40,022 nucleotides of DNA from Haloquadratum sp. (GTDB taxonomy: Archaea > Halobacteriota > Halobacteria > Halobacteriales > Haloferacaceae), in contig JAQCNF010000001.1 in assembly GCA_028275165.1 (NCBI GenBank), positions 1 through 40,022 of the forward strand, written 5' to 3'. Below, in pieces: positions 1-40,022 of the stretch. The notes beneath the pieces were generated by a model. It did not search any database. It was not told where the DNA came from and saw only the letters and a program-made list of their open reading frames with translations. Numbering within the stretch: position 1 is the first letter of the stretch; each line of letters begins with the position of its first letter. A program made the translations under genes and the position numbers.

Positions 1-153
1 ATTTCGAAGTGAGATCAGTATATTTCGAAACTGTGAGGGTAGTCGTGTCCCTCCTAAAATATCGAGCATTAGAAACGTAATCAGGCTACCAGAAATACCG
101 ATGATGACGACCAAAATCAGCTCCTCATCAGGCGTATCTGGTGTTCCTCTCAT
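1..153 (-). CDS. Partial small membrane protein, 3' end outside window
   Basis: The reverse strand opens with ATG at 153 and stays open to the window edge, giving the first 51 residues of a protein. A short acidic head (MRGTPDTPDEE) is followed by one clear hydrophobic segment at about residues 12-33 and then a basic stretch (R37, R43, R50). This pattern fits a single-span membrane protein or the start of a longer membrane protein. No family is recognised. The C-terminus lies outside the window, so length and function are unknown. The clean open frame next to decayed DNA is the main support. Confidence 0.45.
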   Translation of the reverse strand, partial: MRGTPDTPDEELILVVIIGISGSLITFLMLDILGGTRLPSQFRNILISLRN

Positions 154-299
154 CACTCTTTGATATATTGATCAAGTGGTGATTTAACTCTTGCAGGCTC
201 AGTCGCTTCCTCAAGAGACGAACCGAAACAGTGGTTTCGGTGAGTGAGTAGAGAGGGAATACAGCCGTACGCTATTGCCGACAAAGCAAAATGGAAGTC

Positions 300-1590
300 T
301 CAATTAGTTCTGACGTCGATTCAGTTGTTGAAGAAGCGTTCCAGTATTGAGCGGTACTTGAGGATGCAACCACTGCTGAGACTGCGTGGAGCCACGTTCA
401 GATCTGTCGTGAAGTGTACAACCATGCACTCACCTAGGAAGTCCCATCCTGCGCCTGACCATGACATGCCATCGTACACCTCAATACAAAGCACGCTTCC
501 GCAGTGGAAGCGAGAATGGTCGGAGTGGAAGCAAGTGTAAGTGTCAGTGTATTCGAAATGCTTGCAGATGGCTGCTCGAGGCACAGTGTGAGCGTTGTTG
601 AATCACGACAGGAATGAGGCTCCACCATTGGTCGTCTCAAGTACGAGTGGAAAGTCCCGCGAGAATACCGGAGTATCAAATATAATCAGTTTGGCTTTGA
701 GGTGGATAGTCACACAGGTCAGGCCGGCAACGCGACTGTGAACTTCTCACAAATTGGCGATTTCCACGCAGACTCTCACCGACCACTCCCAAACGATGCA
801 GACATCATCGAAGTGGTCTCCAAAAAGCAGAAGATGTGTAACTGGACTGTCGACATCGCCGTCAAGTGCCCAGACAAGCCTACTGTTGAGGATATTGATG
901 TCGAGGAGACGGTTGATTGACCTTGATCTCATCAAGTTCGTCCACGGTTCTGAAAACCGTACGTTCGCTCGGTTAGACGGAGACGACACCGCTCGTTCTC
1001 TCGCAAGCAACACGATTCAGCCAACTATGACAGGGCTCGGCAATCGCTTGCACGAGCAGACGAGCGATTGAATAATCCTCGTGAGGACCACTGTGAGAAA
1101 CTTGCTCACTGGTATACACGCGAGTGCGACGCTGTATTCCTCGAAGACTGAGACGTAGCCTCGATGATGCAACAAGACAGGAACAGCTCCAACATCGCTT
1201 TGATGTCGTGGGACGAGACTATTTAATTGCGTGAGCGCCAGGCAAAAAAGAATGGGTGACACATTGTTCCTGTTGACCCTGGCGGAATGACAAAGCGGTA
1301 TACAAACTGCGGAGTCAAGACCCAAAACCGTCGTGGGTGCGTGAACGCTCATGCCCAAGCTGTGGGTTATGACGAACCGACACCACAACGCTTCGTTCAA
1401 AACCCCTCAGCGTTGCCTGGAAAAACTACGAAGGAGAGATAGTAGGTGGGGTTGGGTTGGGTTGGGTTTGAGCGGTCAGAGTGGGCTGGGACAGTCCCAA
1501 CGAATGTCTGTGGAGGCTAGTGTCGCCTCGGACATAATCATCGGGTTGCACTGCATGCATACACTATCATCGAAGCAGACAATCTGAACC
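300..1590 (+). pseudogene. tnpB: Degenerate IS1341-type tnpB (OrfB) relic
   Basis: Fragments of one TnpB protein can be read in order across several frames. Near 330-430 are VEEAFQY and EVYNHALT. At 440-540 is PSYTSIQSTLPQWKREWSEW. At 640-920 is a block ending DIAVKCPDKPTVEDIDVEE, then KFVHGSENRTFARLD at 930-980, KLAHWYTRECDAVFLED at 1095-1150, and VDPGGMTKRYTNCGVKT at 1275-1325 (first half of the zinc ribbon). A TGA follows FLED directly at 1149, other stops and frameshifts break the frame, and the DxGI part of the RuvC site is lost. The gene is dead. No matching transposon ends were located with confidence. Confidence 0.8.
1448..1466 (+). repeat. GGGTT tandem tract, G-quadruplex candidate
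   Basis: Four G-runs (GGGG, GGG, GGG, GGG) are separated by TT, giving a telomere-like GGGTT microsatellite. It lies inside the 3' part of the tnpB relic. Four G-runs with 2-nt loops meet the usual pattern for a G-quadruplex. No gene is affected. Confidence 0.8.
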
Positions 1591-1820
1591 GAGAGGTCGG
1601 ACGCTCTACCCCAACGGACCCGCGCCAGCGGCTGAGTATGGCGCGAGAGTCCACTTTATGTCATGAGCGTTATCTATTTCAGCATTTGTCTTGCTCCACT
1701 GAACCCGACTGTGATGACCATCTGCTAATGTCGAATCCAAACCGAATCTTGATATCTATTTCCGGATTGCTAATCGTTTGTCACCATCCGGTAAGTCGGC
1801 TCTTCTCTTTGATTCACTAT

Positions 1821-3110
1821 CTATCGTGTGACGTTCAGATCCTGTTGGATGTTCTGTGTGAATGGGGTGTTTTTAATATCAATTTGTGTGTCATTATTTC
1901 GAAGCGTGTTCGTGGCAATTACGCCGTCTGCCCCTGAGCGGACAAGGATGCCTGTGTCACAGTCGTTGATTGCGTTTCCGGTGACAGTGAAACTATATGG
2001 GCGCTTTGTCTGGCGGAATCCATTCTCATCCTCCTCACTTATCGGAACTGTCCGAGCGATAAATCCAACACCACAGTTTTCAACGTGATTATTGGCCACT
2101 GTGATATCGAACGAAGTCTCATCAGCTGTGTTTCTGACATTCTCCAGTAGATGAGTTTCTTTATACTCGATCTCTAAGCCGGCCTCACCGCCGGGGTCTG
2201 CAGCGATCGGTTCAAGTTCTAAATCGCGGCAGATATTCCCAACAATCGCTCCCTGCTGTGATGGAGAGCAGGCGATAAGACTATGCCCCCCTCTGTAACA
2301 GACATTTCCGAGGATACTGAAGTTAGTGACGTTATACGGAGCAATATTATTAAAGGTAACATCAGTCACGCGATTACCTTGTATAAGAACATCACGCGAC
2401 TGGCGGAGATCAAGTCCATCGCGGGCGCCTCGACTCGTAATCCCATACCAGTTGGGATCAATTACCTGATTATCGCGGACGACAACGTTTTGACATTCAA
2501 CGAACGACACCGCCATCTGGAATCCATTAATTGTTTTATTGTTGGCAATCACTAACCCGTCACAATTCTCGGCCTGAATAGCATGATTGTCCAATCGAGT
2601 GCCACCAGCGTCAAACTCAATATTGGTGACAGCTGTATTATCGCCACGAACCTGAATCAGATCATGGCCTACATCAAGTTCACGCTCGGTGAAGCCAACT
2701 CTCGATCCAGTCGAGGATGCAACGAGCTTACTCCCAGTGCTACCGGTGAGAACTGTATTATCCTCCATCGAGGCTGGTCCACCGAACTGGAATTCATGTG
2801 TCTCTGCGATGACTGTCCCACCATTATCAGGGGTCTCATCGAAGGCATACTGAAACGCTTCTTCTGCGTTGTCATCAGCCCCACTTGAAAACTCAATTCC
2901 ATCGCTGGAGTTATTCATCACATGATACTGACCATTCGACCGAAATACGTGATATGAGCCGCCTGGAACCGAGATATCACTTTCGGTCATCTGTCCCGTG
3001 CCGATGTCGGTGCCGGTCTCTGTATGTCCTTCAAAGAACGACGGTGATCCGAATCCTGCGGCCACGCCAATACCGCCCATGAATGAACGTCTACTTGCTT
3101 GATTATTCAT
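1821..3110 (-). CDS. Tat-exported parallel beta-helix repeat protein
   Basis: A protein of 429 aa. The N-terminus carries a twin-arginine signal (SRRSFMGG at residues 6-13, then a glycine/alanine-rich hydrophobic stretch), so it is probably exported folded, the usual haloarchaeal route. From about residue 110 the chain repeats short units rich in N-x-V/I (for example GLVIANNKTI, NVVVRDNQVI, DVLIQGNRVT, DITVANNHVE, SFTVTGNAIN). This is the signature of right-handed parallel beta-helix proteins such as pectate-lyase-like or NosD/PbH1 families, which often bind or cleave polysaccharide. No specific catalytic residues can be assigned, so the substrate is unknown. The start is ATG 3110; a GTG just before it (3113) is possible. 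A TATA-like GAGTATAATC lies about 38 nt upstream. Confidence 0.85.
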   Translation of the reverse strand: MNNQASRRSFMGGIGVAAGFGSPSFFEGHTETGTDIGTGQMTESDISVPGGSYHVFRSNGQYHVMNNSSDGIEFSSGADDNAEEAFQYAFDETPDNGGTVIAETHEFQFGGPASMEDNTVLTGSTGSKLVASSTGSRVGFTERELDVGHDLIQVRGDNTAVTNIEFDAGGTRLDNHAIQAENCDGLVIANNKTINGFQMAVSFVECQNVVVRDNQVIDPNWYGITSRGARDGLDLRQSRDVLIQGNRVTDVTFNNIAPYNVTNFSILGNVCYRGGHSLIACSPSQQGAIVGNICRDLELEPIAADPGGEAGLEIEYKETHLLENVRNTADETSFDITVANNHVENCGVGFIARTVPISEEDENGFRQTKRPYSFTVTGNAINDCDTGILVRSGADGVIATNTLRNNDTQIDIKNTPFTQNIQQDLNVTR

Positions 3111-3497
3111 CACTGGAGTGCTCCGTAATCTGGAGATGATTGATTATACTCTGGGACAAATGAACTCTGCAACTGTGAGTTATGTTTTTAGCTCCCGTCA
3201 TCTGCAGACGACGCCTCCACGCGATTTATCATAAACAGTAGTACACACGGCATGTGGATGTTCAGAGTCGATGACTTGTTTCTGTGATCTTGTGATGCTT
3301 ATTATCACACGTAGCAGTGCCTGGCCATCTAAATTAGTTGCTGCTATGAGGTGGCTATGTATTACAATAGCCAAACAGTGAGATCATACAACGACTATTC
3401 ATATATGATGGTATATCTGTATATATACAGCGGCAGGCGATCTGTGCGTGCCAATAAAATGTACTTACCTGCGGTGTCTAAACCAGTACTGGATGTG
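3111..3497. other. AT-rich intergenic region with a 14-bp perfect palindrome
   Basis: This gap lies between two reverse-strand genes. It contains CTGTATATATACAG (3417-3430), a perfect 14-bp inverted repeat, and the promoter of the beta-helix gene near 3143-3152. No ORF or RNA gene was recognised. The palindrome could be an operator or a chance AT-rich motif. Confidence 0.5.
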
Positions 3498-4397
3498 TCA
3501 CGTATATCCTAAGTGTTTGAGGCGCTGTTCAACGTGAACATCTGTTTCGTCTCTGGGACCGTCCGGTTCCTCTGTCGTGACATTCCTTCTGGTCTCAGAG
3601 GGAATTACTAGCCATGGAATCTGGAGTAATTTCTCCGCTAATATGGGTGGGTGTTGGTACTGTTTTGAGACGTATGGCCACGCACGTTCCCCAAATAACT
3701 CGCCGTGGTCGGCAGTAACGACTGTTCGGCCATCCAGTAAGGACAGTAGTTCTCTGACAGATTCAAGTGCAATATTGAGATTTTCCCTATATGCACGCTC
3801 TAATTCGGATCGTTTTACTTCTCCTTGTGCCGCTAAGCTATAGGGGTCCGTTATCTCTACGTCATAGGACCCGTGCATTGCATCTTGACGGCAGTGTTCA
3901 TTGCCGACATGAATCCCGATGTTCTCCTGACCCCAAGGCCCAATAAATGGTGCATGGGGTTGCATGAAGTGGATCATGAGTCGTTTTTGTGGGTGTGATG
4001 CGTTCGCCGTGGTGCTTACTTGCTTAACTGCCTCTGGGTGAACATTCTTTATTTCATCATTCCAGTGAGTTTTCCACAGGTGATACACCGAGTGGAACTG
4101 AGTGTCATCGAGTTGAAGTCGATGGTGGGGGTTTGCCGTGATAGAGACGAGATCGTGACATTTCTTTTCAGCGAAGTTCTTTTGGAAGAAAGCTGGTGAG
4201 TACGGTGCTTTCGAATATTTCATCTGAAGTTGACCTGGTCCGAGATATTCCTCTTCAAATATATCATATCGGCACGCATCCAAAATAATGAGATTATCCC
4301 AGTCTTCTTCATATACTGAAACGAAATTTGCACTTTTTGATCGCCAGTACAGGTTTGCATATGCATCTGAGAGTGCTTTTTTAGCCTTGTGTGCCAT
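3498..4397 (-). CDS. Alkaline phosphatase/sulfatase-superfamily hydrolase
   Basis: A protein of 299 aa from ATG 4397; in-frame GTG codons at 4424 and 4421 would add up to 9 residues. It shows the fold landmarks of the alkaline phosphatase superfamily: LDACRYD (about 39-45, metal-binding Asp and nucleophile region), HFMQPHAPF (143-151) and TADHGELFGE (228-237, metal-binding Asp-His). Haloarchaeal relatives are usually called sulfatase-like and often sit near surface-glycan genes. The usual CxPSR sulfatase motif is absent, so sulfate-ester cleavage is not assured; phosphodiesterase or phosphoethanolamine-transferase-type chemistry is possible. No signal peptide is seen, so it is probably cytoplasmic or face-associated. 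The upstream micro-ORF ends inside the alternative GTG start region, which suggests translational coupling. Confidence 0.8.
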   Translation of the reverse strand: MAHKAKKALSDAYANLYWRSKSANFVSVYEEDWDNLIILDACRYDIFEEEYLGPGQLQMKYSKAPYSPAFFQKNFAEKKCHDLVSITANPHHRLQLDDTQFHSVYHLWKTHWNDEIKNVHPEAVKQVSTTANASHPQKRLMIHFMQPHAPFIGPWGQENIGIHVGNEHCRQDAMHGSYDVEITDPYSLAAQGEVKRSELERAYRENLNIALESVRELLSLLDGRTVVTADHGELFGERAWPYVSKQYQHPPILAEKLLQIPWLVIPSETRRNVTTEEPDGPRDETDVHVEQRLKHLGYT

Positions 4398-4417
4398 ATT
4401 TGACACTGCTGCTGATT

Positions 4418-4519
4418 TCACCACTGGTAGTCACCATTGTATTGTAAATACATATAGACAACTAATATCATGCCGAACAAACCGTAAAATAACCAACTCA
4501 CCGCTTTCAGATAAGTCAT
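4418..4519 (-). CDS. Small single-span membrane protein
   Basis: A 33-residue ORF from the ATG at 4519 (MTYLKAVSWLFYGLFGMILV..., ending NGDYQW). Almost the whole length is one hydrophobic helix. Its stop overlaps the possible GTG start of the downstream hydrolase by 7 nt, a typical sign of translational coupling. The frame stays open upstream to 4609, but that part runs into the transposon end and is unlikely to be native. The gene may have been shortened when the IS1341-type element inserted. Function unknown. Confidence 0.45.
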   Translation of the reverse strand: MTYLKAVSWLFYGLFGMILVVYMYLQYNGDYQW

Positions 4520-4577
4520 CTTAATTCTTCCAGTTTTTCTCCTCCACCACAGGTCAACTGCCTCGGGGTCAAGCGAA

Positions 4578-4661
4578 GTGGTTCGAGACGCAGAGCGTCT
4601 CGTTATCACGGAAATCGAGAATCTCCGAGCAAAGCCGAGGCTTGTCAGTGGACTCCCGCTC
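4578..4661 (+). repeat. GGTTC...ATCACGG element, copy A (3' end of tnpB element)
   Basis: It reads GTGGTTC, the palindromic GAGACGC/GCGTCTC, then CGTTATCACGG, AAAGCCGAGGC and ACTCCCGCTC. Near-identical copies stand alone at 15599 and 23330. Here it lies just past the 3' end of tnpB, where right-end guide RNA (omega/reRNA) scaffolds of TnpB elements are encoded. A transcript from tnpB into this region would read it in the opposite sense. Confidence 0.7.
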
Positions 4662-4669
4662 TAACCGCG

Positions 4670-5889
4670 TCACTCAGTCGGTCGAAAACGACCGTTCGCA
4701 TTCACGGTCCCTGACTTCAGAGCCAGTTGACTGGTGACTCGTCCAGCACCAGAATTGAGCCAGTGCTGGATAAGACGCCACCCGATGTTCCGAGCGGCGT
4801 TGTAATCGCCGTGCAATTGTTTTCCGCAGTTCAAGCACTCAAACTCGTCATCATCACGGGTTTCCTCATGCGTGAACCCACACTCACCGTAACTACACCG
4901 TCGACTCGTGTACGCCGGGTTCACATCGTTTACGTCCCATATTCTTCCGCTTTGCACTCGACGTAGCGCTGGATTTCCTTGAACACCCACTGTTGAAACT
5001 TCGAGGCGTTCGAGATACGCTTGCAGACATGTTTCAAGTTCTTGAACGCGATAGCCGTGCAGTCGTTCTTCACGGCTTCCCGAACGATGGCTTTCAAGAG
5101 CGGTGCAAGTAGTCGGCACTCCACCGGGCGAATCTGTCGCCAATCGACTGCATCGTGAGATGAGCCGAGCGAGCACCTGTCTGTTGCAGGTTCCCCCCCG
5201 GTGACGCTCGTATTCGTCGCGTCGGTGGTTGGGCGAGTCCGCGTTGCCAAGCCAAGGAACGCTCCCGTAGTGGTGACGACGACGTACCCGTCCACGCTCA
5301 GGTTGACACCGAGAACCACTCCGCTCTCAGATTCTTCGTCGCAAGAGAGGTTTAGGTCCTTTTTGACGGCGATGTGGAGGTAGTCCGTGCCATCGCGTTT
5401 GTGGAGCGTTGGCTCGGTTCTCTCCCATTTATGCGTTCAGTAGTCCTCAAATGGCGTCCCTGACTCGTTGACCGGCGTCATGGACTCAGCAGTCACACGT
5501 TTATCAGTGTGGAAAGGGATACGTGGTTGTGGCTGCATGTGAGGGCCCCGTTGTACACGCCACGCTTCCTCGGAATGTGGGTTTGCTTGCGCGTTCACCG
5601 TCTTTGATGATGCGGTTTTTGCAGTTGCCGAGGGCGGTGGCCGCGAGGTTTCTCGCGGATTGAACGAGGCTGGATTGTAGGGAGAGTTCGTCACAAATAT
5701 CGGAGTACGTCACGCTGTGGAGCGTGTTCTTTGTGTCCGTGATTTCGGAGGGTCGTGGTACCATCCGTGGTCAGCGACGTGTTTCGTCGCTTGTCGGAAC
5801 TGCTTGAACGTCTTATCAAAGTCCTTTTGGACTTTGTGGTCGCCCTCGGAAACGCCGAGTTTGAGTTGGATGTTCCGAACAACCTCCAT
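4670..5889 (-). pseudogene. tnpB: Frameshifted IS1341-type TnpB
   Basis: The reading begins at ATG 5889 (MEVVRNIQLKLGVSEGDH, ...TFKQFRQATKHVADHGW), runs into a stop, and continues in other frames: SDICDELSLQSSLVQSARNLAATALGNC (about 5700-5610), VLGVNLSVDGYVVVTTTGAF (5320-5260, first RuvC strand region), then TAIAFKNLKH, and finally the zinc ribbon CSYGECG...CLNCG with DYNAARNIG (4860-4780). At least two or three frameshifts separate these blocks, so no full-length TnpB can be made. Intact relatives are RNA-guided nucleases of about 410-430 aa that cut at TAM sites. The C-terminal third is well preserved. Confidence 0.85.
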
Positions 5890-5987
5890 AGTTCATCAGT
5901 ATGGTCTGAGGTAGTTCGAACTACATATTAGAATGGGAGTCGGTCTTGCTATCGGGCGTGGTTTGTGAAGGGTAGTGTCGGCTTCCT

Positions 5988-6008
5988 CCCCGAGGTCAAG
6001 CCTCGGGG
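5988..6008. repeat. Left-end hairpin of the tnpB element
   Basis: A perfect 8-bp stem (CCCCGAGG with CCTCGGGG) and a 5-nt loop TCAAG. A degenerate version, CCAAGGTCAAGCCTCAGG, is found near 9985-10003, so this is a recurring end structure of the resident IS1341-type family. Confidence 0.75.
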
Positions 6009-6051
6009 TATCCGTCTTGAATTTTCGACGAAATCTCAATCAGCGGTGGTG

Positions 6052-6058
6052 TTTTTAT
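6052..6058 (+). promoter_or_regulatory. TATA-like box for the FNR-like gene
   Basis: TTTTTAT is centred about 28 nt before a TTG codon at 6083. This spacing is what a leaderless haloarchaeal transcript starting at the initiation codon would need, and it decides the start chosen for the next gene. Confidence 0.5.
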
Positions 6059-6082
6059 TCTTCATATCCTAATCACATTACA

Positions 6083-6775
6083 TTGTCATTCTCAGACGCT
6101 AACATTACTGCTATTACAGAAGTCAGTCCAGACTGCAAACAGTACGTGGTTGAGCTTGATGAGGAAACGTTCGAGGGGCAAGCAGGTCAACATACTGTGC
6201 TCAGAACGCCAGCAGGTGTGAAGCCATACAGTGTTCTTGTGTGCGATGGGCCTCGTGCCGCACTGATGATTCGTGCCTACGGTACAGATGGTGTCGCTGA
6301 CTATATGAACGATCGGGAAGTCGGTGACACCATACAGATACAGTCGAAATTAACTGGAAGTCTCACTCTTAATCCCCCGACTCGGCCTGCGGTATTTATT
6401 GGGACAGGGACTGGTATCACTCCGCTCATTGGGCTATTACATAGATATGTTACCCAGGATGGCCCGCACGCTATATTCATGTTCGGTGAGAAAAATCGTG
6501 ACCAACTGCTCTACAAGGAGATGTTGGAACAATATGAGTTAATCCATCCCGTTGAGCTTAAGTTGGCCGTCTCACGAGAGGATTGGCATGGACGGACTGG
6601 CTACATCCAAGAGCAACTGCCAGAAGTTATCTCGAATATCGGGACAGACGCCGACTTCTATGTGTGTGGAGTGCCGAAAGCGGTCGTTGCAGCGAAAGAT
6701 AAATTAGATGAGTTAGATGTCTCATCAGCTGACATCCACACAGAAGGATGGGAAGACGCACAAGTCGCTGATTGA
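6083..6775 (+). CDS. FAD/NAD(P)H oxidoreductase, ferredoxin-NADP reductase family
   Basis: A protein of about 230 aa with the FNR-family layout. The FAD-binding barrel ends in KPYSV (residues 47-51, the RxYS-type motif with K for R). The NAD(P) domain has the glycine-rich loop GTGTGITP (107-114), then FMFGEKNRDQLLY and YVCGVPKAV (the C-G-x-P motif near the C-terminus), and it ends in HTEGWED. It would shuttle electrons between NAD(P)H and a one-electron carrier. A [2Fe-2S] ferredoxin gene lies 1.5 kb downstream and is a natural partner. The frame is open back to ATG 5975, but that part is transposon end sequence; with the TATA box at 6052 the likely start is TTG 6083. A rare TTG start next to an inserted element may mean the original start was altered. 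Confidence 0.8.
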   Translation: MSFSDANITAITEVSPDCKQYVVELDEETFEGQAGQHTVLRTPAGVKPYSVLVCDGPRAALMIRAYGTDGVADYMNDREVGDTIQIQSKLTGSLTLNPPTRPAVFIGTGTGITPLIGLLHRYVTQDGPHAIFMFGEKNRDQLLYKEMLEQYELIHPVELKLAVSREDWHGRTGYIQEQLPEVISNIGTDADFYVCGVPKAVVAAKDKLDELDVSSADIHTEGWEDAQVAD

Positions 6776-7670
6776 TAGTTTTCCGCCCCCAAACAGGCTT
6801 CTCCAATCAAAGGTCGGATGTACTCAGCGGTGACTCTGAGAAGTGATATTCGTTAAGCCAGATAGCTCACGGCTGCTGCTCGGGACTCATAGTGTGAGAT
6901 CCGATTGTCCCCGATCATCTCTGGGTTCGTTCATTCACAATCAAGAGCAAGACAGTATCATTAATTGAAAACTCCATCACGGCGAGCAAGTATGGTGAGT
7001 TGACTTCCTCCCACCCTCAAAGGAGTGGGATCCACCGAAGGGGAATTAAGATGGCGCGTTTCTCTGAACTCAGCCCTCAGTTTCCCTCTCTGGAGGAGCG
7101 TTTAATGATCACCGCTCGATTACGACCCCAAGCGTGCTTTCCAGCGCGTACGGCCCGGTCAAATGTAAACGGGCCTTCCCACCCAGACGCGCCGGATGGA
7201 CGGCCCGAGTACCAGTTCGGGCCTCCACGGTCGGGTATTCAGCCGACTGGGTACCACCATTCGCGTTCGACCCGTCGGTCGGGACGCGTGGTTCTCCGGC
7301 TCTCTACCCGGCTGGCTGTGGACGCGAAGCGTCCGCGGGGTCAAGGACCCGTACCACAATTGAGGAACGTGGTCACAACACAGTCTGAGAGGGACGGAAC
7401 AAACGATTCAAAACAGAACTCCCGTCCGGCGCTTGATGGACTGTCTCCCGTCGGGTCGACCTCATCCCACGGCTCATGGGCTTTCGCCTCAAGCATCCGT
7501 GTAATTCACTCTATGTGCCTGGCATGAGTGCGTTTCAGACCGAGCATTTTCACTGAAGGAAATAGATGGGTCGCAAACGAGGATAGGTAATCCATTATCT
7601 CGAAAATGACTATGGCTGGGTCTCAACTAAATAGTGCGATTTTTACGCACAGGAATATACTCATCTCGTA
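6776..7670. other. Long gap with a GC-rich, transposon-like segment
   Basis: It starts with ordinary AT-rich DNA. At 7011-7031 is a hairpin CCCAC...GTGGG within CTTCCTCCCACCCTCAAAGG, resembling the end hairpins of haloarchaeal IS1341-type elements (a similar one is at 34823-34850). From about 7040 to 7450 the sequence is clearly more GC-rich than its surroundings. A 175-codon open frame runs across it on the plus strand, but it is Arg/Ser/Pro-rich and recognisable as nothing, so I treat the segment as a relic. The tRNA promoter is at its right edge. Confidence 0.45.
7640..7647 (+). promoter_or_regulatory. TATA-like box of tRNA-Lys
   Basis: GATTTTTACGC is centred about 27 nt upstream of the first base of the mature tRNA. 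Initiation would occur at or within 1-2 nt of the mature 5' end, leaving almost no leader to process. Confidence 0.4.
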
Positions 7671-7746
7671 GGGCTAGTAGCTTAGACGGGCCCAAAGCGT
7701 CTGGCTTTTAACCAGAAAATCGAGGGTTCAAATCCCTCCTAGCCCG
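7671..7746 (+). tRNA. tRNA-Lys (anticodon UUU)
   Basis: The full cloverleaf is visible. The acceptor GGGCTAG pairs with CTAGCCC (7739-7745) and the discriminator is G. The D arm is GCTTAGACGGGCCCAAAGC, the anticodon stem TCTGG/CCAGA has loop CTTTTAA (anticodon TTT), and the T arm is GAGGG-TTCAAAT-CCCTC. There is no intron and CCA is not encoded, as is normal for archaea. A tnpB relic on the other strand begins right at its 3' end. Confidence 0.97.
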
Positions 7747-8160
7747 TCGTACTGTTTCGTATACCCGTGTCTATCCTCAATACCGTCAGATGAACTGCCA
7801 TAATCACTGCCGGTGTTACAGTTCGTTCCCTGAGGCGAAGATGAAGGCTTCCTACTTTCACGATGGTATCTGACGACCGCGTTCGTGTCTCTATGTATTT
7901 TAAATCCACAGGGTCATAACGAGTGCTCTCGAACCTACGACCGCCTCTTAGTTGAAACCCTGGGTTGCTCGTCTCGCGAGGGTTTACCTCAACGAGGTGC
8001 GTCCGCTCCCAATCGCAGTTGTATTCGAGTATCCGCAGGATGCGGATACTCGGGGACATACCCACACACGGTAGACGTAGCGTTGGGACTGTTCGGTTGT
8101 GGCTTCTGTCACTCCGTTTAGCTTCAACCCCGTCAACTATCCCACGCTTAATGAGCGAAC
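7747..8160 (-). pseudogene. tnpB: Degenerate tnpB fragment (C-terminal half)
   Basis: On the reverse strand the stretch around 8030-7955 reads RILEYNCDWERTHLVEVNPRETSNPGF. This matches the block just before the TnpB zinc ribbon (typically LEYK..ERG.HLVEVNP..TS..C), with the first cysteine lost. The rest toward 7747 is too degraded to align. It abuts tRNA-Lys, which it does not disrupt. Confidence 0.55.
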
Positions 8161-8180
8161 CACGTGACGCAGAGAGCGAA

Positions 8181-8212
8181 GTAGGGTAGGGTAGGGTAGG
8201 GTAGGGTAGGGT
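8181..8212 (+). repeat. (GTAGG)n tandem repeat, telomere-like
   Basis: Six GTAGG units in a row followed by GTG, equivalent to repeated GGGTA. Several GGG runs with 2-nt TA loops make this a strong G-quadruplex candidate. It lies about 100 nt upstream of the ferredoxin start, so it could influence that promoter region or simply be a slippage product. Confidence 0.9.
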
Positions 8213-8310
8213 GATTGACGTACCATCCGATGAATAGCTCGCAGCCGAGACGGTGTGGAATGTGTGTCACAGTCATCTAACTTATGTTTCGTCAGCTAGA
8301 ATGTGGCACT

Positions 8311-8634
8311 ATGCCAACAGTCACTTTCCGTAACACCGAGATAGAGTGTGCAGAAGGCGACATTCTCCGAACTGTCTTGACCAGTGCTGACCTATCTCCA
8401 CATAATGGAGTGACGGGTTCGCTCAACTGCGGAGGACATGGGACCTGTGGGACCTGCGCGGTCGAAGTGAGTGGAGAAACAAACGATATGACGGACGCCG
8501 AAAAGCGACGACTTTCGCTCCCACCGCATAGTCAAGATTCGGGACTCCGGTTGTCCTGTCAGGCGCGTGTCGAAGGCGACATAGAAATCACAAAGCATGA
8601 TGGATTTTTTGGCCAGAAGATTACTCAGGAGTGA
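8311..8634 (+). CDS. [2Fe-2S] ferredoxin
   Basis: A 107-aa protein of the ferredoxin (Fer2) fold. The cluster ligands are visible as C40-x5-C46-x2-C49 (NCGGHGTCGTC) and C83 (RLSCQA). The C-x5-C-x2-C spacing is that of adrenodoxin and putidaredoxin rather than the plant-type x4 spacing. It lacks the long acidic insertion of the main halophilic ferredoxin. It should carry single electrons in the cytoplasm, and the FNR-like flavoprotein upstream is the obvious candidate partner. An in-frame ATG at 8284 lies inside the likely TATA region (TTATGT, about 27 nt before 8311), so the leaderless ATG at 8311 (MPTVTF) is preferred. Confidence 0.88.
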   Translation: MPTVTFRNTEIECAEGDILRTVLTSADLSPHNGVTGSLNCGGHGTCGTCAVEVSGETNDMTDAEKRRLSLPPHSQDSGLRLSCQARVEGDIEITKHDGFFGQKITQE

Positions 8635-8639
8635 TTTTT

Positions 8640-8710
8640 GAACCAGTGGGTGAACTGCCACACTCTACTCGCTCACTTTGTTCGCTCCTTGAGGAGGGGG
8701 ACTGAGCCTG
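8640..8710. repeat. Transposon-end-like fragment
   Basis: CACTCTACTCGCTCACTTTGTTCGCTCCTTGAG resembles 28941-28975 (CTCTACTCGCTCA...CCTTGAG). Both look like remnants of the same IS1341-type end or promoter region. It lies in the convergent gap between the ferredoxin and the HTH/zinc-finger gene and may act as a terminator. Confidence 0.35.
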
Positions 8711-8724
8711 TGCTCATTAAAATA

Positions 8725-9567
8725 TCAAAGCTCATATTCGGATAGACGACACTCGTCTGTAATCTCTCGCATGGTGTATCCACGTACCTGTGTTGTCTCA
8801 TAATCGTGGATAATCGTAATGTCCCAATCAACACCGGCATCGGTTGGTTGTTCGCGGGACTCAACTATCGCCTTGCCACACTCAGGACATGTTTTCATAT
8901 CGCTAACGCGCTCGTGGCAGAGTCCGATATGTGTTTGTAGACCATGTTCTGTGCCAAATTCATCCTCACAAACGTTGCAGACATGTTGAGCATTGTCGCT
9001 CTCTGATTTTGTCGTCCGGTGATCGACACTGTCGAGCGGTGTTGTACCAGACTCAAAAGTTGACTCTTCGTCAGTATTGGACTTGAACTGTGACAAATTC
9101 ACTTTAACTGTCGACGTGGCGATACTCAATACCTGTGCGATATCTTGATTATCGAATCCGTGTGCAGCCATGTACGCCATTACGGCATCCTTACTGTGTG
9201 CAACAACCACTGCCGGCACTTCAGCTTCTGACGGGTCTTCTGTATTGATCAAATCGGGCTGGACTCTCCATGGTCGGGTTATCTCTGTAGCGACAGCCCT
9301 CAACATGGCACCGGCACGACCGCCAGGCAACGCTACTACACCGTCCAGTTCTTTCTGCAGATAGCTGAGATATGAACTCTGTCGTTGTATCTGCTCGGTA
9401 GATCGTGGAGATATATCGGATATTTTTTGTTTGAGTGCTAAGGTGTCTATCCAGTAATATTGCTCGTCGCAATCAGTGAACATCTTACCGTCACCTGCCT
9501 GTATCCCAGTATTATATTTTTTCGTTCCAACCAAATCAGCAACCGTTTTATCTGCTACTTTGCTCAT
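8725..9567 (-). CDS. HTH and C2H2 zinc-finger DNA-binding protein
   Basis: A 280-aa protein from ATG 9567; an alternative start at 9591 would add 8 residues. Residues 1-60 carry no clear motif. Residues 120-162 contain a helix-turn-helix-like block (GFDNQDIAQVLSIATSTVKVN) typical of LuxR/sigma-70 region 4-type recognition helices. Residues 197-218 form a C2H2 finger (CNVCEDEF...HIGLCH: C197, C200, H213, H218). It is followed by a second CxxC pair (C227, C230 in CPECGK). The C-terminal 50 residues resemble a small beta-rich tail. The combination suggests a haloarchaeal transcription regulator. Its targets are unknown. It is transcribed alone, convergent with the ferredoxin. Confidence 0.7.
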   Translation of the reverse strand: MSKVADKTVADLVGTKKYNTGIQAGDGKMFTDCDEQYYWIDTLALKQKISDISPRSTEQIQRQSSYLSYLQKELDGVVALPGGRAGAMLRAVATEITRPWRVQPDLINTEDPSEAEVPAVVVAHSKDAVMAYMAAHGFDNQDIAQVLSIATSTVKVNLSQFKSNTDEESTFESGTTPLDSVDHRTTKSESDNAQHVCNVCEDEFGTEHGLQTHIGLCHERVSDMKTCPECGKAIVESREQPTDAGVDWDITIIHDYETTQVRGYTMREITDECRLSEYEL

Positions 9568-9599
9568 GATGGCTTCTGTTGATAACTCCAAGTGTGATG

Positions 9600-10176
9600 T
9601 TATGTTATAGCTAACTCTGCAGAAATAAAACTATTACCGGCACAGCCGTTTGATACCGAACAGATATATCATTCATCTTGAGTGGTAGTGACGATACACA
9701 TATGATATCCCGCCTCAATCTGCTGGATTGAATGAGCGATAGATATCACCCGAGAGATTAGCGATATCTCTCCTGCATGTGCGAAATTAATCTCGGACGA
9801 TATACCTAGCTGGGCCACCAGTGAGTCGTGTCCGTACGGTCACAGTCTCCCGAGAGCTTGCGTTGCGTGCGGCAGAGTCGTTCGTACTCGTCTTCTCAAG
9901 CCAGCCTACGGTCGCTCCATCGCTGTCTTTTGATTAAATTATTGTGATTTGATAGTTTATGTCACAAGCTGTCGGCTTTATTCCCAAGGTCAAGCCTCAG
10001 GCAGTTGGCTTCTTTTGATAAAAACTTGGGAGAGGGGGTCTCCCAAAGGGGGGAAAGGCGGGCATGATCATACCTGATACACTCAGACATATTCTTGTAT
10101 CGGGTACGACTAACCCATGAAGATGATTCTTTGGATACGATAAAAATCTATTGGTTCGACCTATTGACAGCTTACA
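9600..10176. other. Intergenic region with transposon left-end relics and a hairpin
   Basis: No gene is recognised. Near 9985-10003 is CCAAGGTCAAGCCTCAGG, a degenerate copy of the tnpB-element left-end hairpin. At 10026-10046 is TTGGGAGA/TCTCCCAA with a GGGGG loop, a GC-rich stem-loop that could end transcription or be another IS remnant. The right edge is the target-site duplication of the next element. Confidence 0.5.
10169..10176. repeat. Target-site duplication, left copy (AGCTTACA)
   Basis: This octamer directly precedes the left TIR and is identical to the copy after the right TIR. It marks the insertion point. Confidence 0.93.
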
Positions 10177-10193
10177 GGCTCTGTTGAAATCCT
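10177..10193 (+). repeat. Left terminal inverted repeat of the IS
   Basis: GGCTCTGTTGAAATCCT, with no mismatch to the reverse complement of 11673-11689. Confidence 0.93.
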
Positions 10194-10286
10194 ATTTTTC
10201 GGACACAAAATGGGCTGAGACAGCTGATCGCTGAAGAATACGTATGTAGCACGACTGCATTCACAACTTAGTGATCTGCCCGGTAT

Positions 10287-10721
10287 TCATGCGACCGGAC
10301 GAGATTTTCTGGCAACGAATCGGTGTCCCCAACGGAGGATGACGCCGGCCACAAACGCGATGACGCCAAGTAATAACGCCAACGGAACCCACATCTCCCA
10401 CGCTCCGACTCCACCGAACGATAGTGGAAGCGCTATGGGGGATTGCTGGTCAAGGTAGAGCCACCAATAGTAGGTCAGTCTGGCGACCACCGGTGCCATC
10501 ATGAGGGTCATGCTGACTGCGAGCCCACTATTGTCATAGGCCCACCAGCTCGCCAGTCCGAACCCGACAATGACGAGCCCTGGTTCAACGATTGCACCCA
10601 CAGTAAGCGGCAAGAGCGAAATGACCAGAACGAGTGCGGACACTCCTGCCGCCACAAGAACTCCCTCTAACGACTGCTTCCAGTCGCCTCCGACCAGTGC
10701 GGTGCGGAGGTCAATTTTCAT
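10287..10721 (-). CDS. Passenger integral membrane protein inside the IS
   Basis: A 144-aa protein from ATG 10721 (MKIDLRTALVGGDWKQSLEG). An in-frame upstream extension to 10799 is open but reads as spacer. Four hydrophobic helices are visible at about residues 20-45, 48-62, 66-90 and 110-130, with a basic C-terminal tail (RKSRPVA). MKIDLRTALVGGDWK resembles the starts of many haloarchaeal multi-span membrane proteins of unknown function. It lies 94 bp downstream of the transposase stop on the same strand and wholly inside the TIRs, so it moves with the element. Its base composition is richer in GC than the flanking host DNA. It is not a transposase or a known IS accessory protein. It could be an immunity-like or stress factor, but nothing supports a specific role. 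Confidence 0.75.
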   Translation of the reverse strand: MKIDLRTALVGGDWKQSLEGVLVAAGVSALVLVISLLPLTVGAIVEPGLVIVGFGLASWWAYDNSGLAVSMTLMMAPVVARLTYYWWLYLDQQSPIALPLSFGGVGAWEMWVPLALLLGVIAFVAGVILRWGHRFVARKSRPVA

Positions 10722-10815
10722 ACGCCCTCTCCAGTTGTGAAGGGTAAATATCTTGTTCAGACCAGATGTACGGTAATGCCGACGACTTGTTGTATCCACT
10801 CTCTGTATTGGCCGT

Positions 10816-11568
10816 TCAGAGTGATCGGTCGATATTGTGACTAAGACAAGCGATAGTTAGTTCACGGAACTGCTTCCACCAGCGTCGTGACCGGACGAAG
10901 GCACCGTACTTCCGCTTGAGCGTTGAGTTAACCGTCTCTGATTGACTCCGCTGGCCGTAGAGATCGGTATTTAAACGCGCGTTCCATGCCCGGTGGAGTG
11001 GCGTGAATTCACGATGCTTAATCAGTGGCCGAACCTCATGTTGCCGGGCAAGCCGTCTGATTTTCTGGTCGTCGTAGCCCTTGTCACCGAGCAGAATGTC
11101 AATACTCTCGGGGGTGCGCTTGATCAACGACGGAGCAATCTGGCTATCGTGTTTCCGCGTCGTCGTCACGTGTAAATCGAGAGTCGCGTTTACCTTCGCA
11201 TCGACCAGCAACGTCACTTTGAGCTGTTGAATCGTGAGTTCAGCGCGTTTCGTGTAGTGTTTCGAAGCGTGACCGCGGTCGAACCCCGACGCATCAACTC
11301 CAACAACGCCGCTCGTCGGAAGTAGCGTCGCAGAGAGAGTCAATAAGATCCGCCACACAGCCATATCAAGCCGATTGAACGCCTTACAGAGTGTTGAAGC
11401 CGCAGGAAGTTCGGATAAGCCAATGGTTCGACGGATGCGTGGCATCTCGATCAGTTCGTCAAGCAGACCACGATAGGTCGTGTTCTTCCGAACTTTGAGC
11501 CAGAGCAGAACAACGTGCTGCGGGAGTGTATAGCGGTGTTTAGAAAATTTCGAGGAGTATCGAGACAC
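10816..11568 (-). CDS. IS5-family DDE transposase (start codon probably lost)
   Basis: A DDE transposase with the triad in order: first Asp in VGVDASGFDRG, second in LLGDKGYDD and Glu in SQSETVNSTLKRKYG, the Y-x2-R-x3-E-like region of IS5. The longest ORF with a usual start begins at GTG 11568 (SRYSSKFSKHRYTLPQH), which drops the first helix. The frame is open 23 codons further upstream, where IEALPKSQILRFTEKAVHL is encoded. Relatives begin M-x-ALPKSQILRFTEKAVHLARRAVSRYSSK, so the ATA at 11637-11635 is probably a mutated ATG. The enzyme may be made poorly, from GTG 11568, or not at all. The rest of the frame is intact. Confidence 0.88.
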   Translation of the reverse strand: MSRYSSKFSKHRYTLPQHVVLLWLKVRKNTTYRGLLDELIEMPRIRRTIGLSELPAASTLCKAFNRLDMAVWRILLTLSATLLPTSGVVGVDASGFDRGHASKHYTKRAELTIQQLKVTLLVDAKVNATLDLHVTTTRKHDSQIAPSLIKRTPESIDILLGDKGYDDQKIRRLARQHEVRPLIKHREFTPLHRAWNARLNTDLYGQRSQSETVNSTLKRKYGAFVRSRRWWKQFRELTIACLSHNIDRSL

Positions 11569-11672
11569 TGCTCGGCGGGTCAGATGGACCGCTTTCTCAG
11601 TAAAACGGAGAATCTGCGACTTTGGGAGGGCCTCTATTCCGTGGAATTACATAATGAACATATAACTCCTTG

Positions 11673-11689
11673 AGGATTTCAACAGAGCC
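11673..11689 (-). repeat. Right terminal inverted repeat of the IS
   Basis: AGGATTTCAACAGAGCC, the exact inverse of the left TIR. It is followed by the second AGCTTACA copy at 11690-11697. Confidence 0.93.
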
Positions 11690-11697
11690 AGCTTACA
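11690..11697. repeat. Target-site duplication, right copy (AGCTTACA)
   Basis: Identical to 10169-10176. Together they restore one uninterrupted octamer if the element is removed. Confidence 0.93.
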
Positions 11698-12221
11698 CAG
11701 ATGCGAGGTGAATACTGATGGGTTTCGCCACCAAATGAATCTTACAAGATTTTTTCAAACAGTGTCATCAGAGTGATGTCTGTGTGGATATGAAACAATT
11801 GACTCGGTGTTTGCCACAGCTCTGAGCCAAAATCAATGTTCTCTACAGATGAGCAAAGCAAGCGTCTCGGACGGAAGCCTGTGCTAGCCTGTGATGACTC
11901 CGAATTCGTCTCTCGAACCAGTTTATCTGACCTTGAGTTCACCTACAGCACTGTGGTGTAATATGTGGCCGACCGAAGGCGTGAACCGCACTAGTAAAAT
12001 AGAGGTAAGGGGTTGGGGCGGGGTGAGTCTCAGTAGTAACGACGGGCTCTACCGTTTTGAGGTCTCTTGTCTAATGCCTGATGCGCATCATCAGAGAAGG
12101 TCTACCAAATTTGCGAATTGAGGAGAGCACGGGTCCTCAAAATATAGAAGGCGAACTAAAGCCGATTAATCCGCTATCAAGATCTAAAATGTCTGGACAT
12201 TAAGCGTATGATTGTGAATGA
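11698..12221. other. Intergenic region with G-runs and a GGTTC...ATCAC relic
   Basis: No gene is seen. On the reverse strand 11920-11881 reads TGGTTCGAGAGACGAATTCG and then GAGTCATCACAGG, one copy of the dispersed element family. At 12009-12023 three GGGG runs (GGGG-TT-GGGG-C-GGGG) form another G-rich tract. The region separates the IS from the 3' end of the GS-like gene. Confidence 0.55.
11881..11920 (-). repeat. GGTTC...ATCAC element, copy E
   Basis: TGGTTCGAGAGACGAA, then CGGAGTCATCACAGG on the reverse strand. It matches copies F (19010-18976) and G (17488-17450) more closely than the hairpin-type copies A-C. Confidence 0.6.
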
Positions 12222-13574
12222 TTAGAAACTCCGGCTCAGATAAGAGGTATCCACTTCACCATTGTCAGTTGACTGCTCGCACTCGCTTCGTTTAACCTCA
12301 AGATATGACTGATGCAATGTATCGCCAAGTGCTTCGGCTAACACAGCATCTGTTTCAAATGCATCAAGGGCTTCATCCAATGATTCTGGCAACCGAGTGA
12401 TTCCTCGATTTGAGAGGACCTGATTATCGATATCTGATGGATCCGTATTAATTGGCTCACCAGGGTCAAGTTCGCGTTCTATACCATCGATTCCAGCTGC
12501 TAAGAGTCCCAACTGAGCGAGATAAGGGTTATTCGTGTTATCTGACGGTTTAAATTCAACCCGTGTTTCGGCTTCTGGAGTCTCGCTACTAACAGATGGC
12601 ACACGAACCATCGCTTCACGGTTATCATGTCCCCAACACGTATAGGCTGACGCCCACATCCCTGGGGTAAGTCGGTCATAGGATTCGACCGTCGGAGCAG
12701 TCAATGCAACGAGTGCTGGGGCGTGCTTGAGCAACCCTGCAATGAAGTGTCGACCAGCATCGCTGAGGGGATAACGACTATCTGCGGATGGATCATACAT
12801 TCTGTTCTCGCCATCCTGCCATAGCGACAGATGAATATGACATCCTGTTCCGGGGAGATTCGGGAATGGATTTGGCCGGAAAGTAACGCCAACATCGTGT
12901 TGATGTGCGACACCTTTTATTGTTTCTTTGAACAGTATCTGTTCATCAGCTGCGGTCAGGCCACTCGCATGGTCAATAACCAGTTCCTGTTGACCTGGAC
13001 CATACTCGGGGTAATATGCTGCAAGGCCCATTCCCTGAGACTTCAGCGCATCAACTGTCTCAAGGATAAGTTCGTGAGCACTCCGCATGCCATCGGTTGA
13101 GAAACACGTGGTCTGATCCATCGGGACCGTCTCCCCACGCTCAGTCTTATCGGTGTAATAAAATTCGCTTTCGAATGATAACTGCGGTGTGAGGCCGTCT
13201 GCGCCGATTTCCCGAAGGTACTCACCAAGTCGTGCGCGAGGACCAGCATCCCAAGGGTTACCATCAAGATCGTGCAGGTCGGCCAGCATAATCGCCGTAC
13301 GGTCATCGTAAGGAAGTTCGGTAAAAGTATCTGTGTCAGGGACAACACGAACCTCGCCTGCAGGACCATACTGTCCATCCGGGGCGAGTCGATCAAGCGC
13401 ATTGAACGATTGCATAGCCTGTGTCACATTCGCACCATCTTCAAGCACACCAGGCAGTTTCTCGGAATCCACGACGCGTCCACGAGGGACACCACTATTA
13501 TTAACGAATACAATCCGAACCAATTCAATATTATTTGCATCGACACGGTGGCGGATATTATCTGATTCGGTCAT
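12222..13574 (-). CDS. Glutamine-synthetase-like ligase, probably gamma-glutamyl-amine type
   Basis: A 450-aa type I GS fold protein. Catalytic landmarks are present: FESEF (E135, E137), EYGPGQQE (E190, E197), GTGCHIHLS (H246, H248), DNREAMVRVP (R319, R324) and RVEFKPSDNTNNPYLA (E340 near 338-353). The N-terminal GVPRGR (28-33) is typical of GS relatives such as gamma-glutamylputrescine synthetase (PuuA), FluG and GlnT. The position usually held by Arg in EFRPSD is Lys here. There is no adenylylation-type context. Ligation of glutamate to an amine other than ammonia is therefore more likely than bulk ammonia assimilation, but this is not proven. The start is ATG 13574, with TCTTAACAG about 28 nt upstream, consistent with a leaderless mRNA. 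A further in-frame start at 13622 is less likely. Confidence 0.8.
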   Translation of the reverse strand: MTESDNIRHRVDANNIELVRIVFVNNSGVPRGRVVDSEKLPGVLEDGANVTQAMQSFNALDRLAPDGQYGPAGEVRVVPDTDTFTELPYDDRTAIMLADLHDLDGNPWDAGPRARLGEYLREIGADGLTPQLSFESEFYYTDKTERGETVPMDQTTCFSTDGMRSAHELILETVDALKSQGMGLAAYYPEYGPGQQELVIDHASGLTAADEQILFKETIKGVAHQHDVGVTFRPNPFPNLPGTGCHIHLSLWQDGENRMYDPSADSRYPLSDAGRHFIAGLLKHAPALVALTAPTVESYDRLTPGMWASAYTCWGHDNREAMVRVPSVSSETPEAETRVEFKPSDNTNNPYLAQLGLLAAGIDGIERELDPGEPINTDPSDIDNQVLSNRGITRLPESLDEALDAFETDAVLAEALGDTLHQSYLEVKRSECEQSTDNGEVDTSYLSRSF

Positions 13575-13815
13575 ACGAATGCATGACAGCCCGGAGCTGT
13601 TAAGAGCGGTGTATACCGGCAAAGCTGTGGAGACACTTATGACGAGACGCTCATGTCAGTGACCTCTAAACTGTGAGATTGGATACCAGGAGAGACTAAT
13701 TGTGAGTGAGGAAAATGAGCAGTCCACAGCCGTTAATTACCCGTTTCCGAATTGGCAACACAGCGAAGCGAGCAAGGTGAGGTGGGGTAGTTCACACTGT
13801 ATTACTGTGGCGCGT

Positions 13816-14583
13816 TCAGTCAAAACGCCCAGCAGCGTCAGCCTCGACGATATCCCACTCGTGTCCAGGCAATATTTTCGAACCGCGTGTGAGGATCTCG
13901 TTCGCGCTCTCCCACCACTGGATTTCATTCATTGCAAGCCCGCACCGTTGCGGTGTGTCGGTATCATCTGAAATATTTTGAAATGTTGGAATAGCATCTC
14001 CAGCAACAATGGTTGTGCCAGCTGGTGAAGTCACTGCGAGCGACTGATGGCCAACGGTATGTCCAGGAGTTGGAAATGCAACGACTCCATCGCATAATTG
14101 CGTTTCACCGTCTAAAGGGACTAAATCATATGAGAGCCACGGAGGTGTTAGACCGAGTGACTTTGCTTCGTACCGAGCAGCGTGAATTGGATATGGAGAG
14201 ATTGCGTACGCGAGCTCCTGCCGCTGTATATAAAATTTCGTGTCTTCGTCGAAGAGGGACAGATTGTAACAGTGATCCCAGTCAAGATGAGTAAAAACCA
14301 CACTATCGATATCACTGCAGGCATATCCCTCACTCTGTATAGCTGATTCAAGTTGCTGATCTGTTGTTCGATGACAGCGAAACTCTGGGTGACGTTCGGC
14401 CATCAACTCAGGATTACCAAAGCTCGTGTCAACAAGAATCACCTCATCGGCATCAATAAGATATACAATCGATGGGGCCTCAATCGTCCCGGATTCGCCA
14501 GTGACTAATATATCGGCCTCCATTGTCAGTGATCCACAGCACTTTGGGGTGACTTGCGGAGAAACGGTCTGTGATTTATCCAT
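13816..14583 (-). CDS. Metallo-beta-lactamase-fold hydrolase, lactonase (AttM/AiiA)-like
   Basis: A 255-aa protein. The metal site is HLDWDH (residues 99-104, HxDWDH as in N-acyl-homoserine and gamma-butyrolactone hydrolases), GHTVGH (174-179), AGDA (D196) and GHEWD (H241). Such enzymes open lactone rings with two zinc or iron ions, although quorum signalling is not implied here. The start is ATG 14583. A TATA-like TTTAATCC lies about 27 nt upstream, and the divergent aspartoacylase-like gene starts only 70 bp away, so the two share a compact promoter region. A lactonase beside a semialdehyde-type dehydrogenase recalls the gamma-butyrolactone (blc) genes of Agrobacterium, but no matching alcohol dehydrogenase is present. 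Confidence 0.85.
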   Translation of the reverse strand: MDKSQTVSPQVTPKCCGSLTMEADILVTGESGTIEAPSIVYLIDADEVILVDTSFGNPELMAERHPEFRCHRTTDQQLESAIQSEGYACSDIDSVVFTHLDWDHCYNLSLFDEDTKFYIQRQELAYAISPYPIHAARYEAKSLGLTPPWLSYDLVPLDGETQLCDGVVAFPTPGHTVGHQSLAVTSPAGTTIVAGDAIPTFQNISDDTDTPQRCGLAMNEIQWWESANEILTRGSKILPGHEWDIVEADAAGRFD

Positions 14584-14605
14584 GATTGCGATAGATTCAC
14601 TGACA

Positions 14606-14629
14606 GGATTAAATTGTGGCGTATTTTGT
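14606..14629. promoter_or_regulatory. Divergent promoters of the lactonase-like and deacylase-like genes
   Basis: AATTTAATCC (reverse strand, 14615-14606) sits about 27 nt before ATG 14583, and GTATTTTGTG (plus strand, 14621-14630) about 29 nt before ATG 14654. The two boxes are back to back, so both genes are likely read as leaderless transcripts and could be co-regulated. Confidence 0.5.
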
Positions 14630-14653
14630 GTGTCGACATGTAATACCTATTTC

Positions 14654-15469
14654 ATGCGTACTGAGGTTCTCGGTGCTGACGACACACATGAATCACCGAC
14701 AGTTGCTGCTATTGGCGCAATTCATGGCGATGAACCTTGTGGTGCCCGAGCAATTGAGCGCTTCCTCGCGACAGGCCTGCAGGACCGGCTTCAGCGACCT
14801 ATCAAGCTCATCATCGCCAACGAGCGAGCACTGGCGGCGAGTTCTCGGTATGTCGAAGTTGACCTGAATCGGTCGTTCCCTGGCGATGCCGAGAGCGACC
14901 TGTATGAAGAGCGACTTGCTCACCGCTTATGGAGCGAGATCAAAGGTTGTGTGACACTCGGATTTCATTCTACAGTGTCATTCGATAGCCCGTTTGGAAC
15001 GTTTGCAGACCCGACATTCCTAAAATCAAGGATAATGCGCGCATTGCCGATTGAACACGCTGCGGATTTTTCTGCGGTAGCTCAAGGACGGAGCGTGAAT
15101 TTACCTCGATTTGTAAACGTTGAAGCAGGATATCAACAGTCTGAGGCAGCGGCTGAAACTGCGTATGAGTGCCTGCTTGCGTATCTTCGAGCAATGGGTG
15201 CCCTCCCTGACAGCGCAAACCAAACATCAACAATGCATTATCTAGTTCAGACAGTTATTGAAAAATCGGAGAAACAAGATTATACAATTTGCGCTGAGAA
15301 TTTTCAGCGCGTCGCTCCCGGAGAAGTGTACGCGACGACTGGTCAGGGACAGACGCTAACAGCCGACAAAGAGTTCTGGCCGGTGCTTATGTCTGCAGAC
15401 GGGCATGATGTCCTTCTCGGCTATCAGGCTGATCAACTTGGCGAGATAAGCCAGACGATACCCGAATGA
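14654..15469 (+). CDS. Succinylglutamate desuccinylase/aspartoacylase-family deacylase
   Basis: A 271-aa M14-like zinc hydrolase. Zinc ligands are H24 and E27 in GAIHGDEPCG and H105 in LGFHST. The substrate-carboxylate motif DLNRSFPG (70-77) is the hallmark of AstE/AspA enzymes, which remove acyl groups from N-acyl amino acids. The C-terminal half reads as the beta barrel of the family. Open reading continues upstream to 14426, but that part is antisense to the lactonase gene; the promoter at 14621 and the start MRTEV at 14654 fit better. It could release an amino acid from an N-acyl compound for the neighbouring enzymes. The true substrate is unknown. Confidence 0.85.
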   Translation: MRTEVLGADDTHESPTVAAIGAIHGDEPCGARAIERFLATGLQDRLQRPIKLIIANERALAASSRYVEVDLNRSFPGDAESDLYEERLAHRLWSEIKGCVTLGFHSTVSFDSPFGTFADPTFLKSRIMRALPIEHAADFSAVAQGRSVNLPRFVNVEAGYQQSEAAAETAYECLLAYLRAMGALPDSANQTSTMHYLVQTVIEKSEKQDYTICAENFQRVAPGEVYATTGQGQTLTADKEFWPVLMSADGHDVLLGYQADQLGEISQTIPE

Positions 15470-15598
15470 CTGTTGTTGAACGGGAGAGCAAGACATCTCT
15501 GCACTCTGTGTCGATAGAGTCTCACTTGCTCTTGGATATCGATTTCTGCAAGTCGTGTCGTTGAAACCCGAAATATGAATCATCTCGTGGTTACAGAG

Positions 15599-15672
15599 AG
15601 TGGTTCAAGACGCCGAGCGTCTCGTCATCACGGAAACCTCCGATTTCTGTCCAACCCCGAAGCACTTGCCAC
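15599..15672 (+). repeat. GGTTC...ATCACGG element, solo copy B
   Basis: GTGGTTCAAGACGCCGAGCG, then TCTCGTCATCACGGAAAC, matches copy A at 4578 closely, including the GACGC/GCGTC inverted repeat. No tnpB is adjacent. It sits between two convergent genes (deacylase and aldehyde dehydrogenase), where its stem-loop could serve as a bidirectional terminator. Confidence 0.7.
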
Positions 15673-15755
15673 GTTTATATATAGACTCAGATCAGAGTGC
15701 ATGACTTCTATCACGACAAGAGCCATTATCTCTCACATCGGACGGTCAAACTAAT

Positions 15756-17123
15756 TCATTGTATCCAGTATGTCTTTGTATTGGTGAATTCCCGAATACC
15801 ATGCCGAGAGAGTTCAGATCCATATCCGGAACTCTTTATACCGCCAAACGGGACGCGTGGATCTGATTTTGACATCTCGTTAATATATACTGCACCAGCC
15901 TCAATACGCTCAGCGACGTGTCGACCTCGTTCACGATCCTCAGTCCAGATTGATGCGCTGAGCCCATAGTCGGTGTCGTTCGCTGCCTCAATTGCTTCTC
16001 TCTCAGATTCGACTTCAACAACCGTCGCGACTGGGCCGAACAACTCCTCCGTACGGGCCGGACAGTCAGGGGGGACATCTGTGAGCACAGTTGGGGGATA
16101 ATAGAATCCCTTCCTGTCGAGTGGGGCTCCCCCGCACCGAAGCGTTGCCCCGGCATCGATACTCGATTGGACCTGCGTGTGAAGTGTTTCGATAAGATCC
16201 GCTCGGGCCTGTGGCCCTATCTCCGTCGTGGCTGTCAAAGGGTCACCAACACTCAATTCTGTCATCCCATCGATAAACTCCCTGAGAAAATTCTCATACA
16301 GATCAGTGTGAACGAACAATCGCTTGGCAGCGATGCAAGATTGCCCAGAATTTTGTGTTCGTGCAGCAACGGCTGTTTCAACTGCTGCATTCATATCTGC
16401 GTCATCAAGCACGATATATGGGTCACTGCCACCCAATTCAAGAACGGTGTGCTTAATATGACGACCAGCGATCTCTGCAACAGCACTTCCCGCCCGGGTG
16501 CTCCCGGTCAGCGTCACTGCCCGGACGCGGTCGTCTGCAATCATCTTTTCCACACGGTCGGTTTCAATACGGACGGACTGAATCAATTCTTCAGGATACC
16601 CAGCAGATTCGAAAATCTCAATGATTGCATCAGCACAGCCAAACGTTGTTGGTGAATGTTTCAACACGACCGCGTTGCCAGCCGTCAGTGCTGGGACAGC
16701 AAATCTAAATGCCTGCCAAAAGGGATAGTTCCACGGCATAATAGCTAATACCGGTCCTAATGGCTCATACCCAACGTACGATTCCACGCCTGGTTCAGTG
16801 CCGATTCGTTCGTCTTGGAGATGCTCAACTGCGCGCTCGGCATAGTACTCACACAGCCATGCGCATTTCTCTATCTCACTGGTACCCTGATCAACCGGTT
16901 TCCCCATCTCACGGGCCATCAACTGCGCGAACTCATGCTTTTGCTGGTGCAGTATTGGAGAAAGTGCCGCTGCTAATTTTTGTCGTGACTCGATAGACTG
17001 GTCTGCCCAGTCACCGAATGCCTCAGCCGCACTCGTGAGTGTTGCTTCGACAGCTGCCTCGTCATGCGGTTCATATGTTTCAACTCGTTCGCCGTTCGCT
17101 GGGTTGGTGATTTCAAATGTCAT
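15756..17123 (-). CDS. NAD(P)-dependent aldehyde dehydrogenase, succinate-semialdehyde type
   Basis: A 455-aa ALDH with catalytic Cys263 ([11 protein letters not shown]), Glu229 ([10 protein letters not shown]), the oxyanion-region Asn in MPWNYPFW (129-136), GSTRAGSAV (207-215, cofactor fold) and ELFGP near the C-terminus. [22 protein letters not shown] resembles the YneI/Sad subgroup of succinate-semialdehyde dehydrogenases, which are about 455-460 aa, so the protein is full length. Such enzymes oxidise semialdehydes to dicarboxylates (for example GABA-derived semialdehyde to succinate). Its own promoter is not obvious. It is the natural last oxidative step if the GS-like ligase channels amines. 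Confidence 0.9.
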
Positions 17124-17127
17124 GTTG

Positions 17128-17905
17128 AATGTTGGGTTAGAGGATCACTCTGTTACGTGGCTATGACTATCCTCGCTCCTGTCCGATTGGGATATAATCT
17201 CTCTACGGAGAATTGGTATCGTTGGCGTGAAAGAACTGTGGGTGTGAAGCGTTCTTCTCCAACCTGTGGACCCGAAACTAACTGTGGTGAGAACGCCACG
17301 CGTGGCAACACAACACGTTTGAGAGTCCGAATTAGGACACGACGAGCTGAAGTCCTTAGAATTGCGATTCTAGTTTCGGACGCCTCCGAGAACTTCACTC
17401 TCTACGGGCGGTTTGAGGCGAGTGCCTCGGAGTCAGATGAAAGTCTGGCCCGGCCTGTGGTGACTCCGAGTTTTCGTTTCTTGGACCACTTTATTTGACC
17501 CCAAGGCGGTTCGCGTCCACAACTGGTTGGTCTTCGACCGATGTGGATGGAAAGCTCTGGAGTGATACTCCTCGGACGGATACACCACTGGATTAGAACT
17601 ACCTCTGTCGACTCCACAGAGGCCTCCACCGTGCTCATACACGTGACGGTGCGCTCGTCAGTTTCGATTGCTTTCTTAGCCGATTCCACAGCGTTGATTG
17701 AGTGGTTGAGTTTCTCAACTGGTGCGGCGTCCTGCTTGCTAAATGGATGTTATTTTCAGTCGGCGTCGAACATCGTCGTGACAGTAGTTCGGGTATCAAA
17801 CTGACGTACGGTCGAAAATATATTTACTCATGGTTGAATCAGTGAAAGAATCCCCGGGGAAGGTAGCTTTATTCTCATGGCCATACTTGATACGTCCACT
17901 TTAGA
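17128..17905. other. Intergenic region with a tnpB tail relic and element copy G
   Basis: No intact gene. On the reverse strand 17690-17500 resembles the variable C-terminal tail of haloarchaeal TnpB (VEASVESTEVVLIQWC... in one frame, with stops and frame changes). Then 17488-17450 reads TGGTCCAAGAAACGAAAACT and CGGAGTCACCACAGG, the seventh member of the GGTTC...ATCAC family. GACTCCGAGGCACTCGCCTC follows. The CitE promoter is near 17867. Confidence 0.5.
17450..17488 (-). repeat. GGTTC...ATCAC element, copy G
   Basis: TGGTCCAAGAAACG, then CGGAGTCACCACAGG on the reverse strand. It directly follows a tnpB-tail-like relic, the only E/F/G-type copy with that context. Confidence 0.5.
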
Positions 17906-18817
17906 ATGACAGATGTGACTCTTCGCAGGACACAGTTAGCAACTCCAGCGAGTGACAAAGGAATGATGCGCTCAGCAGCCGGTAGTGACGCTGATGAGGT
18001 TTTTCTTGATTTAGAGGACTCAGTCGCGCCAAGTGCAAAGTCAGGTGCACGTGAGCCACTCATCGACGTTGCACAGAATGAAGACTGGAGTGACACAGTT
18101 CTCAGCTATCGGATTAATGGTATTGACACCCGGTGGTGGTATGATGATGTGATTACCGTTGTTAGCGAGGCTGGTGAGCATATCGATGACATTATTATTC
18201 CAAAGGTCAAGTCTGCCAGCGACATCCACACTGTCGAGAACCTGCTCGAACAGGTTGAGGTAAATCACGGGCTCAAAGTCGGCAACATCGGGCTTGAGCC
18301 GCAGATCGAAGACGGCGAGGGGATTCACAATGTCCATGAAATCGCCCATGCGTCAGCTCGACTCAGTTCAATTATTTTCGGCCCGGGCGATTACTCTGCT
18401 GCGATGGGTACACCCGGGCTCGATATCGGTCAATTCCCAGACTATCCTGGCCATTACTGGCATCACGCTCTTTCAGAGTGTAACTCGGCTGCGAAATCTG
18501 CTGGATTGCCGTGTCTTGATGGACCATACGCCGACATCGAGGATCCGGAGGGATTTCGCGAGTCAGCTGAGAACGCCAATTACCTCGGATGTGATGGGAA
18601 GTGGGCAATTCATCCCTCGCAGATTGAGATCGCCAATGAGGTGTTCGCACCAGACCCAGAAGTTGCTGACCGTGCACAGCGGATCGTCAATGCATATGCT
18701 GAGGCGATGGAAGAAGGAAAAGGCGCAGTTTCTGTCGATGGACAGATGGTTGACGAAGCAACGAACAAAATGGCACAGGAAATAGTCGTAAACGCAAAAG
18801 CTGCAGATATCCTGTAA
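17906..18817 (+). CDS. HpcH/CitE-family lyase, malyl-CoA or methylmalyl-CoA lyase-like
   Basis: A 303-aa TIM-barrel protein of the CitE/HpcH family. Visible motifs are FLDLEDSVAP (33-42), EPQIEDGEG (131-139, magnesium-binding Glu), FGPGDYSA (158-165) and DGKWAIHPSQI (about 227-237). These match L-malyl-CoA/beta-methylmalyl-CoA lyases and citrate lyase beta subunits, which split or form a C-C bond between an acyl-CoA and glyoxylate or a keto acid. Haloarchaeal relatives act in the methylaspartate cycle or a related glyoxylate route. It stands alone, and no mutase, mesaconase or malate synthase is nearby, so pathway assignment is open. A TATA-like CTTTATTC at 17867 suggests a short leader. Confidence 0.85.
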   Translation: MTDVTLRRTQLATPASDKGMMRSAAGSDADEVFLDLEDSVAPSAKSGAREPLIDVAQNEDWSDTVLSYRINGIDTRWWYDDVITVVSEAGEHIDDIIIPKVKSASDIHTVENLLEQVEVNHGLKVGNIGLEPQIEDGEGIHNVHEIAHASARLSSIIFGPGDYSAAMGTPGLDIGQFPDYPGHYWHHALSECNSAAKSAGLPCLDGPYADIEDPEGFRESAENANYLGCDGKWAIHPSQIEIANEVFAPDPEVADRAQRIVNAYAEAMEEGKGAVSVDGQMVDEATNKMAQEIVVNAKAADIL

Positions 18818-19318
18818 CCTTGGCGTTTGTAGCTGCTCGCTCAAAATACTCATCATTGTCGTCATTTAAACTGTATAACGGGTCGGGTTCAGATCAACTT
18901 CCGATATCTGTTCACTGCTCCACAGAGCCTTCAGGTTAAGTAGAATAGAGTCGGAAATCCTCGAGTTTCGCTCAGCTTTCCTCATGGCTCCGGGTTCGTC
19001 TTTCGAACCACTCGGCTCTGAGGCGATTCACTCCGAGAGAGAGCAATGATGTCTGTCAGGCCAAGCATACATGACTCATTCCACAGTTTGAACCGAGGTA
19101 TTGTGCCACATCTCTCAGATGAGTCGCCCAGCGTCGCTTGAATCCACTCATAGAGACACCCCTTGTTAAATTGTACTTTGTTGGCACTGAATCTCCGGTA
19201 TGTAAGAGATAAATTGGGTGACATCAGGGGGAATCTAAACATAGTTCGAATCTTTGGAGTATGGGATGCGAACAAGTGTGCGAGGATGCTAATCCTTTCA
19301 GATGCAGGGATATCTTTG
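18818..19318. other. Intergenic region with element copy F
   Basis: On the reverse strand 19010-18976 reads TGGTTCGAAAGACGAACCCG and then GAGCCATGAGG, a member of the GGTTC family. The remainder has no recognisable gene. An open frame from 19163 and one from 19286 run into the flippase, but their residues before 19319 look non-native. Confidence 0.45.
18976..19010 (-). repeat. GGTTC...ATCAC element, copy F
   Basis: TGGTTCGAAAGACGAACCCG, then GAGCCATGAGG. It is closest to copy E (11881) in its first 15 bases but has lost the ATCAC box. Confidence 0.5.
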
Positions 19319-20806
19319 ATGCCGGGGTCGTCGGATGTAGCAAATGATGGTGGACTTCTCACGGAGGTCATCGAGAAGTCGTCAATTGGTATTGTGGCGT
19401 TCGTCGCCGAGCGAGTGCTCCTTGCGGGGTTTGCGTACGTGGTTACGACAGGGCTTGGTGCAGCAGCGTACGGATTTTTGTCTGTATTTGTTCGGGGGGA
19501 GACAATATCCAGAAACTTAGTCGCTGGTCTTGGAGATGGGTATTCGCGAACGCTGCCAAGAGCGTCGACATCGGCACAGCAAACGTTGTTAACTGTCGGT
19601 ACTGGTGGATTTGTCGTAGTATGGGTTATCGTAGCGATGTTCCTCGTTGCTTTTCGAGGCGAAATTCTCAGAACAACGTTATTACGACCAAGGCATGAAT
19701 CAGTCATCATCCTATTTGCGCTTGGATTGCTCCCGTTCCTGTTGTTGAGAAACTTCAGAGATGTGTTTCGATCGCTTCGCCTGATCAAACTCGCAGTGCT
19801 CGTCTCACGAGTTTTCAAGCCGTTAGCGCTCCTGGCAGGCGCGGTTGTGGTCGTTCTCCTGGTGAAGGGAGGATCGCTACTAATCCTATGGATAAGTGTT
19901 GCTGTGGTAGCCGTTATTCTGACTATATGTAGCCTCTCGTTGCTGCTGGGCTACACAAAATTAACTTTCGGAGCTATCCGCTCAAATCGCGCGGCGGTTC
20001 TGGATTTTCTCGAATATACTGCAGATACGACCGGGGTGGCAATACTAGAGCTTGTTCAGCGGCGGGCCGTTTTTATCGTGATGGTTGTGTATCTGTCGCC
20101 GGTCGCTGCTGGAGCATTCAGTCTCTCAGTCGTCGTGGCCCGTGTTGTCAGGTGGCCTCTGAGCGGCGTGAATGGGATCCTCCCACCAATAGCTGCAAGG
20201 CTGTACGACGATGGCCAGAAGGAGACACTACAATGTCTCTACCAACAGACAAGCCGTTTGGCAACGGTTGCAACGACACCAGTGCTCATCATCTTCTCTG
20301 CGTACGCGCCAGATATACTGGCGATATTTAATGAGGCATACATTGATCAGGCGATTGTCCTCCGGACGGTTCTCTTCGCGCAGTACATCGCGACCGTATT
20401 CGGGAGTGTTGGACTACTCTTGTTGATGACTGATAACGAACGAGCAAGTTTAGTAACGCAGATATTCAATGCGAGCGTTGCACTGCCATTGATAGTTTTC
20501 CTGACTATTCGAATTGGTCCTTTCGGATTAGGAATTGGGTATCTGTTATCATTGCTGATAAACAATATCACTGAGCTCTGCGTACTTTACATCAGGGATG
20601 GATTTACACCGTTTAGCTCTGAACAAGCTTACACGGTGTTGTTGATTCCCTTAGGAATTCTCCTGTTAGTCGTGCTTAAAAATACGCTTGGTATGCCGGT
20701 GAGTTTATTCATGGCGGTTCTTGGTCTTGGACTGTATACCTGGCTTGGGCAGCGATTCTTACTACGGAGGACAGACAGAGTGGCGATCCAGGCGTGGCTA
20801 TCGTAA
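19319..20806 (+). CDS. Polysaccharide flippase, Wzx/AglR-like (MOP superfamily)
   Basis: A 495-aa protein from ATG 19319 (MPGSSDVANDGG); starts at 19286 or 19163 would add 11 or 52 residues. About 12-14 hydrophobic segments fill the sequence, with the first helix following about 20 polar residues. The pattern is that of the polysaccharide transport family (Wzx, RfbX, and haloarchaeal AglR), which flips lipid-linked glycan across the membrane for surface glycosylation. No glycosyltransferase lies next to it, so the glycan it serves is made by genes outside the window. A long open frame on the opposite strand (18982-19818) is only a shadow. Confidence 0.85.
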   Translation: MPGSSDVANDGGLLTEVIEKSSIGIVAFVAERVLLAGFAYVVTTGLGAAAYGFLSVFVRGETISRNLVAGLGDGYSRTLPRASTSAQQTLLTVGTGGFVVVWVIVAMFLVAFRGEILRTTLLRPRHESVIILFALGLLPFLLLRNFRDVFRSLRLIKLAVLVSRVFKPLALLAGAVVVVLLVKGGSLLILWISVAVVAVILTICSLSLLLGYTKLTFGAIRSNRAAVLDFLEYTADTTGVAILELVQRRAVFIVMVVYLSPVAAGAFSLSVVVARVVRWPLSGVNGILPPIAARLYDDGQKETLQCLYQQTSRLATVATTPVLIIFSAYAPDILAIFNEAYIDQAIVLRTVLFAQYIATVFGSVGLLLLMTDNERASLVTQIFNASVALPLIVFLTIRIGPFGLGIGYLLSLLINNITELCVLYIRDGFTPFSSEQAYTVLLIPLGILLLVVLKNTLGMPVSLFMAVLGLGLYTWLGQRFLLRRTDRVAIQAWLS

Positions 20807-21056
20807 TCTTCAGGCTGTGTGATGAGAACGACACGACCAGTATTTAAAAGATATGGGAGTGTCTGAAATCGTTCAAAACGATTCAGTCCTGTGATGATCC
20901 AAGTGTATCAACTGAACAAGCTGAGCTCAAACCAGTTGAATCGTCGTGCTGCGAGTGAATGTAATATTGTGATCGTGAGTTTGAATGCATATCATCTTGA
21001 TATCCCTTATCACGCTCAATGAGAACTCTTTCTGACCAGTAGCGCCACAGGTGGAT

Positions 21057-21965
21057 ATGCGTAACAAGCTCCACTTCGTGGATGTGTTTACCCGTGAGCG
21101 GTACGCTGGTAACCAGCTGGCCGTCGTTGAGGATGCAAATTCACTAAGTGATGACGAGATGCAAGCTCTCGCGGCAGAGATTGGCTTTTCGGAGACAACC
21201 TTTGTTGAGGGAAAATCAGCGAATAAATGGAATGTACGTATCTTCACCCCGAACACTGAAATTCCATTTGCTGGACACCCGACGATTGGAACAGCCTATA
21301 TTATTCGTGAGCACATTGCAAGCACCGCGCCAGATACAGTCACACTTGAACTTGGCGTGGGCAGTATCCCTGTCACAGTCCGCGAACACGACGGCCACGA
21401 AACGCTGTGGATGGAGCAACAGCCACCTGAGTTTGGTCCAGAACTCTCTCACAAGGCGTTGGCAGATGTGCTCTCATTAGATGATGCGACAATTGATACA
21501 GATTTGCCAGTACAGGTTGTCTCAACGGGTCTGCCAACAATCATCGTGCCTCTGCATTCCCGAGAGGCGCTGACTGATATTGAGATGAATCGGGGTGCCT
21601 ACGATGCAGTGACTGGTGACAGAGAGGCAAAGAGTATACTTGCGTTCTGTCAGCAGCCCCGACATGGTGAGAATGATGTCGCTGTCCGCGTATTTGCCCC
21701 GTTTTACGATGTTCCTGAGGATCCTGCAACTGGATCATCAAATGGGTGTCTCGCAGCGTATCTGGCCCACTACGAGATTCTTGCTGCGAGTGAAATAGAC
21801 ATCCGTATTGAGCAGGGATACGAGATAGACAGACCTTCATTATTATACTTGCAGGCCCGTCAAGGAGAAGATCACATACATGTTGAAGAGGGTGGAACCG
21901 TCGTTCCAGTCGCACACGGTAATTTAGCCTGTGATGAGGAGTTAAGCTCTTACTCGGTCAGATAA
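21057..21965 (+). CDS. PhzF-family isomerase-like protein
   Basis: A 302-aa protein with the PhzF landmarks: GNQLAVV (18-24), catalytic Glu46 in FSETTFV, FTPNTEIPFAGHPTIGTAY (63-81) and EDPATGSSNG in the second half. PhzF proteins are two-lobed diaminopimelate-epimerase-like enzymes that catalyse proton shifts or isomerisation in small metabolites, and the phenazine member is only one of many. The substrate here is unknown. GTG 21051 precedes ATG 21057; the ATG is preferred. There is no operon partner. Confidence 0.9.
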   Translation: MRNKLHFVDVFTRERYAGNQLAVVEDANSLSDDEMQALAAEIGFSETTFVEGKSANKWNVRIFTPNTEIPFAGHPTIGTAYIIREHIASTAPDTVTLELGVGSIPVTVREHDGHETLWMEQQPPEFGPELSHKALADVLSLDDATIDTDLPVQVVSTGLPTIIVPLHSREALTDIEMNRGAYDAVTGDREAKSILAFCQQPRHGENDVAVRVFAPFYDVPEDPATGSSNGCLAAYLAHYEILAASEIDIRIEQGYEIDRPSLLYLQARQGEDHIHVEEGGTVVPVAHGNLACDEELSSYSVR

Positions 21966-21989
21966 CTCATACAGGTAAGTCCCATTCCT

Positions 21990-22200
21990 CAACAAGAGAG
22001 GGGAGACAGCCGTACGCTATTATTACCGACACATAACGAATGCGGTTTCTAAGCAGAATGAGTGGTTCAGGAAGCGTTCCGGTGCCGAGTGACACTTGAG
22101 GACGCGGCCACTGGCGAGACTGCGCTCGTTGTGAACACAAACGACTCGGTGAGGTGTCTGTAGAGTGCGTCATCGAAGTAAGAAACTCCCAGGTTCGATT
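21990..22200 (+). pseudogene. tnpB: N-terminal tnpB fragment, paralogue of the relic at 244-420
   Basis: CAGCCGTACGCTATT and downstream sequence (GAAGCGTTCCGGTGCCGAGTG, then ACTTGAGGACGCGGCCACTG, GAGACTGCG) match 258-390 in order and spacing. The reading VQEAFRCRVTLEDAATGETAL corresponds to VEEAFQY...LEDATTAETAW of the first relic. It is a short remnant of the same TnpB family with nothing of the nuclease core left. Confidence 0.6.
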
Positions 22201-22290
22201 CCGAGACGCCCTCTGTGCTTCTTATACCGGAGCACGGGTTAGCATCAGCGCCGATGTCAAGAGATATTAGCCACTATCGCCACTGAGATA

Positions 22291-23274
22291 TCAATCGTCA
22301 CTCGGCGCAGCGGTAATTGGCTGTTGCCTGTCGTCTCGATAATTGAATATACTCGCTAACGCTGGACCAGTGACATTATGCCAGACGCTGAACAGAGCAG
22401 GGATGAGCGCGGCTGCAGGTTCAAATAGTGTCGTTGCTAATGCGACAGCCAACCCACTGTTTTGCAACCCAACCTCGAACGTACAGGTTCGAATACGGTC
22501 TGTCGACATTCCGGTGACCCGTCCAACTCCATACCCGGAACTGAGTCCAATACCGTTGTGCGCAACGACAGCCGCTATGACGAGCACGCCAGCAGTGAGA
22601 ATATTGTCGACGTTTGCACCGACAACACCAGCAACAATTGCGACGATTGCAGCAACACTGATTACTGGAAACACGTCAGTGCCAATCTCGGCCGCTGCAG
22701 GCGAGTATCGATCTAATAAGTACCGTATGACAAAACCCAGTAACACAGGGATAATAACGATTTGAATAATACTCTGGAACATCTCAGCGAAGGTGACGTT
22801 GATCTGTTCACCGAGGGTAAATACAACCCATGCTGGCATGACGATAGGCGCAGCAAGAGTCGTGAGAGTCGTAATAGCCACCGACAATGCCACGTCGCCC
22901 CGGCCGAGGTATGTCATCACGTTTGAGGCAGTGCCACCGGGAGCGGCGCCAACGAGAATCAGACCAATACCAATAGCATCCGGGAGATCAAGCAATAGAT
23001 AGAGCCCATACGCAGCAGCAGGCATGATTAGCCACTGCGTAACAGCACCAATGCCGATATCTACTGGCTGCTCAGCCAGGCGTCGAAAATCCTCTGGTTG
23101 AAGTGTTAGCCCCATTCCAAGCATAATGATTCCTAAGAGTGGAGAAACGTAGTTCAAAACAGGAACAAATGGGGCTGGTCTGATGAGAGCAACTCCTGAG
23201 AGGACAATGACCCAGACGACGAAGTATTTACTTGCCAGTCGACTTGCTGATCGAAGATTCGATATCAGGCTCAC
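22291..23274 (-). CDS. Bile acid:sodium symporter (BASS) family transporter
   Basis: A 327-aa membrane protein with about 9-10 helices, the usual BASS layout. LGMGLTLQPEDFRRL (about 50-65) and the unwound stretch GAAPGGTASNVMTY (109-122) and EVGLQNSGLAVALA near 270-285 are hallmark motifs of the two crossover regions. It moves an organic anion with sodium, and in archaea the substrate (pantoate, keto acids or similar) is usually unknown. The start is GTG 23274. A TATA-like CTTTTAGAT lies about 24-28 nt upstream, consistent with a leaderless transcript. Element copy C lies about 60 nt upstream of the start, close to the promoter. Confidence 0.88.
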   Translation of the reverse strand: MSLISNLRSASRLASKYFVVWVIVLSGVALIRPAPFVPVLNYVSPLLGIIMLGMGLTLQPEDFRRLAEQPVDIGIGAVTQWLIMPAAAYGLYLLLDLPDAIGIGLILVGAAPGGTASNVMTYLGRGDVALSVAITTLTTLAAPIVMPAWVVFTLGEQINVTFAEMFQSIIQIVIIPVLLGFVIRYLLDRYSPAAAEIGTDVFPVISVAAIVAIVAGVVGANVDNILTAGVLVIAAVVAHNGIGLSSGYGVGRVTGMSTDRIRTCTFEVGLQNSGLAVALATTLFEPAAALIPALFSVWHNVTGPALASIFNYRDDRQQPITAAPSDD

Positions 23275-23329
23275 ATTGTGTGATGATAATTCATCTAAAA
23301 GAAGTTTACTGTGAGCTCCTTGGAATTGA

Positions 23330-23403
23330 ATGGTTCAAGAGACTTCGTCTCTCGTCATTACGGAGATATGTGATTTTCGAACAAAGCCGAGGCACTCCCG
23401 CTC
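23330..23403 (+). repeat. GGTTC...ATCAC element, solo copy C
   Basis: TGGTTCAAGAGACTTCGTCT, then CTCGTCATTACGGAGATATG, CGAACAAAGCCGAGGCACTC and CCGCTC. The AGAGAC/GTCTCT inverted repeat replaces the GACGC/GCGTC stem of copies A and B, a compensated change that suggests the stem matters. No tnpB adjoins. It sits upstream of the BASS promoter. Confidence 0.7.
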
Positions 23404-23603
23404 GTTCTCTGTAGAACCATATTTGAGGCCCTCCAGCCAGGTGCTCTATCGCATGTGTTGTGAATGATACGCATGGCAGGTCACTGTGAAGGCTACTTGA
23501 GGGTATCTTGAGTAATTGTACTCAATTAAACATAGACCAACCCGGCTGGGACCACGGGAGGAGCTCACGAGTACCTCACGAAATCTCAAAGAAGGGAAGG
23601 GAA

Positions 23604-24089
23604 TCAGACCCCAAGTCGTACGAGCGGGTTGTTGCCAGTCATCACAGTAGCTATTGCTAATACAAAATATGTGAACAATCCCCAAAGGAGCATCGTGAGC
23701 ACCCATACCGCACCATCAACAATTCCGATTCCACCAACCGCGAGGACGGCACTAACACTCCCGACTCGAATAGAACGGCGACCCCAGACCGCTTGTGTGC
23801 GGTCAGGATTACGAAGACACACTACCTCAATAGCAAGTGCACCGATGACTCCTGCAACCGCGGGCCGCGGGCTTACAAGGAGGATTTGGATTACTCCGCC
23901 AATTCGCCACTCAGAAAAAAAGAGGATCCCACCGCTGAGCAGAACCACGGTAGTTAATATCGCAAGTAGGCTATCACGGTAGATGGGATGTATGATACCG
24001 TATACATGAGATGCGATTATACAAATCTTTTCGATTAGAATCACATAGACGTCGTCTGAACGCTGAGGGGTGATTAATTCCCTCAGCAT
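23604..24089 (-). CDS. Integral membrane protein of unknown function
   Basis: A 161-aa protein with four or five hydrophobic segments (about 15-35, 40-62, 66-90, 108-125 and 128-150), separated by a basic loop (RNPDRTQAVWGRRSIRVGS). No known family is recognised. The N-terminal 15 residues are polar, so ATG 24089 is plausible. It is a single gene, with no neighbours on the same strand. Confidence 0.6.
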   Translation of the reverse strand: MLRELITPQRSDDVYVILIEKICIIASHVYGIIHPIYRDSLLAILTTVVLLSGGILFFSEWRIGGVIQILLVSPRPAVAGVIGALAIEVVCLRNPDRTQAVWGRRSIRVGSVSAVLAVGGIGIVDGAVWVLTMLLWGLFTYFVLAIATVMTGNNPLVRLGV

Positions 24090-24120
24090 TGTATCGTGAA
24101 CCGTCTCGGGGGCGGAGGGA

Positions 24121-24161
24121 GATCACAAGTGTGATGACGAGAATCGAAGATTCCCGAACCG
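24121..24161 (-). repeat. GGTTC...ATCAC element, copy D
   Basis: GGTTCGGGAATCTTCGATTC, then TCGTCATCACACTTGTG on the reverse strand, with a GAATC/GATTC stem around TTC. It sits in the divergent gap between the 161-aa and 70-aa membrane proteins. Confidence 0.55.
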
Positions 24162-24345
24162 AGGCACTTGACTCTATGGGTGAGGCGAGTGTCTCCGAGG
24201 CTGTCCTCACGGTGATTTTATTCTTTAGCTCTAAAGAGAATGAGCTGGAAGAGCTTCCGCTGGGAGATCATAATAACCCATGTCTGAATAATGATCTCTC
24301 ATGTAGTTTCGTGAAATTCAGTGTGCGTCGATATGAACTTCAGAT

Positions 24346-24558
24346 ATGATTAATTCTGTAGCACAGTGGTTCCGGTCGAAACCGTTCGCACAACAACTTG
24401 TTATCCTCGCTGTGATATTTGATCCGATCGGATTTATCGGCGGATACTTGCTCGCACCATCATTCAATCTGGATCCAGTGATAGGCGGCGCATTTGGCAT
24501 AGCAATAGCTAGTGTCCCAACCTCGCTTCATGTTCTCAATCGCACTGTGGGGGCGTAG
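24346..24558 (+). CDS. Small membrane protein, 70 aa
   Basis: Two hydrophobic stretches (about 17-38 and 44-62) with a short connecting loop suggest a helical-hairpin membrane protein. The N-terminus is amphipathic (INSVAQWFRSKPFAQQL). No family is recognised. The start ATG 24346 has no strong TATA box, so confidence is moderate. Confidence 0.55.
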   Translation: MINSVAQWFRSKPFAQQLVILAVIFDPIGFIGGYLLAPSFNLDPVIGGAFGIAIASVPTSLHVLNRTVGA

Positions 24559-24589
24559 GCAAGCGATATCAACGCTGACATATTCCTCG

Positions 24590-24790
24590 TCAGAGGGTGG
24601 GATATGAGGGGTAACAGTCTACGACTGGTTCCTGCGATTGGAGTTCGCTGGACAACTCGTGAGGATAGATTCCGGGCTGTGCCAACCAGTACTGCGACTG
24701 TCCGGAGGACTCGGCATGATTCTCTATGCTCATATCGAGATGGATGTTCTCTGCCACGTTCATCTCAGTGTTGTACCGTGTTGATCGCAT
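24590..24790 (-). pseudogene. tnpB: tnpB C-terminal relic
   Basis: On the reverse strand NTEMNVAENIHLDMSIENHAE reads as the conserved D-x-NAAxNI end of TnpB. It is followed by SSGQSQYWLAQPGIYPHELSSE, a tail seen in haloarchaeal IS1341 proteins (…GxLAQPxxYxF…). The remainder of the gene is missing. Confidence 0.6.
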
Positions 24791-24979
24791 CACAGTCGTC
24801 CTGCCACGTGCAGGTTGGATGGCAGCTTTGACCCTGCGACACGCGCTGCAAAGTACGCTCAGGGGAACAGTTGAGCGACGACTGGTAAGGCTATCCACCT
24901 GAGAACGCATGCGGGCCGCCGTGGGGGAAGGTCAACAGAGGTTCCAAGACGATGGAGTCGATAATTGATGTACAAACAA

Positions 24980-25405
24980 ATGTCTGATGACCCTGCATAC
25001 GACATAGACTTTCGAGAAAACCCAACTGAGTATGAGGTTGGACGGGGAGAACAAGATGCATTTAAAGTTCAGCCGTATAAAAGTGAGTTGCTCCCTTTGT
25101 GGGGAATCAAGACACTACATGAGGCAGAGCGAGCGGCGACAGACATCTATCAGAAGTTCGAAGAATACAAGCAGGCACGGGAGTTCGTTGGGATGGATAT
25201 GGCCCGGAAGTATCTTCAGATGGGGTGGACACGAAGTCTTCGGTACGCCAAGTATCCTGGTGGACAAAAGTATGAAGACGGCGGAGAGCGTGAGCCGCAG
25301 GAATGGTATGATGAAGAAAAGTACAACATCTCACAAGTGTACCGGGAGTATCTTGAGAAAGTAAATGCAGATGAACAGTACCAGCAATTAAAAAACGATT
25401 GGTAG
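24980..25405 (+). CDS. DUF4385-family protein
   Basis: A 141-aa protein matching the DUF4385 family over its full length: IDFRENPTEYEVGRGEQDAF, QPYKSELLPLWGIKT, YKQAREFVGMDMARKYLQMG and WTRSLRYAKYPGGQKY. The family occurs in bacteria, phages and archaea and has no known function. It is rich in charged and aromatic residues, has no signal peptide and is presumed cytoplasmic. ATG 24980 (MSDDPAYD) is chosen; ATG 24968 and TTG 24965 would add 4-5 residues. Confidence 0.88.
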   Translation: MSDDPAYDIDFRENPTEYEVGRGEQDAFKVQPYKSELLPLWGIKTLHEAERAATDIYQKFEEYKQAREFVGMDMARKYLQMGWTRSLRYAKYPGGQKYEDGGEREPQEWYDEEKYNISQVYREYLEKVNADEQYQQLKNDW

Positions 25406-25642
25406 CCCTCTCGACACGTCATCGTGTTCAGTTGCGTTGCCATTCTATATGATGTATTCCACGTTTGTATTTATCCTCACTTCATGTGATTCGCGTCACG
25501 TTTCCGTTCGCAGCACGGGTGCGGCTCGCCCGTGCTGCCCCGCTACCGATATCGTCTTATCCTATGCGGCAAGAGACCTGGGTCACACGGCATCTTTCCA
25601 CAGTGAACGGCGGGATTCTCTTGCTGTATCGAGATAGATAGC

Positions 25643-25649
25643 ATATAAA
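25643..25649 (+). promoter_or_regulatory. TATA box of sppA
   Basis: ATATAAA is centred about 28 nt before ATG 25674, so transcription should start at the start codon. Confidence 0.55.
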
Positions 25650-25673
25650 CGCCCGCTCCCCCTACAAAATCAC

Positions 25674-26606
25674 ATGAAAATGTTCAGCCGTTCTAACGAG
25701 CATACGCTTATTGCCGCTGCCGTAATCGGAGCAACAGTGAGCATGGTTGGAAAGGAACTCATTGCTCAACTCTCCAGAGGGCGATTCGGAGACACTGAAG
25801 AATTCAATACAGCGAAAATAACTGTTTCTGGACCAATTCAGCGAGAGAGTGGAAGCCCCTCGCTGTCAGGAGTAGGCGGGACAACCGCTGATGACATAGT
25901 CGAGCAAATAGAAGCAGCTGACGAGAGTAAACATGTCGAAGCACTCGTCGTCGAGTTGAACACCCCTGGTGGTGAGGTGCTCCCCAGCGACGATATACGG
26001 CGAGCTGTCGTCGATTTTGACGGACCAACACTTGCGTTCGCGACAGATACGTGTGCGTCCGGGGGGTACTGGATTGCAAGCGGCTGTGACGAGTTGTGGG
26101 CTCGAGATGTGAGCCTCGTTGGCTCTATCGGTGTAGTCGGGTCACGCCCAAACGCGTCCGACTTAGCTAGTAAGCTCGGCATCTCGTATGAGCAATTCAC
26201 TGCTGGGAAATACAAGGATGCTGGTGTCCCACTTCGTGAAATTGAAGAAGATGAGCGGGAATACCTCCAGAGTATTATCGATGGTTACTATGACCAGTTT
26301 GTTGAGACGGTCAGTAAAGGCCGCAATATGGACCCTGAGACGATTCGAGAGACAGAGGCGCGAGTCTATCTTGGCACTGACGCCTTGGAAATGGGGCTTG
26401 TTGATGAGCTTGGGACTGAAGAAGATGTCAAGAGTCGAATTGAAGAGTTGATTGATACAGAGCCAGAGATTCGTGAGTTCGCACCTCAGCGCGGACTTAT
26501 TGAGCGACTGGGAATCGGTGCAGAACGGATTGCGTTTGCGTTTGGTAACGGCTTTGCGAGCATGTTTACAAACGAGAGTAGCGAAATTGATGTCGAAGTG
26601 CGGTAG
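25674..26606 (+). CDS. sppA: Signal peptide peptidase SppA-like (S49) membrane protease
   Basis: A 310-aa protein. Residues 11-33 form an N-terminal membrane helix. The serine nucleophile is S129 in DTCASGGYWIAS, and the conserved lysine region is AGKYKDAG (177-184), giving the Ser-Lys dyad of S49 peptidases. NTPGG (96-100) and SLVGSIGVVGSR (147-158) are family motifs. The single S49 domain is the short bacterial and archaeal form. It would degrade leftover signal peptides or membrane proteins on the outer or cytoplasmic membrane face. Transcribed alone from a leaderless promoter. Confidence 0.92.
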   Translation: MKMFSRSNEHTLIAAAVIGATVSMVGKELIAQLSRGRFGDTEEFNTAKITVSGPIQRESGSPSLSGVGGTTADDIVEQIEAADESKHVEALVVELNTPGGEVLPSDDIRRAVVDFDGPTLAFATDTCASGGYWIASGCDELWARDVSLVGSIGVVGSRPNASDLASKLGISYEQFTAGKYKDAGVPLREIEEDEREYLQSIIDGYYDQFVETVSKGRNMDPETIRETEARVYLGTDALEMGLVDELGTEEDVKSRIEELIDTEPEIREFAPQRGLIERLGIGAERIAFAFGNGFASMFTNESSEIDVEVR

Positions 26607-26803
26607 GGAAATACTCAAATGTCAGCGTTCGGTAGGACATCGCTAGCTTTGATCCGGTTTCCCTCATGCTACTGCAATACTGTTGTTTCTGTATTACTAT
26701 TGCGCGCATCGGTCTGAAGCTACCTATCGCTGTCCGTGAAGAGTGGATCTTCGAGAGGCACGACGTACATTCGGAGATGACAGTGAGCGAGTGAGTCAAA
26801 AGA

Positions 26804-27685
26804 TCATATCTCAGTCACCACTGCATCAGTAGGCGTGTTCCTCACAGCGACAATTTTGTTAGGGTGCTCAATGAGCACAGCTTCGCCACCTGAGGAATCC
26901 AGATTGGATCGAATGACATTTTGACACAATACCTGCCCTGTTCGTGTTGGCCTTTGCTGTCGTGAATGGCCAACGACCTGTGGAGGGGCATCCTGTTGAA
27001 TATGTTCGAAATCCATCCACAGAAGTCCCGCAGACGGACCTCGGCCAAATCCACCTCCAACTCCAAAGACAAGTTGGTATTCAGAGAGAATATCCAGCTG
27101 ATCGGCTCTATATCTCGCCTCCTGCAGCATAGTCAGCAACTGATTGCTCGCCTCGCTTGCTTGACGGTTTGCTCTTCCGATCTCGAAGTATTCGTTATCT
27201 CCTGCATGAGAATATGTATATCGATATCCCTCAAATGCAACTGCGATGCTTCCATCCGCGACGTGTTTGATAAATGATTCTCGTAAGCTTTCGTTCATCT
27301 TGATACTGTAGACACCTGGCCACTGAAATCGCTCAGGAAATAGGACGGCCATCTCGTGGTTACCGAGGTGATAGCGTACCCGTCCATCGGGTGCTTCCTT
27401 GGCAAGGCGTTCTAAAAGATCCAGGCATGCCCGGTTCTCATCTCCCCGGTCAATCAAATCACCATTCAGAATGAGTATATAATCATTGCCCGCCCAATGG
27501 AGAAGGCCATCCTCATCGGACCTGACGACTGGCGGATATTCGTCCGTCTCACCGACAGCAGTCAGTGCGTTTCGCGCAGCACTGAGATATCCATGAACAT
27601 CACTGAGACTCACGATTGCTGGTGACTCTCCACGAGTGCGGAACCACTCAATACTCTCTGGCGTTGCACTGGGATCAAAGTTCAT
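26804..27685 (-). CDS. Metallophosphoesterase (PPP-type calcineurin-like)
   Basis: A 293-aa protein. The five metal-binding blocks are in order: SDVHGY (28-33), NGDLIDRGDEN (74-84), GNHEMA (108-113), SHAG (about 168-171) and GHSRQ (about 241-245). The full NGDLIDRG plus GNHE pattern is that of the Ser/Thr phosphoprotein phosphatase and diadenosine tetraphosphatase branch, so a small phosphoester or phosphoprotein is the likely substrate. ATG 27685 is chosen over TTG 27706. There are no operon neighbours. Confidence 0.88.
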   Translation of the reverse strand: MNFDPSATPESIEWFRTRGESPAIVSLSDVHGYLSAARNALTAVGETDEYPPVVRSDEDGLLHWAGNDYILILNGDLIDRGDENRACLDLLERLAKEAPDGRVRYHLGNHEMAVLFPERFQWPGVYSIKMNESLRESFIKHVADGSIAVAFEGYRYTYSHAGDNEYFEIGRANRQASEASNQLLTMLQEARYRADQLDILSEYQLVFGVGGGFGRGPSAGLLWMDFEHIQQDAPPQVVGHSRQQRPTRTGQVLCQNVIRSNLDSSGGEAVLIEHPNKIVAVRNTPTDAVVTEI

Positions 27686-27706
27686 AGATGGATTATTATC
27701 CGGCAA

Positions 27707-28195
27707 GTAATCAGCGGTTGGGTCTAATGTGTCGTGTCGTCTGAATATATGTTAATACGTGACCAACAGCTGTATTTGGGGTTCGGAGGACAGGTTTATC
27801 AAGCGGCAATACAGGCAGTGGAACTCACAACACGATATTTGAGGCAATTAGGCCTCGGACATCAGGTGGTCTATTTGATAAATATCAATCCGTTGAAACT
27901 CAGGGTGAACATCTCGACAGTATCTCAAACGTTGCTCGTTTGGAGCTTCAGAGCACAAGGCTAAGCTGAATCGTATAGAGAACAGATGTTCAACTCCCTT
28001 CGCTTACTTCGCTCGCTGGGAAACGGACCTAATTGTTGAGGGCAAGGCTGGGCTTGTCAGTGATCTCTTCATCTGACCTAACCTGCTTCACTTTAGATTC
28101 AGTTCGGTCTAAGAGTGCCACTCACAACTTGGCGTCCTCAACCCTGAGTTGAGAGCATATCGACTGATGCTCTACCTCCGAGACGGTTGATAGCC
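27707..28195. other. Intergenic region with transposon right-end remnants
   Basis: No gene recognised; a 76-codon frame at 27734 looks spurious. Around 28000-28062 is CTTCGCTTACTTCGCTCGCT, then GGGAAACGG and GGGCTTGTCAGTGATC, resembling the GGCTTGTCAGTGG segment past the 3' end of the tnpB element at 4645. This is the probable end region of the tnpB relic that follows. Confidence 0.45.
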
Positions 28196-28900
28196 CTAAA
28201 GCAGATACAACTCCGCGATATTCTTGACTGCGTTGTCGTCAGCGTGGTTCTGATTTCTACATTGCCGGGTACTCAAACTCGTTCTGATGACGGTTGTCAT
28301 CACGGACATTCCCGTTGCACCGCTGTGACGTGTTCCCTGGATGTACGGTATCCACAAACGCGGCCCTCTCTTCTGAGCTGTACTCGACAAACCGCTTGAG
28401 TTTGTGGAACGCCCACATTGAGTGCCAGTCAGCGCACGACAAACGGTCTCGAATCTGGTCAAGTTTCTCACAGATGATTCCATCGCAATTGTATTCGAGT
28501 GTTTCCTTCGACAATTCCGTTTGCCATAGAGTGCAAGAGACATGAAGTGGGACTGCGTTGCACGTTTGCCTTCCTTTCGACATTCAATGCAGGAGCGAAT
28601 GCTGCTGGCAACTTCATGGCACACAGGAATCGAGTGCTAACAATTCAGCTTTGTTGCTCGTTGCACCGTGTCTCTGACTACATTTCTGACACCAGCCCGT
28701 GAGTGTTCGTTCTCTCACAGTCGGTGAGATGCAATATTGAACTCATCAAGCTACTCGTTGCCTGTGGATGTAAATAGCTCGTAGACTTGGTGGGAGAATC
28801 CGTCGAGCCGTGTAATGACGGTTCAACAGAAATACGTACTTCCTGATGCCATCGTGCTTTGGAGAAGCACTTTCGCTTGACATGTGCTGTGATGGGTTGC
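28196..28900 (-). pseudogene. tnpB: Degenerate tnpB, C-terminal two-thirds readable
   Basis: On the reverse strand, across shifting frames, one reads EKLDQIRDRLSCADWHSMWA, FHKLKRFVEYSSEERAAFVD, TVHPGNTSQRCNGNVRDDNR, HQNEFEYP, and then QNHADDNAVKNIAELYL up to the stop at 28196. These are the RuvC-III/zinc-ribbon and NAAKNI blocks of an IS1341-type TnpB different from that at 4670-5889. The first zinc Cys survives (TSQRCN), but frame changes and lost cysteines kill it. The start of the gene, toward 28900, is too worn to place. Confidence 0.75.
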
Positions 28901-29161
28901 GTTCTTAGCAGGGGTGTCGGTTTCTCCCCTCTCTACTCGCTCAGTTCACTCCGTTCCGCTCGGTCCTTGAGCGAGGCGACGATCTCGAAAGTGTTGAAAC
29001 GGCACAGCGAAACCAGATTCGGAACCGTTTAATTCTGAGGTGGGTGTAAAATGATTGTTGGTATTGTCCGGACCTGAGAACCTGAGATACGGTCGGACTG
29101 CGGGAGGAATCATCGCTAGAAGCCGCTGTGTAATTGGGAGTGAGGTGGAGTGATTAACGAG
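28901..29161. other. Transposon-end-like DNA before the MFS gene
   Basis: CTCTACTCGCTCAGTTCACT and TCCTTGAGCGAGG at about 28941-28980 repeat the motif near 8665. Nothing else is recognised. Confidence 0.35.
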
Positions 29162-29168
29162 TTTATAC
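29162..29168 (+). promoter_or_regulatory. TATA box of the MFS gene
   Basis: TTTATAC is about 20 nt before ATG 29185, a spacing close to that of leaderless promoters. Confidence 0.45.
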
Positions 29169-29184
29169 TATCCGACACACAATC

Positions 29185-30453
29185 ATGGAAAATGTGAGAC
29201 TGAGCAGGTACACGACGTTATTTCTCGCTGCCGGTATCTGGTTCATTGGAAAGTTTGTGCGCTATGCTTTTCCACCATTGTTTGAAACGCTACAGGGTAA
29301 TTATGAGATCTCGAATGCATTAATGGGGACGATTTACACTGCACTCCTCACAGTATATGCATGCCTGCAGTTCCCGTCTGGGATGCTGTCTGACCGGTTT
29401 GGGTCGGTTCGCGTCGTTGTGACCGGCGCTATGCTTGCAATTACTGGCTCATTATTAATTGTATTCGATTCCCCGCTGATAGTACTCATTGTTTCAATGA
29501 TGTTGATCGGAGTCGGAACTGGTGCACATAAGACAGTCTCAGTACAGATCCTTTCGAAGGTATATCCCGACCGAACTGGCCGGGTTCTTGGTATCTTTGA
29601 CACGTTTGGATCATATGGTGGAGTAGCTGCGTCGATTACTGTAACGACATTTTTGATTGCACCACCAGCGTTGAAACTCTTCGTTGGAATGCTGCCTGGG
29701 GCATCATGGCGAGGCGTATTTTTATTATCTGGGATCTCAGGATTGGTTCTTGCGACTGGGTTCGCTGTTTATGTTCCGGAGCAACTTCCAAACGATGCCC
29801 CAGCAATGGACGACACGAGAGAAGGTATTCCTGTCCCAGAATTCACCGACTACCTGAAACAATTGCTCAAGCCACGATTTTTCCTATTCCTCGTGATTGC
29901 AGTTTTATTTTCATTCTCTTACAATGGTGTTATAGCGTTTTTACCCCTCTATCTCTCAGAGGCAGGGGGGCTAAACACTGCATTAGCTAATCTTCTGTAT
30001 TCGACACTGTTTGCCGTTAGTGTTGTTCAGATACTAACAGGTGATATTAGCGACCGTGTCGGCCGTTTACCAATCATCGTTACCATGCTAGGTCTCTCTG
30101 GGGTAGCACTTGTGCTATCAGTCGTCTTTATTGAGACAACGGTAGTGATGCTGACGGCATTTGTGATTATATTCGCGGTTGGGAGCCATGGATTTCGCCC
30201 GGTGCGCGGCGTCTATTTCGTTGAGTTATTACCTGAATGGATTGCTGCTGGTGGACTTGGAGTCGTCCGCACTCTTTTAATGATTGCTGGAGCGGCCGCT
30301 CCACCAGTGGTCGGATATATTGCAGATATCTCAAACTTTCGTGCTGCCTTTGCACTGCTTGCGCTGTCGATGCTTGGTGCGATGGTTCTCAGTGGCGGGT
30401 TACTTCTGTTAGAGATGCGACATCCAGCAGAATCTACGCGCTTTAGCCGATGA
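29185..30453 (+). CDS. Major facilitator superfamily transporter
   Basis: A 422-aa protein with 12 predicted helices and a polar central loop (about residues 200-225, DAPAMDDTREGIPVPE). The motif-A-like loops GMLSDRFGSVRVV (after helix 2) and GDISDRVGRLPIIV (after helix 8) are the defining MFS signature. The family includes sugar-phosphate, nitrate and drug transporters. Sequence alone does not reveal the substrate. Transcribed alone. Confidence 0.9.
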   Translation: MENVRLSRYTTLFLAAGIWFIGKFVRYAFPPLFETLQGNYEISNALMGTIYTALLTVYACLQFPSGMLSDRFGSVRVVVTGAMLAITGSLLIVFDSPLIVLIVSMMLIGVGTGAHKTVSVQILSKVYPDRTGRVLGIFDTFGSYGGVAASITVTTFLIAPPALKLFVGMLPGASWRGVFLLSGISGLVLATGFAVYVPEQLPNDAPAMDDTREGIPVPEFTDYLKQLLKPRFFLFLVIAVLFSFSYNGVIAFLPLYLSEAGGLNTALANLLYSTLFAVSVVQILTGDISDRVGRLPIIVTMLGLSGVALVLSVVFIETTVVMLTAFVIIFAVGSHGFRPVRGVYFVELLPEWIAAGGLGVVRTLLMIAGAAAPPVVGYIADISNFRAAFALLALSMLGAMVLSGGLLLLEMRHPAESTRFSR

Positions 30454-30522
30454 TTTGAGGGTGTTATACCGAACCCTCGGGTCAGGACATCTAAGCGGCT
30501 CTGCCACGATCGCATGTATCAC

Positions 30523-31961
30523 TCATACCCCGATATCTACCTGAAATGGCTCTTCAGACAAACCGGAACTGGTGGTCGGAATCGGTCGGTAATCAGCGGG
30601 TCTCGTGATAAGAGACAAACTCTTGCCGACGGTTTGTGTTTTCGACTGCTTCTTCGGTATCCATCGGGACATCCAATTACATAACTGCATCCTAAAAGCG
30701 AGTCCAATCAGCCGGTGCTGCATATTTGAGCGTTCGACCTCATCAGCTGGAAAGAGATAAACGTCAACGACATTATCGAGCATTCTCATTGCTGTTTCGA
30801 TTGTCTCTGCGAGATACCCTCAATCAAGTTCAGCGTCGACAGTGTGAGTTACGAATTTTACACTCTCAAGGTTACAAACGGCATATTCATCGGTGCTCGT
30901 ATTTGTGATACCGCTCCTCAAATTCGGTTTCAAACACGTCGTGAAGATCTGAGGCTTCGTCGGGGCTAAGTAACGTCCACTGTTCGCCATCCCCGACACG
31001 TTTTATGAAGACGTCCGGAATCTATGCAGCCGTATTCATATCCGGTATGCGGCGACGCTCGTCGCGCATGTTTCGCTTGAGGTCGGTGAACGCTGGGAAG
31101 TTGAGGCGACAATAGGCGAGGTATGCACACACAGCATCACGACGTTTACCAGAGCGGTCATTTGCAGCCGTAACATCGTTGCTGATGTGAAGAAATGGCA
31201 CGACCTTGGTGGACTCAACGCCTGTGCTCTCAATGAGTGCCTCCTCCAATCGAAGGTCCGTCCAGTCGTTGCCGAGTCCACTGTTCGAGTTTGAGAGCTG
31301 TGCGTGGTGTTTGTACGAGTCGAAGACATTCTCTCAGTCGTCTTGAACAATCGTCAAGTAGCATTATGAAAGCTGTGGATGGGTTGAGCTGCTATGGAAA
31401 AGGGTGGGTGTCGATGAGGTGAATTCTAGTTTTGAGAGAACATCGTCGAATTCTTTCGCCCGTTCCTGTGGATTGTCTTCCCCGATTGCGACCCGCATTC
31501 AAAATGCCTGCGGGGGTTCTCCTTTCTGCTCTGTTTTCAAAAAATACCGCTGGTACAGCCTTTCCATCAGCATATACTTGAACTGCTCGTCGCAATCAAG
31601 TTCAACACATTCGGCAAGGTCATTAACGTTGAACTGCTCAGGAAGGCCGATATCGACACCTCGGTGCAGGTTCGTCGTGAATGCCTCACGGCACTTGCGG
31701 TCAAGTTCAAATTCAGTGAGATCATTACCGCATATCTCGCAGTCGTTGTTGAAAGAGATCAGTTGCAGTGTGTTTGAGCTTTGGTTCGCCTTCTGTGCGC
31801 GCGGTCAGGACTCGGGTGATAGCTTGATAGACTTCATCGATGGATACAGGCTCGTAGAGATTGCGTTCGATTTCAGTAACGAGGGTATCTCAGTCGCCTG
31901 AAGTAAGATTCGTTTCGATGTCTGTGCGTGCCCAGTCGATATTATTTAATTGACCGGACAT
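30523..31961 (-). pseudogene. nrdA: Decayed class I ribonucleotide reductase large subunit (nrdA)
   Basis: The remnant starts at ATG 31961, 24 nt after the nrdR stop on the same strand, as in an operon. Readable blocks are: MSGQLNNIDWARTDIETNLT then a TGA; EIERNLYEPVSIDEVYQA; FTTNLHRGVDIGLPEQFNVN; FTSSTPTLFHSSSTHPQLS; ENVFDSYKHHAQLS; ESTGVESTKVVPFLHISNDV; SGKRRDAVCAYLAYCRLNFP; DMNTAA*IPDVFIKRV. After about 30890 some 60-70 residues are missing, then comes STDEYAVCNLESVKFV and MRMLDNVVDV. The C-terminal part with the catalytic cysteine pair is gone. The active site and several frames are destroyed, so no enzyme can be made. It is a remnant of about 1.4 kb, about half the normal length. Confidence 0.9.
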
Positions 31962-31985
31962 TGGGGGTCGTTGTTGATTGTTGGC

Positions 31986-32498
31986 TCATGTGTGAGGCAA
32001 TTGGTCATCTGCTGTGGCTGGTTCGTAATCATCGACTTCTGCATCAAGAACCGCATCAAGTTCACGCAGGAATTCTTCAGGTTCGGAGAAAGCTTTGTAC
32101 ACCGAGACAAATCGAATATATGCGACTTTATCAATATCTTGTAGCCGATCAGAGACGAGCTCACCGATGAGACGAGATGAGACGATTTTCGTCTCTCGGT
32201 TTTGAACTGTGCTTTCGATGTCATCAACGAGATTCGTCACTGTTCTCTCGGATACCTCACGCTTCTGGACAGCGCGTTCAATTCCTGCGCGAAGTTTCGT
32301 GCGGTCGAAGGCTTCGATGGTTCCGTTCCGTTTCTTTACTTGGAGGGAGTCCCACTCCGGACGTTCGTAAGTCGTGAATCGAAACGAACATTCTCGACAC
32401 TCGCGGCGCCGTCGAACAGAAGTTCCGTCGCCACTGGTCTCGGTGTCTATGACACGCGCTCGTTCGCCCCCGCAGTCCGGGCAATCTATGGTTGTCAC
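31986..32498 (-). CDS. nrdR: NrdR transcriptional repressor of ribonucleotide reductase genes
   Basis: A 170-aa protein of the usual length. An N-terminal zinc ribbon (C6, C9, C34, C37: CPDCG...CRECSF) is followed by the nucleotide-sensing ATP-cone at about 52-140 (VKKRNGTIEAFDRTKLRAGI... to VYKAFSEPEEF). NrdR binds NrdR-box palindromes when loaded with dATP/ATP and lowers RNR transcription. The start is GTG 32498 with a strong Shine-Dalgarno (GGAGG, 32511-32507) 8 nt upstream, which is unusual in a region of leaderless genes. The only nearby RNR gene is the dead nrdA directly downstream, so targets must be elsewhere, such as a class II nrdJ. The gene itself is intact. Confidence 0.95.
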   Translation of the reverse strand: MTTIDCPDCGGERARVIDTETSGDGTSVRRRRECRECSFRFTTYERPEWDSLQVKKRNGTIEAFDRTKLRAGIERAVQKREVSERTVTNLVDDIESTVQNRETKIVSSRLIGELVSDRLQDIDKVAYIRFVSVYKAFSEPEEFLRELDAVLDAEVDDYEPATADDQLPHT

Positions 32499-32506
32499 TA
32501 ATTATT

Positions 32507-32511
32507 CCTCC
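32507..32511 (-). promoter_or_regulatory. Shine-Dalgarno GGAGG of nrdR
   Basis: It lies 8 nt before the GTG start on the reverse strand. It marks nrdR as a leadered mRNA, unlike most neighbours, and supports the GTG start. Confidence 0.6.
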
Positions 32512-32522
32512 AGATGTTTAAT

Positions 32523-32536
32523 CCCCATATATGGGG
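32523..32536. promoter_or_regulatory. Perfect palindrome CCCCATATATGGGG upstream of nrdR
   Basis: A 14-bp perfect inverted repeat centred about 32 nt upstream of the GTG. The centre ATATAT resembles the NrdR-box core (consensus near acaCwAtATaTwGtgt), and it overlaps the position of a TATA element (TATA in the centre). It could be an autoregulatory operator. This is inference; the outer bases differ from the bacterial box. Confidence 0.5.
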
Positions 32537-32838
32537 GTATCTTGTTTGTGACCGCAATATCTGATGGTAGTGGCGCACAAATAAATCTTCCCAATCTGAG
32601 TTTGTTTAGTGCAATCAGATTTGCGTACATATCAAATGTATATGTATACACGGGAAAGTGATAACTGGAAGAAATCACAGTTCGCTCAAATTGGGATCAC
32701 GAACACAGAGTCACAACGGTGAAACGATATCAAAATAATTAACATAGAATACCACACCTCAAGTTCGTGCTCTCGACTTCTGCCCAGCGTTATTCACTGA
32801 TCAGATCAATGTATCGAGCGTCAAGACACTGGTGGATG

Positions 32839-33645
32839 CTATCCGGTCTGGAAGGAAAAATCGAACGTTGGCGCACTGTGCGTGAGCGCTCCCATTGAGA
32901 TTATGTCGACGCCTGTGGCGGCGTAGTCGGCAACATCGCCAAGACGTATTCCACCGCTTGCTTCTGCGGTGGTGTCCTCAGGAAGGTGCTCAACACCACG
33001 CTTGACCTCAGCGGGTGAGAGGTTATCAAACAGGACGATATCGGCTCCAGCTTGAGCCGCTTTTCGACCTGTCTGTGGGCGTTCAACCTCAACTTCAACC
33101 TTGGTTGTAAAAGACACTTGCTCACGGAATTGCTCAATGGCAGTTTCTAACCCCATCTCTGCGATTTGGTTCTCTTTTATGAGCACCATATGTGAGAGAG
33201 TGAGCCGGTGAGTGTCGCCGCCACCAGCAACGACCGCTCGTTTCTCAATTCCTCGCAACCCAGGAGTCGTTTTTCGCGTGGCTGCAATCTGGACTGACTC
33301 GTCAACACTGTGAGCCTCCTCAACTGCGCGGTGTGTGAGTGTCGCCACACCTGAGGCGTGGCCGGTAATATTGACTGCGACGCGCTCACCGCGTAAAATT
33401 GGCTGTGCCTCACCAGTGACACGCAGGACGACCTCTCCTGGCGTCACCTGGTCACCATCCTCAACAGTCGCTGTCGAATCGACATCAAGATACTCAAAGA
33501 CACGAGTAGCAGCCGAGAGTCCCGCGACGACACCAGATTCTTTCGACACGAGTTCACCTGTCGTCTTACCTGGGACTGCATTCGTAACGTCGTGAGGACC
33601 GATGTCTTCTTTCAGCCACTGCTCAACCTGCGTTGTGGTAATCAT
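32839..33645 (-). CDS. nadC: Nicotinate-nucleotide pyrophosphorylase (carboxylating), NadC
   Basis: A 268-aa enzyme that converts quinolinate and PRPP to nicotinate mononucleotide, the third de novo NAD step. Conserved blocks are GERVAVNITGHASGVATLT (86-104), ATRKTTPGLR (122-131, phosphate binding), GGGDTHRLTLSHMVLIKENQ (141-160), LFDNLSP and EASGGI near the C-terminus. Length is normal for the family. ATG 33645 (MITTTQVEQWL) is chosen; an upstream in-frame start at 33705 would add a non-family tail. It lies apart from nadB and nadA, which are together 2 kb upstream on the same strand. Confidence 0.96.
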   Translation of the reverse strand: MITTTQVEQWLKEDIGPHDVTNAVPGKTTGELVSKESGVVAGLSAATRVFEYLDVDSTATVEDGDQVTPGEVVLRVTGEAQPILRGERVAVNITGHASGVATLTHRAVEEAHSVDESVQIAATRKTTPGLRGIEKRAVVAGGGDTHRLTLSHMVLIKENQIAEMGLETAIEQFREQVSFTTKVEVEVERPQTGRKAAQAGADIVLFDNLSPAEVKRGVEHLPEDTTAEASGGIRLGDVADYAATGVDIISMGALTHSAPTFDFSFQTG

Positions 33646-33875
33646 ATATACCAGTGATGCTGGTAATGATTCAACATTGCGACCAATTTGGACTGATGGC
33701 ACCATGATTCACCAACGTGACTGTCACAACTATCATCCCTGCATGCGGCTCTGTTTAGTAAGCACCGGCAACTGAGATCAGAGAGTGACGGCAGGTTTGG
33801 GTTTCTGAGAGGACACACTACTGGCAGTGTATATCAACTTCTTTCGGGAAATATGAATCAGCTTAGTGAGCGGCA

Positions 33876-34028
33876 TCATCGGAGGAGAGCAATCATGAGT
33901 GCACCGATAAACGTCACACCAGAGGCCATTCCCAGAAGGATGCTATTTAGCAGTACACCAATCATACCCCCTACCGCTGCCATCCCGGATACTCCAATCA
34001 GGAGTCTTTTGACCGATTGATTCTTCAT
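33876..34028 (-). CDS. Small membrane protein, 50 aa
   Basis: An ORF of 51 codons (MKNQSVKRLLIGVSGMAAVG...LLR then TGA). Basic head, then two hydrophobic stretches (about 9-27 and 29-48) with glycines at their centres, typical of small two-helix membrane proteins. No family recognised. It lies between nadC and other small genes on the same strand. Too short to be certain. Confidence 0.5.
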   Translation of the reverse strand: MKNQSVKRLLIGVSGMAAVGGMIGVLLNSILLGMASGVTFIGALMIALLR

Positions 34029-34364
34029 CTTTGTTTTTGAACTTGTATGCCCACACTCAAAACCGTCAGGTAGAGATGAGACAAGGACTCAAGCTACTCT
34101 CCTTTTGCCGTCGATACAAACCTGTTTTGTTCACGATTTAGGAAGCACGACGTCATACAGCACTGGAGGTGACGAATAGATGCGTACTCCACACATCTGC
34201 AAGTTGCGATAGACACAGTGGCAAGACCATTACATATCGAGTCTCTTCTAAGCGTTCTGCACAATCCAAGCCGCCCGACATACGTGGAGTACCTCCGGGG
34301 GGCCAAGCCTCCAAACACTCGGCTTGTTTGTCTGTAGAATCGAAAATCAATTATTAACCGAATC
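34029..34364. other. Intergenic region with a transposon-end-like tract
   Basis: GGAGTACCTCCGGGGGGCC, then AAGCCTCC at about 34285-34313, vaguely resembles the AGGTCAAGCCTCGG ends of the tnpB elements. Otherwise nothing is recognised. Confidence 0.3.
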
Positions 34365-34577
34365 TCACTTGACGGTGGATATCTCGTAGCTGTACCCAAG
34401 AGTCGAATGATTGCGACTATTATTCGCCAGGATCTCAGCTATACAGGACGGGCACGCTCCGACGTCTAAGTAGTCCCTGGCCTTTTGCTTGGACTTCGCG
34501 AGTACGTATAGCTGCTCTGAGCGTTTCTGACACTCATCACAGTGGTGCTTGCCCGAATCAAATTGGTATAACTTCAT
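34365..34577 (-). CDS. Small CxxC zinc-ribbon protein, 70 aa
   Basis: Two CxxC pairs (CDEC at about 13-16 and CPSC at about 42-45) frame a central basic region (KSKQKARDYL), the pattern of single-domain zinc fingers common and functionally diverse in haloarchaea. No signal or membrane helix. The start is ATG 34577, with TCATTTATTC about 27 nt upstream, so leaderless. It lies between nadB and nadC on the same strand, but no link to NAD synthesis is known. Confidence 0.7.
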   Translation of the reverse strand: MKLYQFDSGKHHCDECQKRSEQLYVLAKSKQKARDYLDVGACPSCIAEILANNSRNHSTLGYSYEISTVK

Positions 34578-35011
34578 ACAGTGTATTTTGATGCCACATG
34601 AATAAATGACATCTTCACATGAACTACCCCACTCTACTCGCCAGCTATCACTGTTAGGGGCGTTTCCACGACGTTGTCAGATGGCGTCTGACAGCCCATG
34701 TGATGCTCTCTCACGAACCCGCTCTCTGTCCACGACATCGGAGCACCCGATCAGATAAATATGTGTATTCGCGTTCTGGGAGTCAAGCTGGTATTGGAAT
34801 GTGAAGTGATCCAGCAGTTTCCTCCCACGGCTCAACCGGTGGGTTTCGGCCTTGAACGTGTATGGACTATCTTAGAGGTTGACCCTGACGCGCTGAGGGC
34901 GTTTCTTTTGCCAGGGGAGCATGCGGAATATCTGATTCGCGAATACATCTCGTTTGAGAATACAGCAGTTCCAGACGTTTGTATCTGAATCTTTTCGACT
35001 GGTGAGTTCTG
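34578..35011. other. Intergenic region with hairpin like an IS end
   Basis: CTCCCACGGCTCAACCGGTG then GGTTTCG at 34825-34850 resembles the end hairpin CTTCCTCCCACCCTCAAAGG at 7008-7027, both of the CCTCCCAC...GTGGG form seen at haloarchaeal IS1341 ends. A 75-codon frame at 34761-34988 (plus) covers it and is probably spurious. Confidence 0.4.
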
Positions 35012-35248
35012 TTAGGGCGGATATCGCTCCCGAAGTCCACTAATTTTGAGATGAATTGTCGGTGATTGTGCCTGAATATCCTCATTTTCAGCAGCAGCGT
35101 ACTCGTGTGAGACTTCGTTGATCCGGTATTTCTTATCATCATACACGATTATTTCTCCTTTTCTCGGAACTGGGGTCTCAGTTGAGAGTTCAATTCTCCC
35201 TAACAATTCACCACCCCGATGGAGCAGCATAACAACTTGTGATACCAT
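35012..35248 (-). CDS. Small uncharacterised protein, 78 aa
   Basis: A soluble acidic protein (MVSQVVMLLHRGGELLGRIEL...) rich in beta-type residues (VYDDKKYRINEVSHEY). The start is ATG 35248. AATTAAACC about 27 nt upstream fits a leaderless transcript. Short OB- or SH3-like folds have this size, but no family can be named. Same strand as nadB upstream and nadC downstream, with its own promoter. Confidence 0.6.
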   Translation of the reverse strand: MVSQVVMLLHRGGELLGRIELSTETPVPRKGEIIVYDDKKYRINEVSHEYAAAENEDIQAQSPTIHLKISGLRERYPP

Positions 35249-35715
35249 GTGTATAATCTATATCTCAAGCGGTTTAATTTCTATAGCTGATCTGTGCGTA
35301 TTGCCATCTCACATAGCGGTGACTATTGTGAGGACACCACGAGTATCACAGCATTCATTCAGAGAATCACCGCTGTCCGTCTCTGCGAGCGACGGGATGA
35401 AATGAGTCGGTGTGCAGTCAAATATGCAGGATGAAGCTGAACAGCGAGTACTATCTCTCTCATCATCAGTGACCATCCGAGAGTGATTCCGTCCGCTTTC
35501 GAGACTGAAAGCTTCTAATAGCAGGCCATAGGATCGTCTTGAACCAGTCAGTCCAGTGGTTATAGACTGAATCTCTGGGCATGCTCGCTTAACGAGTAGT
35601 ATAGGCCAACTACTTCAACGGACATATTCGGAATCTAATATCTTCGATAATGAACTAGAGCCATTCACATCAGTCAAGATCAAAACGATTCGCTCCGCCC
35701 AGCGTGTATCAAGAG
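35249..35715. other. Intergenic region downstream of nadB
   Basis: It holds the promoter of the 78-aa gene (near 35271-35280) and nothing else that I can recognise. No tnpB remnants are clear. Confidence 0.3.
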
Positions 35716-37248
35716 CTATGGAGCATTACCAGAGGCACTCACCTCGGGCTCGTCGTCTATATCGTTCAAATAATGACAGCCAACCGATTGCTTATTCTCA
35801 GCAGCCGCTCGCGTGATCAGTAACGCAACGACTGCTGCTGATCGAAGCTCATACAATGATCGGGATGTACGAGTGCGGATGTATGCATCAACCTCACCCT
35901 TCAATCGCCTCAGAACGGACTGTGCACGCGCGAGTTCTTTCGTCGTCCGTTGGATGCCGACCCGTGTATCCATTACCCGGCGGAGCCGATGGAATTTCTC
36001 AGTCGCGAAATTATCTGGAAGCTCAGGGTCACGATCGAGTAGCTCCGGCGGTTCGATGTGGTCAGGCTCGTTACCGGTAGCATCTTGACCGGCCCGAAAT
36101 CCCCACACGAGTCCCTCAAGTAGCGAGGTGGATGCTAATCGATTAGCTCCATGAACACCGGTACGGGCACACTCTCCAACTGCATAGAGACGATGGAGTG
36201 AGCTTTGGCCGTGGCTATCGACATCGATACCACCACAGAGGAAATGCTCTGCAGGGGCAACTGGAATGTGAGGGAGGCTCACGCCCGCATCGTTGCATCT
36301 CTCAGCGAGCGCGGGAAACTCCGCTTCAAATTCGAGGGGAGAAACATCTAATACCACCTTACCAGTCGCCTCGCGCTCAGTTTTCACCGCACGAGCAACG
36401 ATATCACGGGGAGCAAGATCGGCATCATCATGATACCGTGGCATGAATCGTTCGCCATCGTTGTTTCGAAGAACAGCGCCCTCGCCTCGGATGGCCTCAC
36501 TTAACAGAAATGAATCGTCTTCAGTCTCTGATTCCTCCTTATCGCCGACATATACGGTCGGATGAAACTGGACGTACTCCATATCTGTTACATCTGCGCC
36601 AGCGAGTGCTGCCATGGCGATCCCATCACCGGTCGCGCCATCAGGATTCGTCGAATACGAATAAAGAGCCCCGATTCCACCAGTTGCGAGTATAGTTGAA
36701 CCAGCGTACATCGGGGTGATTTCGCCATCCCGCTCGAGCATCGCCCCGTATACCTGTCCCTCGTGACGGAGCAACTCGAGTGCCGCTGTCCTCTCTATGA
36801 TCTCGATATCAGTGTGATCAGCTACATAATCAAGCATAGGAAGGTGAATATGCTTCCCAGTGGCTGCATCGATATGGAGAATTCGCGGCTCCTCATGAGC
36901 AGCCTCTTGACCGTAATCGAATCCAGCACCGTTTGTATCAAACTCGACCCCAACTGTGTCAACGAGAATATCATCGACTGTATCGTTCGCATTGCTGACG
37001 AGTGTGTCTACTGCGTCGCGGTCAGCGGTTCCATCGGAGGCAGTCATGATATCTCGTTTGAACTGGTCAGGGTCATCTCGACTTACTGCAATTCCACCCT
37101 GTGCCCACCATGTTGAAGCAGACGCTGGCCGGCTCGCTTTTGTGATAACCGTCACCTCAGCACTCTTGCGGTCGGCAGCTATTGCCGCCGAAAGACCGGC
37201 AATACCTGCACCAATGACCAGTATCTCGCTCTTATGCATCTCTGGCAT
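35716..37248 (-). CDS. nadB: L-aspartate oxidase NadB
   Basis: A 510-aa FAD enzyme that oxidises aspartate to iminoaspartate, the first NAD de novo step, feeding NadA. Residues 13-18 (GAGIAG) form the FAD Rossmann start, and ASTWWAQGGIAVS about 44-56 is the family motif around FAD. HPTVYV, RGEGAVLRN, HFLCGGID and TGVHGANRLASTSLLEG follow in order. The C-terminal helical region is present, so it is full length. The start is ATG 37248; GTG 37254 overlaps the nadA stop by 4 nt (GTGA). The pair is therefore coupled, and nadB follows nadA in one operon. Confidence 0.97.
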   Translation of the reverse strand: MPEMHKSEILVIGAGIAGLSAAIAADRKSAEVTVITKASRPASASTWWAQGGIAVSRDDPDQFKRDIMTASDGTADRDAVDTLVSNANDTVDDILVDTVGVEFDTNGAGFDYGQEAAHEEPRILHIDAATGKHIHLPMLDYVADHTDIEIIERTAALELLRHEGQVYGAMLERDGEITPMYAGSTILATGGIGALYSYSTNPDGATGDGIAMAALAGADVTDMEYVQFHPTVYVGDKEESETEDDSFLLSEAIRGEGAVLRNNDGERFMPRYHDDADLAPRDIVARAVKTEREATGKVVLDVSPLEFEAEFPALAERCNDAGVSLPHIPVAPAEHFLCGGIDVDSHGQSSLHRLYAVGECARTGVHGANRLASTSLLEGLVWGFRAGQDATGNEPDHIEPPELLDRDPELPDNFATEKFHRLRRVMDTRVGIQRTTKELARAQSVLRRLKGEVDAYIRTRTSRSLYELRSAAVVALLITRAAAENKQSVGCHYLNDIDDEPEVSASGNAP

Positions 37249-37250
37249 GG

Positions 37251-38381
37251 TCACAGCTCCATCATTCGGTCCATGGCCACAGCAGCCAACTCCTTTGTCT
37301 CGGGATCAACGCTGATGACGTTACGTTCTCGCTCCTCAACCAGTTCCTCTAAGACCCATGCGAGATAGTTCGGGTCAATCTGGCGCATCGCGTTACAATC
37401 CATACAGGCATCTCCGCAAAGCGGAATAACATTCACCTCGGGATTCCACCGATCCAAATGATTAGCAAGGTGAATCTCAGTTCCGATTGCCCATGTTTCG
37501 CCAGCCTCAGCATTTTCCACAGTCTCAGTGATTGTCGCCGTTGATCCAACCACATCTGCAGTTTCAACAACCTCACGACGACACTCTGGGTGGGCGATGA
37601 CGTTCGCTCCAGGATGAGTCGCGCGAACCTCCTCAGCGTGGTGCTTCCTGAATCGTTCATGCACCTGACAGTATCCCTCCCAGAGAATGATGTCGTTATG
37701 AACAGCTTTCATGGCGTCTTTGGATTCGGGGTCCCATGGGTCCCACTCGACAATCTCTTCGGACATCCCTAACTCGTGTGCAGTATTTGTGCCGAGGTAT
37801 TTGTCTGGCAAGAATAACACCTTCTCGCCGCGGTCAAATGCCCACTCAAAAGCATCAGCCGCATTCGAAGACGTGCAGACTAATCCGCCCTGCTCCGCAC
37901 AGAATGCTTTGAGGTCGGCATACGAATTCATGTATGTTATTGGAACGATAGTGTCGTCAGTAACCGCGGTCAATTCAGCCCATGCAGCGTCCACCTGAAG
38001 TGCCTCCGCCATTCCTGCCATCGGACACGATGCCTCCATTGATGGGAGGATAACCGACTGAGAGTCATCAGTAATAATATCTGCTGATTCAGCCATGAAC
38101 GTCACTCCCCCAAAGATAACATAGTCAGCGTCCGTCGCTGCAGCTTCCTTTGAGAGGCCATATGAATCGCCAATAAAGTCAGCATGTTCGACAATTTCGC
38201 GGCGTTGGTAATTGTGACCTAAAATTACAACATCGTCACCGAGCGTGTCGAGCGCAGCCTCGATGCGCTCTGTCCGTTCAGATTGGTTCAGATTTCGATA
38301 CTCTCGTGGCAATTGCTCTAAGTTGTCATACTTGAACAGGCTCAAGTCCGTCTCAAACTCTGCGGTTTCCATCTCTGGCAT
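37251..38381 (-). CDS. nadA: Quinolinate synthase NadA
   Basis: A 376-aa [4Fe-4S] enzyme that condenses iminoaspartate with dihydroxyacetone phosphate to quinolinate. Three conserved cysteine regions are visible: MEASCPMAG, GLVCTSSNA and the GDACMDCNAMRQ region, which together would ligate the cluster. GHNYQRREI and GDSYGLSKEA near the start and SYADLKAF and HPECRREV in the middle are family motifs. The start is ATG 38381 (MPEMETAEF), with an alternative internal Met three residues later. First gene of the nadA-nadB pair. A clear TATA box was not found close upstream, so the mRNA probably has a leader. Confidence 0.97.
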   Translation of the reverse strand: MPEMETAEFETDLSLFKYDNLEQLPREYRNLNQSERTERIEAALDTLGDDVVILGHNYQRREIVEHADFIGDSYGLSKEAAATDADYVIFGGVTFMAESADIITDDSQSVILPSMEASCPMAGMAEALQVDAAWAELTAVTDDTIVPITYMNSYADLKAFCAEQGGLVCTSSNAADAFEWAFDRGEKVLFLPDKYLGTNTAHELGMSEEIVEWDPWDPESKDAMKAVHNDIILWEGYCQVHERFRKHHAEEVRATHPGANVIAHPECRREVVETADVVGSTATITETVENAEAGETWAIGTEIHLANHLDRWNPEVNVIPLCGDACMDCNAMRQIDPNYLAWVLEELVEERERNVISVDPETKELAAVAMDRMMEL

Positions 38382-39162
38382 GATTGGATAACGTGATAAG
38401 CCTTCACGCTCGCATACTGAAAAATACTTCTCTTCAATAATATATTTCAGAGCATAATATTACTCTCGTCGGGCGAGTGAGGTATATATATCGTATCGAA
38501 CGCAGATTAATGATAATATTTGTCTCATAGGCTTGATAGTGAATTTTTTCTTAACCAACCTGGTATAGAGACTCACCGAGAACGACAGTGCTTTCAGCTA
38601 CCGTATCCGGCGAAATAACGGGCAAACGGTCGTCTCAGGGCACAGTTGAAAATCGTATGTGATGCGGCACTCTTGATGAAACCTGACACCGTCGACTGGG
38701 ACAAGGCCAGACAGTCGCTTGCGCGAGCCCACAAGTGGTTTAAGTAAAGGGCCATAGCCTGTCAGAGCTCACACAATATAATCCATTAAATGGTATAGAA
38801 ACAAAGGCGGCTACCACGTTGTTTTCGGTGACCTAACGGGATGACGAACCAGCGCGCACGCTGTGGGATCGAATCTGAAAGGCAGCTAAGCAGCACTCTC
38901 GCCCCGTTAATTCACCACACATCAAAATGATACCAGTTCGTTAGAAGTTCATCAGCGTGGCCTCAATACATTTGGAGTAGAGTGCGAGCAATCTGAGTGT
39001 TGTGAAGTCCAACATAACCGAACCAACGTCTGTGAGGACTGAGTCTCTATGGGCAAATCACCGAGATACATCGCTTACAAACACCGTCACCGTCGTCGAT
39101 GCACTGTTCTCAAGTAAGCTCATATGCGGTTGTGGCAGTTGAGTAACTCAACTCAAGATGGT
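38382..39162. other. 780-bp gap upstream of nadA with possible coding debris
   Basis: It includes AT-rich promoter DNA (38400-38560). From about 38640 the plus strand shows short peptide-like blocks, such as MKPDTVDWDKARQSLARAHK (38675-38740) and FGVECEQSECCEV (38968-39008, Cys-rich like a zinc ribbon). Stops interrupt every frame. I take this as an unidentified decayed gene or transposon. No RNA gene or repeat array was recognised. Confidence 0.35.
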
Positions 39163-39471
39163 TCAATTACGTTGACTACGCACCTGATTGCTCGTGGTGA
39201 CCTGAATATCGAGTTTATCCGTCCCTCGAATCCACTCCAAATAATCATTTAGTCGCGAGGCGGTGCGTAGCGATTCGATTGTGTCGTAGTTGTCTCTGAG
39301 TTCCGAATTTGTGAACAGTGCGTGAATCTGCTTGTGACACGGCCGGCATAACTGCACCGTAGGACTTGAGGCTCGCTCCTCAGGTCGCAGATGATGTACC
39401 TGTATGACCTGCGTGTCTGGTATCCGTTCATCCGGTATCACGCGCCGACACAGTGCACATGTCGTCGACAT
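39163..39471 (-). CDS. HNH-domain protein
   Basis: A 102-aa protein whose first 60 residues form an HNH nuclease-like zinc site: CALC at about 5-8, VHHLRPEER at about 26-34 (paired histidines), CRPCHKQIHALF at about 46-57. HNH proteins of this type nick or cut DNA and are associated with restriction, homing or mobile elements. It is shorter than restriction enzymes, so it may be a stand-alone nuclease or a broken fragment. The start ATG 39471 is chosen because the upstream 120 residues of the open frame (to 39837) look like transposon tail DNA. Confidence 0.65.
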   Translation of the reverse strand: MSTTCALCRRVIPDERIPDTQVIQVHHLRPEERASSPTVQLCRPCHKQIHALFTNSELRDNYDTIESLRTASRLNDYLEWIRGTDKLDIQVTTSNQVRSQRN

Positions 39472-40022
39472 GAATGTGATATTAAATGAAGGTGGAGAAG
39501 ATTGATACCTTCGATAACGATGGCGCACTGATGCTGATACAAACTCAGGGAACATTGTCATGTCCTCTCTTCGAGTACCATATTCGGGATGTGTCTGAGT
39601 ACAACCTGCAACTGAATGACCCTGAGCGACTGCGCTCTCTCCTCGCTTGTTGAGGACAGCGCTTGCTGTTTCTGTCTCGGATCTCCCACGCAGATTCCAG
39701 ACTCCGCAGGCGACTTCACGGGTGTTCAGAGTCGGAGTCGGAGTCGGAATGAGATTATCACATATTCGACACTTGACCACACCCAATGGAGACGCGGTTG
39801 TTGTCGCGGTTGAACACGACAGAGATGTTGGAGGCATCTCACAGAGAGTCCTTGTCGGTGGAACTGTCTGAACAGCGAGAACGTGACGAATCGCTCCACG
39901 ATTCGCACATCACAACTCACAGACGACGCTGTCTCCCCCGGCTCGCGGTCGCTCCTGATGCGACGGGAGTGGCTGTATCCTGTTAAACGATGTCGTGGTG
40001 CCAATAGGTGTCGATCAGTATG
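39472..40022. other. Distal gap with relic DNA and a GAGTCG repeat
   Basis: An open reverse-strand frame continues to 39837 and another to 40004, but neither encodes a recognisable protein. One frame near 39985-39950 reads DTATPVASGA, similar to the tail of some IS1341 TnpB proteins. At 39729-39749 GAGTCG is repeated three times with a trailing G. No functional gene is supported. Confidence 0.35.

What the first reader, a model, noticed from the sequence alone, without database searches (positions are those of the whole stretch)
10177..11689. IS5/ISH1-like element with a passenger membrane-protein gene
Perfect 17-bp TIRs and a perfect 8-bp target duplication (AGCTTACA) define a 1513-bp unit that contains not only a transposase but a 144-aa four-helix membrane protein on the same strand. 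ISH1-group elements normally carry one gene in about 1 kb. A compact IS moving a membrane protein is a minimal cargo transposon; the cargo might confer a selectable trait such as immunity or stress tolerance. Composition of the passenger differs from the host DNA.
Basis: partly seen in the sequence, partly recalled or inferred. Interest (0 to 1): 0.72.

Follow-up and report, generated by a model that had tools for sequence, protein, structure and literature searches.

The report
Haloarchaeal jumping gene with cargo slot
This is a small jumping DNA element that carries an extra membrane-protein gene; in its lineage of salt-loving archaea the copies whose two ends could be found all carry extra DNA, usually a different gene each time and often for the cell surface, so the lineage looks like a natural gene-delivery vehicle.

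Summary
Window 10177-11689 has perfect 17-bp inverted repeats, the 8-bp duplication AGCTTACA, an IS5-type transposase and a 144-aa membrane-protein ORF on the same strand. The same pair sits at another site, with its own duplication, in a second genus (1503 bp, passenger 93% identical): the passenger is cargo.

The wider result: of 166 transposase copies examined, 133 have both ends (73 with exact octamers) and none is bare. Slots of 305-2454 bp fall into 99 DNA clusters and lie between about 16 bp after the transposase stop and a conserved ~66-bp distal end. Small membrane proteins dominate (42 of 85 longest ORFs have two or more predicted helices). A related lineage (46-48% identity) is bare, 936-937 bp, in the 5 of 9 copies that could be delimited. 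Two cargos are shared across separate transposase lineages. One element keeps a fossil of its old end beside the transposase, then cargo, then a new end, suggesting capture by end-skipping. Transposase-less cassettes occur, one in this genome.

Closest known: transporter ISs and bacterial IS231/MIC231. A new variant of a known kind; capture route inferred, cargo function unknown.

The parts
10177..11689 (-). whole element, 1513 bp (transposase and cargo both read on the minus strand)
   Evidence: perfect TIRs and octamers; second unit with the same content in G063
10169..10176 (.). target-site duplication, left copy AGCTTACA
   Evidence: read
11690..11697 (.). target-site duplication, right copy AGCTTACA
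   Evidence: read
10177..10193 (.). left (distal) terminal inverted repeat, 17 bp
11673..11689 (.). right (proximal) terminal inverted repeat, 17 bp
10177..10242 (.). conserved distal end module, about 66 bp
   Evidence: conservation falls to background after 60-70 bp in 39 elements; lineage versions
10287..10721 (-). cargo: 144-aa membrane protein, start ATG, stop included
   Evidence: 93% identical relative inside the G063 unit; dN/dS 0.22-0.38 in six pairs of four homologues
10729..10750 (-). possible start signals of the cargo: GGAG at 10732-10729 and TATTTA at 10750-10745, the latter about 27 bp before ATG
   Evidence: read by eye in the sequence printed, where L023 has both as well; no promoter test was made
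10799..10818 (-). stop codon of the transposase and the conserved post-transposase module (about 16-20 bp)
10816..11568 (-). transposase ORF from GTG, 250 aa
   Evidence: DDE_Tnp_1
11569..11637 (-). 23 further in-frame codons; first codon is ATA where 132 of 133 TIR-bounded copies have ATG
11638..11689 (.). proximal end, 52 bp

Best explanation
The window element belongs to a haloarchaeal IS5-type lineage in which carrying cargo is the rule. The transposase recognises a proximal end (52 bp) and a conserved distal end of about 66 bp, and moves whatever lies between the transposase stop and that distal end as one unit with an 8-bp duplication (boundaries and repeated movement shown from anatomy; transposition itself not assayed). 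Cargo is probably captured when the element's own distal end decays and the transposase pairs its proximal end with a matching end further out (of a MITE, a transposase-less cassette or another copy): the DNA between becomes cargo and the old end erodes. Cargo later passes between lineages, presumably by recombination (both inferred from fossils and mosaics). In this copy the cargo is a 144-aa membrane protein kept by purifying selection, possibly with its own start signals. What it does is unknown; the bias to membrane and lipoprotein cargo suggests genes that alter the cell surface or transport, which is inference.
For: Same unit at two sites in two genera with different octamers. 133 of 166 copies TIR-bounded, 73 with exact octamers, 0 bare, 99 cargo clusters; copies with different 5' octamers in 21 clusters, in 7 of which at least two copies have exact duplications (one of the 7, L122/L158, is alike through a nested element). 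Slot borders at fixed distances. Bare related lineage in 5 of 5 delimited copies (of 9), cargo again in 3 of 3 delimited copies (of 11) of a 65-68% lineage; tree support 100 for the split (quick tree). Shared cargo in separate lineages: L169/L130 and L172/L217, AU p 0.00018 and 0.00035. Old-end fossils in L091, L098, L165. Membrane bias 42 of 85 against 1 of 32 annotated plasmid genes and 29 of 62 against 5.5 +/- 2.1.
Against: End-skipping rests on three fossils, only one of them long, and the transposase of that one (L091) has an in-frame TGA, so its last move may have needed help in trans. The window copy shows no such fossil. 60 of the 133 bounded copies lack a matching octamer, so some of their far ends may belong to other elements. 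For window and L023 the trees do not reject sister transposases (p 0.609 and 0.527), so their mosaicism rests on dS alone (0.50 against 0.08). No short direct repeats mark the slot borders, which leaves the exchange reaction open. Hydropathy on longest ORFs is a rough gene call, and a codon-model caller found host-like genes in only 33 of 99 slots.
Confidence: 0.75

Rival explanations
1. A single accidental transporter IS: one IS copy trapped one host gene, and the case has no wider meaning.
For: Transporter ISs of that sort are known (PMC3129680 and PMC7986276, passages). In the window's own genome this is the only full-length copy.
Against: 0 bare copies among 133 bounded ones and 99 different cargos; a related lineage is bare.
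Confidence: 0.07
2. The slot is filled because movement or persistence needs the cargo: small membrane proteins act as an accessory or addiction function for the element, with unrelated genes as replacements.
For: Many cargos are 55-70 aa with two predicted helices, and no bare form was seen.
Against: Cargos are mostly unrelated to each other (99 DNA clusters), and others are enzymes, transporters, lipoproteins or regulators. The related bare lineage moves without cargo.
Confidence: 0.1
3. Neutral by-catch: ends and MITEs are so common that any transposase copy sooner or later spans host DNA, and cargo is random, without benefit or selection.
For: Solo end-like matches are frequent (at least 20 of the listed rows), some slots hold nested elements, and some have no clear gene.
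Against: Membrane and lipobox-like ORFs are well above two controls, and dN/dS of the window cargo family is 0.22-0.38 (three of the six pairs involve only copies outside the element or across it, so part of this reflects life outside the element).
Confidence: 0.25
4. Cassette exchange by a site-specific recombinase, as in integrons.
For: Cargo moves while both neighbouring modules keep the lineage version in L169/L130.
Against: No short direct repeats at the borders in 47 elements (0 with 8 bp or more; inverted 3, control 1). Attachment sites with secondary structure and a recombinase gene were not looked for.
Confidence: 0.06

Closest known systems
IS231 / MIC231 of the Bacillus cereus group (IS4 family); passage of PMC2266710
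   Same: Extra DNA with different passenger genes between one TIR and the transposase, modular build, and transposase-less mobile insertion cassettes.
   Different: Other transposase family and domain of life. There a 'significant fraction' of members carry extra DNA; here 133 of 133 bounded copies do. [quoted passage not shown]
Transporter ISs (tIS); passages of PMC3129680 and PMC7986276
   Same: An IS with a passenger gene unrelated to transposition inside its ends.
   Different: The examples in those passages are single members (ISDsp3 in the IS6 family); here it is a lineage-wide habit with a defined slot.
Haloarchaeal ISH28-like IS5 elements
   Same: Related transposase (46-48% for the copies tested, 47% for ISH28), similar ends, 8-bp duplications.
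   Different: Bare, 936-937 bp, in 5 of 5 delimited copies of 9; ISH28 itself was not delimited here.
ISEcp1 (passage of PMC10100714)
   Different: Other family and 5-bp duplication (that passage gives 5 bp); here the new ends look like true end modules of related elements.
Tn7-like transposons (abstract of PMC8649781)
   Same: 96% carry cargo.
   Different: Other transposition machinery and much larger elements (recalled).
Passenger gene Hlac_3088 of Halorubrum lacusprofundi (passages of PMC10544981)
   Same: Surface protein with PGF-CTERM beside a transposase, proposed there to hinder virus attachment; probably, but not shown to be, the cargo in L080 (PGF-CTERM).
   Different: One case. L080 has no matching octamer, and strain DL31 has the gene with another transposase upstream.

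Membership tests
IS5 family | DDE_Tnp_1-type transposase | tested here: met
   PF01609, E 2e-16; plasmid relatives are annotated as IS5 family, ISHxa2 and ISHla2 among them
ISH1-like group of IS5 | 8-bp target duplication and related short TIRs (group features as recalled) | tested here: met
   8 bp here and in 73 copies
ISH1-like group of IS5 | one gene in about 1 kb (as recalled and as the finding states) | tested here: not met
   1513 bp with a second gene; delimited copies 1176-3325 bp
ISH1-like group of IS5 | place in ISfinder's own classification | not testable with these tools
   ISfinder is not available
Transporter IS (tIS) | passenger gene unrelated to transposition inside the ends of an IS | tested here: met
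   definition from passages
IS231/MIC231 | IS4-family transposase | tested here: not met
   nearest named relatives are annotated IS5; a few deposits of relatives say 'IS4 family', so the test rests on annotation
IS231/MIC231 | transposase-less cassettes with the same ends | tested here: met
   5 of 78 distinct units, at least two with a plausible ORF
ISEcp1-type capture | use of another end beyond the element's own distal end | tested here: inconclusive
   fossil old ends in L091, L098, L165; no assay
Integron gene cassettes | short direct repeats at the two borders of a cassette | tested here: not met
Integron gene cassettes | structured attC sites and an integrase | not tested
   not searched for

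The most novel reading that the evidence does not exclude
A haloarchaea-wide IS5 lineage works as a dedicated gene-capture and exchange system, an archaeal functional counterpart of integron cassettes built from one transposase and two end modules: its slot is always filled, cargo passes between lineages, transposase-less cassettes and spare ends form the pool, and the main currency is small membrane and surface proteins, plausibly for virus evasion or surface adaptation.
Probability: 0.3. Interest if true: 0.82.

Novelty: new variant of a known kind. Interest (0 to 1): 0.62.

Why it matters
ISs are usually treated as genes that move only themselves. Here an IS lineage with close relatives in 58 of 95 sampled genera of one archaeal order carries extra DNA in every copy that could be delimited, mostly a different gene each time. 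It offers a concrete route for gene sharing among haloarchaea, a set of clean one-gene experiments and, through the fossil ends, a directly testable answer to how an IS acquires a passenger. The membrane and lipoprotein bias, and a published suggestion that one transposon passenger may hinder virus attachment (PMC10544981, passages), make surface adaptation a testable idea.

Tried and rejected
Considered and set aside: wrong boundaries around a host gene (second unit with its own octamer); chance ends (0 in the shuffled control); short border repeats (none). A codon-usage gene caller trained on host genes called only 33 of 99 slots; it was replaced by longest ORFs with two controls. Within those 33, 9 had at least two helices against 2.5 +/- 1.4 expected, and lipobox-like starts showed no excess (2 against 1.6). 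Passenger: no match in Pfam, PADLOC, PHROGs or NCBIfam; none in the plasmid or viral collections; one genome contig. Its fold has mean pLDDT 54, so no fold search was made. The Halorubrum lacusprofundi cargo in L080 resembles the published Hlac_3088 but is not counted as proof of function. I listed ORFs around two of the passenger's homologues and drew no functional hint from them. The careful tree did not finish, so its support values are those of the quick tree.

Literature: ten searches listed nothing in the held library whose title or abstract start describes this lineage's cargo slot; most listed papers were not opened. Of PMC3129680, PMC3119063, PMC7986276, PMC10544981, PMC10100714, PMC2266710 and PMC6542083 I saw passages; of PMC8649781 abstract and outline. 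Two reviews wanted were not held. ISfinder is not available, and its records may already note passengers of single elements.

Full report
CHECK. The element at 10177-11689 has 17/17 complementary ends and the octamer AGCTTACA on both sides. Its transposase matches DDE_Tnp_1; the passenger ORF 10287-10721 encodes 144 aa on the same strand. In the window's genome (73% complete) it is the only full-length copy; two partial matches exist. The codon at element position 53-55, ATG in 132 of 133 TIR-bounded copies, is ATA here, so this copy may start at GTG 11568 or be poorly active.

SAME UNIT ELSEWHERE. Of 170 genomes of the family, 13 (own included) hold a passenger relative at E <= 0.001. In one of another genus (G063) the relative (93% aa) lies in a 1503-bp unit of the same order, with perfect ends and its own octamer. 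In the order, 15 of 392 genomes (own included) have a relative at E <= 1e-4, one in another family at 74%; four of the new ones were looked at and have no such ends within about 1.5 kb. Six pairs among four homologues give dN/dS 0.22-0.38: a real, constrained gene.

THE LINEAGE. Transposase relatives occur in 93 of 170 family genomes at E <= 1e-60 and in 126 of 392 order genomes, 58 of 95 genera, at E <= 1e-110. Both match lists were cut by the tool. This gave 166 copies of at least 60% identity: 73 with both ends and an exact octamer, 60 with both ends only, 22 without a distal end found, 8 at contig ends, 3 without a proximal end. None is bare, by a test that allowed 7 mismatches in the far end within 200 bp; slots are 305-2454 bp, median 620. 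They form 99 DNA clusters, 76 of them single. In 21 clusters copies have different 5' octamers, and in 7 of these at least two copies have exact duplications (one of the 7 is alike through a nested element), so units move with their cargo. A named example is Natrinema salinisoli: a 3079-bp unit with equal octamers and three annotated genes beside a transposase whose frame looks shifted.

ANATOMY. In 39 elements conservation falls to background about 16 bp after the transposase stop and 60-70 bp from the distal tip. Two main transposase lineages, A (window-like, 54 of 133) and B (59 of 133; 20 unassigned), have recognisable versions of both modules; 20 elements pair a transposase of one lineage with a distal module of the other.

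CONTRAST. In a related lineage at 45-48% identity, 5 of 9 copies could be delimited; all five are 936-937 bp, with the end 40-41 bp after the transposase frame. In a 65-68% lineage 3 of 11 could be delimited, with slots of 754, 1734 and 1839 bp. A quick, midpoint-rooted tree separates the bare lineage (9 rows) from the other 121 rows with support 100. The cargo habit is thus a property of a clade.

WHAT IS CARRIED. Of 99 slots, 85 have a longest ORF of up to 250 aa: 42 with two or more hydrophobic segments, 52 with one or more, 13 with a lipobox-like start; in octamer-delimited slots 27, 34 and 7 of 53. Of 32 annotated plasmid genes of similar size the numbers are 1, 3 and 0 (Fisher p 8e-7 for two or more). 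An earlier count gave 29 of 62 against 5.5 +/- 2.1 in length-matched flank ORFs. I scanned 30 chosen or larger cargos one by one: 21 matched a Pfam family (one below its cut-off), among them RibD_C, SnoaL, PAS/histidine kinase, archaeal pilin, periplasmic binding protein, PHO4, TrmO, TrmB, DUF5615, LMW phosphatase, O-methyltransferase, TehB-like, alpha/beta hydrolase, formate/nitrite transporter, PALP, GNAT; seven of those 21 lie in elements without matching octamers (L115, L117, L118, L134, L153, L180, L195). In 42 others, mostly small membrane proteins, 10 families had one match each.

CARGO MOVES BETWEEN LINEAGES. L169 (A) and L130 (B) share cargo at 94% DNA while their transposases are 74% alike; L172 (A) and L217 (B) share a stretch at 89% with transposases 72% alike. 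In L169/L130 the modules on both sides of the cargo fit their own lineage; in L172/L217 the distal ones do, and L217 has more DNA on the transposase side. Only L217 of the four has matching octamers. AU tests on a 39-row set reject sister transposases in both pairs (p 0.00018, 0.00035). For window and L023, dS is 0.50 in the transposase and 0.08 in the cargo, with the step near the transposase end, but trees do not reject sister transposases.

HOW CARGO MAY BE CAPTURED. Of 96 slots under 2 kb, 8 hold an internal end-like stretch; shuffled slots none in 5 rounds. In L091 the transposase is followed at once by the inner module fused to a whole distal end with an altered tip, then about 700 bp of cargo, then a distal end of another type, with exact octamers outside: an empty-slot element that skipped its own end. 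Its transposase has an in-frame TGA. L098 and L165 keep shorter relics. A search for that junction in 170 genomes lists two near-full-length matches, L091 itself and a remnant in G022 with 26 transposase codons (the query is A-type, so B-type empty slots could be missed), while at least 20 listed rows match the end module alone, some of them ends of elements counted above. Spare ends are therefore at hand. Of 78 distinct TIR+octamer units in 1.26 Mb, 5 have no transposase: one of 799 bp in this genome with a four-segment membrane ORF (7 of 8 octamer bases equal), one of 354 bp with a 58-aa two-segment ORF, and three of 125-398 bp without a clear gene.

SHOWN AND INFERRED. Shown: boundaries, lineage, slot, diversity, contrast, mosaics, fossils. 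Inferred: end-skipping as capture route, recombination as exchange route, benefit to hosts, surface role.

COMPARISON. A tIS by definition, but lineage-wide. It works like IS231/MIC231 (PMC2266710, passage) without being a member. Capture resembles that of ISEcp1 (PMC10100714, passage). Tn7-like transposons, 96% of which carry cargo (PMC8649781, abstract), are larger and multi-protein (recalled). A passenger surface protein of Halorubrum lacusprofundi has been proposed to hinder virus attachment (PMC10544981, passages); its link to this lineage is likely but unproven.

Noticed in passing
G000 contig C75:2096-2894 (L227:1501-2299): A 799-bp transposase-less unit with perfect 17-bp ends in the window's own genome, with a 191-aa ORF of four hydrophobic segments; octamers GTTCATCA/GTTCATCG.
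   Followed up: partly
L105 and L112 (G046); L100, L102, L107: Copies of one 1193-bp element have mismatched octamers, and the 3' flank of L105 equals the 5' octamer of L112; L100, L102 and L107 share one 3' flank across two genomes. This looks like rearrangement between copies.
   Followed up: no
L102 (G120) and L177 (G194): The same 1193-bp element has the same 5' octamer ATAAATCG in two genomes of different families, as if one insertion and its surroundings had been shared.
   Followed up: no
L080:3855-6750 and L269:2487-5391: A 2905-bp stretch with a PGF-CTERM surface-protein gene is 99.7% identical between G120 and strain DL31, with different transposases upstream.
   Followed up: partly
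L093, L122, L140, L158: Slots that hold further genes which look like other transposases (by eye; in L140 a second IS5-type frame at 42% identity): the slot is itself a landing place for other elements.
   Followed up: no
L187 and L196: The same cargo with two types of distal end; in L196 the stretch next to the new end still begins like the end in L187, a possible case of end replacement.
   Followed up: partly
window 12222-13622, 15756-17123, 37251-38381, 7671-7746: Host genes around the element: glutamine synthetase, aldehyde dehydrogenase, NadA and tRNA-Lys.
   Followed up: no
window 250-276 and 21995-22021: A 27-bp direct repeat (93%) 21.7 kb apart, unexplained.
   Followed up: no
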